A DNA stretch of 64,000 bases from Bryobacteraceae bacterium (lineage in GTDB: Bacteria; Acidobacteriota; Terriglobia; Bryobacterales; Bryobacteraceae): positions 62,001 to 126,000 of the forward strand of contig JANWVO010000054.1 in the NCBI GenBank assembly GCA_025056865.1, written 5' to 3'. The position numbers and the translations under genes were made by a program. Numbering within the stretch: position 1 is the first letter of the stretch; the number at the start of each line of letters is the position of its first letter. This document shows positions 1 through 64,000 of the stretch, in pieces. The notes under the pieces are model-generated. The model searched no databases and was not told the DNA's origin. It saw only the letters and a list, made by a program, of their open reading frames with translations.

Positions 1-1151
1 TGATCGTGCGCCCGGATCTCCAGATGCCTGCCCTGACGCAGTTCACCGATGGCAACGGGCCGATTTTCGCGGGCCGGATCTTCCCCTTCTGCTTCATTAC
101 CATCGCCTGCGGCGCCATCAGCGGCTTCCATTCGCTGATCAGTTCCGGCACGACGCCGAAGCTGATTGCGCGCGAGAGCCACATCCGCCCGGTCGGCTAC
201 GGATCGATGCTGCTGGAAAGCTTCGTGGCGATGATGGCGATGGTGGCGGCGTGCGCGCTCGAGCCGGGCGTGTTCTTTGCGGTGAACTCACCGGCGGGCA
301 TCGTGGGCGCGACGCCGGAGGCGGCGGCGGCCACAATCAGCGGCTGGGGCTACCCCGTGACCCCGCAGCAGATGCAGGAGCTGGCGAAACACGTCGGCGA
401 GGAGACGCTGTTCTACCGCACCGGCGGGGCGCCTTCGCTCGCGCTCGGCATGGCGCATATCTTCTCGCGTATTGCCGGCAACGAAGCGGTGCTGCGCTTC
501 TGGTACCACTTCGCCATCATGTTCGAGGCGCTCTTCATCCTCACAGTGATCGACGCCGGCACGCGCGTGGGGCGCTTCATGCTCCAGGACTTCCTCGGGC
601 ATCTGTGGAAGCCACTGGGGCGGACGAGCTGGATGCCCTCGGTGCTGCTGACCAGCGCGCTCATCGTGGCCGCGTGGGGCTACTTTCTCGTGCAGGGGGT
701 GCTGGACCCGCTTGGAGGCATCAACTCGCTGTGGCCGCTGTTCGGCATCGCCAACCAGCTTCTGGCCGCAGTGGCGCTGTGCGTGGCGACGACGATCCTC
801 ATCAAGATGCACGGGGCGAAGCACATGTGGATCACCATCGTGCCGCTCGCCTGGCTGGTGACGGTGACTTTCGCCGGAGCATGGCAGAAGATCTTCAGCA
901 GCGCGCCCCGCGTGGGGTTCCTCGCGCAGGCGCGGCTGCTGGAGGCCGGGCCGCAGACGGCGCAGACGAGGCAGCTCATCTTCAACAACCGGCTGGACGC
1001 CGTCGTCTGCGGCATCTTCCTGGTTCTCGTCGCCGCCATCCTGATCGACTCGATCCGGGTGTGGGCGGGACTGTTGCGGGGCACCCGCGAGGCGCGGAGC
1101 TTCGAAGCGCCGTTTGTGCCGTCGCGGCTGGAGGCGGAGGAACTCGGATGA
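1..1151 (+). CDS. cstA: Carbon starvation protein CstA, C-terminal part (truncated by window edge)
   Basis: Inner-membrane peptide/pyruvate transporter of the CstA family. Only about 382 C-terminal residues are present and the reading frame is open through base 3, so the start lies before the window; full-length members are roughly 600-700 residues. Several hydrophobic helices are visible, including segments around [23 protein letters not shown] and [20 protein letters not shown], which are conserved in the CstA C-terminal half. The stop codon overlaps the start of the small YbdD/YjiX gene (ATGA), the arrangement usual for cstA, which supports the identification. Family membership is seen in the sequence; the exact substrate is not. 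Confidence 0.93.
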
Positions 1152-1327
1152 AGCAGGTACTGCGGACGTTCTGGGGCACGCTGGCGGAGATCCTGCGCGA
1201 GCTGGCCGACGAGCGCGCCTACGAGCGGCACCTGCGCCTGCACGGGCGCGCTCCTTCCGGGCAAGAGTGGCGCCGCTTCAGCGAAGAACGGCTGCGGATG
1301 AAGTACCAGCGGCCGCGCTGCTGCTAA
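1148..1327 (+). CDS. YbdD/YjiX family small protein, Cys-Cys C-terminus
   Basis: A 59-residue protein translated from an ATG that overlaps the cstA stop codon. The [22 protein letters not shown] stretch and the ending MKYQRPRCC fit the YbdD/YjiX family, whose genes normally follow cstA/btsT-type transporters and are thought to be needed for transport activity. The protein ends in Cys-Cys and TAA. As I recall, some relatives end in Lys-Cys-selenocysteine before the stop (KCU-star group), so this would be the all-cysteine version. It is probably cytosolic and acts with the transporter; the mechanism is not established. Confidence 0.88.
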
Positions 1328-1336
1328 CAGACCGGC

Positions 1337-2998
1337 TCAGGAGAGCACGGGAAGCTCCGGGCGCCGCCGCTCTTCCGGGATGGGCACTTCCGCAGGCGTC
1401 GTATACACGGGTTTCGCGCCGTTCGAAAAGTCGAGGTACAACTTTCGCCGCAGGATCCACTCCGGGAAATGCGCCAGCCGGAACAGCGGCCATTTCATTG
1501 CGGGCCCGAACAATTTCCGGCCCAGCAGGTAGTAATAAATGGGAATTCCGATGTTGAATTTCCAATGAACGCTGCGCTGGCGGCGGAAGAAATCGATGTT
1601 ATACCGCCAGCAGGTGAAGAAGAATTCCCACTGAAGGTCGGTCAGGCGGGCGATCTTCGCGCCGTCTTTCGTGGCCAGCTTCGTGTCCTCGAGCGGCACG
1701 AACAGCGTCGGGATGACGCACCATTTGGCGTCCTTCAGCGCGAAGAGCAGATCGAGCGACTGCTTGGTGTCTTCCCGCGTTTCGCCCGGCAGCCCGATGA
1801 TGAACGTGCACATCGGGAACCAGTTGGCGCGGTTCATGATCTCCATGCCCTTCAGCACCACGTCGGGCCACTGCTCGGGGCGGAACGGGTAGCTCTTGCC
1901 CTTCATGAACTGCTTGAAGAGGCGCACCGAGCCGGTCTCCAGCCCGACGAACATCATCGCGTAGCGATGCTCGGGATGCGTGGACGCGGGATGCTGGTTG
2001 ACGCTCTTGTCGACGGCGAGATGCAGCTCCTCGACGATTTCCGGCTGCACCACCACCGGCGCCATGGTGCCGTGCGTCATCATGATGTGCTTGACGCCGG
2101 GCACGGCAGCCACGCTCTCGAAGAGGCGCTTGAGCGCGGGCAGGTTCGTCGTGAAGCGCTTGCCCTGCTCGTAGAGGAAGAGATCCTCGGTGCAGAGCGT
2201 GATCGTGTCCGCGCCCTGCGCGACGGCGCGGCGGACGTTTTCAAGGATGTGTTCGAGCGGGATGCTCTTGCCGGCGCGCAACGCCACGGAGCAGAACTGG
2301 CAGCCGCGCCCGCAGCCGCGCGTGATCTCGACGACGCCGAAGGTTGACCGGTTGATGCCCGCAGGGATCGACTCCAGCTTCGGCGACTTGCACTCAATGC
2401 GCGCGGGCAACGGCTCGCCGCGGATGGCGCGTTCGAACAGGTCCACGGCGACCTCTTCCGCCTCGCCGTCCACGATCGTGTCGATCTTCCACTCCGCCTG
2501 AAGCCCCTTGTGCGCGATCTGCCACGCGCCAGGGCCGCCGACGATGAGTTTCAGATGATGCCGGTGCTGATCGATGACCGGATGATGGATCAGGCGGCGG
2601 AATTCGGCGGCGTTGATCGGCTCGCAATCGCGTCCGTAAAAGCCGGCATAGACATCGGTGGCAAACGTAATGCCGAGCGGATTATGCGCGTGCACGCCGA
2701 TGACGCGCGTATCTTCGCCGACGAAAAGAGGGAGCTGATCCGGATAACAGACGGCGACGTTTTCCTCGCCGAAACGGCGCGCCAGCAGCGCCTCGATGAC
2801 GCGCAGGCCATTGGGAACGTATTTCGCGGTCCCGTCCGGGTTCACCTCCACGGCCGTGGACCAGTCCGTTCCCATGATGCGGGCGTATTTGTCCGGGAGT
2901 GTGGCGAGCAGCATTTGCCGCCAGGTGCTGCGCTGATATTCCGTCGATTCCGATGTGCTGGCAGCGAGAACGATGAGCTTACCGCGCGACTGCAACAA
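1337..2998 (-). CDS. B12-binding-type radical SAM protein
   Basis: A 553-residue radical SAM enzyme. The cluster motif RGCGRGCQFC supplies Cys at about 229, 233 and 236 (C-x3-C-x2-C). The N-terminal ~190 residues resemble a cobalamin-binding-like domain (GVHAHNPLGITFATDVYAGF) but lack the textbook D-x-H-x-x-G motif. The region near 400 contains FIIGLPGETREDT, the glycine-rich strand typical of radical SAM barrels. I chose TTG at 2998 because AGGAGG at 3010-3005 sits 6 bases upstream; an in-frame ATG at 3040 has no such site. A good sigma70 promoter lies at 3083-3055. The substrate cannot be read from sequence; relatives are annotated only as B12-binding domain radical SAM proteins. Confidence 0.85.
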   Translation of the reverse strand: MLQSRGKLIVLAASTSESTEYQRSTWRQMLLATLPDKYARIMGTDWSTAVEVNPDGTAKYVPNGLRVIEALLARRFGEENVAVCYPDQLPLFVGEDTRVIGVHAHNPLGITFATDVYAGFYGRDCEPINAAEFRRLIHHPVIDQHRHHLKLIVGGPGAWQIAHKGLQAEWKIDTIVDGEAEEVAVDLFERAIRGEPLPARIECKSPKLESIPAGINRSTFGVVEITRGCGRGCQFCSVALRAGKSIPLEHILENVRRAVAQGADTITLCTEDLFLYEQGKRFTTNLPALKRLFESVAAVPGVKHIMMTHGTMAPVVVQPEIVEELHLAVDKSVNQHPASTHPEHRYAMMFVGLETGSVRLFKQFMKGKSYPFRPEQWPDVVLKGMEIMNRANWFPMCTFIIGLPGETREDTKQSLDLLFALKDAKWCVIPTLFVPLEDTKLATKDGAKIARLTDLQWEFFFTCWRYNIDFFRRQRSVHWKFNIGIPIYYYLLGRKLFGPAMKWPLFRLAHFPEWILRRKLYLDFSNGAKPVYTTPAEVPIPEERRRPELPVLS

Positions 2999-3054
2999 CG
3001 GGAACCTCCTGGAACAACCTGAGTCTGGCGTCGCGAGCAAACGCTGTCACTCGC

Positions 3055-3083
3055 ATCATAACCTACTCGAAACTAACGTTCAA
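3055..3083 (-). promoter_or_regulatory. Sigma70-type promoter for the radical SAM gene
   Basis: On the minus strand, TTGAAC (3083-3078), a 17-base spacer, then TATGAT (3060-3055). The predicted start near 3048 gives a leader of about 50 bases before the TTG start. The -35 box matches that of two other promoters in this window. Confidence 0.7.
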
Positions 3084-3136
3084 GGAATCTGGAAGACGTT
3101 GTATAGATTGAGCCCCGCGCTCATGCCGACCGCGGT

Positions 3137-4876
3137 TCAGCGGGCTGGAGGGCGTCCGGCGCCCTCCCTGAGAGTGTGCAGGGTGTTGACTGACTCAATC
3201 TCGAAGACCTCCGTGAGGCCGCTCGGCCAGTGCACGGTAGCGCGCGCCTTCGCCGCATGGCCAAGCCCGAAGTGGACGCGCAGGTCGTTGGCGGAATAGA
3301 AGCTGGCCTGCGAGAGCACGGCTTTGGCCTGCCTCTTGCCGCCGTACTCCAGCACGATGCGGGCGCCGATGGCGGCGCGGTTGGACTTTGTTCCCACGAG
3401 CTGGAGCTGGACCCAGTTCCGGCCCTCGGCGGCGAGGTCGTTGCGGAGCAGCGAGGGCGGCTCGTTGCGGTTCCACAGGACGATGTCGATGTCGCCGTCG
3501 TTGTCGAGGTCGCCGAATGCGGCGCCGCGGACGGAGTGCTTTTCGAGCATCGCCGGGCCGGCCTCTTCTTCCAGCCATTCGAAACGCGCGTCGCCCAGGT
3601 TGCGGAACAGCATGGGCCGCGTCTTGTAGGGGTAGGCCGGAAGCGCGGCTTCGGTCTCGGGGTAAACGCAGCCGGTGCCGATGAAGATGTCGGGCAGCCC
3701 GTCGTGGTCGAAGTCGTAGATGCCGGTGCCCCAGCCGACGCGCCGCGTTTCGACGCCGATGCCCGCCTTCAGCGTGATGTCGCGGAACATGCCCTTGCCG
3801 TCGTTGACGTAGAGCACGTGCGTGTCGTCGGCAAAATGGGTCTTGAAGATGTCGAGACGGCCGTCGAGGTTGACGTCGCCGATGCCGAGGCCCATGCCGG
3901 CCTGTTCCATGCCGTCGTCGTTCAGGGCGATGCCGCGTTCGATGGCCTCCTCGGTGAAGGTGAGATCGCCGTTGTTGCGGAACATGAGGCTCGGCGTGGA
4001 ATCGCAGGCATTGTAGATGTCCTGCCAGCCGTCCTCGTCGATGTCGAAGGCGGTGGCGGTCATGCCGAAGCTCTTGTCATACTTCGCGATCCCGGCCTTT
4101 TCGCTGATGTCCTCGAAGGTGCCATCGCCGAGGTTGCGGTAAAGCCAGTGGCGGGCGGTTTTCAGGCCGCGCGGGCCGCAGGAGACGGGCACTCCTTTCC
4201 AGTTGCAGTTCGGATTTTCTCCCGGTTTTGGCGTGTTTTCCAGGTCGAAATCGATGTAATTGGAGACGTAAAGATCGAGAAACCCGTCGCGGTCGATGTC
4301 GACGAAAGTGGCTCCGGCGCCCCAGCGGGGCCGCTTCGGGCGCGGGTTCGGCAGCAGGCCGGCCTGCGCGGCGACGTCGGTGAAAGTGCCGTCGCAGTTG
4401 TTCCGGTACAGGGCGTTGTCGCCCCAATAGGTGACGAAGAGGTCGATGCAGCCATCGTTGTTGTAGTCGCCGATGGCGGCGCCCTGCGCCCAGCCTGGCT
4501 CGCGCCAAAGCCCGGCCTTCTTCGTGACGTCCTCGAATTTCAGGCCGCCCAGATTGCGGTACAGGCGGCTGACGGCGTCCGGCGGCGGGTTGGAGATCTT
4601 CGAGCCGACGATCAGGAAGATGTCTTGCAGGCCATCGTTGTCGTAATCGAAGATGGCCACGCCGCCGGAGGAGGTTTCAATCACGTAATCGGATTTCTCC
4701 TCGCCCCCATAATGGAGCACCTGGCGGAGGCCGGCTTCTTTGGCCACGTTGGTGAATTTCGCATGCCAGGGGATGCCCGAGGCGCGGGGCTTGGCCTGCG
4801 GTTTGACGCCGCGGCTGGCGATGCCCTGTCCCCAGAGCACACCGGCGGCAAGGATGAGCAGCGCGGGGAGACGCAT
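3137..4876 (-). CDS. CRTAC1 family protein: FG-GAP/VCBS repeats plus ASPIC/UnbV domain, secreted
   Basis: A 579-residue exported protein. It starts with a signal peptide (MRLPALLILAAGVLWGQ), then has a long run of VCBS/FG-GAP repeats with recurring Asp-rich calcium-loop motifs such as FDYDNDGLQDIF, IGDYNNDGCIDLF, VDIDRDGFLDLY and LDNDGDIDIV. The last ~70 residues (GARIVLEYGG...VHFGLGHA...VHWPSG) are an ASPIC/UnbV domain. The start ATG overlaps the stop of the upstream TPR gene (ATGA at 4873-4876 on this strand). The pairing with a TPR protein behind a TonB-type receptor is common in Acidobacteriota. The function is unknown; a seven-bladed integrin-like propeller acting at the cell surface is likely. 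Confidence 0.88.
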   Translation of the reverse strand: MRLPALLILAAGVLWGQGIASRGVKPQAKPRASGIPWHAKFTNVAKEAGLRQVLHYGGEEKSDYVIETSSGGVAIFDYDNDGLQDIFLIVGSKISNPPPDAVSRLYRNLGGLKFEDVTKKAGLWREPGWAQGAAIGDYNNDGCIDLFVTYWGDNALYRNNCDGTFTDVAAQAGLLPNPRPKRPRWGAGATFVDIDRDGFLDLYVSNYIDFDLENTPKPGENPNCNWKGVPVSCGPRGLKTARHWLYRNLGDGTFEDISEKAGIAKYDKSFGMTATAFDIDEDGWQDIYNACDSTPSLMFRNNGDLTFTEEAIERGIALNDDGMEQAGMGLGIGDVNLDGRLDIFKTHFADDTHVLYVNDGKGMFRDITLKAGIGVETRRVGWGTGIYDFDHDGLPDIFIGTGCVYPETEAALPAYPYKTRPMLFRNLGDARFEWLEEEAGPAMLEKHSVRGAAFGDLDNDGDIDIVLWNRNEPPSLLRNDLAAEGRNWVQLQLVGTKSNRAAIGARIVLEYGGKRQAKAVLSQASFYSANDLRVHFGLGHAAKARATVHWPSGLTEVFEIESVNTLHTLREGAGRPPAR

Positions 4877-5994
4877 CAGCGGCTTTCGGGCCCCTCTTTC
4901 ATCAGCGTATCGGATTCGATCCGAAGCCGGTCGCGCTCCACCACGCGCGCCTTCAGCCGGCGGACTTCCTCGAATTCCGCCCGCGCTTCGGCGATGCGGC
5001 CCAGGGATTGATAGACGCGGCCCAGGGCGAGACGGATGGCTTCCTGATCGGGCAGGATCCGTTTCGCGGTCTCGAGCTCGCGCAGCGCCTTTTCCAGATC
5101 TCCTTCCCGGTGGTAGATCCTGCCGAGCTGATAGTGAGGATCCGCGTAATTGGCGCGCAGGCGGATGGCGCGCTCGAGCATCTTCTTGCCTTTTTCCGAG
5201 TCGCCGTTGCGGTCGTAGAGGACGCCAAGCTGATAAGTCGATTCGGCGTCTTGAGGGTTCAGCTCGACGGCCTTCTCGAGCAGTGGAATGGCGGCGGCAT
5301 CGTTGCGTTCCAGCAGTTCGAGCCGGCCGAGGGCGGCGATTGCCGGCTGGAAATCCGGCTGGAGGCGCACGACCTCGCGGAAGGCCTCCTTGGCTTCCGC
5401 CCACATTCCGCGGCGGTAAAGCAGCAGGCCTTCGATGAGCTTCGCCTGAGCCGGATTGGACTCCGTCTTCACCAGGTAGGCCGCGGCTTTCTCCTCGTCC
5501 CCACCCCGCGCATGGGCGTAGGCGAGCGCGTAAAGAATGCTGCCGTCCCGCGGATTCAGGCGATAGGATTTCTCGAGCTCCTCGAGCGCGCCGCGCATGT
5601 CGCCGGACTCCATCAGGCACAGCCCCAGAAGCTGCCGCGCGCGCGCCTCGTTCGGGTAGCTTCTCAGGAAGGCGCGGAAATGCCGCGCGGCCTCAGGGAA
5701 GCGCTTCAACTGGCTCAGAGCTACAGCGAGGTTGAAGTGCACCTCCACCAGTCTGGGATTCGCACGGAGGGCCTTCTCGTACAGGGGCACCGCATCGGCG
5801 TATTGACCACGGCGGGCCTGCACCGCCGCGAGGTTCGACCAGCCTTCAGCAGAAGCGGGGAATCGTTTGACGTGTTCGCGGAATAGCGCCTCTGCGCGGT
5901 CCAGATCTCCGCGCGCAAAAGCACGCTGGCCGTCCCCCAGCAGGTCTGGCTGAGGGACGGCCAGCAGAAAGGCGAGCAGCGCGAATCCCGTCAT
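4876..5994 (-). CDS. Tetratricopeptide repeat protein with signal peptide
   Basis: A 372-residue protein with a hydrophobic N-terminus (MTGFALLAFLLAVPQPD) followed by about nine TPR units. Recurrent pairs such as GDLDRAEALF, GQYADAVPLYEKALRANP, GDMRGALEELEKSYRLNP, NDAAAIPLLEKAVELNP and GDLEKALRELETAKRILP are plain. It is probably periplasmic and mediates protein-protein contacts. It starts 33 bases after the end of the Oar-like receptor gene and overlaps the CRTAC1 gene by 4 bases, so the three genes look like one operon read from 9546 to 3137. It has no enzymatic motif. Confidence 0.9.
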   Translation of the reverse strand: MTGFALLAFLLAVPQPDLLGDGQRAFARGDLDRAEALFREHVKRFPASAEGWSNLAAVQARRGQYADAVPLYEKALRANPRLVEVHFNLAVALSQLKRFPEAARHFRAFLRSYPNEARARQLLGLCLMESGDMRGALEELEKSYRLNPRDGSILYALAYAHARGGDEEKAAAYLVKTESNPAQAKLIEGLLLYRRGMWAEAKEAFREVVRLQPDFQPAIAALGRLELLERNDAAAIPLLEKAVELNPQDAESTYQLGVLYDRNGDSEKGKKMLERAIRLRANYADPHYQLGRIYHREGDLEKALRELETAKRILPDQEAIRLALGRVYQSLGRIAEARAEFEEVRRLKARVVERDRLRIESDTLMKEGPESR

Positions 5995-6027
5995 TCCGGT
6001 CTCAGGATATCGCGCCTGCTGCGCGGC

Positions 6028-9000
6028 TCAGAAGTACCACTTGGCCGCGAGCTGAATGATGCGCGGGTCGCGGGTCGCCGTGAGGGCGCCGAAGCCGAAG
6101 CGGCCGCCCGTGCCGCCGAGCGCGTTGGGCAGGTTGATGATGCGCGAGCCGTCGCGGCTGAACACCATCGACCGGTTGAAGTCGCTGAAGCGGGTGTGGT
6201 TCCACGCGTTGAACATCTCCACGCGAAGCTGGATGTACTTCGACTCGTCGTTCTTCCAGTACGGGAAGTTCTTGAAGACGGAGATGTCCCAGTTGTGGTC
6301 GCCGGGGCGGTATACGACGCGCGGGCCGCTGTCGAAGCCCTGGCTGCCCTTGAACGGCGGCAGCCGGAAGCCGGCGGCGTTGGCGTCGATCCATGCGTAG
6401 TCGCCCTTGGTGTAGTTGAACTTGCCAGTGATGACCGGACGCGGGCCGACGTCGACCGAGCCGGTGAAGCGCTCATTGAGGTTGCCGAGACCGTCAATGG
6501 AGAAGCTCAGGTTGTCCGGCTGGCCCGTCTGCATGGTGGTGATGCCGGAGATCTGCCAGTTGTTGACGATGTGGCCGAGGAACTTCGAGGCGGCCGAATC
6601 GCCCTTGGCGAACTTCGGCAGGTTGTAGACGTAGTTGAACACCAGGTTGTGGGTCCGGTGGTAGAACAGCGGGCCGTAGTCGGCGACGCGCATGTTGAAC
6701 GGGTGGTTGGTGGTGTAGTCGTCGGTGGTGGTGCCGAGGGCGCGCGACCAGGTGTAGGCCACGCCGAAGGTGAGGTCGCGGCCGAACCGCCGGTTGGCGC
6801 TCATCTGGAGCGAGTGGTAGTTGGAGTTGGCGCCAAAGGCGATGATGCTGGTGTTGGCGTAGCCCTGGAACGGCCGGTAGAAGAGCACGTTCTTCGTCGT
6901 GGAGCCGTCGAACTGCGGATTCGCGTTGAGCGGATCCTGGTTCTCGGGCAGCCAGGCCGACCCGTAAGGCACCGCGTTGAAGTTGCGGCGGTAGATGATG
7001 TGGTTCGACACCGAGGCGACGTAGCCGACGTCAAACAGGACGTTGAACGGCAGCTCGCGCTGGATGCTTACGTTCCAGTTATAGGTGGTCGGGATCTCGC
7101 CGTTCTTGTCGAACCCGTTGACGTTGGCCGGGAAGTAGATGCCCTCGCTGGCCGGCGGGATGGAGGCCAACTGCCCGTAATAGAACTGCGGGCTGTTGGT
7201 CGAGGGCGGATTCGGCAGCATGTCGAACACCGGGTTGCCCTGGAAGCGGTCGTAGAACACACCGCCGCCCATGCGCAGCACGGTCTTCGGCATGAACTGG
7301 TAGGCGATGCCGATTCGCGGCGCAAAGAGGATGCCCTGGCCGTTGATCAGGCCCTTCGGGTAGCCATCGCGGCCGGCGCGTCCCATGCCGTTGGCGTAAA
7401 GGCCATCGATGAAGCCGCCGCCGGCGTTGACGATGGCGCCGGTGAGCGCGCGCGGGCCAAGCTGCCCGGTCACCGGGTTGCGGGCATAGACGGTGCCGGT
7501 GTTCGGATCGCGGTACGGCTGCCAGAGCTGCGCCGCATTGGCCGGGTTATAGAGCGCCGGGTTGAACGAGGAGGTTTGCAGCGCCTTGTCATACTGCGGC
7601 TGGATCCAGTAGAACCGCATGCCGTAGTCGATGGTGAGCTTGCGGGTGACGCGCCAGGAATCCTGCCCGTACCATTCGACGTTCCAGTAGCGGTACTGGC
7701 CATTGCGGACGATGTTGGACTGCTGGAGGCGCTGATAGGTGCCAGTGAGGCCGTTGGTCCACGCCCAGTTGGTGTCGAAGGGGTTGGAGGCGTCGCGGTC
7801 GAACCAGATGTTGCCGTTCACGCTGGTGAAGGCGGTCTGGTCCTTCAGGCTCTTGTGCAGGTAAATACCGAACTTGAGCGTGTGCGCGCCCAGGATCTTC
7901 GCGATGTTGTTCGAGATGTCGTAAGTGTGATTGAAGTTGCGGAAAGGCGTGCCGTTGAAGCCGGTGAAGGGAGCATTGGGGACGCCGCCCCAGCGCCAGT
8001 TCTGCACGAGGCCGAGCTTGTCGGCGTCAGGGAAGGGCATCTTGTAGCGGAGGCCCAGCTTGGCGCGCGAGAAGGCGTCGTTGACGGGGTCGATGTTGAG
8101 CCTGTTCTTCGACGACCCGAAGATGAACTCATTGGTGAGCGTCGGGTTGATCACCGTGGTGACGTTGGTGATGAAGCTCCAGCCGGGGTCGCCAAAGTTC
8201 ATGGGGCCGAACGGGATGTTGTAATCCGCGTTCCACTGCCCGTAGTTCATGTTGGTCTGGCTGTAGGTCTTGATGTAGCGGCTGTAGAGGCGCCACTTGT
8301 CGTTGATGTTGTAGTCGCCGCGGTAGACATACTCCCGCCGCGGGTACTGGTTGGAGAACTGGGTCTGGTAGTTGAAGCTCGGGTCGCGCCCGGCGGCGTT
8401 GGGCAACGGATACCAGTTCAGGATCTTGATGCCATCCGGATCCTGGCGCGAGGCAGGGATGATGTTGCCCGGGAACTGGGCTCCGCCCGCCAGCGGGTCG
8501 CGCACGACCACCGGGCTGCCGCCGCCCTCGAACGACCTGGAGAAGTCGCCCTTGCGCTCGAGCTCGGTTGGCACGGTGACGTTGCGAAGGGCCTGCGGCA
8601 CGAGCTGGTTCTGCCACTCCATGCCGACGAAAAAGAAGAGCTTGTTCTTCTCGGTATTGAACTTGTTGGGGATGTAAACCGGGCCGCCGAGGTTCCAGCC
8701 GGCGAAGTTGTAGCGGTAGAGCTGCCGCGGACGGCCTTCAATGTTGTTTCGCCAGGTATTGGCGTTCAGGCCCTCGTGCCGGTGGAAGATGTAACCGGTG
8801 CCGTGGAACTGCTGGGTGCCGGACTTGGTCACCACCTGGATCTGCGCGCCTGAAGAGCGGCCGAATTCGGCTGGCTGCGCGTTGGTGATGACCTTCATCT
8901 CCGCGATCATGTCGATGTTCGTGGTGGCCAGGACGCCGCCGTTGGAGCCGGTGTCGACGTTGGTGACGCCGTCCAGAAGCAGGTTGTTCTGGTTGCCGCG

Positions 9001-9546
9001 GTTGCCGTTGGCCATGATGCCGCCAAGGCCGCCCGTGTAAACGACGCCAGGGATGGTGCGGGCGAGGTCGAGGAAGTTGCGCCCGGTCATGGCGAGGTCG
9101 AGCACCTGCCGCGAGGTCAGGATGCCCGCCTTCTCCGCGCCCTGGGTGCTCACCTGGACGGCGCTGGCCTCGACGGTAATAGTTTCAGTGAGCGCGCCGA
9201 CGCTCAATACAAGATCGCCGAGCGTCACGCGGTCGCTGGCGAACACCTTGATGTCCTTCTGTTCGTATTTCTTGAAGCCCGGCGCTTCGATGGTGACCGT
9301 GTAGTTGCCAGGAAGCACCGGCGTGAAGACGAAGGCGCCGTCGGTGCCGCTCGTGGTGGAGCGGGTGCCGCCGGTCGCCTGGTCGATCAGGGTGACCCGC
9401 GCGCCCGTGATCACCGCATCCTGGGTGTCCTTGACCACTCCCGTAATGGATCCGGAGATCTGCTGGGCGAACGAGAGAGTGCCTGTCAGAGTGAGCAGGA
9501 TGGCTGCGCCGAGGATAAGGCACAGCCTTCCCCTTTGCATTCTCAT
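6028..9546 (-). CDS. Oar-like TonB-dependent receptor with carboxypeptidase-regulatory-like domain
   Basis: A 1172-residue outer-membrane protein. The signal peptide ends around LSFAQ; residues ~30-115 form a carboxypeptidase regulatory-like (CarboxypepD_reg) beta-sandwich (SITGVVKDTQDAVITGARV); a plug domain follows (GRNFLDLARTIPGVV); the remaining ~900 residues alternate short aromatic beta strands as in a large barrel and end in KWYF, the terminal Phe expected for outer-membrane insertion. Such Oar/TonB-like receptors are heavily expanded in Solibacter-type Acidobacteriota and probably import polymer fragments or other large ligands. The ligand is unknown. The first gene of the receptor-TPR-CRTAC1 group, it has a strong promoter at 9653-9625. 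ATG at 9540 is an alternative start. Confidence 0.92.
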   Translation of the reverse strand: MRMQRGRLCLILGAAILLTLTGTLSFAQQISGSITGVVKDTQDAVITGARVTLIDQATGGTRSTTSGTDGAFVFTPVLPGNYTVTIEAPGFKKYEQKDIKVFASDRVTLGDLVLSVGALTETITVEASAVQVSTQGAEKAGILTSRQVLDLAMTGRNFLDLARTIPGVVYTGGLGGIMANGNRGNQNNLLLDGVTNVDTGSNGGVLATTNIDMIAEMKVITNAQPAEFGRSSGAQIQVVTKSGTQQFHGTGYIFHRHEGLNANTWRNNIEGRPRQLYRYNFAGWNLGGPVYIPNKFNTEKNKLFFFVGMEWQNQLVPQALRNVTVPTELERKGDFSRSFEGGGSPVVVRDPLAGGAQFPGNIIPASRQDPDGIKILNWYPLPNAAGRDPSFNYQTQFSNQYPRREYVYRGDYNINDKWRLYSRYIKTYSQTNMNYGQWNADYNIPFGPMNFGDPGWSFITNVTTVINPTLTNEFIFGSSKNRLNIDPVNDAFSRAKLGLRYKMPFPDADKLGLVQNWRWGGVPNAPFTGFNGTPFRNFNHTYDISNNIAKILGAHTLKFGIYLHKSLKDQTAFTSVNGNIWFDRDASNPFDTNWAWTNGLTGTYQRLQQSNIVRNGQYRYWNVEWYGQDSWRVTRKLTIDYGMRFYWIQPQYDKALQTSSFNPALYNPANAAQLWQPYRDPNTGTVYARNPVTGQLGPRALTGAIVNAGGGFIDGLYANGMGRAGRDGYPKGLINGQGILFAPRIGIAYQFMPKTVLRMGGGVFYDRFQGNPVFDMLPNPPSTNSPQFYYGQLASIPPASEGIYFPANVNGFDKNGEIPTTYNWNVSIQRELPFNVLFDVGYVASVSNHIIYRRNFNAVPYGSAWLPENQDPLNANPQFDGSTTKNVLFYRPFQGYANTSIIAFGANSNYHSLQMSANRRFGRDLTFGVAYTWSRALGTTTDDYTTNHPFNMRVADYGPLFYHRTHNLVFNYVYNLPKFAKGDSAASKFLGHIVNNWQISGITTMQTGQPDNLSFSIDGLGNLNERFTGSVDVGPRPVITGKFNYTKGDYAWIDANAAGFRLPPFKGSQGFDSGPRVVYRPGDHNWDISVFKNFPYWKNDESKYIQLRVEMFNAWNHTRFSDFNRSMVFSRDGSRIINLPNALGGTGGRFGFGALTATRDPRIIQLAAKWYF

Positions 9547-9624
9547 TCGATATGTACCCCTTTCAGTCGTTCGGTCGCCGTCTCCTTCTCCGCCCGCAGA
9601 CGGAGTGGAGCCACGGTTAGCCGG

Positions 9625-9653
9625 ATTATATTACCGGCCGGTTCTGAATTCAA
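9625..9653 (-). promoter_or_regulatory. Strong sigma70-type promoter for the Oar-like receptor operon
   Basis: On the minus strand, TTGAAT (9653-9648), a 17-base spacer and a perfect TATAAT (9630-9625). The predicted start near 9618 gives a ~70-base leader before the ATG at 9546. It is the best-matching promoter in the window and lies in an A/T-rich patch. Confidence 0.8.
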
Positions 9654-9739
9654 GGGGAAACTGAAGGGGCCCCGTATTACGGCCACAGGGGTTTGAAACG
9701 ATCCACTGCCGGGGCGGGGAAAGAGTTCCGGAGCCGCCG

Positions 9740-10036
9740 TCAGGCCACGGCTGCCCGCCACCGGGGCTCCGGCTCGAGGCGGGCGGGAGCCGGGCCCGCC
9801 GCCACGAGCCGCCCTTCCGCGTGGGCGTGAACGGCCTGGACGAATTCGGTCGCCATGGAGGCGCAGGCGTGTTCCGGATACATGAGGAAGAAGATCTGCC
9901 GCACCAGGGAGGCATCGAGGCCCGCGCTGATCTGAACCAGGTCCGCCGCCGCGGCGCGAACGCATTCCCGGCAGCTCAGCCCGGCTTCGCGGCAATGAGC
10001 CATCTGGCGGTCGGCTTTGGGGCGGCCTGCGGGCAT
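9740..10036 (-). CDS. Hypothetical protein with clustered Cys residues
   Basis: A 98-residue protein I do not recognise. The ATG at 10036 is preceded by GAGGAG with 8 bases of spacing, and codon third positions are mostly G/C as in real genes here, so I believe it is coding; a longer GTG start at 10057 would lie upstream of that ribosome binding site. Three Cys and a His (HCREAGLSCREC, residues ~14-25) could bind a metal, and a further Cys lies in HACASMATEF. The middle is amphipathic helix (ADLVQISAGLDASLVRQIFFLM). No signal peptide is seen. It sits between adk and the receptor operon; no function can be assigned. Confidence 0.55.
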   Translation of the reverse strand: MPAGRPKADRQMAHCREAGLSCRECVRAAAADLVQISAGLDASLVRQIFFLMYPEHACASMATEFVQAVHAHAEGRLVAAGPAPARLEPEPRWRAAVA

Positions 10037-10201
10037 CGGGCGGACCTCCTCGGGCACTCAGAGTCCGGGGCCTGTTCCCGGCGTCCGGCCGGGTTCCCCG
10101 AACTGCTCCGGCTGCCTCTTGCGGCTGCCGGCGTACTCTTCTCTTATGCCCGGAGATCCCCCCTTCGGCCCAGACTCCTGATGCGGGGACGGCCGATGTC
10201 C

Positions 10202-10225
10202 TTTGCGGGGGCGGCACCCCGCAAA
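10202..10225 (-). terminator. Perfect 9-bp hairpin downstream of adk
   Basis: TTTGCGGGG at 10202-10210 pairs exactly with CCCCGCAAA at 10217-10225 around a 6-base loop. It begins 8 bases beyond the adk stop codon. There is no T-run on either side, so it may be a processing or stability hairpin rather than a classical intrinsic terminator. Confidence 0.5.
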
Positions 10226-10232
10226 CGGGGGG

Positions 10233-10916
10233 TCAGGCGAGAGCCGCGAGGATGGCCTGGAAGACCTCGTCCGGAGACCCGGAGCCGTCCACGCGCACAT
10301 AGCTCCGGCCGGAGTAGTGCTCGATGAGTGGGGCAGTGCTCCGCTGGTAGGCCGCGAGACGGTTGCGCACGGTCTCCTCGCAGTCATCGTCGCGCTGCTT
10401 CAGCTCGACATGGCAGGAGTCGCACAGGCCGGCCTTCTTTGGCGGATGCGTGCTGAGGTTGTAGATGGCGCCGCACTGCGGGCAGTAACGGCGGTTGCAG
10501 GTGCGCTCGATCAGCAGAGCCTCCGGAACGTCGATGTGGAGCACCAGCGGCTGCGGCATGCCGAGCTCGGCCAGAAGCGCGGCCAGATACTCGGCCTGCG
10601 GAACGGTGCGCGGGTATCCGTCCAGAAGGAATCCGCCGCGGCAGTCCTCTTTGCCGAGCCGCGAACGCACGATCTGGTTCACCAGCTCGTCGCTCAACAG
10701 CCCCCCGGTGACCATCACCCCGGCGGCGGTGCGGCCGAGTTCCGTGCCGGCGCGGACCTCGGCGCGGATCATCTCGCCGGTGGAGATGGCGGGGATGCCG
10801 AAATGCTTCGCCAGCCTCTCGGCCTGCGTGCCCTTGCCGCAACCCGGCGGGCCGAGCAGCAGGAACGTTCGCGTGGTGGCAGGGGCATGGGCGGGAGTGG
10901 AGGCGAGACTCGACAT
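10233..10916 (-). CDS. adk: Adenylate kinase (zinc-LID type)
   Basis: A 227-residue cytosolic enzyme catalysing ATP + AMP = 2 ADP. The P-loop GPPGCGKGTQ is at 22-31, the AMP-site STGEMIR near 45, and FLLDGYPRT near 97. The LID carries C145-x2-C148 and C165-x2-C168, a structural zinc site as in Gram-positive-type adenylate kinases. The N-terminus has ~15 extra residues before the P-loop strand (MSSLASTPAHAPATTR), slightly longer than usual. AGGA lies 8 bases before the ATG. A TTGACT/TACACT promoter overlaps the end of the upstream aminotransferase gene, so adk can be transcribed independently. Confidence 0.96.
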   Translation of the reverse strand: MSSLASTPAHAPATTRTFLLLGPPGCGKGTQAERLAKHFGIPAISTGEMIRAEVRAGTELGRTAAGVMVTGGLLSDELVNQIVRSRLGKEDCRGGFLLDGYPRTVPQAEYLAALLAELGMPQPLVLHIDVPEALLIERTCNRRYCPQCGAIYNLSTHPPKKAGLCDSCHVELKQRDDDCEETVRNRLAAYQRSTAPLIEHYSGRSYVRVDGSGSPDEVFQAILAALA

Positions 10917-10935
10917 GGCTCTGTTCCTGACGACG

Positions 10936-10965
10936 AGTGTACCGGTCCGGGCAGATTCCAGTCAA
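10936..10965 (-). promoter_or_regulatory. Putative sigma70 promoter for adk
   Basis: On the minus strand, TTGACT (10965-10960), an 18-base spacer and TACACT (10941-10936). The -35 box overlaps the stop codon of the aminotransferase gene. The predicted start near 10929 leaves only a ~13-base leader that just includes the AGGA site. Confidence 0.5.
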
Positions 10966-12137
10966 ACAGACCGGAATATCCTTTCAAGGCGGGAAAGCGC
11001 CTCGCCGAACTCCTCCGGCGGCGGCAGCAGGCTGAGGGCGAGGAACGCCTCGCGCTCAAAGTCATAGAAGTAGCCGGGCTGCACCAGGACGAAAGCCTCG
11101 TGCAGGAACCGGAGCGCCCACTCTTCCTCGGCATGGATTCTGGGCGCTTCGATGACGGCCGTCCAGCCGCCGGAGGCCGGAAGGAGGCGCCACGGCGAGG
11201 CCGGGCCCAGCCAGGATTCGAGCGCGTCACGGTTGGAAAGGACGCGGTCGAGGATGCGCGCCTGGATGAGCGGAGCCAGTTCAAGCCATCGCGGCGCGGC
11301 CAGTTGCACCGGGGCGGAGGCTGGCAGGTAGGCGTCGGCGATCCATTCCAGCCGTTCCAGGGCTTCCTCGCGGAGGGGTTCCGGGCCGGCCACGTGGATC
11401 CAGCCGAGCTTCATCTGGGGCAGCCCGGCTGTTTTCGACAGGCCGCTGAGCGTGAAGGTCAGGGCTAGGTGCGGTCCTGCGAGCGAGGACAGGCGCGGCG
11501 CCGCGGTCCAGCCGTAGTCGAAGAACACCTCGTCGACGATGATGGCGAGGCCCCGGAGAGCGGCGAACTCCTGGAGCCGGAGCCAGTCCTCGGGGTGGAG
11601 ATAGCTGCCCGTGGGGTTGTTGGGGTTGACGAAGACAATCGCCCGCGCCCGCGGGTCGAGCCGCGCCTCCAGCGTCGCGAGGTCCAGGCGCCAGCCCCAT
11701 TCTTCGGCGAGCGGGTATTGGGCCACGCGGACCGCGTCGAGTTCCGCCAGGCACTCGAAGAGCGGATAAGACGGCCGCGGCGTCATGATGGCGTCGCCCG
11801 GATCGCAAAGCAGGCGGAACAGCCAGGAGTAGGCCTCACTGGTGCTGGCGGCGAGCAGGATGTGCGCGGGATCGAGGCGGGCGCCGTGGCGGAGGTGCCA
11901 GGCGGCGACGGCCTCGCGCGCCTCGGGCGCGCCTTTGGGCGCAGGCTCATAGCGGAGCGAGCGCGGGTCGCGGAGAGCGCTGAGGATTTCGTCCTCCGGG
12001 TAGGCGATGCCTGCGGCGGTGGGGTTGGACAGGGTGAGGTCGATCAACGGCGCGCCGGATTCGCGCAATGCGCGGGCGCGCGCCGCCAGCGCATTCGGGT
12101 GGAAGGAGCCGGGAGTGCGGCGGGAGAATGGCGTCAC
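10962..12137 (-). CDS. PLP-dependent class I/II aminotransferase with altered C-terminal substrate site
   Basis: A 391-residue fold-type I PLP enzyme. NPNNPTG is at 171-177, the cofactor Asp is in VDEVFFDYGW (D202), and the Schiff-base Lys is K235 in SGLSKTAGLPQMKLGW. The region where class I aminotransferases carry the Arg that binds the substrate alpha-carboxylate (motif like xRLSxA) reads AFLALSLLPPPEEF, without an Arg, so a standard amino-acid substrate is uncertain. The start ATG overlaps the stop of the FAH-family gene upstream (ATGA), suggesting a shared catabolic step. The substrate cannot be deduced. Confidence 0.88.
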   Translation of the reverse strand: MTPFSRRTPGSFHPNALAARARALRESGAPLIDLTLSNPTAAGIAYPEDEILSALRDPRSLRYEPAPKGAPEAREAVAAWHLRHGARLDPAHILLAASTSEAYSWLFRLLCDPGDAIMTPRPSYPLFECLAELDAVRVAQYPLAEEWGWRLDLATLEARLDPRARAIVFVNPNNPTGSYLHPEDWLRLQEFAALRGLAIIVDEVFFDYGWTAAPRLSSLAGPHLALTFTLSGLSKTAGLPQMKLGWIHVAGPEPLREEALERLEWIADAYLPASAPVQLAAPRWLELAPLIQARILDRVLSNRDALESWLGPASPWRLLPASGGWTAVIEAPRIHAEEEWALRFLHEAFVLVQPGYFYDFEREAFLALSLLPPPEEFGEALSRLERIFRSV

Positions 12138-12988
12138 GGCTCGGCCGCCACCGGGTTGCGCAGCTCGCCCAGCCCTTCAATGCGGACCACGACCTCGTCG
12201 CCGGGCCGCAGCCACCGCGGCGGCTTCTTCGAGAAGCCGACGCCTGCGGGCGTCCCGGTGGCGACGATGTCGCCCGGCTCGAGCGTCAGGACGCTGGAAA
12301 TGAACTCGATGAGCTCCGGGATTTTGAAGATCATCTCCCGGGTGTTGGAGGCCTGCATGCGCTCGCCATTGAGGAAAAGCCCGATGTCGAGGGCGTGCGG
12401 GTCGGCGATTTCGTCGGCGGTGGTGATCCACGGGCCCGTGGGAGCGAAACCGTCGAAGGTCTTGCCCATCAGCCACTGGGAGGTGGCGAGCTGGAAGTCG
12501 CGCGCGCTGACGTCGTTGAAGCACATGTAGCCGAAGACGTGGCTGCGCCACTCCGAAGCAGGAATATGGCGTCCGCCGGTGCCGATGACAAAGGCGAATT
12601 CCGCCTCATAATCTGGCTTTTTTGAGTTTTTCGGGAGGAAAATGGTGGCTCCAGGGCCGATGATTGTGTTGTGAAACTTGCTGAAAATGGTCGGAACCTG
12701 CGGGATTTCCATCTTCGCTTCCGCCGCGTGGTCGCGGTAATTCAGGCCGGCGCAAAGAATCTTGGGCGGGCGCGGCAGGGGCGCGAGCAGCGTGACGGAA
12801 TCGAGCGGCAGCCCGGGGTCCGGGACTGTCTCCAGGAAGCGGCGGATGCGGTCCAGCGAGGCGGGGGCGGATGCGATGATCTCGAGCACCGAGCCAAAGC
12901 CGGCAGGCTGGAGGCTGTAGATGCGGCCATCGCGGACAAGGCCCGGCAGGGCCGGGCCGCCGGGCAGGAGGAACGTGGCTAGCTTCAT
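12134..12988 (-). CDS. Fumarylacetoacetate hydrolase family protein
   Basis: A 284-residue cytosolic enzyme of the FAH superfamily, which hydrolyses or isomerises acylpyruvates and related beta-diketo acids using Mg2+/Ca2+. The catalytic core is recognised by KILCAGLNYRDHAAE, the metal-binding acids in DYEAEFAFVIG, GYMCFNDVSARDFQ and the C-terminal IVATGTPAGVG. The length fits the single-core-domain group with a short N-terminal region. It is coupled to the downstream aminotransferase by a 4-base overlap. The family is known well; the specific substrate is not evident. Confidence 0.93.
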   Translation of the reverse strand: MKLATFLLPGGPALPGLVRDGRIYSLQPAGFGSVLEIIASAPASLDRIRRFLETVPDPGLPLDSVTLLAPLPRPPKILCAGLNYRDHAAEAKMEIPQVPTIFSKFHNTIIGPGATIFLPKNSKKPDYEAEFAFVIGTGGRHIPASEWRSHVFGYMCFNDVSARDFQLATSQWLMGKTFDGFAPTGPWITTADEIADPHALDIGLFLNGERMQASNTREMIFKIPELIEFISSVLTLEPGDIVATGTPAGVGFSKKPPRWLRPGDEVVVRIEGLGELRNPVAAEP

Positions 12989-13079
12989 GAATCGCGGCGG
13001 CGCGCCGCGGCAACGGCGCGTCCTTTCACTGGCCCATTTTCTCAGGAAGAAGGCGGGGCGTGCGGCTGCGGGAGCTGCG

Positions 13080-13286
13080 CTACTCCTGCATCATCGCCTG
13101 GGAGTCCATCTCGCGCCAGGCGCTGATCTTCAGCCGGCGGCAGACCCAGCAGAGATTTTCTGACGAAAAAGGCGCGACTTCCGCTCCGCAGACGACGCAC
13201 CCCTGGCGCCTGCGCTCCGGTTTCGCCTGACTTTCGGCGGGCGGCTTGGCCTGCCTGCCGGTGCGCTGTTTCGACTTTTTCGCCAT
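13080..13286 (-). CDS. Small zinc-ribbon protein
   Basis: A 68-residue protein with a basic N-terminus (MAKKSKQRTGRQAK) and two CxxC knuckles: CVVCGAEV and CWVCRRLK, about 17 residues apart, typical of a zinc ribbon. It lies between the RND permease and the FAH-family gene on the same strand. I prefer the ATG at 13286 because MAKKSK looks like a natural start; an in-frame ATG at 13304 would add six residues. Neither start has a strong ribosome binding site. It is probably nucleic-acid or protein binding; the specific role is unknown. Confidence 0.65.
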   Translation of the reverse strand: MAKKSKQRTGRQAKPPAESQAKPERRRQGCVVCGAEVAPFSSENLCWVCRRLKISAWREMDSQAMMQE

Positions 13287-13319
13287 CCATTTCCAGCTAA
13301 TCATGCCCGCCGGGAAAGA

Positions 13320-16403
<3,084 letters not shown>

Positions 16404-16546
16404 GCCTGGGTTGCTCCTTATCTCGTTAAGATGCCTTCCGGCGGCGGGGAAGTTACTCTTTCGGCCGTCTCCGCCCGCGGCTGCCTTCTTCAGGTTAAGC
16501 CATTGCAAGCATTGCCGGAAGCCGCTGTGCGAGAATGAGGGTTCCT

Positions 16547-17479
16547 ATGTCCGATATCGCCTTTCTTTTCCCCGGACAGGGCTCGCAGGCCGTGGGCATG
16601 GGCAAGGCGCTTGCCGATACCTGGCCGGCGGCCCGGCAGGTGTTCGAAGAAGCGGACGACGCGCTCGGGTTCGCCATTTCGCGGCTGTGCTTTGAAGGGC
16701 CGGAGGATCAGCTCCGGCTGACGGAGAACACCCAGCCGGCGCTGCTGACGGTTTCCATTGCGGCGCTGCGCGTGCTTGAGCAGGAAGGCTTCCGGCCCTC
16801 GTTCGTCGCCGGGCACAGCCTGGGCGAGTATTCGGCGCTGGTAGCGGCCGGAGCGCTCTCCTTCCGGGACGCCGTCCGGCTGGTGCGCAACCGCGGCCGC
16901 TACATGCAGGACGCGGTGCCGCCGGGCGTCGGAGCGATGGCGGCGGTGCTGAAGCCGCCGATGGAGCAGCTCGAACAGATCCTCGCCGAGGCCGCCCAGG
17001 GCGAGGTGGTGGCTGCGGCCAACTTCAACTCACCCGAACAGGTGGTCATCGCAGGACACGCAGGCGCCGTGGCGCGCGCCTCGGAAGCGCTGAAGGCGGC
17101 AGGCGCCAGGCGCGTCGTTCCGCTGCCGGTGAGCGCGCCCTTCCATTGCCCGCTGATGAAGCCGGCGCAGGAGCGGCTGAAAGCCGATCTGGATGCGGCG
17201 GAGTTCCGCGACCTCGCCGTGCCGCTGGTCAACAATGTCGCCGCACGCGTGGTGACGGCTGGCGCCGAAGCGCGCGAAGGCCTTTACCTTCAGGTACCGG
17301 GAGCGGTGCGCTGGACCGACTCCATGCGGAAGCTCGTCGAGCTGGGCATGCGGCGCGCGGTCGAGGTAGGGGCGGGCGCCGTGCTGTGCGGGCTGATGAA
17401 GCAGATCGCGCCCGAGGTTCGGACGGCGAAGTTCGGCGAGCCGGCGGACCTCGACAAGGTGCGGGAACTCCTCGGGTAA
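16547..17479 (+). CDS. fabD: Malonyl-CoA:ACP transacylase
   Basis: A 310-residue cytosolic enzyme that transfers malonyl groups from CoA to acyl carrier protein for fatty-acid synthesis. The N-terminal FLFPGQGSQAVGMG and the catalytic nucleophile motif GHSLGEYSALVAAG (Ser near 92) are textbook; the catalytic His is in SAPFHCPLM. ATG at 16547 is preferred over the in-frame ATG at 16535 because GAGGG sits 5 bases before it. It is not beside other fab genes here; it is divergent from the RND permease and followed by a hairpin-rich gap. Confidence 0.96.
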   Translation: MSDIAFLFPGQGSQAVGMGKALADTWPAARQVFEEADDALGFAISRLCFEGPEDQLRLTENTQPALLTVSIAALRVLEQEGFRPSFVAGHSLGEYSALVAAGALSFRDAVRLVRNRGRYMQDAVPPGVGAMAAVLKPPMEQLEQILAEAAQGEVVAAANFNSPEQVVIAGHAGAVARASEALKAAGARRVVPLPVSAPFHCPLMKPAQERLKADLDAAEFRDLAVPLVNNVAARVVTAGAEAREGLYLQVPGAVRWTDSMRKLVELGMRRAVEVGAGAVLCGLMKQIAPEVRTAKFGEPADLDKVRELLG

Positions 17480-17490
17480 GATACCGGTTT

Positions 17491-17541
17491 CGCCCGGCAA
17501 CTGGCAGGGTTGCCCGCACAGCCATGCCCAGTTTCCGGGCG
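17491..17541 (+). terminator. Long hairpin downstream of fabD
   Basis: CGCCCGGCAACTGG (17491-17504) pairs with CCAGTTTCCGGGCG (17528-17541) with one mismatch around a 23-base loop, starting 12 bases after the fabD stop. No T-run follows, so it may act with the next hairpin or need Rho. Confidence 0.4.
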
Positions 17542-17547
17542 GCAGGG

Positions 17548-17589
17548 GGCGCCGCCCCGGCGGCACGACCCGCGGCCGGGGCGGGCGCC
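17548..17589 (+). repeat. Second GC-rich inverted repeat in the fabD-ppiC gap
   Basis: GGCGCCGCCCCGG (17548-17560) is complementary to CCGGGGCGGGCGCC (17576-17589) apart from one bulged G. The stem is almost entirely G/C. It lies 48 bases upstream of the isomerase gene. Confidence 0.4.
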
Positions 17590-17637
17590 GCGCTGTCCCG
17601 TGTGGGCCGCGGGCGTTCGGTAGAATAAGGCGAACCC

Positions 17638-18672
17638 ATGAAGGCGAGATCCATCGTCCTGTTGCTGGTTGCGGCAGCGCTCGGCGCCGCGCTGGCCGGC
17701 TGCAAGAAGAGCGTGCCGCCGAACGTGGCCGCGACGGTGAACGGACGCGCCATCACCTACGCTGATCTTGACAAGCAGTACAAGCGGCAGTTCCCGCAGC
17801 AGCAGGAAGGAGCCACGCAGGACCAGATCCTGTTTCAGAAGCTCGAGCTGCTGCGGGCGATGATCGACGAGGAGATCCTTCTCCAGCGTGCCGAGAAGCT
17901 TGGGCTGCTGGCCCGTGACGAGGATGTGGAAGCGCGGCTGAATGAGATCAAGGCGCCGTACACGCAGGAGGAATTCCAGAAGCAGCTCGATGCGCAGGGC
18001 ATGACGCTGGAGGAGCTGAAAAGCCAGATCCGCCGGTCGCTATCAATCGAGAAGCTGCTGAACAAGGAAATCGGCAACCAGATCGTGATCACCGACAAGG
18101 ACGTGGCCGATTTTTACAACGCCAACCAGGCGATGTTCCGCTTCCCGGAGACGAACTATCACATCGCGCGTATCGTGGTGACGGCTGGGCCATCGCCGGA
18201 CGTGCGGAACCTGTCGGGGTCGAAGGCGCAGAACGAGGATCAGGCGCGGAAGAAGATCCAGATGATCGAGGCCCGGCTCAAGCAGGGCGAGGATTTCGCC
18301 AAGGTGGCGCAGGCTTTCAGCGAGGATCCGCAAAGTGCGCCGAACGGCGGCGACATGGGCTTCATCCCGGAGTCTGCGTTGCAGCAGGCCGATCCGGAAA
18401 CCCGCAAGGTGATCCTTTCGCTGGCGCCGGGGCAGATCTCGCCGCCGCTGCGGACGCAGGGCGGCTGGCAGATCCTGAAGCTGATTGCGCGCGAGCCCGC
18501 CGGGCAGCGCGAACTGAACGACCCGCGCGTGCAGCAGAACATCCGCGAGACGCTGCGCACGCGCAAGGAGCAGCTTCTGCGCAACGCCTATCTCGACGCC
18601 TGCCGCAACGAGGCCCAGGTAGTGAACTATCTGGCGCTGTCCATCGCTCCCGGATTCAGCAACAAGAAGTAG
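17638..18672 (+). CDS. Peptidyl-prolyl cis-trans isomerase lipoprotein (SurA/PpiC type)
   Basis: A 344-residue lipoprotein: the signal ends in the lipobox LAGC (Cys ~22). Residues ~30-165 form a SurA-N-like chaperone domain (VAATVNGRAITYADLDKQY), and residues ~170-290 a parvulin/PpiC domain with NGGDMGFIPES and LAPGQISPPLRTQGGWQILKL. It should assist folding of exported proteins, including the large outer-membrane receptors, from the periplasmic side of a membrane. It lies between fabD and the 18.7-kb hypothetical gene on the same strand. A TAGAAT hexamer lies 12-17 bases upstream of the ATG, possibly a -10 box. Confidence 0.92.
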   Translation: MKARSIVLLLVAAALGAALAGCKKSVPPNVAATVNGRAITYADLDKQYKRQFPQQQEGATQDQILFQKLELLRAMIDEEILLQRAEKLGLLARDEDVEARLNEIKAPYTQEEFQKQLDAQGMTLEELKSQIRRSLSIEKLLNKEIGNQIVITDKDVADFYNANQAMFRFPETNYHIARIVVTAGPSPDVRNLSGSKAQNEDQARKKIQMIEARLKQGEDFAKVAQAFSEDPQSAPNGGDMGFIPESALQQADPETRKVILSLAPGQISPPLRTQGGWQILKLIAREPAGQRELNDPRVQQNIRETLRTRKEQLLRNAYLDACRNEAQVVNYLALSIAPGFSNKK

Positions 18673-18703
18673 CAGCGGGCGCAGGTATGATGGAGGATTC
18701 CCC

Positions 18704-19981
18704 ATGCCGCCCGTGTCCTCCCTGGTTCCGTTGGAATGGCCGGACGCCTGGCAGGAGGCAGGCCTGGCCCATCTGCTGGAAGGCACGGCGTTCAACTGCG
18801 TTCTGCTGCCGGCCAGCGCGCCTGCGGCGCTCGAAGGCGCGCTGCGGGAACGGTTCGCCGTGCTGCGGACCCCGGCCTGGCGCAAGCTCGCGGAGATCGA
18901 CTGGCGCAGCCCCGGAGATGTTGTCCTGATCGGTGATGCCGGATGGCCGAGCGTGGGTGCAGGGCCGGGCAGCGACGAGGCGGAGGCGGGACCCACGGGC
19001 CTGCCGTGGCTCGAATCCAACGGCTGGCTGATCCGGATGGCGCGGGATCTGGCGCCGCAATCGGCCGTGTGGATCCGCTCCGGACCGCCAGAGGACGCGG
19101 ACCGGATCGACGCGGGGCTGTATCTGCTGGCGCAGTGCGAGGCATGGGCTCATGGGGCGCGGCGCCCGCTCTGGATGCCGCCGCGCGTGGCGGCGGGGCT
19201 GGCACAGGGCAATGCGGCAGCGATGGCCTGGTGGCGGCGGCTGGCTGCCAACGCCGGCTGGTGGGTGCAGCGGGCAGAGTCCGCCTCGTGGCCCACCGCG
19301 GCGCGCCTCCTGGTCATCAGCGGCTTTGCGGGAGCCGACGCACAGGCCGCCACGGAGTTCCTGAATCTGGCGGCACGGCGCAACCTGCCCTGGCGGGCGG
19401 TGCTGCCGGAGCAGGCTGTTCCGGCTCTGCGTGGCATGGCGGCTGCCGTGTATGTCGACCAGCAGCCTCTCGAGGGGGGCCTGCTTCAGGGGCTGACGGA
19501 GTTCGTCCGCTTGGGCGGGCTGCTCGTCTGCCTGAAAGAGGCCGCGGCCGCGTTGCAGGGTTTGTCCGCCTCCGCCCAGACACATCCACGCTACGAGATC
19601 CGGCAGGCGGGACGGGGGCGCGTCGCCCTGAGCCGTGAAGGGTGGGAGGATCCGTATGTCATGGCGCAGGACGTGCACCTGCTGATGAGCCGCCGGCACG
19701 ATCTCGTCCGGCTGTTCAATCCGGGTTCGATTCTGGCTTGGCCTGCCGTCAGCCCGGACCGCCGGCGGCTGCGCGTGCATCTGATCAATTACAGCCGCCG
19801 CGGCGCAGCCCACGACGTGGCTGTGCAGTCCTGGAGGGAAGTGAAAGCCGCCTCGATCGAGATGCCTGGCATGGGGCGACAGAACGTGCCGGTGCGGCGC
19901 GAGGCCGGTGGCTGGGAAGTGGCGCTTGAGGGATTCGACACCTATTGCGGTCTGGATCTGGAGGGGAACTGGGATGGCTGA
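18704..19981 (+). CDS. Hypothetical 425-residue protein coupled to DUF362 protein
   Basis: I do not recognise this protein. GGAGG lies 7 bases before the ATG and codon use is normal for the genome. It has no signal peptide or membrane helix, though it is rich in Trp and Ala. The middle (RLLVISGFAGADAQAATEF to FVRLGGLLVCLKEAA) looks like an alpha/beta nucleotide- or amidotransferase-like fold, and the end (RRLRVHLINYSRR, then a run of beta strands to FDTYCGLDLEGN) resembles the C-terminal beta domain of some glycoside hydrolases; both are impressions from pattern only. Its last 8 bases overlap the DUF362 gene, so the two probably work together. Confidence 0.7.
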   Translation: MPPVSSLVPLEWPDAWQEAGLAHLLEGTAFNCVLLPASAPAALEGALRERFAVLRTPAWRKLAEIDWRSPGDVVLIGDAGWPSVGAGPGSDEAEAGPTGLPWLESNGWLIRMARDLAPQSAVWIRSGPPEDADRIDAGLYLLAQCEAWAHGARRPLWMPPRVAAGLAQGNAAAMAWWRRLAANAGWWVQRAESASWPTAARLLVISGFAGADAQAATEFLNLAARRNLPWRAVLPEQAVPALRGMAAAVYVDQQPLEGGLLQGLTEFVRLGGLLVCLKEAAAALQGLSASAQTHPRYEIRQAGRGRVALSREGWEDPYVMAQDVHLLMSRRHDLVRLFNPGSILAWPAVSPDRRRLRVHLINYSRRGAAHDVAVQSWREVKAASIEMPGMGRQNVPVRREAGGWEVALEGFDTYCGLDLEGNWDG

Positions 19982-21119
19982 GGATCTGGTCACGAGACCG
20001 ACGCGTCGCGCGTTTCTCGCCGCAGCCGCCGCGGCCGGCTTTTCCTCGAGGGCCGCGGAGGCTCCGGCCGGCCGTGTCGCCATTGCGCGTTGCCACACGT
20101 ACGGCCCGGAGTTGCATGAGTCGCTGAGCAGGATGCTCGATCAGCTCGGCGGCGCCGCGCGCCTGGTGCGCGGCAAGACGGTGACGATGAAGATCAACCT
20201 GACCGGTTCGCCGACGATGCGGATGGGCACGGTGCCTGCCGAGAAGGCGCAGTACACGCATCCGGCGGTGATCGGGTCGCTGATCCGGCTTCTCGGCGAT
20301 GCCGGGGCGCGGCGGATTCAGGTGGTGGAGGGGTGTTTCTCCTCCGATGAGCCGCTGGAGGAGTTTCTGCTGGCGGCGGGGTGGGATCCGGCGCTCTGGG
20401 CCACTGCGGCAGAGCGCGTCATTTTCGAGAATACGAACACGCTCGGGCGCGGGAAGCGCTACGCGCGGTTTCTGACGCCCGGCGGCGGACATCTGTTCCC
20501 GGGCTTCGACCTCAACCACGCCTACGCGGACTGCGATGTGGTGGTCAGCGTCGCCAAGCTGAAAGAGCATGCCACCTGCGGCGTGACGCTGGGGATGAAG
20601 AACATGTTCGGCGCGACGCCGCTCACCATCTACGGCGACTACGCGGGCAGGGAGGAACCGGACGAGTCCGCCGCGCGGAGCGGGCGTGTGCTGGTGATGC
20701 ATCAAGGGCAGCGGCCGCCTTCGAAAAGCGCGCCGCAGCCCCGGGAGGTAGGCACTCCAAGGGACGACAAGTGGCGGATGCCGCGCATCGTCGCGGATCT
20801 CGCCGCTGCGCTTCCCGTGCATCTGACGGTCATCGACGGCATCGACACGATGGCGGGCGGAGAGGGGCCGTGGATCCGCGGCGTGCGGCCCGTGCATCCC
20901 GGGCTGCTGATCGCCGGGCTGAACCCGGTCTGTACGGATGCGGTGGCTGCGGCGTGCATGGGCTTTAATCCAATGGCGGGGCGCGGCACCGCGCCCTTCG
21001 AGAAATGCGACAGCTTCCTCGAGCTGGCCGAGCAGCTCGGCGTGGGCACGCGGAATCTGGCCCGGATCGAAGTGGCGGGCGTCCCGGTGGAAAAGGCGCG
21101 GTTTCCGTTCCGCTCGTGA
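19974..21119 (+). CDS. DUF362 domain protein with Tat signal
   Basis: A 381-residue protein. The N-terminus TRPTRRAFLAAAAAAGFSS is a twin-arginine signal, predicting folded export. The DUF362 core is seen in TVTMKINLTGSPTMRMG, DCDVVVSVAKLKEHATCGVTLGMKNMFG and LTVIDGIDTMAGGEGPW. I chose ATG 19974, with GGAGG upstream, inside the end of the preceding gene (8-base overlap). The family has no settled function; some members are linked to Fe-S proteins, but no CxxCxxC cluster is visible here. The Cys and Lys in KLKEHATCGV are conserved-looking candidates for an active site. Confidence 0.87.
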   Translation: MAEDLVTRPTRRAFLAAAAAAGFSSRAAEAPAGRVAIARCHTYGPELHESLSRMLDQLGGAARLVRGKTVTMKINLTGSPTMRMGTVPAEKAQYTHPAVIGSLIRLLGDAGARRIQVVEGCFSSDEPLEEFLLAAGWDPALWATAAERVIFENTNTLGRGKRYARFLTPGGGHLFPGFDLNHAYADCDVVVSVAKLKEHATCGVTLGMKNMFGATPLTIYGDYAGREEPDESAARSGRVLVMHQGQRPPSKSAPQPREVGTPRDDKWRMPRIVADLAAALPVHLTVIDGIDTMAGGEGPWIRGVRPVHPGLLIAGLNPVCTDAVAAACMGFNPMAGRGTAPFEKCDSFLELAEQLGVGTRNLARIEVAGVPVEKARFPFRS

Positions 21120-21167
21120 AGAAGCCGCCGGGCGGGTGTCCGGCATCTAAGCAGCAGAGGGTCCGCG

Positions 21168-22082
21168 ATGCGTGGCAGGAATCCTTTCTCGTTGCCGTGG
21201 TCGATGGTGACGCCGAAGCACGTCTATCTCAGCCGGCGGCGGGTGCTGGCATCGCTGTTGCCGATCCCCGCCGTGGCGGCTGCCACGCAACGCCTGGAAG
21301 GCATCCGCAAGACGGGCTACGGACAGGGCGAGAAGCTGACGCCTTATGAAGCCGTGACCGGCTATAACAACTTCTACGAGTTCGGGACCGGCAAGGAAGA
21401 TCCGGCGCGCAACGCGAAGAACCTGCGCACGCGCCCGTGGACAGTGCGCGTCGAAGGCGAAGTGCTGAAGCCGCGCACGTTCGACATCGACGAGGTGCTG
21501 AAGCTGGCGCCTCTGGAGGAGCGCATTTACCGGCACCGCTGCGTGGAAGGATGGTCGATGGTGGTGCCCTGGATCGGCTTCCCGCTGGCCGAGCTCCTGA
21601 AAAAGGCCGAGCCGAATTCGAACGCCCGGTTTGTGGCCTTCGAGAGCTTCTACGATCCCCGGCAGATGCCGCAGGCGGCGTGGGCAGGCATTCCGTTTCC
21701 CTACATGGAAGGCCTCCGGCTGGACGAGGCGATGCATCCGTTGACGCTGCTGGTTGTGGGGCTGTATGGCGAGATTCTCCCCAATCAGAACGGCGCGCCG
21801 TTGCGCCTGATTGTGCCGTGGAAATACGGGTTCAAGGGAATCAAGTCGATTGTGAGGATCCGGCTGGTGAAAAACCAGCCGCCGACGACGTGGAATCTCG
21901 CGAATCCGAGGGAATACGGGTTTTATTCGAATGTGAATCCGCAGGTGGATCATCCGCGGTGGAGCCAGGCGAAGGAGCGCCGCATCGGCGAGCTTTTCAA
22001 GCGGGACACCCTGCTGTTCAACGGCTACGGCAACGAGGTCGCCCACCTCTACGAGGGCATGGACCTGCGGAAATACTACTGA
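21168..22082 (+). CDS. msrP: Periplasmic methionine sulfoxide reductase, molybdopterin catalytic subunit
   Basis: A 304-residue molybdoenzyme that reduces methionine sulfoxide in periplasmic proteins, formerly YedY. It has a Tat signal ([20 protein letters not shown]), the expected N-terminal [10 protein letters not shown] segment, and the Mo-ligating Cys (C125) in [15 protein letters not shown]. The C-terminal [17 protein letters not shown] and the end DLRKYY also match. GAGGG lies 6 bases before the ATG. It overlaps the heme-binding msrQ partner by one base, the usual operon order. Confidence 0.96.
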
Positions 22083-22711
22083 TGGGGATGGCGGTTCTCA
22101 GGAAGACGCTGCCCCAGATGTTGGTTTCTTCCGCGTTTCTTGCTCCTCTTTTTCTCCTCCTTTACGGATTTTTCCGCGATTCGCTAGGCCCGAATCCGGT
22201 GGAAAAGATCACCCATGAAACCGGCCAGTGGACATTGCGCCTGCTGCTGGCGACGCTGGCGGTGACTCCGTTGCGCCGATGCGCGGGCATGCCCTGGCTG
22301 ATCCGTTTCCGCCGCACGCTCGGGTTGCTGGCATTTTTCTACGGGCTGCTGCACCTGCTGACTTACGTGTGGCTTGACCAGTTCTTCGACTGGAAGGCGA
22401 TGGGGCGGGACATCCTGAAGCGGAGGTTCATCACGGCAGGCATGATGTCGTTCCTCGCCATGGTTCCGCTGGCGCTCACATCGACGCGGGGCTGGATCGT
22501 GCGGCTTGGAGGGAAGGGATGGCAGCGTCTGCACCGGCTGGTTTACCTGGCGGCTGCGGCGGGCGTGGTGCATTTCTGGTGGCTGGTCAAGTCCGACATC
22601 CGCGAACCTGCCCTGTACGGCGCCGTCTTGGCCCTCCTCATGCTCGCCCGCCTGAAGAAGAAAGGGCGGCAGGCTCCACGGGCCCCAGTTTCTACTTCCG
22701 GCTCCGGGTGA
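22082..22711 (+). CDS. msrQ: Heme-binding membrane subunit of MsrPQ
   Basis: A 209-residue integral membrane protein with about six hydrophobic helices. It passes electrons from the quinone pool or a flavin reductase to MsrP across the inner membrane. Family features include HETGQWTLRLLLATLAVTPLRR, FRRTLGLLAFFYGLLHLLTYVW and LHRLVYLAAAAGVVHFWW, with His residues placed as heme ligands. ATG 22082 shares its A with the msrP TGA stop; ATG 22088 in the same frame is an alternative. The tail is basic and Pro/Ser-rich. Confidence 0.95.
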   Translation: MGMAVLRKTLPQMLVSSAFLAPLFLLLYGFFRDSLGPNPVEKITHETGQWTLRLLLATLAVTPLRRCAGMPWLIRFRRTLGLLAFFYGLLHLLTYVWLDQFFDWKAMGRDILKRRFITAGMMSFLAMVPLALTSTRGWIVRLGGKGWQRLHRLVYLAAAAGVVHFWWLVKSDIREPALYGAVLALLMLARLKKKGRQAPRAPVSTSGSG

Positions 22712-23265
22712 GGATTTGCAAGCTATGGCCCGGCAGTCCGCGCCGGGTGTTTCTGGCACCACGGGGGCGCTCTCGACCGCCCGAAATCGGCGGGACGTTC
22801 ATGCCGTTCGGTTTCTGCCTTTCTCGTGAGCCCTGATGAATGGAGTGCTTCTTCCGGGGATTTGCGTGGGGCGCTCATCCGCGTTGAGGCTGATCCTGAA
22901 TCGGGCGCCAGATGCGATTTTGGCGTCGTTCCTTTGGCGAAGCCCGGACTCCCTGGTTCCTCCGGTTCTCCGGAGCCTCCCGAAACGGGAACAGAGGCAC
23001 AACGCAGGAAGGTCACCGGCGGCGGGGGAGCGCACTACCGGAAAGGTCAGGATGGAGCAGAGCTGGAATGACAGCCCCCTTCGGATGCAGCAAATGCCGC
23101 CGCCTGCCGCGGCAGGTGCCGGCTGCTCGCCCGGGTCTTGTAGGCAGAGGGCTCTGCGGGGTTGCCTCATGCCAACGCTGGGGAACCAAGAGATGCGGCG
23201 CCCGGACAGTCCGGTCCCGGCGGAGAAATGCGCTCATTGGTGTCGGACCCCGCTTCTCTGGGAAG
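22712..23265. other. 554-base gap without a convincing gene
   Basis: No open frame in this stretch shows the strong G/C third-position bias or recognisable motifs of its neighbours; frames of 80-150 codons exist on both strands but have random composition. It contains a hairpin just after msrQ and a perfect 14-base palindrome (CCTGCCGCGGCAGG, 23103-23116). It could be a decayed gene, a repeat element or hold an RNA; nothing decisive is visible. Confidence 0.5.
22729..22747 (+). terminator. Weak terminator-like hairpin after msrQ
   Basis: CCCGGC (22729-22734) pairs with GCCGGG (22742-22747) around a 7-base loop, followed by TGTTTCT. It is 18 bases beyond the msrQ stop. The T-run is interrupted, so it is only a candidate. 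Confidence 0.35.
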
Positions 23266-23271
23266 ATGGGA

Positions 23272-23997
23272 GTGCAGGTGGCTGAAACTGTCTTTCTGAT
23301 CCGGCACGGGCAGGCGGGGACGCGCGACGATTACGACCGGCTCTCGCCGCTTGGCGAGGAGCAGGCGCTGTGCCTGGCCCGTTATCTGCTCCGCGAGGGC
23401 ATTTCCTTTGACCGGTGGATCGCCGGCGGGTTGCGCCGGCAGCAGCAGACGGCGCAGATCGTGCACGGAGCGTTCCGGCAGGCGGGCCAAACGCCGCCGG
23501 AAATCGAAGTCGACGCCCGCTGGAGCGAGTTCGACCTCGACCAGGTCTATGCCGGCATCGCGCCGCAGATCGCTGCCGAGGATGCCGCGTTCCGGGCGCA
23601 TTACGAAGAAATGCTCGCCCGCATCCGCGCCGGCGACGGCACGGTCCACCGGCAATGGACGCCTGCCGACACACAGGTGGTGCGGGCCTGGATCGAGCAG
23701 CGCTTCCCCTTCGAGGGCGAGAGCTGGGCGGACTTCCTCGACCGCGTGCAGCAGGCCTTCCGCGACGCCGCCAACGGCGCGGCGCGCCGGGTGGCCATCT
23801 TCACGTCCGCCACCCCGGCTGCCATCACGGTGGCATCCGTTTTTGGAAGCCGCGCTCCACTGCACATCATGCGGATGGCGGGCGCGGCGCTGAATGCCAA
23901 CTTCACCATCGTCGATGTGCGCGGCGGCGCGCCATCGCTTTCCTGCTTCAACGCAGTGCCGCATCTGGACGACCCGCGGCTGCGCACGTACCGATGA
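23272..23997 (+). CDS. Histidine phosphatase family protein (phosphoglycerate-mutase-like)
   Basis: About 241 residues with the family signature LIRHGQAGTRDDYDRLSPLGEEQA near the N-terminus, carrying the phosphorylated His and an Arg. The second catalytic region with Glu is around ARWSEFDLDQV, and the distal His found in most members is replaced around IFTSATPAAITVAS (Thr-Ser rather than SHG), so catalysis may differ. I prefer GTG 23272, with GGAAG 6 bases upstream; ATG 23266 directly abuts that site. It overlaps the epimerase gene by 4 bases. The substrate is unknown. Confidence 0.82.
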   Translation: MQVAETVFLIRHGQAGTRDDYDRLSPLGEEQALCLARYLLREGISFDRWIAGGLRRQQQTAQIVHGAFRQAGQTPPEIEVDARWSEFDLDQVYAGIAPQIAAEDAAFRAHYEEMLARIRAGDGTVHRQWTPADTQVVRAWIEQRFPFEGESWADFLDRVQQAFRDAANGAARRVAIFTSATPAAITVASVFGSRAPLHIMRMAGAALNANFTIVDVRGGAPSLSCFNAVPHLDDPRLRTYR

Positions 23998-24854
23998 ACC
24001 TGCCTGCCGTCATTCTCGGCTGCGGATACACGGGCAGCCGGGTAGCCATCCGGCTGGCGCGGCGCGGCCTGCCCGTCCTTGCCGTCAGCCGCAGCCTGCA
24101 CCACCTGGCAGGCGAAGACAGAATCGAGCGTGCCGAGCTGGACCTGCTCCAACCGGGCGGCGTGGATCGCCTGCGCCCTTGCCTGCCGGAGGAGTTCCTG
24201 TTGCTGCACTCGCTGCCGGTGCTGGACGGCCAGCGCGAGTTGACTCGCGAGGTGCTCGGCATGCTGGCGGGACGCGCGCGCCGGATCGTGTACCTTTCCA
24301 CGACCGCCGTTTACGGCGATCAGCGCGACGTCGATGAAACCACGCGGCCCGCGCCGAAGACTCCGGAGGCACGCCTGCGGCTCGAAGCCGAAGAGGCTGT
24401 GCTCGCGGCCGGCTGCTCCTCAATCGTCCTGCGTCCGGCGGCAATCTACGGACCGGGCCGTGGCGTGCACGTATCCATCCCCGCGGGGCGATACCGCATG
24501 GCCGGCGATGGTTCCGCATGGGTTTCGCGGATTCATGTCGACGATCTGGCCGCGCTCGTGGAAGCTGCCCTGTTCAGCGATGTCCGGGGCGCCTGGCCGG
24601 TGGCGGATGAAGAGCCGGCGCGTCAGCGCGACATCGCTGCCTTTGTGTGCCAACTGCTCGGTTGCGCGATGCCCGCCAGCGCTCCGCCGGAGCTTCTGCA
24701 CCGCACGCTGCGCTCGGACCGGCGGGTCGACGGCCGGGCCATTTTCCGCCTGCACGGAATCGCCCTTCGATATCCCAGCTATCGCGTGGGCATTCCTGCC
24801 TGCCTGGCGGCCGAAGGCAGAGCGCCGCGCGGCGCGCTACAATCCGAATCTTGA
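23994..24854 (+). CDS. NAD-dependent epimerase/dehydratase family protein (short-chain reductase)
   Basis: A 286-residue Rossmann-fold protein. The N-terminal GCGYTGSRVA is the nucleotide-binding glycine motif, VYLSTTAVYGDQRDVDE supplies the Ser/Thr-Tyr region of extended SDRs, and VLRPAAIYGPGR plus WVSRIHVDDLAALVEAAL are typical epimerase segments. The usual YxxxK is not obvious after the VYG motif, so it may be an atypical oxidoreductase. It is coupled on both sides: ATGA with the phosphatase and TTGA with the pseudouridine synthase. Its role in that set is not clear. Confidence 0.82.
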   Translation: MNLPAVILGCGYTGSRVAIRLARRGLPVLAVSRSLHHLAGEDRIERAELDLLQPGGVDRLRPCLPEEFLLLHSLPVLDGQRELTREVLGMLAGRARRIVYLSTTAVYGDQRDVDETTRPAPKTPEARLRLEAEEAVLAAGCSSIVLRPAAIYGPGRGVHVSIPAGRYRMAGDGSAWVSRIHVDDLAALVEAALFSDVRGAWPVADEEPARQRDIAAFVCQLLGCAMPASAPPELLHRTLRSDRRVDGRAIFRLHGIALRYPSYRVGIPACLAAEGRAPRGALQSES

Positions 24855-25675
24855 AGCCGCGCCGGAAATCCTCCGCCCCAAAGCCCGCCGAGCCGAAGCG
24901 TGTGTTGAAGACGCTGGACCGCGCGCTGTCCAGGCTGGGCTTCTGTTCCCGCACGGAGGCCGCCGAATGGATCCGCGGCGGGCGGGTGCGCGTCAATGGC
25001 CGCGCCCAGACGGATCCTGAAACGTGGGTGGATCTCGACCGCGACCGCATCACCGTGGATGGCCGTCCGCTCGCGCCCAGCCGCAGGATTTACCTGCTGC
25101 TCTACAAGCCGAAGGGCTACCTGACGACGTGGCGGGACCCGCAGGGGCGGCCGACGGTTTACGACCTGCTGGGCAAGCTTCGCCAGTGGATCTTCCCTGT
25201 CGGCAGGCTCGACCTGGACACAAGCGGCCTGCTGCTGATGACCAACGACAGCGAGTTCGCCGAGCTGATCTCCAACCCCGATTACCACGTTCCGAAGACG
25301 TATCTCGTGAAGGCGTCCACGCTGCTTTCGGACGCGCAACTGGCGGCGCTGCGCCACGGCGTGGAGCTCAAGGACGGACGCACGCGCCCGGCGGAAGTGA
25401 TCCGGCTGCGCGACAGCGGCGGCCGCACATTCTTCGAGATCACGATCACGGAAGGCCGCAACCGGCAGGTGCGCCGGATGGTGGAAGCGGTGGGCAGCAA
25501 GGTGCTGAAGCTGGTCCGCACGGCGATCGGCCCGGTGCGCATCGGCAGCCTGGAGATCGGGAAGTGGCGCACGCTGACGCCGGCCGAGGTGCGGGCGCTG
25601 ACCGAATGCGCGAAGCGGGGCGCGCGCCGCGCCGCGAAAGAGCAGTCACGCCGCCTGCCGCCCGAGGCCGTCTGA
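24851..25675 (+). CDS. Pseudouridine synthase of the RsuA/RluB/RluE/RluF family
   Basis: A 274-residue RNA-modifying enzyme. It has an N-terminal S4 RNA-binding domain (RALSRLGFCSRTEAAEWIRGG) and a pseudouridine synthase domain with the catalytic Asp motif GRLDLDTSGLLLMTND; later ITEGRNRQVRRMVEAVG is the family's C-terminal signature. It probably modifies 16S or 23S rRNA; RluB-like 23S targeting is plausible given the S4 domain and length, but not proven. TTG 24851 overlaps the epimerase stop (TTGA); GTG 24902 would drop 17 basic residues. The 3' end overlaps the convergent ligase gene by 30 bases. Confidence 0.9.
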   Translation: MKPRRKSSAPKPAEPKRVLKTLDRALSRLGFCSRTEAAEWIRGGRVRVNGRAQTDPETWVDLDRDRITVDGRPLAPSRRIYLLLYKPKGYLTTWRDPQGRPTVYDLLGKLRQWIFPVGRLDLDTSGLLLMTNDSEFAELISNPDYHVPKTYLVKASTLLSDAQLAALRHGVELKDGRTRPAEVIRLRDSGGRTFFEITITEGRNRQVRRMVEAVGSKVLKLVRTAIGPVRIGSLEIGKWRTLTPAEVRALTECAKRGARRAAKEQSRRLPPEAV

Positions 25676-26869
25676 GAGAGCCGTCCACCCGAGCGTCATG
25701 GCCAGCACCTCGCTGTCGCCGAGGTTGTACTCGAACAGGCCGGTGACCAGCACGGCAATCAGCACGGCGGCCGCGCCGCGGTGCACCCAGGCAAGCTCAG
25801 GCTGCTGCCGGGCGCGGCGCCGGGAGGCGGCCAGTTGCCAGATGAAGAACAGCACCGCCGCCAGCGCCGCCGGCAGGCCCCGTTCGGCGGCCCATTGCAG
25901 ATAGATGTTGTGCAGATGGGCGTAGTATCCGGGCGGCGGCTCCGGCGGAAGATCCGCGGGGATATTTGCGCGGAAGTGCGCGCCGATGCGCTCCGGCCCG
26001 AGGCCGAACCACGGATGCCGCTTCACGATCTCGACGCCGGTGCGCCACGTGTAGATCCGGTGCAGGTTGGAATCCGTGACGCCGCGCGGGCGCACGATGG
26101 AGAGCGCGCGCTCGCGCACGGCGGCGGGACCCAGCCACAGGACAAGCACCGCCACCAGCGGCAGCGCCGCCGCAGCCCGCCTGCGCCAGTGCCATAGCAG
26201 GTACAGGGCTCCGGCGAAGGCGCCGATCCAGACGCCGCGCGTCATCGCCAGCACGAGCGCCACGCCCATCAGGACGAGGCAGGCCCACGCGGCGCGCCGC
26301 AACCGGGTGTCGCGGCAGGCCCACAGCGCCAGCGCCGCGCCGGCCATCATCGCGATCATCATCTGCCCGCTGAAGGTCATCCAGTGGCTGTTGAAGCCGG
26401 TGATGCGCGCGCCGATGTAGGCCGTGTAGAAGTCGGTTCCGGCGCGCTGCGCCGCGATGTATTTCACAGCGAACTGCCCGCAGCCCCACAGAGCCGACAA
26501 CGCTCCGCCGGCCAGCCAGCCCCAGGCAAGCCAGCGGGCATGGTCCGCGCGGCTGACAGTGGAAAGCACGGCAAACAGCGAGAGCCAGGCGTAGAACTTC
26601 TTCAGTTGCGGCAGCCCGGCGGCGGGAGCATCGCTCAGCGCCAGCGCCGCGAGAGTCCAGAAGAAGAAGAACGCGAGCAGGGGCCAGCCCTGCGGCAGCC
26701 GCCACCGCAGCCGGGCCGCGAGCATGCAGGCCAGGGCGAGGCCCAGCAGGATCTGCGATGCGGCGATGGAGACGGCAGCGGCGGCGGCCGCGCCCAGAGC
26801 GCACTTCAACGCCCCGTCCAGCCAGAACCCGCGCTCGGCGAAGGAGGCCACCACGGGGCAGTATGCCAC
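25646..26869 (-). CDS. O-antigen ligase-like membrane protein (Wzy/WaaL fold)
   Basis: A ~407-residue polytopic membrane protein with about eleven hydrophobic helices. The large loop region with TRGVWIGAFAGALYLLWHW and, later, HPWFGLGPERIGAHF and YYAHLHNIYLQWAAERG matches the Wzy_C/O-antigen ligase family: the Arg before the loop and the HNIYLQ segment are its hallmark. It would join or polymerise surface polysaccharide at the periplasmic face. GTG 26869 is chosen so as not to overlap divergent sixA; GTG 26854 is possible and neither has a clear ribosome site. No other glycan genes are adjacent. Confidence 0.82.
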   Translation of the reverse strand: MAYCPVVASFAERGFWLDGALKCALGAAAAAAVSIAASQILLGLALACMLAARLRWRLPQGWPLLAFFFFWTLAALALSDAPAAGLPQLKKFYAWLSLFAVLSTVSRADHARWLAWGWLAGGALSALWGCGQFAVKYIAAQRAGTDFYTAYIGARITGFNSHWMTFSGQMMIAMMAGAALALWACRDTRLRRAAWACLVLMGVALVLAMTRGVWIGAFAGALYLLWHWRRRAAAALPLVAVLVLWLGPAAVRERALSIVRPRGVTDSNLHRIYTWRTGVEIVKRHPWFGLGPERIGAHFRANIPADLPPEPPPGYYAHLHNIYLQWAAERGLPAALAAVLFFIWQLAASRRRARQQPELAWVHRGAAAVLIAVLVTGLFEYNLGDSEVLAMTLGWTALSDGLGRQAA

Positions 26870-26891
26870 AATACGGAACGGAGGCTCGGCT

Positions 26892-27371
26892 GTGGAGATC
26901 CTGCTGCTGCGGCACGGCATTGCCGAGGACGCCCGCCCCGGCCAGCCGGACGCCGACCGCGCCCTCACCCGGGAGGGAAAACAGAAACTGCGGACCTTGT
27001 TGCGGCGGCTTGCCAGGGCGGGCGTGCGGCCGGCGCTCGTGGTGACAAGCCCGTACCTGCGCGCCCGGCAGACGGCGGAGATCGCCCGCGACGTGCTTGC
27101 GCCGGACGCGATGATCGTGCCGGCCCGGGCTTTGGCCCCGGGATCCACGCCGCAGGAAGCCTGGGAAGAGATCCGGCTCTACGCAAACCAGCCCTCGGTG
27201 CTCTGCGCCTCGCATGAGCCGCTGTGCAGCGAGCTGGCGGCTTTCCTGCTCGGCGCGCCCGGGCTGGGGATTGACTTCAAGAAAGGCGCTCTCATGCGCA
27301 TCGACCTGGACGGCGCCGGGCCCCGGCCCCGCGGGACGCTCAGGTGGTTTGTGATTCCAAGACTCGCCTGA
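26892..27371 (+). CDS. sixA: SixA-type phosphohistidine phosphatase
   Basis: A 159-residue cytosolic phosphatase. It opens directly with LLLRHGIAEDA, the catalytic RHG motif, followed by ALTREGKQKLRTLLRRL, VVTSPYLRARQTAEIA and the distal catalytic His in LCASHEPLCSELAAFLLG. This pattern matches SixA, which removes phosphate from histidine phosphotransfer proteins. GTG at 26892 leaves 22 bases to the divergent ligase gene. The 3' end overlaps the convergent cca gene by 32 bases. It is the second histidine-phosphatase-fold gene within 4 kb. Confidence 0.88.
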   Translation: MEILLLRHGIAEDARPGQPDADRALTREGKQKLRTLLRRLARAGVRPALVVTSPYLRARQTAEIARDVLAPDAMIVPARALAPGSTPQEAWEEIRLYANQPSVLCASHEPLCSELAAFLLGAPGLGIDFKKGALMRIDLDGAGPRPRGTLRWFVIPRLA

Positions 27372-28665
27372 CGAACTGCTCGGCCTCTTCGCGCGTGCGG
27401 ACGCGGCCGGCCAACTGCTCCTCCTCGAGCGCCTTCAGGGCCCGCGAGAAGGCCGGTCCGGGCTGGTAGCCCATCGCCACCAGATCGCGTCCGCGCACCA
27501 GCGGCGGCGGATGCAGCGCTTCCGGCGGCAGCGCGGCCCGCCGCTGCCGCACCTGTTCGTAGATTTCCAGCGGGCGACCGCTGGAAGCGAGGTCGATCCG
27601 GTACAGCTCCAGCAGCGTGTCGAAGCCGGGCTGGCGGACGAAGCGCCTGAATGTGGCTTCGTTCATGCGCATGGCGTCCTTGAAGCGCATGTGCTGCGCC
27701 ACCAGCCAGACGACGCGCTCGATGAACTCCCTCGGATATCGCAGGCGCTCGAGAATCGCACGGGCGATTTCGGCGCCCGCCTTCTCGTGCTGGCTGAAGC
27801 GGATGCGGTCCTCGAAGGTCTGCGTGACCGGCTTGCCCACGTCGTGCAGCAGGCAGCCCCAGGCCAGGTCGAGCGGGGCGTAGCGCAGCATGCCGAGCAT
27901 GAGCAGCGTGTGGGTCCACACATCGCCTTCGGGATGGTAATCGGGCGGCTGTTCCACGCCCTTCATCCGCGCCACCTCGGGCAGGATCTGTTCGAGCAGG
28001 CGCGCCTCGTCCAGCAGTTCAAAGCCGCGGCGGGGATCGGCGCCGGCGAGAATGCGCGAGAGCTCGTCGCGGATGCGTTCTGCCGAGATGCGCACGATTG
28101 CGGGGGCGAGCCCGCGGATCGCCTCGAACGTGCGCGGCTCGATGGCGAAGCCGAGCTCGGCGGCGAAACGGACGGCGCGGAGCATGCGCAGGTGATCTTC
28201 GGCAAAGCGGTCGCGCGGATCGCCGATGGCGCGGATGAGTCCCGCGCGCAGATCCCCGAGGCCGCCCACATGGTCGATCACCTCGCCGGTGAAAGGATCC
28301 TCGAGCAGTGCGTTGATGGTGAAGTCGCGGCGGGCGAGATCGGCGCGGACGTCGGTCTCGAAGCGGACCTCGTCGGGGTGGCGGCCGTCGCGGTAGCCGC
28401 GCTCGCTGCGGTAGGTGGCCACCTGCACCTCGGCTCCGCCGCGCCGGATGAGGACGACGCCGAAATGCGCGCCCACTTCCACGGCGTCCGGAAACAGCCG
28501 CCGCAATTGGGCCGGGGTGGCATCCGTGGTGAGGTCGCGGTCGTGGACCGGCCGGCCGAGGAGCCTGTCGCGCACGCAGCCGCCCACCAGCCACGCTTCA
28601 TGGCCTGCGGAGCGCAGCGCGGCGGCCACTTCGCGCGCCAGCCGCGCGCCCGCATCTTCGCTCAT
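27340..28665 (-). CDS. cca: CCA tRNA nucleotidyltransferase with HD domain
   Basis: A 441-residue class II nucleotidyltransferase that adds or repairs the 3' CCA of tRNAs. The N-terminal LVGGCVRDRLLGR and HDRDLTTDATP give the GG and DxD metal motifs; RRDFTINALL, the RFAAELGFAIEPRT helix and the SAERIRDELSRIL region follow. HD-domain residues appear in GCLLHDVGKPVTQT. The ATG at 28665 is 50 bases from the divergent permease start, and the tail overlaps convergent sixA by 32 bases. A poly(A) polymerase role is less likely in this lineage. Confidence 0.93.
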   Translation of the reverse strand: MSEDAGARLAREVAAALRSAGHEAWLVGGCVRDRLLGRPVHDRDLTTDATPAQLRRLFPDAVEVGAHFGVVLIRRGGAEVQVATYRSERGYRDGRHPDEVRFETDVRADLARRDFTINALLEDPFTGEVIDHVGGLGDLRAGLIRAIGDPRDRFAEDHLRMLRAVRFAAELGFAIEPRTFEAIRGLAPAIVRISAERIRDELSRILAGADPRRGFELLDEARLLEQILPEVARMKGVEQPPDYHPEGDVWTHTLLMLGMLRYAPLDLAWGCLLHDVGKPVTQTFEDRIRFSQHEKAGAEIARAILERLRYPREFIERVVWLVAQHMRFKDAMRMNEATFRRFVRQPGFDTLLELYRIDLASSGRPLEIYEQVRQRRAALPPEALHPPPLVRGRDLVAMGYQPGPAFSRALKALEEEQLAGRVRTREEAEQFVRRVLESQTT

Positions 28666-28687
28666 GCTTTGATCGTAAGATAGGAAA

Positions 28688-28713
28688 CGCGGCCCCTTCC
28701 GGCCGCGGTTTTT
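28688..28713 (+). terminator. Terminator-like hairpin directly before the APC permease start codon
   Basis: CGCGGCC (28688-28694) pairs with GGCCGCG (28701-28707), 6-base loop, then G and five T (28709-28713). It ends two bases before the ATG at 28716, on the same strand. No Shine-Dalgarno motif is present between it and the ATG. On the opposite strand it is followed by only three T. Confidence 0.55.
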
Positions 28714-28715
28714 CT

Positions 28716-30995
28716 ATGTCCGATCCGGGCAGTCCGACGCAGCAACTACAGAAGAGTCTTCCGAAGATCGTCGTTGCCACGACGGTCGCCCTGTCCTTCA
28801 TCTCGTTCTGGCGCGGCGCGGCGATCGTGCTCAGCGACCTCGCCTCGACCATGTTCTACGTGGGCGGCATCGCCGAGCAGGCGCTGGGCAAGTCCGCCCC
28901 GTGGTTCGTGCTGGCGGTCCTGCTGTTCGGCTTCGCCATCCGGTCGATCTACCTCGAAAGCTGCGGAATGTTCGTCCGCGGCGGCGTGTATGTGGTGGTG
29001 CGCGATGCGATCGGCCCCTTCACGGCGAAGTTCTCCGTCTCGGCGCTGGTCGTGGACTACGTACTCACGGGGCCGATCTCTTCGGTCTCGGCCGGCCACT
29101 ATCTGGCAGGGCTGATCAACGAACTTTCCGAGCATCTGCATTCCGATTTCCGCGTTCCGCCGGCGGCCTTCGCCGTGAGTTTCGGCATCGCCGTGACGCT
29201 GTATTTCTGGCGGCAGAACGTCAAGGGCATCCACGAAAGCTCGGGCAAGGCGCTGCGGATCATGCAGATCACCACGGTGATGGTGGGCCTGCTGCTTGTG
29301 TGGGCTCCACTGACGATGCTGCTCAAGGGGCGCCTGGCGCCGCCGCCGCTGCCGACGCTCGAAAACATCCGCTTCGAGCCGCACTCGCTCGGATGGCTGG
29401 AGGGCACGTTCTGGCCCACCATCTGGCCCGCGGCGCTGGTGATCGGCTTCGGCCACACGCTGCTGGCGATGAGCGGCTTTGAGACGCTGGCGCAGGTCTA
29501 CCGCGAGATCGCCGCGCCGAAGATGAAGAACCTGATCCGCGCGGCCAACCTGGTCTGCATTTACGCGCTGGTGGCCACCGGAACGGTCACGTTCGCGGCG
29601 GTGATGATCATCCCGGACGAAGTGCGGCCGAAGTATTACGACAACCTGATCGGCGGGCTCACCACCTACCTGGCAGGGCCGGAGATTCTCCGGCTGGGCT
29701 TCCACATCTTCGTGGTGATTGTCGGCGCGCTGATCCTTTCGGGCGCTGTGAACACATCGATCATCGGCGCCAACGGCATTCTGAACCGGGTGGCCGAAGA
29801 CGGCGTGCTCACGCACTGGTTCCGCAAGCCCCACCGCAGGTTCGGCACTACGTACCGGATCATCGGCATCATCACGGTGGCGCAGATCCTGACCATCCTC
29901 GCCTCGCGCGGCGACGTGTACCTGCTCGGCGAAGCCTACGCGTTCGGCGTCGTCTGGAGCTTCGCGCTGAAGGGCCTGGGCGTGCTGGCGCTGCGGTTCC
30001 AGCGGAAAGACCAGGAGTACAAGTTCCCGCTCAACTTCCGCATTGGCGCCATCGAGATTCCGTTCGGGCTGGGCGTCACCACGGCGGCGCTGCTGCTGAT
30101 CGCCATCACCAACCTGCTCACCAAGCAGGTGGCGACGATTTACGGCCTGAGCCTCACGGCCGTGCTGTTCGCCGTGTTCACCGTGTCGGAGCGGGCCAAC
30201 GCGAAGCAGGCGCATGGCGCGCAGGCGCTGGAGGAGTTCAATCTGGACCACGAGCCGGACGTGGATCCGCAGCGGGTGCAGGCGCGGCCGGGCTGCGTGC
30301 TGGTGGCAGTGCGGGATTACAACCGCATGGACCACCTCAAGGCGGTGCTACGCAAGACGAACATCCGGCGCCAGGACATCGTAGTGATGACGGTGCGGCC
30401 CGTCGACGCGGGCGCGGGCGAGCACGAGCTGGCCGAGGACCAGATCTTTTCCGACTATGAACGGGAGCTGTTCACGCGCGTCGTCGCGCTGGCAGAGAAG
30501 GAAGGCAAGCCGGTGGAGCTGCTGGTGGTGCCTGCCACGGATCCCTTCATGGCGCTCGTGCATACGGCGCAGAAGCTGAAGGCTTCCCGGCTGGTGACGG
30601 GCGTCTCGCGCGCGATGCCGAGCGAGGAGCTGGCGCGCCGCATCGGGCTGGCCTGGGAGCAGTTGCCCGAGCCGCGCCATCCCTTCTCGCTCGAGATCAT
30701 CTCGCCGGACCGGCCCTCCACGTTCGTCAACCTGGGGCCGCACCCGCCGCGGCTGTGGCCGGAGGACATCGACCGGTTGCACGAGCTGTGGCTGCGGCTC
30801 ACCACGAAGGAGGGGTTCACGGCGTCGCTGCACCACCGCGACGTGGTCGGGGCCGCGCTGCGGTATCTGGAGAAGAACCTCGACCACGGCGGGCGCCGCG
30901 AAGAGGTGCTCGAGGAGATCCGCCGGCAGGTGGCCGCGGGCGAGGCGGCGGGCCGGCCGCAGGAGATTCAGCCGCCGCCGGAGAGCCGCGGCTGA
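28716..30995 (+). CDS. APC family permease with C-terminal cytosolic (universal-stress-like) domain
   Basis: A 759-residue transporter. Residues ~15-495 contain about twelve hydrophobic helices of the amino acid-polyamine-organocation superfamily (FWRGAAIVLSDLASTMFYVGG at TM1, SGFETLAQVYREI in the TM6 region). Residues ~520-690 form an alpha/beta domain (CVLVAVRDYNRMDHLKAVL ... LVVPATDPFMALVHTAQKL) resembling UspA-type nucleotide-binding domains found fused to some transporters. The substrate is unknown; the tail suggests gating by a nucleotide or stress signal. The ATG is the only good start for TM1, yet an intrinsic-terminator-like hairpin, not a ribosome site, precedes it. Confidence 0.87.
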   Translation: MSDPGSPTQQLQKSLPKIVVATTVALSFISFWRGAAIVLSDLASTMFYVGGIAEQALGKSAPWFVLAVLLFGFAIRSIYLESCGMFVRGGVYVVVRDAIGPFTAKFSVSALVVDYVLTGPISSVSAGHYLAGLINELSEHLHSDFRVPPAAFAVSFGIAVTLYFWRQNVKGIHESSGKALRIMQITTVMVGLLLVWAPLTMLLKGRLAPPPLPTLENIRFEPHSLGWLEGTFWPTIWPAALVIGFGHTLLAMSGFETLAQVYREIAAPKMKNLIRAANLVCIYALVATGTVTFAAVMIIPDEVRPKYYDNLIGGLTTYLAGPEILRLGFHIFVVIVGALILSGAVNTSIIGANGILNRVAEDGVLTHWFRKPHRRFGTTYRIIGIITVAQILTILASRGDVYLLGEAYAFGVVWSFALKGLGVLALRFQRKDQEYKFPLNFRIGAIEIPFGLGVTTAALLLIAITNLLTKQVATIYGLSLTAVLFAVFTVSERANAKQAHGAQALEEFNLDHEPDVDPQRVQARPGCVLVAVRDYNRMDHLKAVLRKTNIRRQDIVVMTVRPVDAGAGEHELAEDQIFSDYERELFTRVVALAEKEGKPVELLVVPATDPFMALVHTAQKLKASRLVTGVSRAMPSEELARRIGLAWEQLPEPRHPFSLEIISPDRPSTFVNLGPHPPRLWPEDIDRLHELWLRLTTKEGFTASLHHRDVVGAALRYLEKNLDHGGRREEVLEEIRRQVAAGEAAGRPQEIQPPPESRG

Positions 30996-31775
30996 TCAGC
31001 GCAGCGGCGAATACGCTGCGGCGCGGTATAGCGAGATCTGGATGACGCTCGAGATCTGCCCGTGCCGCGCGATCGACTCGGCGCGCACCTTGATCCACTC
31101 CGGGTCGGCCGAGAATGCGTTCCACGACTTTTCGCGCGCGGCCAGCGAATCGAACGGCGTCAGATAGACGAGGTTCGGCTTGTGCGGTCCGGCGAGCGTC
31201 GAGCCATAGACCAGCGGATGGATGCCGACGCGGTGGAAGATGGGGATCTCCGGGCCGGCGAAGCGCTCGTGCAGGGCCCTGAGCTGCCGCTCCGTGGGGC
31301 TGTGGTACAGGCGCAGCTCGAACACCCGCGGCTGCGCCGCGGCGGGCAGGCTTTCCGGCAGCGGCGGCGTGTAAGGGGCGGCTTCCAGCAGCGTCTCCGC
31401 ATAGTCTTCATACGGCGGTTCGGCGTCCTGCTCGAGGGCTGCCAAGGCCGCGCGGCAGCCTTCGTCGGCGGCCAGCCGGGCCCGCGTTTCCAGCCACTCG
31501 TCGAGGCTTGCATAGGGCGTCAGGCAGGCGATCTGCGGCATGTGCGGGGCGACCAGCGCCTCGAGCACAAAGGCCGGCGCCGGCGCCTTCAGCCGGCGGC
31601 AGGCGGACAGAAGGCCCTTTTCGAGGAACGCGTGGAGGCGGCCGGGCTGGCTGCCGTTGCGAAGGAAGTATTGCTGGAGGACATAATAGCGGGGCGCGCG
31701 GGGAGCGCCCGCCTGTTGCATGGAAGGGCTCATCAGGGCTGCTCCTGGAAGTGCGAGGAAATGCCTTCGTTGCAT
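30996..31775 (-). CDS. NIPSNAP family protein, exported
   Basis: A 259-residue protein with two ferredoxin-like dimeric alpha/beta barrel (NIPSNAP) repeats; the second is clear in PRVFELRLYHSPTERQLRAL ... LVYLTPFDSLAAREKSWNAF. The N-terminus MQRRHFLALPGAALMSPSM has a Tat-like RR-x-FL motif, so export is likely. The stop codon directly abuts the convergent permease gene, and the ATG is 31 bases from the divergent propeller gene. NIPSNAP proteins in Acidobacteriota are common but their function is unknown. The ribosome site is weak. Confidence 0.85.
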   Translation of the reverse strand: MQRRHFLALPGAALMSPSMQQAGAPRAPRYYVLQQYFLRNGSQPGRLHAFLEKGLLSACRRLKAPAPAFVLEALVAPHMPQIACLTPYASLDEWLETRARLAADEGCRAALAALEQDAEPPYEDYAETLLEAAPYTPPLPESLPAAAQPRVFELRLYHSPTERQLRALHERFAGPEIPIFHRVGIHPLVYGSTLAGPHKPNLVYLTPFDSLAAREKSWNAFSADPEWIKVRAESIARHGQISSVIQISLYRAAAYSPLR

Positions 31776-31806
31776 CGGGGGAATCCGCTTTGCCAGCCTA
31801 TCAGAA

Positions 31807-34497
31807 GTGAGCCTGATTCGATGGGCCCCGTGGCCCGCCTTGCTGATGGCCGCTGCGCTGGCGGCCGATTTCCGTCCGCCGGCCGGCACTCGTCCGGCGG
31901 CTCGCCGCCCGGGCGCCGAGACTATTCTCCCGGGAGGCCGCATCCTGACGCCGCTCGGCCGGCAGTTCAACACCGGGCCTGGCGCTTTCGGCCTTGCGGT
32001 GAGCCCGGACGGCAGGCTGGCTGTCACCGCCAACGGCGGGCCGAGCCGGTTCTCGCTCAGCGTGCTCGACATGAGCTCCGAACCCTGGCGCATGCGCGAG
32101 CTGCGGGCGAAGGCGCGGGACGAAGAGGCGGAACGCGATGAAGACGACTGGCGCAGCGTCTTCATGGGGCTGGCTTTCACGGGCGACCGGCGGCTGTTCG
32201 CATCCGAAGGCAACTCCGGGCGGGTGCGCGAGATCAGCCTGCCCGGCGGGCAGGTGCACCGCGTGCTGGAGCTGAACCAGGGCGGCTGGCGCGACAGCTA
32301 CTCAGGCGATCTGGCTTACGACGCGCAGCGGCGCATTCTCTATGTGGTTGACCAGGCCAACTTCCGCGTGGCCGTCTTCGACGCGCGCTCGGGCCGCATG
32401 GTGGCCAGCGTGCGCACCGGGCGTCTGCCGTTCAAGGCGGCGCTGTCGCCCGACGGGCGGCGGCTTTATGTGACCAACATCGGGATGTTCGAGTACAAGC
32501 CGGTGCCGGGGGCCGACCCCGAGGATGCGAAACGGACCGGGCTGCCGTTTCCCGCTTTCGGGTTTCCTTCGAGGGAAGCCGAGACAGGCGCGCGGCGGCG
32601 CACTGGCGGCGGCGAGGAAGTGTTCGTGCCGGGACTCGGAGATCCCAACGTGGAGGAGTCCAATTCGCTGTGCGTGATCGACGTGGCCAACCCGGCTGCG
32701 CCGCGCGTGGTGCGGTTCGTGCGCACCGGAAAGCCGTTCGGGCCTGAAAGCCTGGGCGGCGCAAGCCCGTCGGGCGTGGTGGCGACGGCCGGCTCCATCT
32801 ATGTGAGCAACGCCAACCAGGATACGGTGACGGTGATCGACGCGGTCACCCTCGTCGTGAAAGCCACCATCGAGCTGCGCATCCCGCGGCTCGAGCAGTA
32901 CCGCGGCGTCCTGCCCGTGGGGCTGGCGCTGGACCTGCCCAACGGGCGGCTGCTGGTGGCCGAGGCGGGCATCAACGCCGTGGGCGTCATCGACCTGTCC
33001 ACCAACCGGCTGGCCGGACACCTGCCGGCGGGGTGGTGGCCCTCGGCCGTGGTTGTGGACCGCGGCCGCTACTTTGTCGCCAGCGCGAAGGGCCTGGGCA
33101 CGGGGCCGAACGCCACGAAGACTGCGCCGCTCGAGCGAAGCTTCCAGGGCGAGCTGCGTCAGGGGCTGCTGAGCGTCTATGATGCGCCGCTGAGCCGCGC
33201 AATTCCGCTGCACACGCAGGCGGTGATGGCCAACAACGGCTTCCTGCCCTCGTCCGAGCCGGTGCGCCCGCTGCCGCTGGAGCTGCGCCACGTGGTGCTG
33301 ATCGTCAAGGAGAACCGCACCTACGACGAAGTGCTCGGCGATGTCACGCGCGACGCCGTGGGCGAGCTGCGCGCCGCGCCGGAGCTGGCGCGGTTCGGCC
33401 GCCGCGGCTGGGTGCAGATGGACCAGTATTCGCTGAAGACGCGGCTCGAGAAACAGTTCTACAACGTCACGCCGAACCACCACGCGCTGGTCGAGCGCTT
33501 CGCCTTCAGCGACAACTTCTACGCCGACAGCGAGGTGAGCGTCGACGGGCATCACTGGCTTGTCGGGTCGTATCCGAATGCCTGGACAGAGTCCTCGCTG
33601 ATGGCGGCCTACGGCGGCCAGAAGGATTTCCGCTTCCCGACTGCCGCGCCGGGCCGGCTTCTTTTCGCGCAGAGCAACTCGAGCCTGCACCCGGAGGAGC
33701 AGCTTGAGGCGGGCGCGCTATGGCACCATCTGGAGCGGCACGGCATTCCGTTTCGCAACTTCGGCGAGGGCTTCGAGCTGGCCGGCGTGGTGGAGGATCC
33801 CGGGCTGATGCCCACGGGAGCGCGCTTCCTGACCAACGTGCCGATGCCGCGCCCGCTGTGGGAGAACACCTCGCGCAATTATCCGCAGTACAACACCAAC
33901 ATTCCGGACCAGTACCGCGCCGACGCCTTCATCCGTGAAATCGAGGAGCTGTATGTGAAGCCCGGGCGCGAGCTGCCGCGCTTCCTCTACATCCACCTGC
34001 CCAACGACCATCTGGCGCGGCCGCGGCCCGGCGACGGCTATCCGTTCCAGGCTTCCTTCATGGCCGACAACGACTATGCGCTCGGCCGCATCCTCGAGTA
34101 TCTTTCGAAGACGAAGTGGTGGCGGAGCATGGCGGTGTTCATCACCGAAGACGACGCGCAGGGCGGCGTCGACCATGTGGACAGCCACCGCACCCTCATG
34201 ATTCTTGCCAGCCCGTTCGCACGGAAGAACTACGCTTCGCGGACCAACGCCAGCTTCCCCGCGCTGCTGAAGACGGTCTTCCGGATCCTCGGCCTGCCGC
34301 CGCTGAACCTGTTCGACGCGGCGGCCGCGGACCTGAGCGACTGTTTCTCCAGCATTCCGGACTTCTCGCCGTTCGAGGCGATCACGCCGGAGCGCGAGAT
34401 CTTCGATCCGGCGCGGGCGAAGGATCCGGCCGACCCCGAGCCGCCGCCGCGCATGGACGACCCGGCCGTGCTTCGCGAGCAGCACCGGAAGAGGTGA
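31807..34497 (+). CDS. Secreted beta-propeller plus phosphoesterase-family protein (paralogue 1)
   Basis: An 896-residue exported protein. A signal sequence (IRWAPWPALLMAAALA) leads into a YncE/lactonase-like seven-bladed propeller (FGLAVSPDGRLAVTANGG, YVVDQANFRVAVFDARSG, YVSNANQDTVTVIDAVTL). Residues ~495-860 are a phospholipase-C/acid-phosphatase-like phosphoesterase domain: VVLIVKENRTYDEVLGDV, TPNHHALVERFAFSDNFYAD, SVDGHHWLVG, FLYIHLPNDH and FITEDDAQGGVDHVDSHRT carry the metal-binding Asp, Glu, Asn and His residues. GTG 31807 is the only in-frame start before the signal. It shares its layout with the gene at 50.7-53.2 kb. Confidence 0.86.
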   Translation: MSLIRWAPWPALLMAAALAADFRPPAGTRPAARRPGAETILPGGRILTPLGRQFNTGPGAFGLAVSPDGRLAVTANGGPSRFSLSVLDMSSEPWRMRELRAKARDEEAERDEDDWRSVFMGLAFTGDRRLFASEGNSGRVREISLPGGQVHRVLELNQGGWRDSYSGDLAYDAQRRILYVVDQANFRVAVFDARSGRMVASVRTGRLPFKAALSPDGRRLYVTNIGMFEYKPVPGADPEDAKRTGLPFPAFGFPSREAETGARRRTGGGEEVFVPGLGDPNVEESNSLCVIDVANPAAPRVVRFVRTGKPFGPESLGGASPSGVVATAGSIYVSNANQDTVTVIDAVTLVVKATIELRIPRLEQYRGVLPVGLALDLPNGRLLVAEAGINAVGVIDLSTNRLAGHLPAGWWPSAVVVDRGRYFVASAKGLGTGPNATKTAPLERSFQGELRQGLLSVYDAPLSRAIPLHTQAVMANNGFLPSSEPVRPLPLELRHVVLIVKENRTYDEVLGDVTRDAVGELRAAPELARFGRRGWVQMDQYSLKTRLEKQFYNVTPNHHALVERFAFSDNFYADSEVSVDGHHWLVGSYPNAWTESSLMAAYGGQKDFRFPTAAPGRLLFAQSNSSLHPEEQLEAGALWHHLERHGIPFRNFGEGFELAGVVEDPGLMPTGARFLTNVPMPRPLWENTSRNYPQYNTNIPDQYRADAFIREIEELYVKPGRELPRFLYIHLPNDHLARPRPGDGYPFQASFMADNDYALGRILEYLSKTKWWRSMAVFITEDDAQGGVDHVDSHRTLMILASPFARKNYASRTNASFPALLKTVFRILGLPPLNLFDAAAADLSDCFSSIPDFSPFEAITPEREIFDPARAKDPADPEPPPRMDDPAVLREQHRKR

Positions 34498-34500
34498 GCG

Positions 34501-34902
34501 TCACATCTTCGGGCGCGGATCCGGCAGCAGGAACTCGTGCTCGACCCAGCCGGTGCGGCCCTCGAGCGGGCCTTCGAGGATCTGCACCTCGCGCCGGCTG
34601 ACCTTCTCGGCCAGCACTTTCACGCGCGTGCCCGCTGCCACGGGGAAGGCCGTCTGGTTGTCGGCGCAGGCTTTGAGGTAGGTTTCGTCCTTCTCGACGA
34701 CAGCCTTCTGAATCGGGTAGCAGTCGTCGGGCTTCACGGCAAGCCAGACATCCTGGCCCGCAGGCGTGCTGAGGATGGCGTAGTCGCCCCGGTGCAGGAT
34801 GCGGCTGGTCTTCGTTTCGGGCTTCAGCCGCCAGGCCTGGCCGACGGCGAACAGGATGGCGAAGCTGCCGATGATGACGGCGGCATAGGCGAGTTTCCGC
34901 AT
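34501..34902 (-). CDS. Small membrane-anchored or exported SH3-like protein
   Basis: A 133-residue protein with one N-terminal hydrophobic segment (LAYAAVIIGSFAILFAVGQAW) and a beta-rich C-terminal half (GTRVKVLAEKVSRREVQILEG ... GRTGWVEHEFL) that resembles a bacterial SH3 domain, often used to contact cell wall or protein peptides. Two Cys (DDCYPI and KACADN) may form a disulfide. AAGGAGGG precedes the ATG and a promoter lies at 34971-34943. The stop codon is only 3 bases from the convergent propeller gene. The exact role is unknown. Confidence 0.72.
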   Translation of the reverse strand: MRKLAYAAVIIGSFAILFAVGQAWRLKPETKTSRILHRGDYAILSTPAGQDVWLAVKPDDCYPIQKAVVEKDETYLKACADNQTAFPVAAGTRVKVLAEKVSRREVQILEGPLEGRTGWVEHEFLLPDPRPKM

Positions 34903-34942
34903 CGCGTCCCTCCTTCCGGTTCAGGCAAGGACTTCCGCCCCC

Positions 34943-34971
34943 ATTGTTCGGCCGGCGGGCGGGGAGTTCAA
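34943..34971 (-). promoter_or_regulatory. Putative sigma70 promoter for the SH3-like gene
   Basis: On the minus strand, TTGAAC (34971-34966), a 17-base spacer and AACAAT (34948-34943). The -35 box is identical to that of the radical SAM gene promoter. The predicted leader is about 35 bases. Confidence 0.5.
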
Positions 34972-34984
34972 GGGGTATGTGGTG

Positions 34985-34990
34985 TATACT
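34985..34990 (+). promoter_or_regulatory. Candidate -10 box for the rimP operon
   Basis: TATACT, one mismatch from the consensus, lies 18 bases upstream of the leader terminator. No good -35 hexamer is found 16-18 bases before it, so the promoter is uncertain; a nearby TTCAAG is at the wrong distance (12 bases). Confidence 0.4.
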
Positions 34991-35008
34991 GAAAGTGTCG
35001 AACCCTGC

Positions 35009-35032
35009 AAGTGGGCGCAAGCCCACTTTTTT
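35009..35032 (+). terminator. Intrinsic terminator (attenuator candidate) in the rimP-nusA-infB leader
   Basis: AAGTGGGC (35009-35016), a GCAA tetraloop (35017-35020) and GCCCACTT (35021-35028), with the T tract running to 35032. It is a perfect 8-bp stem and textbook Rho-independent terminator, situated 80 bases before rimP and just after a TATACT box. A terminator at this place makes termination/antitermination control of the operon likely; NusA itself is encoded downstream. Confidence 0.75.
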
Positions 35033-35111
35033 GTTAGGGCCGGCAGCCGGGAATTTCCGGCTTCGAGCGGCGGGAATTTCTTCCGGCGCCGCGGAGCGGA
35101 AACAGGGAACA

Positions 35112-35588
35112 ATGCCATCGGCCACACGAGAAAAGGTGATCCAGCGGGTCACGGAAATCGCCGAACGCGCCGCCAGGCGCGAAGGGCTCTCCGTGTGGGA
35201 CGTCGAGCTTGCGGGCAGCGGGCGCAACCGCGTGCTGCGCATCTACATCGACCGGGAGGGCGGCGTCACGCTGGCCGACTGCGAGCTGATCTCGCAGCAG
35301 GTCGGCGCCGTGCTGGACGCCGAGGACGTGGTTCCCGGCGAGAGCTACCACCTGGAAGTCAGCTCGCCCGGCGTGGAGCGCCGGCTGAACAAGCCGGAGC
35401 ATTTCGAGCATTGCAGGGGCAGCAAGGTGCGCCTGCAACTCAGGGAGCCGGTGGAAGGGCAGCGCCGCTGGGAGGGCGTCCTCGAGGGGCTGGATGAGGG
35501 ACAGGTGGTGCTGAACGCCGGTGCAGGCAGGACCATCCGCGTCCGGATGGAAATCATCGAAAAGGCAAACCTGAAATTCGAGTGGTGA
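35112..35588 (+). CDS. rimP: Ribosome maturation factor RimP
   Basis: A 158-residue cytosolic factor needed for 30S subunit maturation. N-terminal domain motifs (WDVELAGSGRNRVLRIYID, GVTLADCELISQQVGAVLDAED) and the conserved SPGVERRL are clear; the C-terminal SH3-like domain follows (VRLQLREPVEGQRRWEGVLEG). ATG 35112 follows AGGGAA; upstream in-frame codons are not needed. It is the first gene of the rimP-nusA-infB-DUF503-rbfA operon, 45 bases before nusA, and is preceded by the leader terminator. Confidence 0.94.
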   Translation: MPSATREKVIQRVTEIAERAARREGLSVWDVELAGSGRNRVLRIYIDREGGVTLADCELISQQVGAVLDAEDVVPGESYHLEVSSPGVERRLNKPEHFEHCRGSKVRLQLREPVEGQRRWEGVLEGLDEGQVVLNAGAGRTIRVRMEIIEKANLKFEW

Positions 35589-35633
35589 ACCGCGCGGTTC
35601 GCCAGCGAATGCGCAGCGAGAGGAGCAAATCGC

Positions 35634-37121
<1,488 letters not shown>

Positions 37122-37184
37122 CCGAAGGGAGTGCGGAAAAGGAGTTGAAGGGCCAGTCCTGCGCGGCGGGGCGGCGTCCCATGT

Positions 37185-40100
37185 ATGAGCAAGATTCGCA
37201 TCAATGAGCTGGCTCGAGAGCTGGAGGTGAAGCCCGGCGTCATCCTCGACATGCTCCCCCGGTTCGGGGTCACGGAGAAGAAGACGCACTCGAGTTCCAT
37301 CGAAGACGAGCTGGCTGAAAAGATCCGCGCGCACTTCCGCGGCGAGCCGGAAACGGCTGCCGCGCCGACGGCCGAAGCGCCGGCTCCTGCGCCGCCTGCG
37401 CCCGAGGCGCAGGCCAAGGCGCCGGAAGCGCCTCCTGCGGGGCCGCCTACGGAGGCCGCGCCGGCCGTGCAGCCGGAGGCGCGTCCGGCCGAAGCGCCGG
37501 CTCCTGCGCCGCCTCCGCCGAAGCCCGGGACCATTCTGCCTCCCGGCAAGCCGCCGGCCGTTCCCGTTCCGAAGATTCCTGTACCCCCTGTCCAGGCGGG
37601 CGGTCCTGCGCGGCCGGCTCCGCCGCCCACTCCTCACGTGCCTCCGATTCCCGTACCTCCCAGAACGGCTCCGCCGCCTGCGGCGCCCGCCGAGCCCCGG
37701 CCGGCTGCTCCGGCCATCCCGAGGCCGCCGGTGGCTGTGCCGCCGACGGTGGCGCGCAAGCCAGGCGAGCCGGCGGAGAGACCGGCGCAGCCCGCGGCCC
37801 CGGCGATGCCCGCCGCTCCCCGTCCGGCCGCAGAGAAAGCCGCCGCGCCGCCCCAGGCTGCTGCTCCTGCGGCGCCGACGGCTCCAGCCGCCGAGAAGAA
37901 GCCGGCCGAGCCGGCCAGGCCCGCACAGCCTGCGGCCCCTGCGGCAGCCACGCCGGGCCGCGCCGTTCCGGCGATTCCGCGCCCTCCGGCTCCGCGTCCT
38001 GGCCAGATCCTGTCCGGGCCGCGCCAGCCTCTGCCAGGCGGTGAGATCCCCAGGCCGCCGGTGGTGGCGCCGGGGATCCCCAAGCCCCCGGTGACCTCTC
38101 CTCCGGCGCGGCCTGCCTCGCCAGCGGCGGGCGCTCCCGCCGCGCCGGCGGCTGCGTCCGGGGCCCAGGCGGCCGCGCGGCCCCTCGCCGGCCAGCCTGC
38201 GGCCCGTCCGGTGGTGCCGCCGCGGCCGGATCTGATCGAGAAATTGCGCAAGGCGCAGTCGACGCCTGCCAAGGCCATGCCAGGCCAGCCCGCGGCTCCT
38301 CGCCCGGGGATGCCTGTGCCCGGGCAGCCGATTTACCCCGGCGCGCGCCGGCCTGCGGGGCCGGGCCGACCCGGGCAGCCTGCGCCCGGAGGGCGTCCTC
38401 TCCGCCCGCGCGGCCCGCATCCCACCTCGCCCGTTCTCGAACCTCCGCCGCCGGCGACGGAAGCCAGGCGCGAGGCCGGCAAGAAGAGGCCGACGCAGCG
38501 GGAACGCGAACTGGAGAAGGAAGGGATCCTCAAGCCGTTCGGCCGCAAGCAGGAGCCGATGACGCTCCCGGTGGTCGACAAGGAAATCGCCATCTCGGAA
38601 GGCATCACCGTCAAGGAGCTGAGCGAGAAGCTCGGCGTCAAGGCCAGCATCGTCATCAAGCGGCTTGTCGAGAAGGGCATCTTCGCCACCATCAACCAGC
38701 CGCTGGAAACGAAGCTCGCCGAGGACCTCTGCCGCGACTTCGGCGCGCGTCCGACGCGCATGAGCTACGAGGAAGAGGCCGTGCAGGAGCTGGAGCTGGC
38801 CGAGGTCGAAGCCGACCTCAAACCGCGCCCGCCCGTGGTCACCGTCATGGGCCACGTCGACCACGGCAAGACCTCGCTGCTCGACGCCATCCGGCACACC
38901 AACGTCGCCGACAAGGAAGCCGGCGGCATCACCCAGCACATTGGCGCTTACCAGGTGGAGCTGGACGGCCGCAAGATCGTCTTCATCGATACGCCGGGCC
39001 ACGAGGCATTCACGCGGATGCGCGCCCGCGGCGCCAAGGTGACCGACATCGTCGTGCTGGTGGTGGCTGCCGACGACGGCGTCATGCCCCAGACAAAAGA
39101 GGCCATCGACCATGCCCGCGCCGCCGGCGTGCCGATCATCGTCGCGGTGAACAAGATCGACAAGCCGGAAGCCCAGCCGGAACGCGTCAAGCAGCAGCTC
39201 ACCGATCTTGGCCTGATGCCGGAAGAATGGGGCGGCGACACGATCTTCGTCCCGGTCAGCGCCAAGCAGAAGACCAACATCGACCTGCTGCTAGAAATGA
39301 TCCTGCTTGTGGCCGAAATGCAGGATCTCAAGGCCAACCCGGACCGCCCCGCGGTGGCGACGGTGCTCGAAGCCAAGCTCGACAAGGGCCGCGGCCCGGT
39401 GGCGACCGTCATTGTCCGCAACGGCACCCTTCGCGTCGGCGACTTCTTCCTTTGCGGCGCGGTCTTCGGCAAGGTGCGCGCGCTGTTCGACGACCGCGGG
39501 CGCCAGGTGAAGGAAGCCGGGCCGGCCATGCCGGTGGAGATCGTAGGCCTGGAGGCGCTGCCCGAGGTGGGCGATACGCTTCAGGTGGTTACCGATCTCG
39601 CCAAGGCGCGCCAGATCGCCGAATACCGCGAGCAGAAAGCCCGGGAGGCGGCCCAGGCCAAGACGCGCGTCTCGCTGGAGCAGCTCCACACGCAGCTCCG
39701 TGAGGGCGAGGTCAAGGAGCTCAACATCATTCTCAAGGCCGACGTGGGCGGCACGGCCGAGGTGCTGGCCGAGACGTTGCAGAAGCTCTCCACCGAGAAG
39801 GTGCAGATCCGCGTCATCTCGGCCGGAGTCGGCGCCATCACCGAGTCCGACGTCGACCTGGCCGATGCATCCAACGCCATCATTATCGGCTTCAACGTCC
39901 GTCCGGACCGCAAGGCGCAGGAGCGCGCCGAGCAGGAGAAGGTGGACATCCGCCTGCACACGATCATTTACGAGCTGACCGACGAGATCAAGAAAGCGAT
40001 GGTCGGCATGCTCGAGCCCGTCTACCGCGAAGTGTTCAAGGGCCGCGCGGAAGTCAAGGAGATCTTCCGCATCGCCAAGGTGGGCACGGTGGCTGGATGC

Positions 40101-40331
40101 GTGGTCACCGAAGGCGTCATTCCGCGCGACGCCGAAGTCCGCCTGCTGCGCGACAACGTGGTGGTGTACACGGGCCGCATCGAATCGCTGAAGCGCTTCA
40201 AGAACGACGCCAGCGAGGTCCGCCAGGGGCAGGAGTGCGGCATGGCTCTGGCCGGATTCCAGGACATCAAGCCGGGCGACATCGTCGAAGCGTTCGTGAA
40301 GGAGAAGGTGGCGCCCGAACTCGGAGTGTGA
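37185..40331 (+). CDS. infB: Translation initiation factor IF-2 with very long Pro/Ala linker
   Basis: A 1048-residue GTPase. The first IF2_N domain is at 1-50 ([20 protein letters not shown]); residues ~60-430 are a low-complexity Pro/Ala linker with repeated PAAP/PPA units; a second IF2_N follows ([19 protein letters not shown]). The G domain has [17 protein letters not shown] and NKID, and domains II-IV complete the C-terminus (GVITESDV-type region and [11 protein letters not shown]). It delivers initiator tRNA to the ribosome. No ylxR gene lies between nusA and infB, unlike many genomes. ATG 37185 overlaps a mini frame from ATG 37181 in another phase; no strong ribosome site is close. Confidence 0.95.
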
Positions 40332-40347
40332 CGCTCCGGAGCGCGTC

Positions 40348-40635
40348 ATGCCAGCCATCGGCGTGCTGACGCTCGAGATGGAATTCGTCGAGGCGCACTC
40401 GCTGAAGGACAAGCGCCACTGGGTGCGCGGACTGAAGGACCGCCTGCGGAACGGGTTCAACCTCGCGGTCGCGGAGATCGACGACCACAACCTGCACAAC
40501 CGGTCGGTGATCGCCGCCGTCACCATTTCCGCGTCCCGCGAAAACGCGGCCAAAGTGCTGGACGCGGCGGAGCGGGTGGCGGCGGACTTCCTCGGTCCCG
40601 CGCTGCTGTCGGCGACAGTCGACTGGCTGGAATAG
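40348..40635 (+). CDS. DUF503 family protein (YlxP-like)
   Basis: A 95-residue protein with a ferredoxin-like fold signature: VLTLEMEFVEAHSLKDKRHWV at the start and FNLAVAEIDDHNLHNRSVIAAVTIS in the middle, both characteristic of DUF503. It sits between infB and rbfA, the usual place of ylxP in many bacteria, implying a ribosome-biogenesis or translation link; its biochemical role is not settled. Spacing to infB is 16 bases and to rbfA 25 bases. Confidence 0.92.
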   Translation: MPAIGVLTLEMEFVEAHSLKDKRHWVRGLKDRLRNGFNLAVAEIDDHNLHNRSVIAAVTISASRENAAKVLDAAERVAADFLGPALLSATVDWLE

Positions 40636-40660
40636 GCAATAGGCGAAGAGAAGCAGAAGT

Positions 40661-41017
40661 ATGGATGAACTGCGCAGCCGCCGCGTGGCGGAGACAATGC
40701 GGGAGGAGCTGAGCGAGCTGATCCGCTTCGAGCTGGACGACCCGCGGGTGGAGGGCGTCGAGGTCACGGATGTCGTGGTCAGCCCGGACATGCGCCGCGC
40801 CGACGTGCTCGTCGTGGTCGCCGGCACTGAACAGCAGCAGCGCGAGGCGCTGGAGGGGCTGGAGGCGGCACGCCACTATCTGCGCCGCAACCTCATGCAG
40901 CGGGTGGAGTTGTTCCGGATGCCCGAACTCCGGTTCCGGCCTGCGGCGGAGCTGCCCGGCGGCGAGCCGCTCGCCCGGCTGCGGCGGCGGATCCGGCGCG
41001 GGCGCCCGCGCGGCTGA
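40661..41017 (+). CDS. rbfA: Ribosome-binding factor A
   Basis: A 118-residue KH-fold factor that binds 16S rRNA and helps mature the 30S subunit under cold or stress. MDELRSRRVAETMREELSELI, FELDDPRVEGVEVTDVVVSPDMRRADV and ARHYLRRNLMQRVELFRMPEL are family hallmarks. The C-terminus is basic (RRRIRRGRPRG). It is the last gene of the rimP operon; a 105-base gap and a possible new promoter follow before apbE. Confidence 0.93.
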   Translation: MDELRSRRVAETMREELSELIRFELDDPRVEGVEVTDVVVSPDMRRADVLVVVAGTEQQQREALEGLEAARHYLRRNLMQRVELFRMPELRFRPAAELPGGEPLARLRRRIRRGRPRG

Positions 41018-41051
41018 CCTCCTTCCGTCTCAAAGAAATTGCGAACTTTCA

Positions 41052-41081
41052 TTGATTAAGCCGAGGTGCGGGTTGTAGGCT
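41052..41081 (+). promoter_or_regulatory. Weak promoter candidate for apbE-hemE-hemY
   Basis: TTGATT (41052-41057), an 18-base spacer and TAGGCT (41076-41081), with TAAAAT immediately after. It lies in the only A/T-rich patch of the gap between rbfA and apbE. The -10 match is poor. Confidence 0.35.
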
Positions 41082-41122
41082 AAAATCAGGCGCAGACGCG
41101 AGCCGCGGCGCCGGATTGTCCA

Positions 41123-42139
41123 GTGCATCTCTCGGCATTGCAAAGAGTTGTCCGTCTCGCCCGGGCAGGGCTCCCGGCCTGCGCGCTCGCTGCCTCCCTG
41201 CTCGCCGCCGTCCCTCCAAGGGAGACCTCCCTCGTCCGGCTCGAGCGCTCCTTTGACGCGATGGGAACCACCTACACGGTGGTCGCCTATGGCGAAGACC
41301 GCTTCGCGGTGGATGCCGCCATCGAGGAAGCCTACGAGGAAGCCGTGCGGCTGGACCGGATGCTGTCGAATTACCGCGCCGACTCGGAGTGGAGCCGGGT
41401 GAACCGCGAGGCGGCGCGGCGGCCGGTCGAAGTCAGCGAAGAGCTGTTCCTGCTGCTCGAAAAGTGCGTCGAATACAGCCGGGCCAGCGAAGGCGCCTTC
41501 GACATCACCGTCGGGCCGCTGATGAAGCTGTGGGGCTTCTACAAAGGCTCCGGAAGGGTGCCGCACCGCGCCGAGATCCGGGCCGCTCTTGGCCGCATCG
41601 GCTGGCGGCACATCCGCCTGGACCGGCAGGCGCGCACCGTGCGCTTCACCGCGCCGGTCGAGATGGATCCGGGAGGGATCGGCAAGGGCTACGCCGTGGA
41701 CCGGATGGCGGACATCCTGCGCCAGCGGGGCGTCCGCAGCGCCCTGATCTCCGCCGGCCGTTCCAGCATCTACGGGCTGGGCGCTCCGCCCTCGGAGCCG
41801 CGCGGCTGGAAAGTGACCCTGCCAGACCCGCGTCAGCCGTCCCGCACGGCGGCCGAGTTTTATCTGAAGGATCATTCCATGTCCACCTCCGGCACAAGCG
41901 AACGATTCTTTGTCGCCGGGGGCAGGACTTACAGCCACATCATGGATCCGCGCACGGGCTACCCGGTGCAGGGGATGCTCAGCGTCTCCGTGCTGGCGCC
42001 GAAGACGCTGGACAGCGAGGCGTGGACCAAACCGTACTTCGTCCTCGGGCGCGAATGGGCCGCCCGCCACAAACCGAAGGAATTCCAGGTCTTTCTTTGC
42101 GAAGACAGATCGGAGAACGCATGCGTGTACCTCCCATGA
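41123..42139 (+). CDS. apbE: FAD:protein FMN transferase (ApbE)
   Basis: A 338-residue exported enzyme that attaches FMN from FAD to Thr/Ser of target proteins such as Rnf/Nqr subunits. A signal-like N-terminus (LPACALAASLLAAV) precedes the core motifs: RSFDAMGTTYTVV, LDRMLSNYRADSEWSRVN, GAFDITVGPLMKLWGFY, MDPGGIGKGYAVDRM and the metal/flavin site STSGTSERFF ... YSHIMDPRTGYP. GTG 41123 is the start available. It overlaps hemE and is probably co-transcribed with it. Confidence 0.93.
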   Translation: MHLSALQRVVRLARAGLPACALAASLLAAVPPRETSLVRLERSFDAMGTTYTVVAYGEDRFAVDAAIEEAYEEAVRLDRMLSNYRADSEWSRVNREAARRPVEVSEELFLLLEKCVEYSRASEGAFDITVGPLMKLWGFYKGSGRVPHRAEIRAALGRIGWRHIRLDRQARTVRFTAPVEMDPGGIGKGYAVDRMADILRQRGVRSALISAGRSSIYGLGAPPSEPRGWKVTLPDPRQPSRTAAEFYLKDHSMSTSGTSERFFVAGGRTYSHIMDPRTGYPVQGMLSVSVLAPKTLDSEAWTKPYFVLGREWAARHKPKEFQVFLCEDRSENACVYLP

Positions 42140-43158
42140 GCAGCCGTTTCCTGGATGCCTGCCGCCGGCGTCCCACCGATTGCCGCCCCGTCTGGTTCAT
42201 GCGGCAGGCGGGCCGATACCTGAAGGAGTACCGGGCCATCCGCGCCCGCCACTCCATCCTCGAGATGTGCAAGCGGCCGGATCTGGCAGCGCAGGTGACG
42301 CTCCAGCCGGTGGAGATCCTCGATGTCGACGCGGCGATCATCTTCGCCGACCTGCTGCTGCCGCTCGAGCCGATGGGGCTGCATCTGAAGTTCGTCGCCG
42401 GCGAGGGGCCGGTGATCGAGAACCCGGTGCGCACCTCGCATGACGTGGACGTACTGTCCACCTCGAACACCGACGAGCTCGGCTACGTGGGCGAGGCGAT
42501 CCGGCTGGTCAACGCCGCGCTCGGCGGCAAGGTGCCGGTGATCGGCTTCGTCGGAGCGCCGTTCACGATGGCCAGCTACATGATCGAGGGCGGGCCGTCG
42601 CGCCACTTCCTGACGACGAAGACGCTGATGTACCGGGACGAGACGCTGTGGCGGCGGCTCATGGGGAAGCTCGTGGACGTGCTGGCGCCCTACGCCATTC
42701 TTCAGGTGGCCGCCGGGGCGCGCGCCATCCAGGTGTTCGACTCCTGGGTGGGCACCCTCGGCTCGGACGACTACGTGCGCTACGTCCAGCCCTACTCGCG
42801 GGCGCTGATCGAGCGCATCCGCTCGACCGGCGTGCCGGTCATCCACTTCGGCACGGGCTGCGCCGGCTACTTCAAGGAGCTGCACGCCGCCGGCGGCGAC
42901 GTGATGGGCGTCGACTGGCGGCTCAACATCGATCAGGCGTGGATGGACATCAACTACCGCGCCGCCATCCAGGGCAACCTCGATCCGGCGGCGCTGTTCG
43001 CGCCTCTGCCTGAGCTGAAGACGAAGGTCATCGAGATCCTGAAGCGCACCGGCACCCGCCCGGGCCACATCTTCAATCTCGGCCATGGCATCCTGCCGGA
43101 CACGCCGGTGGAGAACGTGAAGGCCGTGGTGCAGATCGTCCGGGAGTTCCGTCCGTAA
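42121..43158 (+). CDS. hemE: Uroporphyrinogen decarboxylase
   Basis: A ~345-residue cytosolic enzyme converting uroporphyrinogen III to coproporphyrinogen III in heme synthesis. PVWFMRQAGRYLKEYRAIR holds the substrate-binding Arg cluster; FADLLLPLEPMGL, GFVGAPFTMASYMIEGG, VFDSWVGTLG, HFGTGCAGYFKEL and FNLGHGILPDTP are diagnostic. ATG 42121 has GGAG 5 bases upstream but overlaps apbE by 19 bases; ATG 42136 (4-base ATGA overlap) is an equally plausible start that lacks a ribosome site. hemY starts 2 bases after the stop. Confidence 0.95.
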   Translation: MRVPPMSSRFLDACRRRPTDCRPVWFMRQAGRYLKEYRAIRARHSILEMCKRPDLAAQVTLQPVEILDVDAAIIFADLLLPLEPMGLHLKFVAGEGPVIENPVRTSHDVDVLSTSNTDELGYVGEAIRLVNAALGGKVPVIGFVGAPFTMASYMIEGGPSRHFLTTKTLMYRDETLWRRLMGKLVDVLAPYAILQVAAGARAIQVFDSWVGTLGSDDYVRYVQPYSRALIERIRSTGVPVIHFGTGCAGYFKELHAAGGDVMGVDWRLNIDQAWMDINYRAAIQGNLDPAALFAPLPELKTKVIEILKRTGTRPGHIFNLGHGILPDTPVENVKAVVQIVREFRP

Positions 43159-43159
43159 G

Positions 43160-44545
43160 GTGCCGCGGACAGCCATCATCGGCGGGGGGGTCACCGGCCT
43201 GGCGGCCGCCTACGAGTTCGTGTGCGCGGGGGCCGAAGCGGTCCTCATCGAGGCCGAACCGCGCCTCGGCGGCGTCATTCAGACCGATGTCGTCGAGGGC
43301 TGCGTCATCGAAGGCGGGCCGGACAGTTTCCTTTCCGCCAAGCCAGCCGGAGAGGAGCTCGTCCGCGAACTGGGCCTCGGCGGAGAGCTGATTTCTTCCA
43401 ACGATCATCAACGCGTCACCTATGTGGTGCGCCACGGGCGGCTGGTGCCGCTGCCGGACGGCCTGATGATGATGGTGCCCACCCGCGTCATGCCGCTCGT
43501 GCTTTCGCCGCTTCTCGGCTGGGGCACGAAGCTGCGGATGGGGCTGGAATACTTCCGCCGCCCGCGCCCCGCGCGCGCAGACCGCAGCGTGGCCGAGTTC
43601 ATCGAGGACCACTACGGGCGGGAGGCGGTGGACTACCTGGCCGAGCCGTTGCTGGCAGGCGTCTACGGCGGAAGCCCGGAGCGGCTCAGCGTGGAAAGCG
43701 TGCTTGCCCGGTTCGTCGAGCTGGAACGCAGCTACGGCAGCCTCACCCGCGGCGTCCTGGCGGCGCGGCGAGCGGCGCGGGCGCGCGGCACGGAATCCGC
43801 GCCGCTGTTCCGTACGTTGAAGGGCGGACTCGCGCAGTTGACGGCGGAGCTGGAGAAGAGAATCCGCCCGCACTGCCGCGTCATCCACGGCCGCGCAGAG
43901 CGCGTGGAGCGCGCCGGCGGCCGTTGGGCTGTGAGCCTCGGTGGCGAGACTCTCGATGCGGACAACCTGCTCCTTGCCTGCCAGGCATGGCAGGCAGGCG
44001 CGTTGCTGCGCTCCGTGGATGAACGGCTTTCGGCCGAGCTCGAGGCCATCCCGTACACGTCCTCCGTCACGCTGGCGCTCGGCTACCGCCGCGAGGATTG
44101 CGGCCCCGTCCCCCCAGGCTTCGGCTTTCTGGTGCCCGCGCGCGAGCGGAAGGCTCTGGTGGCCTGCACTTTCGTTGGCGCGAAGTTCCCCCATCGCGTG
44201 CCGGACTCTCATGTCGTGCTGCGCTGCTTTCTGGGCGGCGCGGGCGGCGAAGCCGTGCTCGAGCTGAGCGATGAAGAGCTGATCCGGCAGGTCCGCGCGG
44301 ACCTCAGCAGGCTCCTCGGTTGGGATGCCGACCCACGCTTCACGCGCCTGCGCCGCTGGCGCCGCGCCATGGCGCAGTATGAAGTGGGGCATGCCCGCCG
44401 CGTCGCCGCCATCCGCGAGATGGCCGCCCGCCATCCGGGCCTTGAACTGGCCGGCAACGCCTACGAAGGCATCGGTGTGCCAGACTGCATCCGCACCGGC
44501 CGCGCCGCCGCCCGGGCGCTGGCTGCCGGGACGGCGAGCCGCTGA
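43160..44545 (+). CDS. hemY: Oxygen-dependent protoporphyrinogen/coproporphyrinogen oxidase (HemY family)
   Basis: A 461-residue FAD enzyme of the HemY/PPOX family. The N-terminal dinucleotide fold reads AIIGGGVTGLAAAYEF with the acidic residue in LIEAEPRLGGVIQT; further motifs are EGGPDSFLSAKP, LAEPLLAGVYGGSPERLS, FRTLKGGLAQL, and the C-terminal GLELAGNAYEGIGVPDCIRTG that closes the FAD site. It oxidises protoporphyrinogen IX or, in the coproporphyrin-dependent route, coproporphyrinogen III; the family alone does not tell which. GTG 43160 follows hemE by one base. No ferrochelatase gene is in the window. Confidence 0.93.
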   Translation: MPRTAIIGGGVTGLAAAYEFVCAGAEAVLIEAEPRLGGVIQTDVVEGCVIEGGPDSFLSAKPAGEELVRELGLGGELISSNDHQRVTYVVRHGRLVPLPDGLMMMVPTRVMPLVLSPLLGWGTKLRMGLEYFRRPRPARADRSVAEFIEDHYGREAVDYLAEPLLAGVYGGSPERLSVESVLARFVELERSYGSLTRGVLAARRAARARGTESAPLFRTLKGGLAQLTAELEKRIRPHCRVIHGRAERVERAGGRWAVSLGGETLDADNLLLACQAWQAGALLRSVDERLSAELEAIPYTSSVTLALGYRREDCGPVPPGFGFLVPARERKALVACTFVGAKFPHRVPDSHVVLRCFLGGAGGEAVLELSDEELIRQVRADLSRLLGWDADPRFTRLRRWRRAMAQYEVGHARRVAAIREMAARHPGLELAGNAYEGIGVPDCIRTGRAAARALAAGTASR

Positions 44546-44646
44546 AAGCAGCAAAGCCAGGGGCGGCTTCCCGCGCTTTTTCTCGCGCCAGTGTGGTATC
44601 CTATGCCCAAAACCGGCGCGGGATCTCCGCGCAAGAGGGGTTTCCG

Positions 44647-47600
44647 ATGAACAGACTGCGTAGCATCCTTCTCCTAGGCTGCGTGTTCCTGCTCGCGCCC
44701 GCAACATGGGCCCAGGCCACGCTGTCCGACATTCTGGGCACGGTCCGCGACCCGTCCGGCGCTGCGGTGGCAAGCGCCGCGGTGCGCGTCCGCAACATGT
44801 CCACCAACGACACGCGCGAGACGACCACGAACACCGAGGGCGTCTTCCGCGTCCAGTTCCTGCCGCCCGGGCAGTATGAAGTCAGCGTGACCCGGCCCGG
44901 CTTCAGCCGCTACATCCAGGGGCCGATCACGCTCCGCGTGGGCCAGGACGTCGAGCTGAACATCCGGCTGGAAGTGGCTGGCATGACCGAGGTGGTCACC
45001 GTGACCGCTGACGCCGCGCTCGTCAATACGACCAACGCGGAAGTCGGCACCAACTTCGACGTCAAGCGCATCGGCGATCTGCCGATGGCGCCGAACCGCA
45101 ACATCCTGAACCTCGCGTTGCAGATCCCGGGCGTCAGCCAGCTCAGCTCCGGCAACAGCGCGTTCACCAGCGGAGGGGTTTCCTTCTCCGTCAACGGCAT
45201 GCGCACCCGCTCGAACAACTTTATGATCGACGGGCAGGACTCGAACAATGCCAGCGTGGGCGGCCTGGTGCAGGAGATCAACAACCCGGACACCGTGGCC
45301 GAGATGCGCATCGTGACGAACCAGTTCGCCGCCGAATACGGACGCGCGGCCGGCTCGGTGGTCAGCATCGTCACCAAGAGCGGCACCAATGAATTCCACG
45401 GTTCGGCCTACTGGTTTTACAACGGCAACAAGCTGAATGCCCGCAGCAATCTCGACAAGCGCAACTTCCCGCGGGCGCCCTGGCGCGTGGAAAACCAGTT
45501 CGCCGGCACGCTCGGCGGCCCCATCCGCAAGGACCGCACGTTCTTCTTCGGCTCCGTGCTGCGGTGGACGGACCGCCGCTTCGCCAGCGGCACGGCCATC
45601 GGCGCTGCGCCAACGGCGGAAGGCCAGGCGATTCTCCGCAATGTGGCGGGCAACCGGCCGCAGGTGAAGGCGCTGCTCGACTTCGTCCCGCCGGCGCAGA
45701 CTCCCACGGGCCGCACGGCCACGTTCACGCTGGGCGGGCAGACCTACAACGTGCCGCTGGGCACCCTGAGCGGCGCGGCGGCCAACCTCCAGGACGTCTG
45801 GCAGTGGATGGGCCGTGTCGACCACAAGCTGAACGAGAAGCACTCCCTGCTCGGCCGGTATATGTTTGACGACCGCATCACCGTAGGCGGGCAGGCCGTG
45901 CCGCCCGGGCTGCTGTCGCGCTCGCCGGCGCGGCGGCAGGCGGCCTCGGCGGGCCTGAACTCCACCTTCAGCCCGACCGTCTACAACGAGCTCCGGCTCA
46001 GCTTCCAGCGGCTGTCTTCGGTGACCAGCGCCGAAGATCCGCGCGCGGAGACGATCCCCAACATTGAAATCTCCGAGCTGGGCATGACGGGCTTCAATGC
46101 GGCGGCTTCGCGCACCGCGTTTGGCCTGGCCGTCAACCTGCCGCAGGCGCAGGTGCTGAACAACTATCAGATCGCCGACAACTTCTCGCTGCTGCGCGGC
46201 CGGCACGCCTTCAAGTTCGGCTTCGATTTCCGCCGCCAGGATCAGATCCAGGACTTCAACCCGACCATCCGCGGCCGCCTGGCCTACAACACGCTCCAGG
46301 ATTTCGTGGACGACATCGCGCAGACGGCGTCGATCAACACGTTCCTGCCAGGCGTGCCCCGCTGGCAGGCCTACCGCTACTACGACTACTTCTTCTACCT
46401 CCAGGACGAGTGGCGCGTGAACAACCGCCTGACGCTCACCTACGGCATCCGCTACGAGACGCCCGGTAATCCGGCGCAGTGGCTGGCGGACATCAACAAG
46501 CGCGTCGTGGCGGCCAACAACAATGATCCGCGCTTCCTGTTCACGCCGGTTCCGCCACGCGACAAGAACAACTGGGCACCGCGCTTCGGCTTCAATTTCC
46601 GCCTCACCGACGCGACGGTGCTGCGCGGCGGCTACTCGCGCACCTACGACCTGATCTTCAACAACATCTACCTGAACATCTTCAGCGCGTTCCCCTTCAC
46701 GCAGGTCAACAACCTGCCGGCGCGCACGCCGAACAGCTACCAGTACGTTTACTCGCTCGGCTTCCAGGGCGTCGTCCCGCCTCCGCCGGATCCGCTCCAG
46801 GTGCCGCGCACGCTGGTGGCCAGCGACTTCCGCGCGCCGCTGGCCGAGCAGTTCTCCTTCCAGGTGCAGCGGCAGGTGGCGCGCGACTGGGTGGCCACCG
46901 TCGGCTACATCGCCACCAAGGGCACGGCGCTGTTCCAGACGCTCGACGGCAACCCCACCATCCCCGGCTCGCAGGGGCGGCAGCGGCTGTTTGCCGACCA
47001 GGGCGTGCGCCGGCTGCGCGCCAACTCGGCCAACTCGATCTACCACTCGCTCCAGACGAGCCTCGAGAAGCGCCTGTCGAACAACTTCACGATGGCGGCG
47101 CATTACACGTGGAGCTCCTTCATCGACCTCGCCAGCGAGATCTTCAATCCGTCGGTCTCGGGCGAGGTGGCGGTTCCGCAGGACAGCTACAACTGGCGCG
47201 CCGACCGCGGGCGCTCCACCTATGACCGTCCGCACCGCTTCTCGGTGAACGGCGTCTACGAGCTGCCGTTCCTGCGCGAGCAGAAGGGCGTTGTGGGCCG
47301 GCTTCTGGGCGGCTGGCAGGTGTCCGGCTTCCTCACCTTCCAGTCCGGCGCGCCGTTCAGCCCGCTGGCGGGCATCGATCCGGGCTTCCGGCTCTCGGGC
47401 ATTGACGCGCTGGTGGGCAACGCCATCCGGCCCAACGTCGCAACGGACCTCGACCTGTCGCGGATGACGCTGAAGGAGATCCTCGCGGCCGGCGGCCGCA
47501 ACCTGTTCTCCAACGTCACCGCCGCCAACCCGATCGGCAACGCCGGCCGCAACATCCTGCGCGCCGACGGCATCAACAACCTCGACCTCGCGGTGGTGAA

Positions 47601-47778
47601 GAACATCCGCATCAGCGAGTCCAACACGCTGCAATACCGCTGCGAGTTCTACAACACCTCGAACACGCGCAACTACGGCATCCCCGAGGCGCGCGTGAAC
47701 TCGACCGCTTTCGGCCTGGAGGGCAACACCGACGGCGGCAACCGCCGCATCGTGATGGGCCTCCGCTATACCTTCTAG
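44647..47778 (+). CDS. Oar-like TonB-dependent receptor (second copy)
   Basis: A 1043-residue outer-membrane protein. The signal peptide (LLLGCVFLLAPATWAQA) is followed by a carboxypeptidase-regulatory-like domain (DILGTVRDPSGAAVASAAV), a plug (VSFSVNGMRTRSNNFMIDGQD, GRAAGSVVSIVTKSGTNEFHG) and a long beta barrel ending in GLRYTF with the terminal Phe. GAGGGG lies 6 bases before ATG 44647; an upstream in-frame ATG at 44593 has no site. TGG-TATCCT (44594-44602) could be an extended -10. It stands alone, unlike the 6.0-9.5 kb copy, and is followed by a strong hairpin and a SYLF gene. The ligand is unknown. Confidence 0.92.
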   Translation: MNRLRSILLLGCVFLLAPATWAQATLSDILGTVRDPSGAAVASAAVRVRNMSTNDTRETTTNTEGVFRVQFLPPGQYEVSVTRPGFSRYIQGPITLRVGQDVELNIRLEVAGMTEVVTVTADAALVNTTNAEVGTNFDVKRIGDLPMAPNRNILNLALQIPGVSQLSSGNSAFTSGGVSFSVNGMRTRSNNFMIDGQDSNNASVGGLVQEINNPDTVAEMRIVTNQFAAEYGRAAGSVVSIVTKSGTNEFHGSAYWFYNGNKLNARSNLDKRNFPRAPWRVENQFAGTLGGPIRKDRTFFFGSVLRWTDRRFASGTAIGAAPTAEGQAILRNVAGNRPQVKALLDFVPPAQTPTGRTATFTLGGQTYNVPLGTLSGAAANLQDVWQWMGRVDHKLNEKHSLLGRYMFDDRITVGGQAVPPGLLSRSPARRQAASAGLNSTFSPTVYNELRLSFQRLSSVTSAEDPRAETIPNIEISELGMTGFNAAASRTAFGLAVNLPQAQVLNNYQIADNFSLLRGRHAFKFGFDFRRQDQIQDFNPTIRGRLAYNTLQDFVDDIAQTASINTFLPGVPRWQAYRYYDYFFYLQDEWRVNNRLTLTYGIRYETPGNPAQWLADINKRVVAANNNDPRFLFTPVPPRDKNNWAPRFGFNFRLTDATVLRGGYSRTYDLIFNNIYLNIFSAFPFTQVNNLPARTPNSYQYVYSLGFQGVVPPPPDPLQVPRTLVASDFRAPLAEQFSFQVQRQVARDWVATVGYIATKGTALFQTLDGNPTIPGSQGRQRLFADQGVRRLRANSANSIYHSLQTSLEKRLSNNFTMAAHYTWSSFIDLASEIFNPSVSGEVAVPQDSYNWRADRGRSTYDRPHRFSVNGVYELPFLREQKGVVGRLLGGWQVSGFLTFQSGAPFSPLAGIDPGFRLSGIDALVGNAIRPNVATDLDLSRMTLKEILAAGGRNLFSNVTAANPIGNAGRNILRADGINNLDLAVVKNIRISESNTLQYRCEFYNTSNTRNYGIPEARVNSTAFGLEGNTDGGNRRIVMGLRYTF

Positions 47779-47805
47779 GCGCCATTCCTCAGGCGCACGC
47801 CAACG

Positions 47806-47840
47806 GCCCTGTCCCGCCGCACGCCGCGGCGGGACAGGGC
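47806..47840 (+). terminator. Perfect 15-bp hairpin after the second receptor
   Basis: GCCCTGTCCCGCCGC (47806-47820) pairs without mismatch with the arm at 47826-47840 around an ACGCC loop. It starts 27 bases after the receptor stop. No long T-run follows (GTTATC), so it may be a stable 3'-end or a Rho-aided terminator. Confidence 0.6.
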
Positions 47841-47872
47841 GTTATCATGAAGAGACCGTTCTGGAGAGGCTC

Positions 47873-48547
47873 ATGAAGAGACTGCTGATCGCGTCCGTGT
47901 TTTCCTGCCTGTGCGTTTATGCAGGCAAGGCGGAGGAGGAGAGGCTGAAGGCGGCGGCGACGGTCTTGCAGGAGATCATGGCGATTGAAGACAAGGCCAT
48001 CCCTCAGGATCTGTTCTCGAAGGCGCGCTGCGCCATCATCATTCCCGGAGCCAAGAAGGGCGGCTTCATTGTGGGCGCCAAGTACGGCCGCGGCTTCGCC
48101 GCCTGCCGGATGCCGGATAACCAGGGCTGGACCGCGCCCGTCGGCGTGCGGATTGAAGGGGGCTCGTTCGGGCTCCAGATCGGAGGAGCGGAAGTCGACA
48201 TCGTGATGCTGGTGATGAACCAGAGCGGCATGGAACGGCTGCTTTCGAGCAAGTTCACCATCGGCGCGGACGCCACCGGCGCCGCTGGTCCCGTGGGCCG
48301 CTCCACCAGCGCGCAGACGGACGCCACCATGCGTGCGGAGATCCTCTCCTGGTCGCGCTCGCGCGGCATCTTCGGCGGGCTCACGCTCCAGGGCGCCACC
48401 ATGCGCGAGGACCGCAGCGTGGACGAAGCGCTTTACGGGGCGGGCGTCGACCGCAGGGAAGTGCTGCGCGGCAAGCGCAGCGTGCCGCCCGCGGCCAAAG
48501 AGCTGGTCAGCCTGCTGAACAAGTATTCCGCCTATCCGAACAAGTAG
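47873..48547 (+). CDS. SYLF (DUF500) domain lipid-binding protein, exported
   Basis: A 224-residue protein with a signal peptide (LLIASVFSCLCVYAGKA) and one SYLF domain: IPQDLFSKARCAIIIPGAKKGGFIVGAKYG, then WTAPVGVRIEGGSFGLQIGGAEVDIVMLVMN and the final SRSRGIFGGLTLQGATMREDR. SYLF domains bind phosphoinositides in eukaryotes; bacterial members are secreted and uncharacterised. GAGAGG lies close to the ATG. The stop is 3 bases from the convergent GH57 gene. Confidence 0.9.
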   Translation: MKRLLIASVFSCLCVYAGKAEEERLKAAATVLQEIMAIEDKAIPQDLFSKARCAIIIPGAKKGGFIVGAKYGRGFAACRMPDNQGWTAPVGVRIEGGSFGLQIGGAEVDIVMLVMNQSGMERLLSSKFTIGADATGAAGPVGRSTSAQTDATMRAEILSWSRSRGIFGGLTLQGATMREDRSVDEALYGAGVDRREVLRGKRSVPPAAKELVSLLNKYSAYPNK

Positions 48548-48550
48548 GCG

Positions 48551-50698
48551 TCACTCCCACTCGGCGGGCTCGCCGGGGACGAATTCGATCCAGCCGTGCG
48601 GCGGCGCCGCTTCAAGCGGCAGCCCCTCGCGCCACAGAGACACCTGCAACTGCAACGGCGCGGCGGGATCGGCCTCGATGCTGGCCAGATCCACCGCGCA
48701 CTCGAAGATCCGCAGGTAGGCGCAGGACACGCGCGGCAATGCATGGCGAGAGCCGCGGCCCGTCATCGAGCTGAGGTGCGCCCCTTCGCGCGTGAGGGCG
48801 AAGCGGAACTCCGTCTCGGCGCTGGCCGCCCGCACGGTGAGGCGCAGCTCGAGCCCCGCCATGCCGCCGGGGATCGACTGCTGCATGTCCGCCCGCACAT
48901 ACAGGCGGCTGCCGTCGCTGCCGAAGCGGAGTTCGTGCAGCAGGGCGGAGCGGCCGTGCATCGCTCCCTGCCGCGTGTCCGGGCGGTAGACGCCAGCGCC
49001 GAGCCACTCGAAGTAGCTGGAGACCTCGCCGTCCACCACCGGCTCGATGAACCCGCACGGCGCCTGCTGCCAGGCTTCCACTGCGATCCGCGCGATGGGC
49101 CGCGACAGCGAAGCCGGCGGCGTCTTGCCCAGCGCGCGGTAAACCTGCGCCAGGTGGCTGCGGAAAAGCTGGTCGAACTCGGCGCGGTTCTCGCTGTGGT
49201 GATGCGGGCCGTACCACCAGCACCAGTCGCTGCCTTCGGCGATCAGCAGCTCCTGGTAGGCAAGCTGGCGGTCGGCCTCGCTCAGCGCCGCGCCTTCGGG
49301 GGATTTCGTCACGCGCTCATAGGTTTCGCGCGCTTCCAGCAGATACTCCCACGCGGTGTTGTCTTCTTCGTAGCCGATCCAGACCTCGAAATTCGCGTTG
49401 ATCCATGAGCCGGGATGGATGCGCGGAATCTCGGCTGCGGGCAGCTTCTCGAGCGCTTCGCTTACGGTGACGGCAGAGATCTGCGGGTCCTGCGAGATGA
49501 GCTGGTAGAGGGTCTTGAGGAAGGGCCGTCCACTGCGTTCGTAATACTCCCACGCGTTTTCGCCATCGAGAATAACAGGGATGAGCGCGTCCCGGCCTTC
49601 GCGGTGGACGGCGCGCGCGTTCTCCCGGATCCTCTCCAGGAAGTGGTGCGCCGCGGCGGCCGCATCCATGCGCGAGTACACGAACCCGATCAGGTCGCTG
49701 AGGAAGTGGTCGCGAAAGATCAGCTTCATTTCGCGCCCGCCCTGCCGCCACACGTAGGGGCGGCACGTTTCGCTGATCCCCGCCAGCCGGTTGAGCGTGG
49801 CGCCCAGCACGCCGTTGTCCGTGGCCATCCAGCGCACGCCGAGCCCGGCGGCCAGCGCGAGGACTTCGTCGGAAACGCCGCCTTCGCTCGGCCACATGCC
49901 GGCGGGCTCGACGCCCAGCTTCTGCCGCGCATACTCGAGCGCCGACTGCATCTGCACGCGCGCGTCTTCCGGATAGCGGAAACGGCGCGGCAGCGGCGCG
50001 CCTGGCTGCGAAACGCTGGCGATGTTGGAGTCGCACAGCAGCGGCAGGATCGGGTGGTAGAACGGAGTCACGGAGAGTTCAATCCGCCCGGCTGCGGCCA
50101 GCCGTTTGTAAGTGGGAATCACCAGCGCGCAGATCTGCTGTTCCTTGCGGCCGATGAGCTGCTGGTCGGCCACGGTGTAGTCCCGGCCCTTCGCCACGAG
50201 CGCGCGGACCTCGGCGTCGGTCTCGAGGAAGATCTCATCAAACCAGGCGAGTTGCGACAGCACCTGAAGGTCGCGCAGCCCGCCCGTGCCCATGCGGCGC
50301 GCCAGGGCGGGTGGATCGCCGGAATGGGCGCGCCACATTTCGTACAGCTCCTGATAACGCGGATAGCGGCCGATGACGCGGCCCGGGTTGGCCTGAAAGA
50401 AATACTTGAGGATGAACTCGACCTCGGCAGGCGTCAGCTCCTCGGCCGGTTTCAGCGCCAGCCGCAGGAAGGGATCGGCGGCGCGGCCCTCGGCGTACTC
50501 CTCGATCTGCACCAGCATCGAGGGAACGAGATTGAACGTCTGGCGGATCTTCGGAAACTCGTCGAGGATCGCCGCCATGCCGTAGTAGTCCTTGAGCGCA
50601 TGCATCCGCGTCCACGGAAGCTGGTACTCTCCCGTGGCCAGGTCCTTATAGAAAGGCTGGTGCATGTGCCAGACGAAGACGAGGTAGGTATGCGGCAT
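48551..50698 (-). CDS. Glycoside hydrolase family 57 protein
   Basis: A 715-residue cytosolic enzyme (no signal peptide) of the GH57 alpha-amylase/4-alpha-glucanotransferase/branching group. The N-terminal VFVWHMHQPFYKD is GH57 region 1; GMWPSEGGVSDEVLALA should carry the nucleophile Glu; VILDGENAWEYY carries the catalytic Asp. The last ~200 residues (from about 515) form a beta-rich C-terminal domain. It acts on alpha-glucans such as glycogen; which bond is unknown. ATG 50698 is coupled (ATGA) to the upstream propeller-phosphoesterase gene. Confidence 0.92.
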   Translation of the reverse strand: MPHTYLVFVWHMHQPFYKDLATGEYQLPWTRMHALKDYYGMAAILDEFPKIRQTFNLVPSMLVQIEEYAEGRAADPFLRLALKPAEELTPAEVEFILKYFFQANPGRVIGRYPRYQELYEMWRAHSGDPPALARRMGTGGLRDLQVLSQLAWFDEIFLETDAEVRALVAKGRDYTVADQQLIGRKEQQICALVIPTYKRLAAAGRIELSVTPFYHPILPLLCDSNIASVSQPGAPLPRRFRYPEDARVQMQSALEYARQKLGVEPAGMWPSEGGVSDEVLALAAGLGVRWMATDNGVLGATLNRLAGISETCRPYVWRQGGREMKLIFRDHFLSDLIGFVYSRMDAAAAAHHFLERIRENARAVHREGRDALIPVILDGENAWEYYERSGRPFLKTLYQLISQDPQISAVTVSEALEKLPAAEIPRIHPGSWINANFEVWIGYEEDNTAWEYLLEARETYERVTKSPEGAALSEADRQLAYQELLIAEGSDWCWWYGPHHHSENRAEFDQLFRSHLAQVYRALGKTPPASLSRPIARIAVEAWQQAPCGFIEPVVDGEVSSYFEWLGAGVYRPDTRQGAMHGRSALLHELRFGSDGSRLYVRADMQQSIPGGMAGLELRLTVRAASAETEFRFALTREGAHLSSMTGRGSRHALPRVSCAYLRIFECAVDLASIEADPAAPLQLQVSLWREGLPLEAAPPHGWIEFVPGEPAEWE

Positions 50699-53193
50699 CA
50701 GCGTCCCCAGTAGCTGCGCACGGGCGGCGGCGGATCGCCGCCGCGGAGCGCGCGCCACAGGATTTCGTTCATTTCGTCATCGTCGATGCGGTCGGCTTCG
50801 CTCAGGTCGAGCTTCGCCGAGCGGGCGGCCAGCGGCGAAGCCGCCGGGTTGCGCTCATCCAGCGGGATGCGCGGCTTCTCCGCCGTGTAGGGGCGCGGAT
50901 CCGGCTTCGCATGGAAGGCGTTCCACATCGGCCGCGCGGTGGCGTCGTGGATCGTCATCGGCCGCAGGCCGAGGATATGCTCCATTGTGCGAAGCATGCT
51001 GACGGTGTTGTACATGGTCGAGTCGATGCCGCGCCCGCGCGTGTAGGGCGAAAGCACGAACGCCGGCGCGCGGTGCGAGTCCACGTGATCGGAGCCGTTC
51101 TGCGCATCGTCCTCGAGCACGAAGATCGCCGTGGCAGGCCAGAATTTCGTTTTTGACACGGCTTCCACCAGCAGGCCCAGCGCATAGTCATTGTCCGCCA
51201 CGGCCGATTTCGGCGCGATCCTGCCCGGGGTGACGCCGGACGTGTGGTCATTGCCGAGGCGGATGGTCATGAAGCGCGGCATCTCGCCCCGGCGCTCGAA
51301 CTCAGCCAGGTCCCGGAGGAAGACCTTCACGCGCTCGACGTCCGGGTAGTCCATGTCGAAGCCGCGGAAGTCCATATTGGTATGCTGCGCCAGCGAAGGG
51401 TCGCGCACGGCGGCGATCTGGCGGCCAGAGGCCGGCGCCGGCGTGATGTTGGTCACCCACCAGCCGTAGTTGCGGAAGCTGAGCCCCGCCTGGAGCGCGT
51501 TGCTCCAGATGTAGCCTGCCGGAGGCAGGGCGGCGCGCTCGCCGCCCTCGTAGTCGTAATGGCGGCGGCGGGCCGCATAGGAGTTCGGCCACATGCGCTG
51601 CACATAGGCGGGCGCGATGGCAGCGCTGGACCAGTTGTGCCCGTCGGCGCTGACATCGGCGTTCACATAGAAGTTGTCGAGCAGGACGAATTCGCGGGCG
51701 AGCTTGTGGTGGTTCGGCGTGACCTCCTCGCCGAACAGGGTCAGCGAGGGATCGCCGTTGCCGATGCCCAGATCGCCAAGGATCTGGTCGTAGGTCCGGT
51801 TCTCCTTGACGACGTAGATGACGTGGCGGATAGGGCACTCGCTGCCGCCGCGCTCCAGCGGATGCCCCTTCGGCGGGGCAAGCAGGGCGCGCGTCCGCCG
51901 CCACGGGCTGTTTTCGAGCACCTGCGCGGTGTAGTCCGCCATCTTCTCCGCCGGCGGCTCATCGAGCAGCGTGGCGCTGCCGCGCTGGATGGCCGCCACG
52001 TACTGCACGGCCACATTGCCTTCGTGGACCACCGCGCGGCGCACCAGCGGATTCGGCCCTTCCGGGTTCGGATACGAGCGCGCGCCGCGGCCGTTGAGCA
52101 CGATCAGCCGGCCGCCAGGCAGCACGCGTGCCGCCAGCGGATACCATCCCACCGGCAGGAAGCCTTCCACCACGCTTCTGCGCCCGCTCAGGTCGACGCG
52201 CGCCACGGCATTGGCATCCGAGCAGACCACATAGAGCCGCTCCTCGTCCGGCGAAAGCGCCAGCGCGCTCGGCGTCATGCCGGCGATCTCGGGAAAATCG
52301 GGGAACAGCGCCACGCTGATCGACTCCACGCGCCGCAGCAGCCCCCCGGCGGTGAGGCCGAACACCTGGACGAGATTCGTGCCGGAAACGGCGACGAACA
52401 GCCGCGCCGTGTAGGGCAGCGGCTCCTCGCCCGCTTCGACCGGCACAGGCTTGAGCCGCCACACCATGTCCATGGGCTGAGGCCCGGTGGAATAGCGCGC
52501 CACCTCCTCGCCCGAGTCCGCATAGTGCTGCCGCAGCGTGCCGTCGCCCCAGCCCGTGACGAAGAAGCTCTTGCCGTCCGGGTGGAACAGGATGCGGTAG
52601 GGCCGGTGCGCTGTCTTCCACTGCTCGATCACCATGCCCGACTGCGGATTGATAACGAGGATCTGGTCGCGATGCAGCGCCGCCACGTAGAGAAGCCGGC
52701 CGTCGGGCGAGAGGGCTACGTCGCCCAGGAAGTCCGTGTGCCTGCGCTCTTTCTCTGCCACCACGGCGAATTCCCGCCGCCGCTCCAGCCGGCCCTCCGG
52801 CGAAAGGGCAAGCTCGTAAACCGCGGCGCGCGATCCGCCGCTGACGTAAAGAACGTTGCCGCCGGGCGCGAAGGCGAGGCCGAGCCATGCGTCCGGCAGC
52901 GTCACTTCGGAAACTTTGGCGAGCGTCGCCGGGTGGTGGATGCTCACCGTCGGGGGCAGATATCCGCCCTGAAGAATGGCGAGCCAGCGGCCATCCGGCG
53001 ACAGGGCGCTGGCCATGGGAAACGTGCTGAGCGGAATCTGCTGCCCTGCCGGGCGCAGCACCCAGCCCGAATTGAGCAGGAACCCGCCGCCCGGCAAGGG
53101 CCCCACCCGTTCCGGTTCGCCCTGCCAGGACACCAGCAAAGCGGCGGGGAGAAGCAGCAACGTGATGGCTGCGGCTCGTCGGGAGACTCTCAT
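50698..53193 (-). CDS. Secreted beta-propeller plus phosphoesterase-family protein (paralogue 2)
   Basis: An 831-residue exported protein. A signal peptide (RRAAAITLLLLPAALLVSW) is followed by a YncE-like propeller (SALSPDGRWLAILQGG, DVALSPDGRLLYVAALHRD, LALSPDEERLYVVCSDANAV) and a phosphoesterase domain at ~440-790 with VIYVVKENRTYDQILGDL, VTPNHHKLAREFVLLDNFYVN, VSADGHNWSS, FMTIRLGNDHTSGV and FVLEDDAQNGSDHVDSHR. It matches the layout and motifs of the protein at 31.8-34.5 kb. Overlaps with nadE upstream and GH57 downstream (both ATGA) place it in a tight three-gene unit. Natural substrate unknown. Confidence 0.87.
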   Translation of the reverse strand: MRVSRRAAAITLLLLPAALLVSWQGEPERVGPLPGGGFLLNSGWVLRPAGQQIPLSTFPMASALSPDGRWLAILQGGYLPPTVSIHHPATLAKVSEVTLPDAWLGLAFAPGGNVLYVSGGSRAAVYELALSPEGRLERRREFAVVAEKERRHTDFLGDVALSPDGRLLYVAALHRDQILVINPQSGMVIEQWKTAHRPYRILFHPDGKSFFVTGWGDGTLRQHYADSGEEVARYSTGPQPMDMVWRLKPVPVEAGEEPLPYTARLFVAVSGTNLVQVFGLTAGGLLRRVESISVALFPDFPEIAGMTPSALALSPDEERLYVVCSDANAVARVDLSGRRSVVEGFLPVGWYPLAARVLPGGRLIVLNGRGARSYPNPEGPNPLVRRAVVHEGNVAVQYVAAIQRGSATLLDEPPAEKMADYTAQVLENSPWRRTRALLAPPKGHPLERGGSECPIRHVIYVVKENRTYDQILGDLGIGNGDPSLTLFGEEVTPNHHKLAREFVLLDNFYVNADVSADGHNWSSAAIAPAYVQRMWPNSYAARRRHYDYEGGERAALPPAGYIWSNALQAGLSFRNYGWWVTNITPAPASGRQIAAVRDPSLAQHTNMDFRGFDMDYPDVERVKVFLRDLAEFERRGEMPRFMTIRLGNDHTSGVTPGRIAPKSAVADNDYALGLLVEAVSKTKFWPATAIFVLEDDAQNGSDHVDSHRAPAFVLSPYTRGRGIDSTMYNTVSMLRTMEHILGLRPMTIHDATARPMWNAFHAKPDPRPYTAEKPRIPLDERNPAASPLAARSAKLDLSEADRIDDDEMNEILWRALRGGDPPPPVRSYWGR

Positions 53194-54839
53194 TCGGAAA
53201 ACCTTTGCGCGATCGGATAGCGGCGGCCCATGCCGAAGGCCTTCGTGGTCACCTTCAGGCCCGGAGCCGCCTGCTGCCGCTTGTATTCGTTGCGGTCCAC
53301 CGTATTGATGATGCTGCGGACGAGCTCGAGCGGCTGCCGGAGTTCTGCGGCTATCTCGGCCGGCGACTTCAGCTCTTCGATGTACGCCTTCAGGATCGGG
53401 TCGAGGATCTCGTACTCGGGCAGGGAGTCGGAGTCCTTCTGGTTGGGGCGAAGCTCGGCCGAGGGCGGCTTGACAAAGACGTTTTCGGGGATCGTGCCGG
53501 GCCGGCGCGTGTTCACCAGCCGGGACAGCCTGTAGACCATCGTCTTCGGAACGTCGCTGATGACGGACAGCCCGCCCGCCATGTCGCCGTAAAGCGTGCA
53601 ATAGCCCATGGCGATTTCGCTCTTGTTGCCGGTGGTGAGCACGAGCGAGCCCCATTTGTTCGAAAGCGCCATCAGGACGAGCCCGCGCAGGCGGGACTGT
53701 ATGTTTTCTTCCGTGACGTCCGGAGGCGCGCCGCGGAAGACGGGCGCAAGCGTTTCGAGCACGGTGCGGTAGGCGGGCGTGATGGGGATCACTTCGAAGC
53801 GGATGCCGAGGTTCTGCGCCAGAGCGCGGGCGTCGGTGAGGCTGTGATCGGAAGAGAACGGGCCCGGCATGGAGACGCCGGTGACGTGGTCCGGCCCGAT
53901 GGCGTCCGTGGCGATGGCGGCCACCAGCGAAGAATCGATGCCGCCGCTCAGCCCAACCAGCACGCTGCGGAAGCCGCACTTGCGGATGTAGTCCCGCGTG
54001 CCAAGCACGAGCGCGTCATAGGCAGCCTCCAGCTCGTCGGCGTGCGTCTCGCGCAGATCGCCCTGGCCGGAGCGGACATCGAAGAAGATGATGTCCTCGC
54101 GGAAAGAGGGCGCGGCGGCGGCAACCCGTCCGTCGGCTGCGGCGACGAAGCTCGAGCCATCGAAGATGAGCTGATCGTTGCCGCCCACCATGTTCACGTA
54201 GACGTGCGGCCGCTGGTGCCGGTGCGCCATGGCGGAAAACATCTGGCGGCGCAGCGCGCGCTTGGTCATGTCATATGGCGAGCCGTTGATGGAAAGGATG
54301 ACCTCGGCGCCCTGCCGCACCAGCGATTCCACGGGGTCGCGGTCGTACAGGGGCCGCTCCCAGAACTGCTTGTCGTTCCACGCGTCCTCGCAGATGGTGA
54401 TGCCGAGCCGCAGGCCGCGGAAGCCGCAGACCGACTGCGAGGCGGCGGGCTGGAAATAGCGCCCCTCGTCGAACACGTCGTAGGTGGGCAGCAGCATCTT
54501 GGACTGCGTGAAGACGACGCGCCCGTTTTCGATCAACGCCGCCGAGTTGGCAGCCGGGCGGCGCGAGCCTTCCGGCGCCACGCCCACATACCCGACGACG
54601 AGCCCGCAGGAGAGGCCGGCGGCGGAAGCGGCAAGCTGCTCGAGGGCGGCGACGGAGCGCTCCCGGAAGGAGGCCTTCTCGAGCAGGTCGCGCGGGGGAT
54701 ATCCAGTAAGCGCGAGTTCCGGGAAGACGGCCAGATCCGCCCCGCCTGCGGCGGCGCGGCGGGCGAATTCCAGGATCAGCCCGGCGTTGCCCTCCAGGTC
54801 GCCGACGGTCGGGTTGATCTGGCAAAGAGCAATGCGCAT
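53190..54839 (-). CDS. nadE: Glutamine-dependent NAD+ synthetase
   Basis: A 549-residue two-domain cytosolic enzyme: residues ~1-265 are a nitrilase-type glutaminase with Glu in AVFPELALTGYPPRDLL, Lys in QSKMLLPTYDVFDEGRYF and Cys in LGITICEDAWND; the rest is the ATP-dependent synthetase with VLVGLSGGIDSSLVAAI and LVLTTGNKSEIAMGYCTLYGD. It amidates deamido-NAD to NAD using glutamine. ATG 54839 begins IALCQINPTVGDLEGN as in the family. TACAAT (54865-54860) could be the -10 box, without a clear -35. It is the first gene of the nadE-propeller-GH57 unit. Confidence 0.96.
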   Translation of the reverse strand: MRIALCQINPTVGDLEGNAGLILEFARRAAAGGADLAVFPELALTGYPPRDLLEKASFRERSVAALEQLAASAAGLSCGLVVGYVGVAPEGSRRPAANSAALIENGRVVFTQSKMLLPTYDVFDEGRYFQPAASQSVCGFRGLRLGITICEDAWNDKQFWERPLYDRDPVESLVRQGAEVILSINGSPYDMTKRALRRQMFSAMAHRHQRPHVYVNMVGGNDQLIFDGSSFVAAADGRVAAAAPSFREDIIFFDVRSGQGDLRETHADELEAAYDALVLGTRDYIRKCGFRSVLVGLSGGIDSSLVAAIATDAIGPDHVTGVSMPGPFSSDHSLTDARALAQNLGIRFEVIPITPAYRTVLETLAPVFRGAPPDVTEENIQSRLRGLVLMALSNKWGSLVLTTGNKSEIAMGYCTLYGDMAGGLSVISDVPKTMVYRLSRLVNTRRPGTIPENVFVKPPSAELRPNQKDSDSLPEYEILDPILKAYIEELKSPAEIAAELRQPLELVRSIINTVDRNEYKRQQAAPGLKVTTKAFGMGRRYPIAQRFSE

Positions 54840-54915
54840 AGTAGAGGGATAGATCTTTTATTGTACCCGCGCGGGGCTCCTGGGCCTGCGCGGCGCGTGG
54901 GGAGGTTGAAGCCGT

Positions 54916-55476
54916 ATGAGGAATTGCAGGGTGTTGCTGATGGCCGTGCTGATCGTGCTGGGAGTCAACGGCCAGGGGATCGGCGACGGGCCGGTGCCCG
55001 TGCCCTCGCGTCTGGTGAAGTATCTCGACCTGAACCGCGATCAGATGCTGGAGCTCGGGCGTCTCCAATTGGAATGGCAGCGCTATCTGGCCTCCAAGTC
55101 GCGCCGGGTGGCGCAGGTGGAGCGTGAAATCCGCGATGTGACGCTGGCTCCGGTTATTGACCCGTCCGCGCTGGGCGTGCGCTACATGGAGCTGGAGGCT
55201 ATCTGCCGCGAGGCGCGCGACACGGAGACGAAGATCCGGGACCGGGCGCGGAAACTGCTTACCGATGCGCAACGGACGAAGCTCGGCGCCCTGGAGCAGG
55301 CCTACCGTCTGCTACCGGAAATTGCAGAGGCGGACACATTCCTTCTGATCGATGCGCCGCTGCCGGGACTGAACCTTGGCCTGCTCGGATCGCAGGCGTC
55401 CCGCGACTATCCGGGCTGCCGGTTCCCGGCTGGACGGACCGCCTCGCCCGCCGCCGCCATGGATCCTGACATCTGA
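54916..55476 (+). CDS. Spy/LTXXQ-like periplasmic protein
   Basis: A 186-residue exported protein with a signal peptide (VLLMAVLIVLGVNGQ). Residues ~35-140 are helical and resemble the Spy/CpxP-type zinc-resistance-associated fold: YLDLNRDQMLELGRLQLEW near the start and RKLLTDAQRTKLGALEQAYR, an LTxxQ-like motif, near the end. Such proteins are ATP-independent periplasmic chaperones or metal/stress sensors, an inference for this gene. GGAGGT lies 9 bases before the ATG. It is divergent from nadE and 90 bases before the S55 peptidase gene. Confidence 0.75.
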   Translation: MRNCRVLLMAVLIVLGVNGQGIGDGPVPVPSRLVKYLDLNRDQMLELGRLQLEWQRYLASKSRRVAQVEREIRDVTLAPVIDPSALGVRYMELEAICREARDTETKIRDRARKLLTDAQRTKLGALEQAYRLLPEIAEADTFLLIDAPLPGLNLGLLGSQASRDYPGCRFPAGRTASPAAAMDPDI

Positions 55477-55566
55477 GCGGAACAGCAGGCCGTGCTGCTG
55501 CATCCAAGAAAAGTAACCGATAATTGAGTTAGAGCTGGAACAGGGCAGCACGGAAAGAGAGCTGGC

Positions 55567-57450
55567 ATGAAGATTCTCAGGGCGGCGCTATGCGTGTATG
55601 CCGCCGCGGCCTGTGCGGCGGCACAGGGAACCAACGGCAATGAGATGGCGGGCTTCCGCCACAGCCCGTACGGCGAAGCGCCCGCATGGCATGGGGAACC
55701 GCCCGCACGGCCGGCGGCGGGCCCGGTGGAGATCCTGAAAACCAGCGAGATCCGCCCCGGCATGAAGGGCGTAGCCTGGACCGTGTTCCAGGGCTCTCAC
55801 CCGGAGCCGGTTCCCGTCGAGATCATCGGCCTGTGGAAGAACGCGTGGGGGCCGCGCCAGGACGTGATTCTCGCCAAACTGGGCGGCAAGGCGGCCCAGA
55901 CCAATGTCGCGGGCGGCATGAGCGGCAGCCCGGTTTACGTCGACGGCAAGCTGGTGGGGGCCATTGCGCTGCGCATCAGCGTGTTCTCTCCGGACGCCAT
56001 CTGCGGCATCACGCCCATCGAGCAGATGCTCGAAATCAGCGCCATTGATGCTTCGCGCCCGCTCAACCAGAAGACACCCCAGACCATGATCGAGCGGGCG
56101 GAGCTCGTGCCGCCCGCATCGCTGCTCGGCGGCGGCGTGCGGCTGGTGCCCATCGAGACCCCGTTGGCCCTGGCGGGGTTCCATGAGTCCACGCTGCGCG
56201 ACTTCCGGCCCTTCTTCGAGCAGATGGGCGTCACCGCCGTGCACGGCGGCGCGGCGGGGGCCGTGTATGACCCGAAGCCCGCGCCCGGCTGGCAGAACGC
56301 GCTTCAGCCCGGCGAAGCGATTGCCGGCGTGCTGGTCAGCGGCGATATGACCGTCACCGGGCTGGGCACGGTCACCTACAACGACGGCAAACGCGTGCTC
56401 GGCTTCGGCCACAGCTTCTTCAATCTGGGGCCTGTAGACATGCCGATGGCGCGCGGCGAAGTGCTGATGGTGCTGAGCTCGCAGTTCCAGCCCAACAAGT
56501 TTGCCAACATGACCGAGATTGTCGGCGCGCTGCGCCAGGACCGCCATTCGGGCATCATGGGCGAGCTGGGCGCCGAGGCGCGGACCATTCCCGTATCGCT
56601 CAAGGTGCGCACGCAGCCGCTGCCCGGCGGGCCGGTGGAGGAAAAGAACTACCGCTTCAGCGTCTTCGTGCATCCGCGCTGGACGCCGTTCCTGATGATG
56701 CTCACCACGTACAACACGCTTCAGGACCTCAACTCGAGCGCCGCCGATGAAGCGACGTACCGGCTGGAGGGCACCGTGGAGTGCGAGGGGCTGGCGCCGC
56801 TGAAGCTTTCGACGATGATCGCCTCCGGCGCGGGCCCGATGCCCGCCCCCATGCAACTGGCCGCGTGGTGGGCCGACAAGTTCCAGCGCCTGTACCAGAG
56901 CCAGGACGGCGAGCCGCAGGTGAAGCGCGTCGAGGCGGTGCTCGAGATGCGCCCGCAGAAGCTGGAAGCGGTGATCGAGAGCGCCTGGCTGGACAGGTCG
57001 GAAGCCGCCCCCGGCGAGGAAGTCACTGCCCGCGTCGCGCTGCGGCCGTGGCGCGGAGAGCGCATCACGCAGGAGTTCCGTTTCCGTGTGCCCGCGAACC
57101 TGCCCCGCGGAGAACACCGCATCCTCATCAGCAACGCCGAGACGCTGAACCGTCCCCAGGCGATGGCGGGCATGATGAACCGCCAGCTCGGCCTCGCTCA
57201 GACTGCCTCGCTGCTGGCGCAGGAGCGCAGCAACGACCGGCTCTACATCTCGCTGGTCACCAGCAAGCCCACGGTCTATGTGGAAGACCAGCCGATGCGC
57301 GACGTGCCCGCCAGCGTGTTGGCGGCCATGCAGAGCCCGCGCGGCCCGCAGCGCGCACTGGCAATGCCGGAAACCGTGCTGCCGTTGGGCGAGATCCCGC
57401 TCGGCAGCCTGGTGAGCGGCAGCGCCATGCTCCGGCTGAAAGTCGAATAG
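55567..57450 (+). CDS. SpoIVB-type S55 serine peptidase domain protein, exported
   Basis: A 627-residue protein with a signal peptide (AALCVYAAAACAAAQ). The S55 peptidase domain spans ~55-310: IRPGMKGVAWTVFQG, then the nucleophile motif NVAGGMSGSPVYVDGKLVGAIA and VLGFGHSFFNLGPVDMPMA, where the conserved GFGH gives the His. The remaining ~310 residues are beta-rich and of unknown fold. In sporulating Firmicutes S55 peptidases cut SpoIVFA; here there is no sporulation context, so an envelope protease role is inferred. It is 15 bases before the propeller gene at 57.5 kb and probably co-transcribed. Confidence 0.88.
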   Translation: MKILRAALCVYAAAACAAAQGTNGNEMAGFRHSPYGEAPAWHGEPPARPAAGPVEILKTSEIRPGMKGVAWTVFQGSHPEPVPVEIIGLWKNAWGPRQDVILAKLGGKAAQTNVAGGMSGSPVYVDGKLVGAIALRISVFSPDAICGITPIEQMLEISAIDASRPLNQKTPQTMIERAELVPPASLLGGGVRLVPIETPLALAGFHESTLRDFRPFFEQMGVTAVHGGAAGAVYDPKPAPGWQNALQPGEAIAGVLVSGDMTVTGLGTVTYNDGKRVLGFGHSFFNLGPVDMPMARGEVLMVLSSQFQPNKFANMTEIVGALRQDRHSGIMGELGAEARTIPVSLKVRTQPLPGGPVEEKNYRFSVFVHPRWTPFLMMLTTYNTLQDLNSSAADEATYRLEGTVECEGLAPLKLSTMIASGAGPMPAPMQLAAWWADKFQRLYQSQDGEPQVKRVEAVLEMRPQKLEAVIESAWLDRSEAAPGEEVTARVALRPWRGERITQEFRFRVPANLPRGEHRILISNAETLNRPQAMAGMMNRQLGLAQTASLLAQERSNDRLYISLVTSKPTVYVEDQPMRDVPASVLAAMQSPRGPQRALAMPETVLPLGEIPLGSLVSGSAMLRLKVE

Positions 57451-57465
57451 GAAAACACCCGCCTT

Positions 57466-59682
57466 ATGAAATCGATTCCCGTCTGGATTTGTGCGGCTGC
57501 GGCCGCGTGCACGGCCTGGGCCATCGAAACAAAGGTCTGGAAGCAGAGCGAGGCCGCCGATTTCGAGAAAGGGAAGCGGCAGGCGCTGGCATTGTCGAGC
57601 GATGGAGTGCTCAGCCTGGCGCCCGTCTGGAAGCAGCTTGCGGACCTGGAGACGCCCCTCGTCTGGAGCCTGCTGCCGGCGCAGGGCGGAGGCGTCTATG
57701 CGGGCGCGGGCGACGGCAAGGTGTACCGGATCGATGCGCAGGGCCGGCGCACGGTGTTCTCCGATCTGGGCAGCGGCGCGGTGTACGCGCTCGCTGCGGG
57801 GCCGGGCGGCGCCCTCTTTGCGGGTCTCAGCCCGGAGGGGAAGGTGTTCCGCATCGGCGCGGACGGCAAGGCTGTGCTGCACGCGCAGCTTGAGCCGCGC
57901 TACATCTGGGCGCTGGTTGCCGGCGAAGGCGGCGCGCTCTATGCGGCCACCGGCGATCCGGGCCAGGTGGTGCGCATCGCGGCAGACGGCAAGGCATCCC
58001 TGTTTTTTGATGCCGCCGAGTCGCACGTGCGCGCGCTCGCCCGCGATGCAAAGGGCAATCTGATTGCCGGCACGGAGCCCGGCGGAGCCGTGCTTCGCAT
58101 CGATGCAAAAGGCCAGGGATTTGTTTTGCACCAGACGGGCAAGCGCGAGGTGACAGCCCTGGCTGTGGCCCCGGACGGCACGGTCTACGCCGCTGCCGCG
58201 GGCGTGAGGCGGCCTCCCTCGGGCCAGCCCGCGCCTTCCTCCGTCACCGTGCAGACGGCGCAGGTGCAGGCGCAACCGGCGGCCCAGCCCCAGCAGCAGC
58301 CGCAGCCGCAAACGCAGCCAGCGCAGCAGCGGCAGCCGGCAGCCGCGCCTCCGCCCGCCATCGGTGTCGCCGCGCAGGCCGCGGGCAGCGAGATCTGGCG
58401 CATCGCCCCCGACGGCGAGCCGCGGCTCCTGTGGTCGAACAATTCGGCCACCGTCTACGCGCTCGCGCTCGACGCGCAGGGGCGGCTGCTTGCAGGCGCA
58501 GGCAGCGATGGGGTCGTCTACCGGATCGACTCGCCGCAGACTCATACCACACTGGTGCAAGCGGATCCGCAGCAGATCACCGCGCTGGCGCCAGCGCCTG
58601 GAGGCGGCGTGCTGGCGGCCACGGCCAATCCGGGCATGGTCTTCCGGCTCGGCCCCGAGCTTGAAAAGTCCGGAACGCTGGAAAGCGAGGTGCTCGACGC
58701 GGGTGCCTTCACCTACTGGGGCCGGCTCCGGCACGAGGCAGAACTCAATGGCGGGCGTGTGCGCATCGAGACGCGCAGCGGAAACGTCGAGGATCCCGGC
58801 AGGAATTGGAGCCCGTGGGAAGAAGTGAGCGTTGCGCGGGGAGAGCGCATCGCCTCGCCTCCGGCGCGCTTCCTGCAATACCGCGCGGTTCTGGAAGCGT
58901 CGCCCTCTGGCGCCAGCCCGGCGTTGCGGCTGGTGGAGGCCGCCTACCAGGCGAAGAACCTCGCTCCGGTGATCGAGAAGATCGAAATCACGCCCTTCAA
59001 CTACAGGTTCCCGCCCCCGGGGGCCACGCTCACGGCCTCGAAGAACCTGACACTGCCCGCGCTCGGCTCTGCGCAACGGCGGCCCTCCGGCGCGGCCCAG
59101 CCCACGCCCACGGAGAATTCCTCGGTCACCATGAATTATGAGAAGGGGTGGATTGGCGTCCGCTGGCGCGCGCTCGACCCCAACAACGACGGTCTGGAAG
59201 CACGCATCGAGATCCGCGGCGAAGGCGAGCGCGAATGGAAGCTGCTCAAGGAAGGGCTGCGTGAGAGCCGCCATAGCTGGGACAGCACGGCATTCGCCGA
59301 CGGCCGCTACCGCCTGCGCATCACGCTGAGCGACCGCCCGGACAACTACCCGGGCGAGGAGCTGAGCGCGCAGATGGAAAGCGGAGACTTCCTGATCGAC
59401 AACACGCCGCCGGAGATTCTCGACCTGTCAGCGCGGGCCGAGGGCAACCGCATTGTCGTGAAGTTCCGCCTGAAAGATGCGCTGTCCGCGCTCCAATACG
59501 CGGAACTCTCTGTCAATGGAGGGGACTGGCTGGACGCACAACCCACAACACGCATCACCGATTCGCCGCAACACGAGTACGAAGTGTCGATTCCCAGGCC
59601 CTCGGGCAGCGAATTCGTCATCGCCGTCCGGGCTGCCGACGAACGGGATAACGTGGCGGTCCGGAAGGTGCTCCTCCGTTGA
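57466..59682 (+). CDS. Secreted beta-propeller protein with C-terminal Ig-like region
   Basis: A 738-residue exported protein (signal [16 protein letters not shown]). Residues ~55-410 show repeated propeller strands ([59 protein letters not shown]), interrupted near 255-300 by a Gln/Pro/Ala low-complexity loop. After ~420 come beta-sandwich regions ([66 protein letters not shown]), as in tails of some extracellular proteins. It has no catalytic motif. It follows the S55 peptidase by 15 bases and overlaps the sulfatase pseudogene by 4 bases (TTGA). Confidence 0.85.
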
Positions 59683-61022
59683 GACCCGAGAGAAGGGCGT
59701 TTCCTGGCACAGCGGCCGGCGCCTGTTGCGCCGGCCTTCTTCCTGCGGCCCGGCAGCGGCAGAATTTCGTTCTCACCTCCGCCGATGACCTCGGCGACGG
59801 GGACCTGGGCTGCTATGGCCATCCCACGGTCCGGACGCCCAACCTCGACCGCATGGCCGCCGAAGGCGTGAGGTGCACGCAGTGGTAGGCGGCGGCGCCG
59901 CTGTGCACGCCCAGCCGCGCGGCGCTGCCTGCCGGCCGGTATGCGGTGCGGAGCGGGCTGACGCGCGTGCTGTTCCCGAATTCCACGGGCGGCCTTCCGG
60001 ACGGGGAAACGACCGTAGCTGAAGCTTGGAAAGGCGCCGTCTGCCAGACGGCGGCGATCGGCAAGCGGCATCTGGGCCATCTGCCGCAGTATCCGCCCAC
60101 GCGGCCCGGTTTCGACTCCAACTACGGAATTCCCGATTCGCACGACATGCGGCCGCTCGACGGGCCTGGCGCGCCGGGCGCGGCGAAGTACCCGCCGCTG
60201 CCCCTGATGCGCGGCGAGAAGGTGATCGAGACGGAGCCGGACCAAGCCATGCTGACGCCGCGCTATCCCGAAGAGGCCGTGCGCAGGATCCGTGCGTTCC
60301 GCGGCCGGCCGTTCTTCCTTTACCACGCGCATACCTATCCGCATGTGCCCCTCGATCCCGGCCCGCGGTTCCGCGGCCGCAGCGCGCGGCAATTATTGGG
60401 ATGTCGTGGAGGAAATCGACTGGAGCGTGGGCGAGATCCTGCGGGCTCTCGCAGAAACAGGCCACGAGCGCAGTACCCTGGTGATGTTCACCTCCGACAA
60501 CGGCCCGTGGCTCAAGCGCGGCGTGCATGCGGGCTCGGCCGGGCTGCTCCGCGAGGGCAAGAGGACGACATGGGAAGGCGGCGTGCGCGTGCCTTTCCTC
60601 CTCTGGCAGCCCGGGCGTGTGCAGCCGCGGGGGAGCAGCGGCCAGGTGCGTTCGATGATGGATCTGCTGCCGACGTTCGCGGCGATGGTGGGAGCGCCTT
60701 CGCCGTCCGCGGCCCTCAACGGCGAAGACTGGCGCGCGAGCTGTGCACGGAGGCGCCGGTGCGCGATCGGACTCTGTTTTGCCGGGATGCCGAGGAGCTC
60801 TGCGCCGTGCGCCACGGCCCCTGGAAGCTCCACCGCGTCTCGAAGACGGCAGAGTGGAAGAGCCACACGTCAAGACACGATCCGCCGCTTCTGTTCCATC
60901 TCGAACGAGACCCGCCGGAGAAGTACGACGTGGCGGCCGAGCACCCGGAAGTGGTGCAGCGCCTCGCCGCCCTGATGGCGGAGCACGAGGAGAAGATCGA
61001 GCGCGGCCCGGCGCAGCGCTGA
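59679..61022 (+). pseudogene. Sulfatase pseudogene (nonsense codon and two frameshifts)
   Basis: The frame encodes an arylsulfatase-type protein: [20 protein letters not shown] with the metal Asp pair, the formylglycine signature LCTPSRAAL and later FTSDNGPWL and DLLPTFAAM. It is broken by TAG at 59886-59888 where sulfatases have Tyr (TQF-Y-AAA), by a frame change near 60388 within AGCGCGCGGC that fits loss of two bases, and by a return to the first frame near 60738 in another GCGCGCG run. Other motif residues have drifted (GKRHLG for GKWHLG). It would have been Tat- or Sec-exported. The start TTG overlaps the propeller stop. Functional expression is very unlikely unless the assembly is wrong. 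Confidence 0.85.
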
Positions 61023-61029
61023 CGCCAGG

Positions 61030-62268
61030 CTACTGGCCCGGCTCGAACCACGGCGTGTCTTTCACCTGGGCCTTGCGCGCGGCCTCCTCGTTCATCTCGA
61101 CGCCGAGGCCCGGCCGGTCCGGCACGGGGACGAAGCCCTTTTCGATGATGTCGCCCTCTCGCACGAAATTGCGCCACAGCTCGAGCCGCGAAATCCAGTG
61201 CCACTCCAGCACAAGGAAGTTCGGGACAGCGGCGCAGACGTGGCAGGAGGCCATCGTCCCGATTGGCGACACGACGCAGTGCGGCGCAAAAGGCGTGTAG
61301 TAGGTGTGCGCCATGTCGGCGATCTTGCGCCCTTCCAGCAGCCCGCCGCACTTCTGGAGGTCCGGCATGACGATGTCGACCGCGCGCTTCTCGAGCAGCT
61401 CGCGGAAGCCATGGCGCAGAAAGAGATTCTCGCCCGCGCAGATCGGTGTGGTGGTGGATTCGCGGATGTCGCGCATCACATCGATGTTCTCGGGCGGCAC
61501 CGGCTCCTCCAGCCACAGCAGGCGGAAACGCTCCAGCTCGCGCGCCACACGCTTCGCCGTCGTTGCGTCGTAGCGGCCATGCATGTCGACGGCCAGGTCG
61601 ACGCGGGGGCTGAGTGTCTCGCGCACGAAGGCGACCTCCTTCACCATGCGGTCGATCTCGGCGTTGGAGGCGGTCCAGTTGACGCGGTCCCAGCGGTTGG
61701 GATCATTGGCCTCGTCGATGTCGATTTTGACGGCGGTGAAGCCCATCGCTTCAATCTCTTTCAGCTTCGGCCTCGCCTGCGGGTCGTCGGGGTGGTGGTT
61801 GGCCGAGTCGCAGTAGAGCCGGATGCGGTCGCGAACCTTGCCGCCCAGAAGCTGGTAGACGGGCACGCCAAGCGCCTTGCCGGCCAGATCCCAGAGGGCG
61901 ATTTCCACGGCGCTGAGCGCGGCCACATACTGGCCGCCCTGCGCGCCGGCGAAGATGCCCGCAGTGCGGATGCGCTCCCACAGCGCTTCCACGTTGAGCG
62001 GATCCTGCCCGACCAGGAAACGGCGGAACATGCGGACGATGCCGGCGCCGCCCTGGACGGCGTCCGTGCCTTCGCCATGTCCGTAGAGTCCCTGGTCGGT
62101 GTAGATCCGCACGTGCAGTTGAAGGCCGTGGGCCATTACCTGCGCGGTGCGCACATCGGTGATCTTCAGCCTCGGGCGGCGCGACGGCGGCGCCTGCGCC
62201 TGGATGGCGCGAGCCAGCGCGGGAAGAGAGAGGGCGGAAGCGAGAAGATGGCGGCGGGACCAGGACAT
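61030..62268 (-). CDS. Enolase-superfamily dehydratase (mandelate racemase/muconate lactonizing type), Tat-exported
   Basis: A 412-residue enzyme. The N-terminus SWSRRHLLASALSLPALARA is a Tat signal. The capping domain follows, then the barrel with metal ligands in VDLAVDMHGRYD (Asp), LLWLEEPVPPENIDVM (Glu) and PICAGENLFLRHGF (Glu); a His lies in FAPHCVVSPIGTM, fitting galactonate/gluconate-type acid-sugar dehydratases. The Lys pair in TAVKIDIDE supports the MR/MLE group. It sits convergent with the sulfatase remnant (7-base gap), a combination typical of sugar-acid and sulfated-polysaccharide use. A structured leader with terminator lies 18-120 bases upstream. Confidence 0.9.
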   Translation of the reverse strand: MSWSRRHLLASALSLPALARAIQAQAPPSRRPRLKITDVRTAQVMAHGLQLHVRIYTDQGLYGHGEGTDAVQGGAGIVRMFRRFLVGQDPLNVEALWERIRTAGIFAGAQGGQYVAALSAVEIALWDLAGKALGVPVYQLLGGKVRDRIRLYCDSANHHPDDPQARPKLKEIEAMGFTAVKIDIDEANDPNRWDRVNWTASNAEIDRMVKEVAFVRETLSPRVDLAVDMHGRYDATTAKRVARELERFRLLWLEEPVPPENIDVMRDIRESTTTPICAGENLFLRHGFRELLEKRAVDIVMPDLQKCGGLLEGRKIADMAHTYYTPFAPHCVVSPIGTMASCHVCAAVPNFLVLEWHWISRLELWRNFVREGDIIEKGFVPVPDRPGLGVEMNEEAARKAQVKDTPWFEPGQ

Positions 62269-62286
62269 GATCCAGGATCTTATCCC

Positions 62287-62324
62287 AAAAAGGAGAACGG
62301 CGAGGCCCGCAGGCCTCGCCGTTC
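62287..62324 (-). terminator. Intrinsic terminator between pruA and the enolase-superfamily gene
   Basis: On the minus strand, a perfect 13-bp stem: 62324-62312 pairs with 62307-62295 around a TGCG loop, followed by TCC and five T (62291-62287). It is the strongest intrinsic terminator in the window. It can end pruA transcription or a short RNA started at the TATAAT box. Confidence 0.8.
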
Positions 62325-62388
62325 GCCACGCGGATCAGAGTCGACCCTAAGTCTGTGACTTGATGGTCCCCTTTGGAACGGGGCTACG
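62287..62388 (-). ncRNA. Candidate ~100-nt leader RNA or small RNA
   Basis: A transcript starting about 7 bases after TATAAT (62399-62394) and ending at the terminator would be ~100 nt. It can form a CCCC/GGGG hairpin (62383-62380 with 62371-62368), a small AAGTC/GACTT hairpin (62361-62357 with 62353-62349) and the terminator stem. CCGTTC at 62381-62376 is identical to the 3' end of the terminator arm and can pair with GAACGG at 62324-62319, as an antiterminator would. It is either a cis-acting leader of the enolase-superfamily gene or a free RNA. It matches no RNA family that I can name. Confidence 0.45.
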
Positions 62389-62393
62389 CCCTC

Positions 62394-62399
62394 ATTATA
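62394..62399 (-). promoter_or_regulatory. Perfect TATAAT box downstream of pruA
   Basis: TATAAT on the minus strand, 26 bases after the pruA stop codon. No good -35 box is present at 16-18 bases (CTCTCC/TCTCCC region), so activity would need an activator or relaxed -35 use. It would drive the leader/small-RNA candidate. Confidence 0.45.
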
Positions 62400-62424
62400 C
62401 GACGCCCCGCTCCACGGGAGAGGC

Positions 62425-63978
62425 TCAGCCGATCTTCTCGCCGATCGACTTGCCCTGGGTGAACCAGAACAGATAATCCGGGCCGCCGGCCTTGGAGTCC
62501 GTGCCGGACATGTTGAAGCCCCCGAAGGGGTGCGCACCAACCATCGCGCCAGTGCACTTGCGGTTGATATAGAGGTTGCCGACGTGGAAGAGATCCTTGG
62601 CTTTTTCGATCTTCCCGCGGTTCCGCGTGTAGACGGCGCCGGTGAGCCCGTACTCGCTGTCGTTGGCGAGTTCGAGCGCATGGTCGAAGTCCCGCGCCGG
62701 CGTCACCGCGAGCACCGGGCCGAAGATCTCTTCCTGGAAGATGCGCGCCTTTCGGTCCACGCCTTCAAAGATCGTTGGCGCGAGGAAGTACCCCTCGCCC
62801 GGAAGCCGCCCGCCGCCGGTGACGAGACGCCCTTCCTTCTTCCCGATTTCGATGTAGCCGAGGATCGAGTTCATCGAGCGCTCATTGATCACCGGTCCCA
62901 TGAAATTGGAAGGATCGTCCGCCGGACCCACGCGGATTTCCTTCACTTTGGCCACCAGCCGGTCCAGGAAATCCGCGTAGATCTTTTCGCTGACGATCGC
63001 CCGGGAGCAGGCCGAACACTTCTGGCCCTGGTAGCCGTAGGCGCTCACCAGCACGCCCTGCACGGCAGCGTCGAGGTCGGCCTCCTCATCCACGATGATG
63101 GCGTCTTTGCCGCCCATTTCGGCGATCACGCGCTTGATCCAGATCTGGCCGGGCACGACCTTCGAGGCCAGCTCATTGATCCTCAGCCCGACCTCGCGCG
63201 ATCCGGTGAACGAGATGAAGCGGGTTCGCGGATGCTCGACAAGCACGTCGCCCACCTCGGCGCCGCTGCCCACCAGCAGCGTGAACGCCTGCGGCGGAAA
63301 GCCCGCTTCCTCGAGCACCTCGGCGAACTGCGCGGCAATGGTCGGCGTGTCCGAGCTCGGCTTGATGACCACGGTGTTGCCGGCGACCAGCGCCGCCGTG
63401 GTCATGCCCGTCAGGATGGCCAGCGGGAAGTTCCAAGGCGGAATGATGACGCCTACGCCGAGGGGAATGTAGCGCAGCTCGTCGCGTTCGCCGGGGAGCT
63501 GGACCAGCGGTTCCGGGTTTGCCATGCGCTCGGCCAGCAGCGCGTAGTATTCGCAGAAGTCGATCGCCTCGCTGACGTCGGCCTCTGCTTCCGGCCACGT
63601 TTTCCCTGCTTCGTAAACAAGCCAGGCGTCGAACTCCATCTTGCGGCGGCGCAGGATGGCGGCGGCACGGCGCAGCATCTCGGTGCGTTCGGCCACCGGC
63701 GTGGCCGCCCACTTCGGGAAATAGGCGTCTGCGGAGGCGATGGCCGCCCGGGCCAGCTCCGGCGTGGCCTTGTGGTGCAGGCCAACCACTTCGGAGGGCC
63801 GGGAAGGGTTGATGGATTTCAGCAGAGCGCCGGTGCGATGACGGGCCTCGCCGATCCGGATGTCATACTCTTTTCCGAACTCGGCGCGGACAGCGGACAG
63901 GGCCGCCCGCATCTTCTCGGCGTTCTCGGACAGGGAGAAGTCGGTGTAGGGCTCGTTCCGGAAATCGCACAGGCGCAT
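62425..63978 (-). CDS. pruA: L-glutamate gamma-semialdehyde dehydrogenase
   Basis: A 517-residue NAD-dependent aldehyde dehydrogenase of proline catabolism, converting glutamate semialdehyde/pyrroline-5-carboxylate to glutamate. The N-terminal region (YDIRIGEARHRTGALLKSINP), PPWNFPLAILTGMTTAALVAGN, FTGSREVGLRI, IAEMGGKDAIIVDEEAD and the catalytic Cys segment GYQGQKCSACSR are diagnostic of the stand-alone PruA group, as is the C-terminal GAHPFGGFNMSGTDSKAGG. ATG 63978 follows GGAGGG. Upstream, a frame ending LVEG-stop at 63986-63984 may be the end of the preceding gene, possibly proline dehydrogenase; too little is visible to say. The intrinsic terminator at 62324-62287 can end its message. 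Confidence 0.95.
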   Translation of the reverse strand: MRLCDFRNEPYTDFSLSENAEKMRAALSAVRAEFGKEYDIRIGEARHRTGALLKSINPSRPSEVVGLHHKATPELARAAIASADAYFPKWAATPVAERTEMLRRAAAILRRRKMEFDAWLVYEAGKTWPEAEADVSEAIDFCEYYALLAERMANPEPLVQLPGERDELRYIPLGVGVIIPPWNFPLAILTGMTTAALVAGNTVVIKPSSDTPTIAAQFAEVLEEAGFPPQAFTLLVGSGAEVGDVLVEHPRTRFISFTGSREVGLRINELASKVVPGQIWIKRVIAEMGGKDAIIVDEEADLDAAVQGVLVSAYGYQGQKCSACSRAIVSEKIYADFLDRLVAKVKEIRVGPADDPSNFMGPVINERSMNSILGYIEIGKKEGRLVTGGGRLPGEGYFLAPTIFEGVDRKARIFQEEIFGPVLAVTPARDFDHALELANDSEYGLTGAVYTRNRGKIEKAKDLFHVGNLYINRKCTGAMVGAHPFGGFNMSGTDSKAGGPDYLFWFTQGKSIGEKIG

Positions 63979-64000
63979 GCGTGTCAGCCCTCCACGAGTT

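Follow-up and report, generated by a model that had tools for sequence, protein, structure and literature searches.

A conserved small RNA gene with a CRISPR-repeat-like 5' hairpin and its probable recognition by Cas6

The DNA analysed here (the window) is a 64,000-nucleotide stretch whose minus strand carries, in this order, a TATAAT box, about 100 nt, a 13-bp terminator and, 18 bases past the T run, the ATG of a dehydratase gene. In the original prediction this arrangement was read as an attenuator- or riboswitch-like leader of the dehydratase gene or, alternatively, as a small RNA. The elements themselves (TATAAT, CCGTTC, the 13-bp terminator and the ATG 18 bases on) are as it described them, with correct coordinates. 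Judged from its sequence, the stretch is a complete free-standing gene for an sRNA of about 95-100 nt, equipped with a promoter and an intrinsic terminator of its own and set among the following features:

62425..63978, minus strand: aldehyde dehydrogenase (pruA-like) gene (PF00171), 5' of the sRNA
62394..62399, minus strand: TATAAT, the -10 box of the sRNA promoter, assigned from the sequence
62368..62383, minus strand: 5' hairpin CCCC-GTTCCAAA-GGGG of CRISPR-repeat type, a predicted Cas6 site by comparison with repeats
62381-62376, minus strand: CCGTTC segment, the antiterminator of the original prediction, inside the loop of the 5' hairpin
62325..62367, minus strand: conserved 43-nt core starting ACCATCAAG, the predicted mature 5' part, conserved in sequence without covariation
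62287..62324, minus strand: intrinsic terminator of the sRNA, a 13-pair stem (62324-62295) followed by TCCTTTTT; the stem covaries in the family
61030..62268, minus strand: enolase-superfamily (MR_MLE) gene (PF13378/PF02746), the dehydratase, 3' of the sRNA, with its ATG at 62268

The folded 100-nt RNA consists of the 5' hairpin, two small hairpins and the terminator, with a minimum free energy of -50 kcal/mol (z -5.3). The predicted cut position lies between 62368 and 62367 (GGGG/ACCA, the slash marking the cut). A promoter search of the window listed no promoter with a consensus -35 at the sRNA site. The original prediction had counted this missing -35 box against itself; across the family, its absence is accounted for by an extended -10 promoter. 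Among 131 distinct homologous upstream sequences, 111 have a TAnnnT box 5' of the hairpin (15.6 expected after shuffling), and a G stands two bases before the box in 96 of 107 aligned upstream sequences, which is the extended -10 type (TGN). The window sRNA itself has TCG at this position.

Conservation of the stretch goes well beyond chance. A DNA search of the window's own genome and 100 relatives found strong counterparts of the 121-nt stretch in each of the four congeners (E 7e-34 to 4e-46) as well as in three other genera (E 1e-16 to 1e-8). These matches span the leader and not the terminator alone. The original prediction would have counted a lack of conservation outside the terminator stem against itself; the opposite is found, the leader being the most conserved part. 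A covariance model built from 11 sequences matched 213 of the 237 genomes of the window's family (apparently the Bryobacteraceae) at E<=1, mostly once per genome, although four of these matches (G043, G172, G173 and G181) are weak and not trustworthy, and all but that of G181 failed a retest. For family genomes of good quality, the figure is 141 of 148. No credible copy was detected in 22 genomes rescanned with laxer filters, a set that includes 19 matchless genomes (four by elimination), five further matchless genomes lying outside the rescan. In a class sample of 399 genomes, matches to a core-only model occurred in 93 of the 101 genomes from the family and, weakly (best 27.1 bits, partial), in 25 of the 298 others, and none of the matches outside the window's family was convincing. 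In one family genome (G150), a weak second partial core match of 22 bits (L255, 800-847) lies about 200 nt from the main copy and is perhaps a decayed duplicate.

Within the family, 74 distinct sequences align gap-free over 60 columns (alignment A4, from which L138, a 75th sequence with one extra loop base, was left out). A larger set of 137 distinct cores, which excludes the hairpin-less L218, L219, L222 and L223 as well as the weak second match in L255, shows a stem CCCC/GGGG that is invariant except for one C to T, a loop that mostly reads GATNNGAA, and an A and a C directly 3' of the hairpin in nearly all sequences. The landmarks of the core are AGGGT, GA and one invariant C. No pair within it covaries significantly (none at E<1 over 60 columns and 137 sequences, judged against a home-made tree-based null), and central helices seen by eye in this 60-nt core, for example GUCRA/UYGAC, are not claimed. 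A likeness of the core to a tRNA T-arm, also judged by eye, was rejected as one base short. The main stem of the terminator, in an alignment fitted to the structure, has changes on both sides in 12 of 12 pairs.

The order of the elements in the window does suit a ligand- or attenuator-type leader of the dehydratase gene, but the comparative data make this reading very improbable. Among 57 loci of dehydratase relatives, three of which (L076, L082 and L084) hold almost no upstream sequence, six carry the sRNA element, five of these directly upstream of the dehydratase. ORFs were also mapped crudely at 61 loci, in most cases a single locus for each genus, with ORFs predicted across the sRNA set aside. 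In this map the neighbouring gene families differ across loci and between genera, and in 26 of the 60 loci that have a next ORF (one of the 61 has none) this ORF runs on the opposite strand. The constant same-strand link to one downstream gene class that would mark a riboswitch or attenuator was thus found neither in this map nor in the 57 dehydratase loci. Nor was a covarying aptamer structure found in the core among the 137 sequences, or a conserved mutually exclusive antiterminator across the aligned relatives: the CCGTTC segment belongs to the hairpin loop and occurs only in part of the window's genus, other genera mostly having GATNN. The Rfam covariance-model search that had been proposed along with the leader reading returned no match at the gathering score. 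The best Rfam overlap with the sRNA, seen in one of 15 loci (L110, 1545-1595), is a sub-threshold match to BjrC68, an sRNA of Bradyrhizobiaceae (26.5 bits, E 0.008, gathering 39), which covers the core end and the terminator and is probably due to chance. One contig (L081, DYJN01000016.1) is labelled Arcobacter sp., yet has the sRNA-dehydratase arrangement of the congener G002; the label looks wrong. Even less credible is the doubt, also raised in the original prediction, that the stretch merely terminates the aldehyde dehydrogenase gene upstream. Its terminator does follow the stop codon of that gene by about 100 nt, and a relative of the gene is the nearest upstream ORF in 8 of the 61 loci, but the terminator is preceded by a conserved promoter and a conserved 60-nt core, and the whole unit is unchanged in form where the adjacent genes are unrelated. 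What is borne out is the small RNA that the original prediction had named as its alternative, a unit independent of its flanking genes with a conserved promoter and terminator of its own.

The 5' hairpin of the sRNA, CCCC-GNNNNGAA-GGGG-AC, equals the hairpin of CRISPR repeats in the family, and the core model also matched 3' halves of CRISPR repeats in some genomes. The exact repeat-type pattern CCCCGNNNNGAAGGGGAYTGAAA occurs in 34 of the 237 family genomes, with at least two copies in 22 of them; the reversed pattern, searched as a control in the same 237 genomes, gave zero matches. In the window's genus the loop is changed in both elements, the repeat reading GTTCAAAA and the sRNA GTTCCAAA or GTCCAAAA. 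Here, the pattern CCCCGNNNNRAAGGGGAYTGA has 4 matches in the window's genome, 287 in G001 and 104 in G004, reading CCCCGTTCAAAAGGGGATTGA among the matches listed, and no match in the congeners G002 and G003. The sRNA loops of the genus are GTTCCAAA (the window's genome, G002 and G004), GTCCAAAA (G001) and GTTGCAAA (G003). These five loops equal the repeat loop of the genus at 7, 7, 7, 7 and 6 of 8 positions, while 10 of 137 other 8-nt sRNA loops reach 6 of 8 and none more. At the level of sequence, repeat and sRNA of the window's genus deviate in a common direction from what is seen elsewhere in the family, a co-change that counts as about one event, the five genomes being related. The likeness also has its bounds. 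Among the 20 genomes having both elements, the sRNA loop is identical to a repeat loop in only one, and the 8 nt after the sRNA hairpin are not the AYTGAAAC of the repeat, ACCANNAA standing there instead. Part of the likeness in stem and loop could reflect convergence on a stable hairpin. The window's genome has in addition a second CRISPR array (L316, 8551-9289, contig C23), whose repeat ends GAAGAAGCGATTGAGAC and which lies beside a third type of Cas6.

Cas6 (PF10040) was found in 130 of 150 family genomes versus 2 of 14 controls. The class sample had it in 27 of 30 genomes within the family versus 6 of 131 outside, and two sister families in 1 of 19. Because Cas6 is near-universal in the family and rare outside, it shares one taxonomic range with the sRNA. 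In a tree of 42 Cas6 proteins (midpoint-rooted for drawing only), clade B comprises 28 rows with a support of 100/100. All eight Cas6s whose fetched stretch also contains canonical-loop repeats belong to it, the repeats (in some cases single ones only) lying 0.2 to 9 kb off; so do one Cas6 with a variant array and 19 whose fetched stretch is array-free. The Cas6 of the window's genus belongs to clade A, and a third clade contains other Cas6s, including the protein that the window's genome encodes next to a different array. At 14 array-less clade B loci, a padloc scan of 86 of 100 neighbouring ORFs (short ones were dropped) found Cas6 itself 13 times, and neither Cas1 nor Cas10 appeared among the best 25 of 148 families; orphan status of clade B proteins may extend beyond these loci. 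Three clade B proteins without a nearby array match the Cas6 profile above its cut-off. An AlphaFold2 model of an array-less clade B Cas6 (pLDDT 89) has Cas6 TTHB231 of Thermus thermophilus as its best match among solved structures (PDB 4c9d, E 8e-13). Unlike TTHB231, a CRISPR Cas6, the modelled orphan protein has no array within its fetched stretch. Some Thermus repeats have a CCCC/GGGG stem.

Orphan status does not hold for every one of these Cas6s: in the window's genus, the clade A protein adjoins Cas10, Csm5, Csx1, Cas1 and Cas2 (type III). A type III-A-like CRISPR-Cas locus of this genus is seen in L317 (4491-8000, contig C12 of the window's genome), with Cas10 and Cas6, and in L318 (1997-13992, G001), with Cas1, Cas2, Csx1, Cas6 and Csm5; the 287 repeats of matching hairpin type in G001 sit elsewhere in the genome than the latter locus. 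Around clade B Cas6, 4 of the 86 neighbouring ORFs encode a ClpB-like AAA protein, which in L329 (10049-11494) is fused to a response-regulator domain, and an antisense ORF in L329 and L331 resembles, by eye, infA on the other strand. Two tandem clade B Cas6 genes are present in L338 (4448-6604, G159), about 9 kb from a hairpin-type array.

The state of the hairpin goes with the Cas6 clade. The clade B profile matches 205 of the 237 genomes, 194 of which pass 1e-35, an E-value cut of the author's choice by which, rather than by the tree, clade B was assigned for most genomes; the search scored 10 candidates per genome, which may have produced some false absences. Of 134 clade B carriers with known sRNA state, 114 show a canonical hairpin, 7 an altered one and 13 no detected sRNA, the last including G011, G014, G125 and G232, each more than 90% complete; the Cas6 of G011 and its relative G188 is array-linked. 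In the 37 genomes without clade B, the hairpin is canonical in 14 and altered or lost in 14, with the sRNA absent in 9. Over these 171 genomes of known sRNA state, the canonical hairpin is associated with clade B at p 4e-8. With one genome per genus, the median p is 0.004 (90th percentile 0.017), and collapsing identical genus states gives p 0.01, the events of joint Cas6 and hairpin loss being few once genus is considered. The 171 are the genomes with an sRNA sequence, the 22 retested as absent, and G210, entered as lost solely on a score like that of G209; genomes with a match but without a fetched sRNA sequence (e.g. G035 and G044) were left out, and G054 was counted as lost though a different hairpin is present, the totals being unchanged.

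The hairpin-less sRNAs of G053, G209 and G211 all occur in Cas6-less genomes, from two lineages (G053; G209 with G211), G210 having scored like G209. In these three, a -10 box identified by eye lies 4-6 nt upstream of the homologue of the predicted cut (GGGG/ACCA), so that the primary transcript would begin about where the Cas6 product would. Two genomes in which clade A is the only Cas6 found also deviate: G054 has a different hairpin on its sRNA, and G059 an altered sRNA loop unlike that of its nearby repeat. Among the 20 genomes without a PF10040 match, the sRNA is still present in 10, with the hairpin seen in eight (G003, G015, G020, G103, G165, G202, G223 and G274) and deduced from the score in G035 and G044. 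Another four have no hairpin (G210 by score), and the sRNA was not found in the remaining six (G138, G163, G164, G190, G191 and G201). Assembly gaps may explain some of the Cas6-less carriers, not surely all; one of them, G015, has a weak match to the clade B profile.

A limited search of open-access PMC found no paper on an sRNA of this group among its top matches, although two surveys (PMC2864571, PMC9067536) could hold a related motif. Phrases for orphan Cas6 had a plant-breeding review (PMC8866350) as sole open-access PMC match among the matches listed. By analogy, the closest precedent is s479 of Haloferax volcanii, described in PMC8155600 as a non-CRISPR sRNA with a repeat-like sequence that is matured by Cas6, bears a crRNA-like 5' handle and regulates host mRNAs. 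The s479 gene is flanked by a CRISPR array on one side and cas genes on the other, and a type I-B Cascade seems to bind the RNA. The family sRNA is likewise non-CRISPR and carries a CRISPR-repeat-like sequence, its maturation by Cas6 being predicted. In contrast to s479, it lies among ordinary genes and is conserved throughout a bacterial family; its 3' end is formed by an intrinsic terminator, and the Cas6 that accompanies it often has no array nearby. CreA of the CreTA systems is described (PMC9458426) as an ectopic repeat-like RNA outside arrays that is processed by Cas6; usually carrying two degenerate repeats, it directs Cascade to the repression of the toxin RNA CreT next to a CRISPR-Cas locus. 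The family sRNA is also a repeat-like RNA outside arrays with predicted Cas6 processing. Instead of two repeat-like elements flanking a guide, it has one intact hairpin followed by the core and a sequence-variable terminator, without a second repeat or a fixed neighbour. Racrs (PMC10651486) are phage- and plasmid-encoded RNA anti-CRISPRs, solitary repeat-like units behind a promoter that mimic a CRISPR repeat. The family sRNA shares the solitary unit behind a promoter and the repeat mimicry; unlike Racrs, it is chromosomal, mostly single-copy and equipped with a long conserved core. Instead of mobile elements, its contexts are chromosomal, and an exact-pattern scan of viral contigs gave no true homologue.

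Of the features expected of a Cas6-matured sRNA, a repeat-like Cas6 hairpin in the transcript is matched by the likeness at the DNA level, and a Cas6 of matching type occurs in the genomes, if not in every one. We consider it likely that the stretch encodes a chromosomal free-standing sRNA whose CRISPR-repeat hairpin is bound and probably cut by Cas6 and whose core acts in trans. The Cas6 endoribonuclease would recognise and bind the repeat-like 5' hairpin and probably cut at its 3' base (GGGG/ACCA), which would yield a product of about 80 nt starting with the handle-like ACCANNAA. The conserved core would then work in trans, most likely through base pairs formed with mRNAs. For much of the family, the protein involved would be an orphan, domesticated clade B Cas6, and for the window's genus the clade A Cas6 that belongs to a type III CRISPR-Cas system.

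Alternatively, and with a smaller though appreciable probability, the RNA is a free-standing trans-acting sRNA whose hairpin serves stability only, the likeness to repeats (4-bp stem, GA..GAA loop) being convergence and Cas6 uninvolved. 5' hairpins are a common means of RNA protection, the core persists where the hairpin is gone (G053, G209, G211) or replaced (G054), and half of the Cas6-less genomes keep the sRNA. Yet the CCCC/GGGG stem hardly varies, 3 of its 4 pairs being invariant in 61 sequences, which is unlike a stem kept for stability alone; the changed loop common to repeat and sRNA in the window's genus, the shared taxonomic range of Cas6 and sRNA, and the coupling of hairpin state to Cas6 clade point in the same direction. 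A solitary repeat-like unit directly behind a promoter, as described for the phage Racrs (PMC10651486), could also mimic a repeat from the chromosome and titrate Cas6, thereby tuning or blocking CRISPR-Cas. Such a role appears improbable given the varied chromosomal loci and a conserved core of about 43 nt that outlives both hairpin and Cas6. One exact pattern, scanned against IMG/VR, matched only once, within an ORF on a viral contig and with no accompanying hit of model R1, and most carriers lack the searched repeat pattern (it occurs in the 34 of 237 genomes and, with the genus loop, in three congeners, though draft assemblies can lose arrays).

Beyond recognition by Cas6 as such, a family-wide domestication may have taken place, a proposal that could equally well hold or fail: Cas6 would have become a protein dedicated to maturing or chaperoning a single housekeeping sRNA, with which, as an orphan, it would form a non-immune ribonucleoprotein regulator, and in lineages that lost Cas6 the promoter would have moved up to the core, leaving the RNA 'cut' from birth. 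If true, this would be a non-immune use of a CRISPR enzyme throughout a family and not the oddity of one strain. It would also account for a near-universal Cas6 in a family where repeats of matching type were found in a minority. With one RNA, one enzyme and natural losses of each, the family would offer a test system, including a genus whose repeat, sRNA and Cas6 clade jointly differ from the rest of the family.
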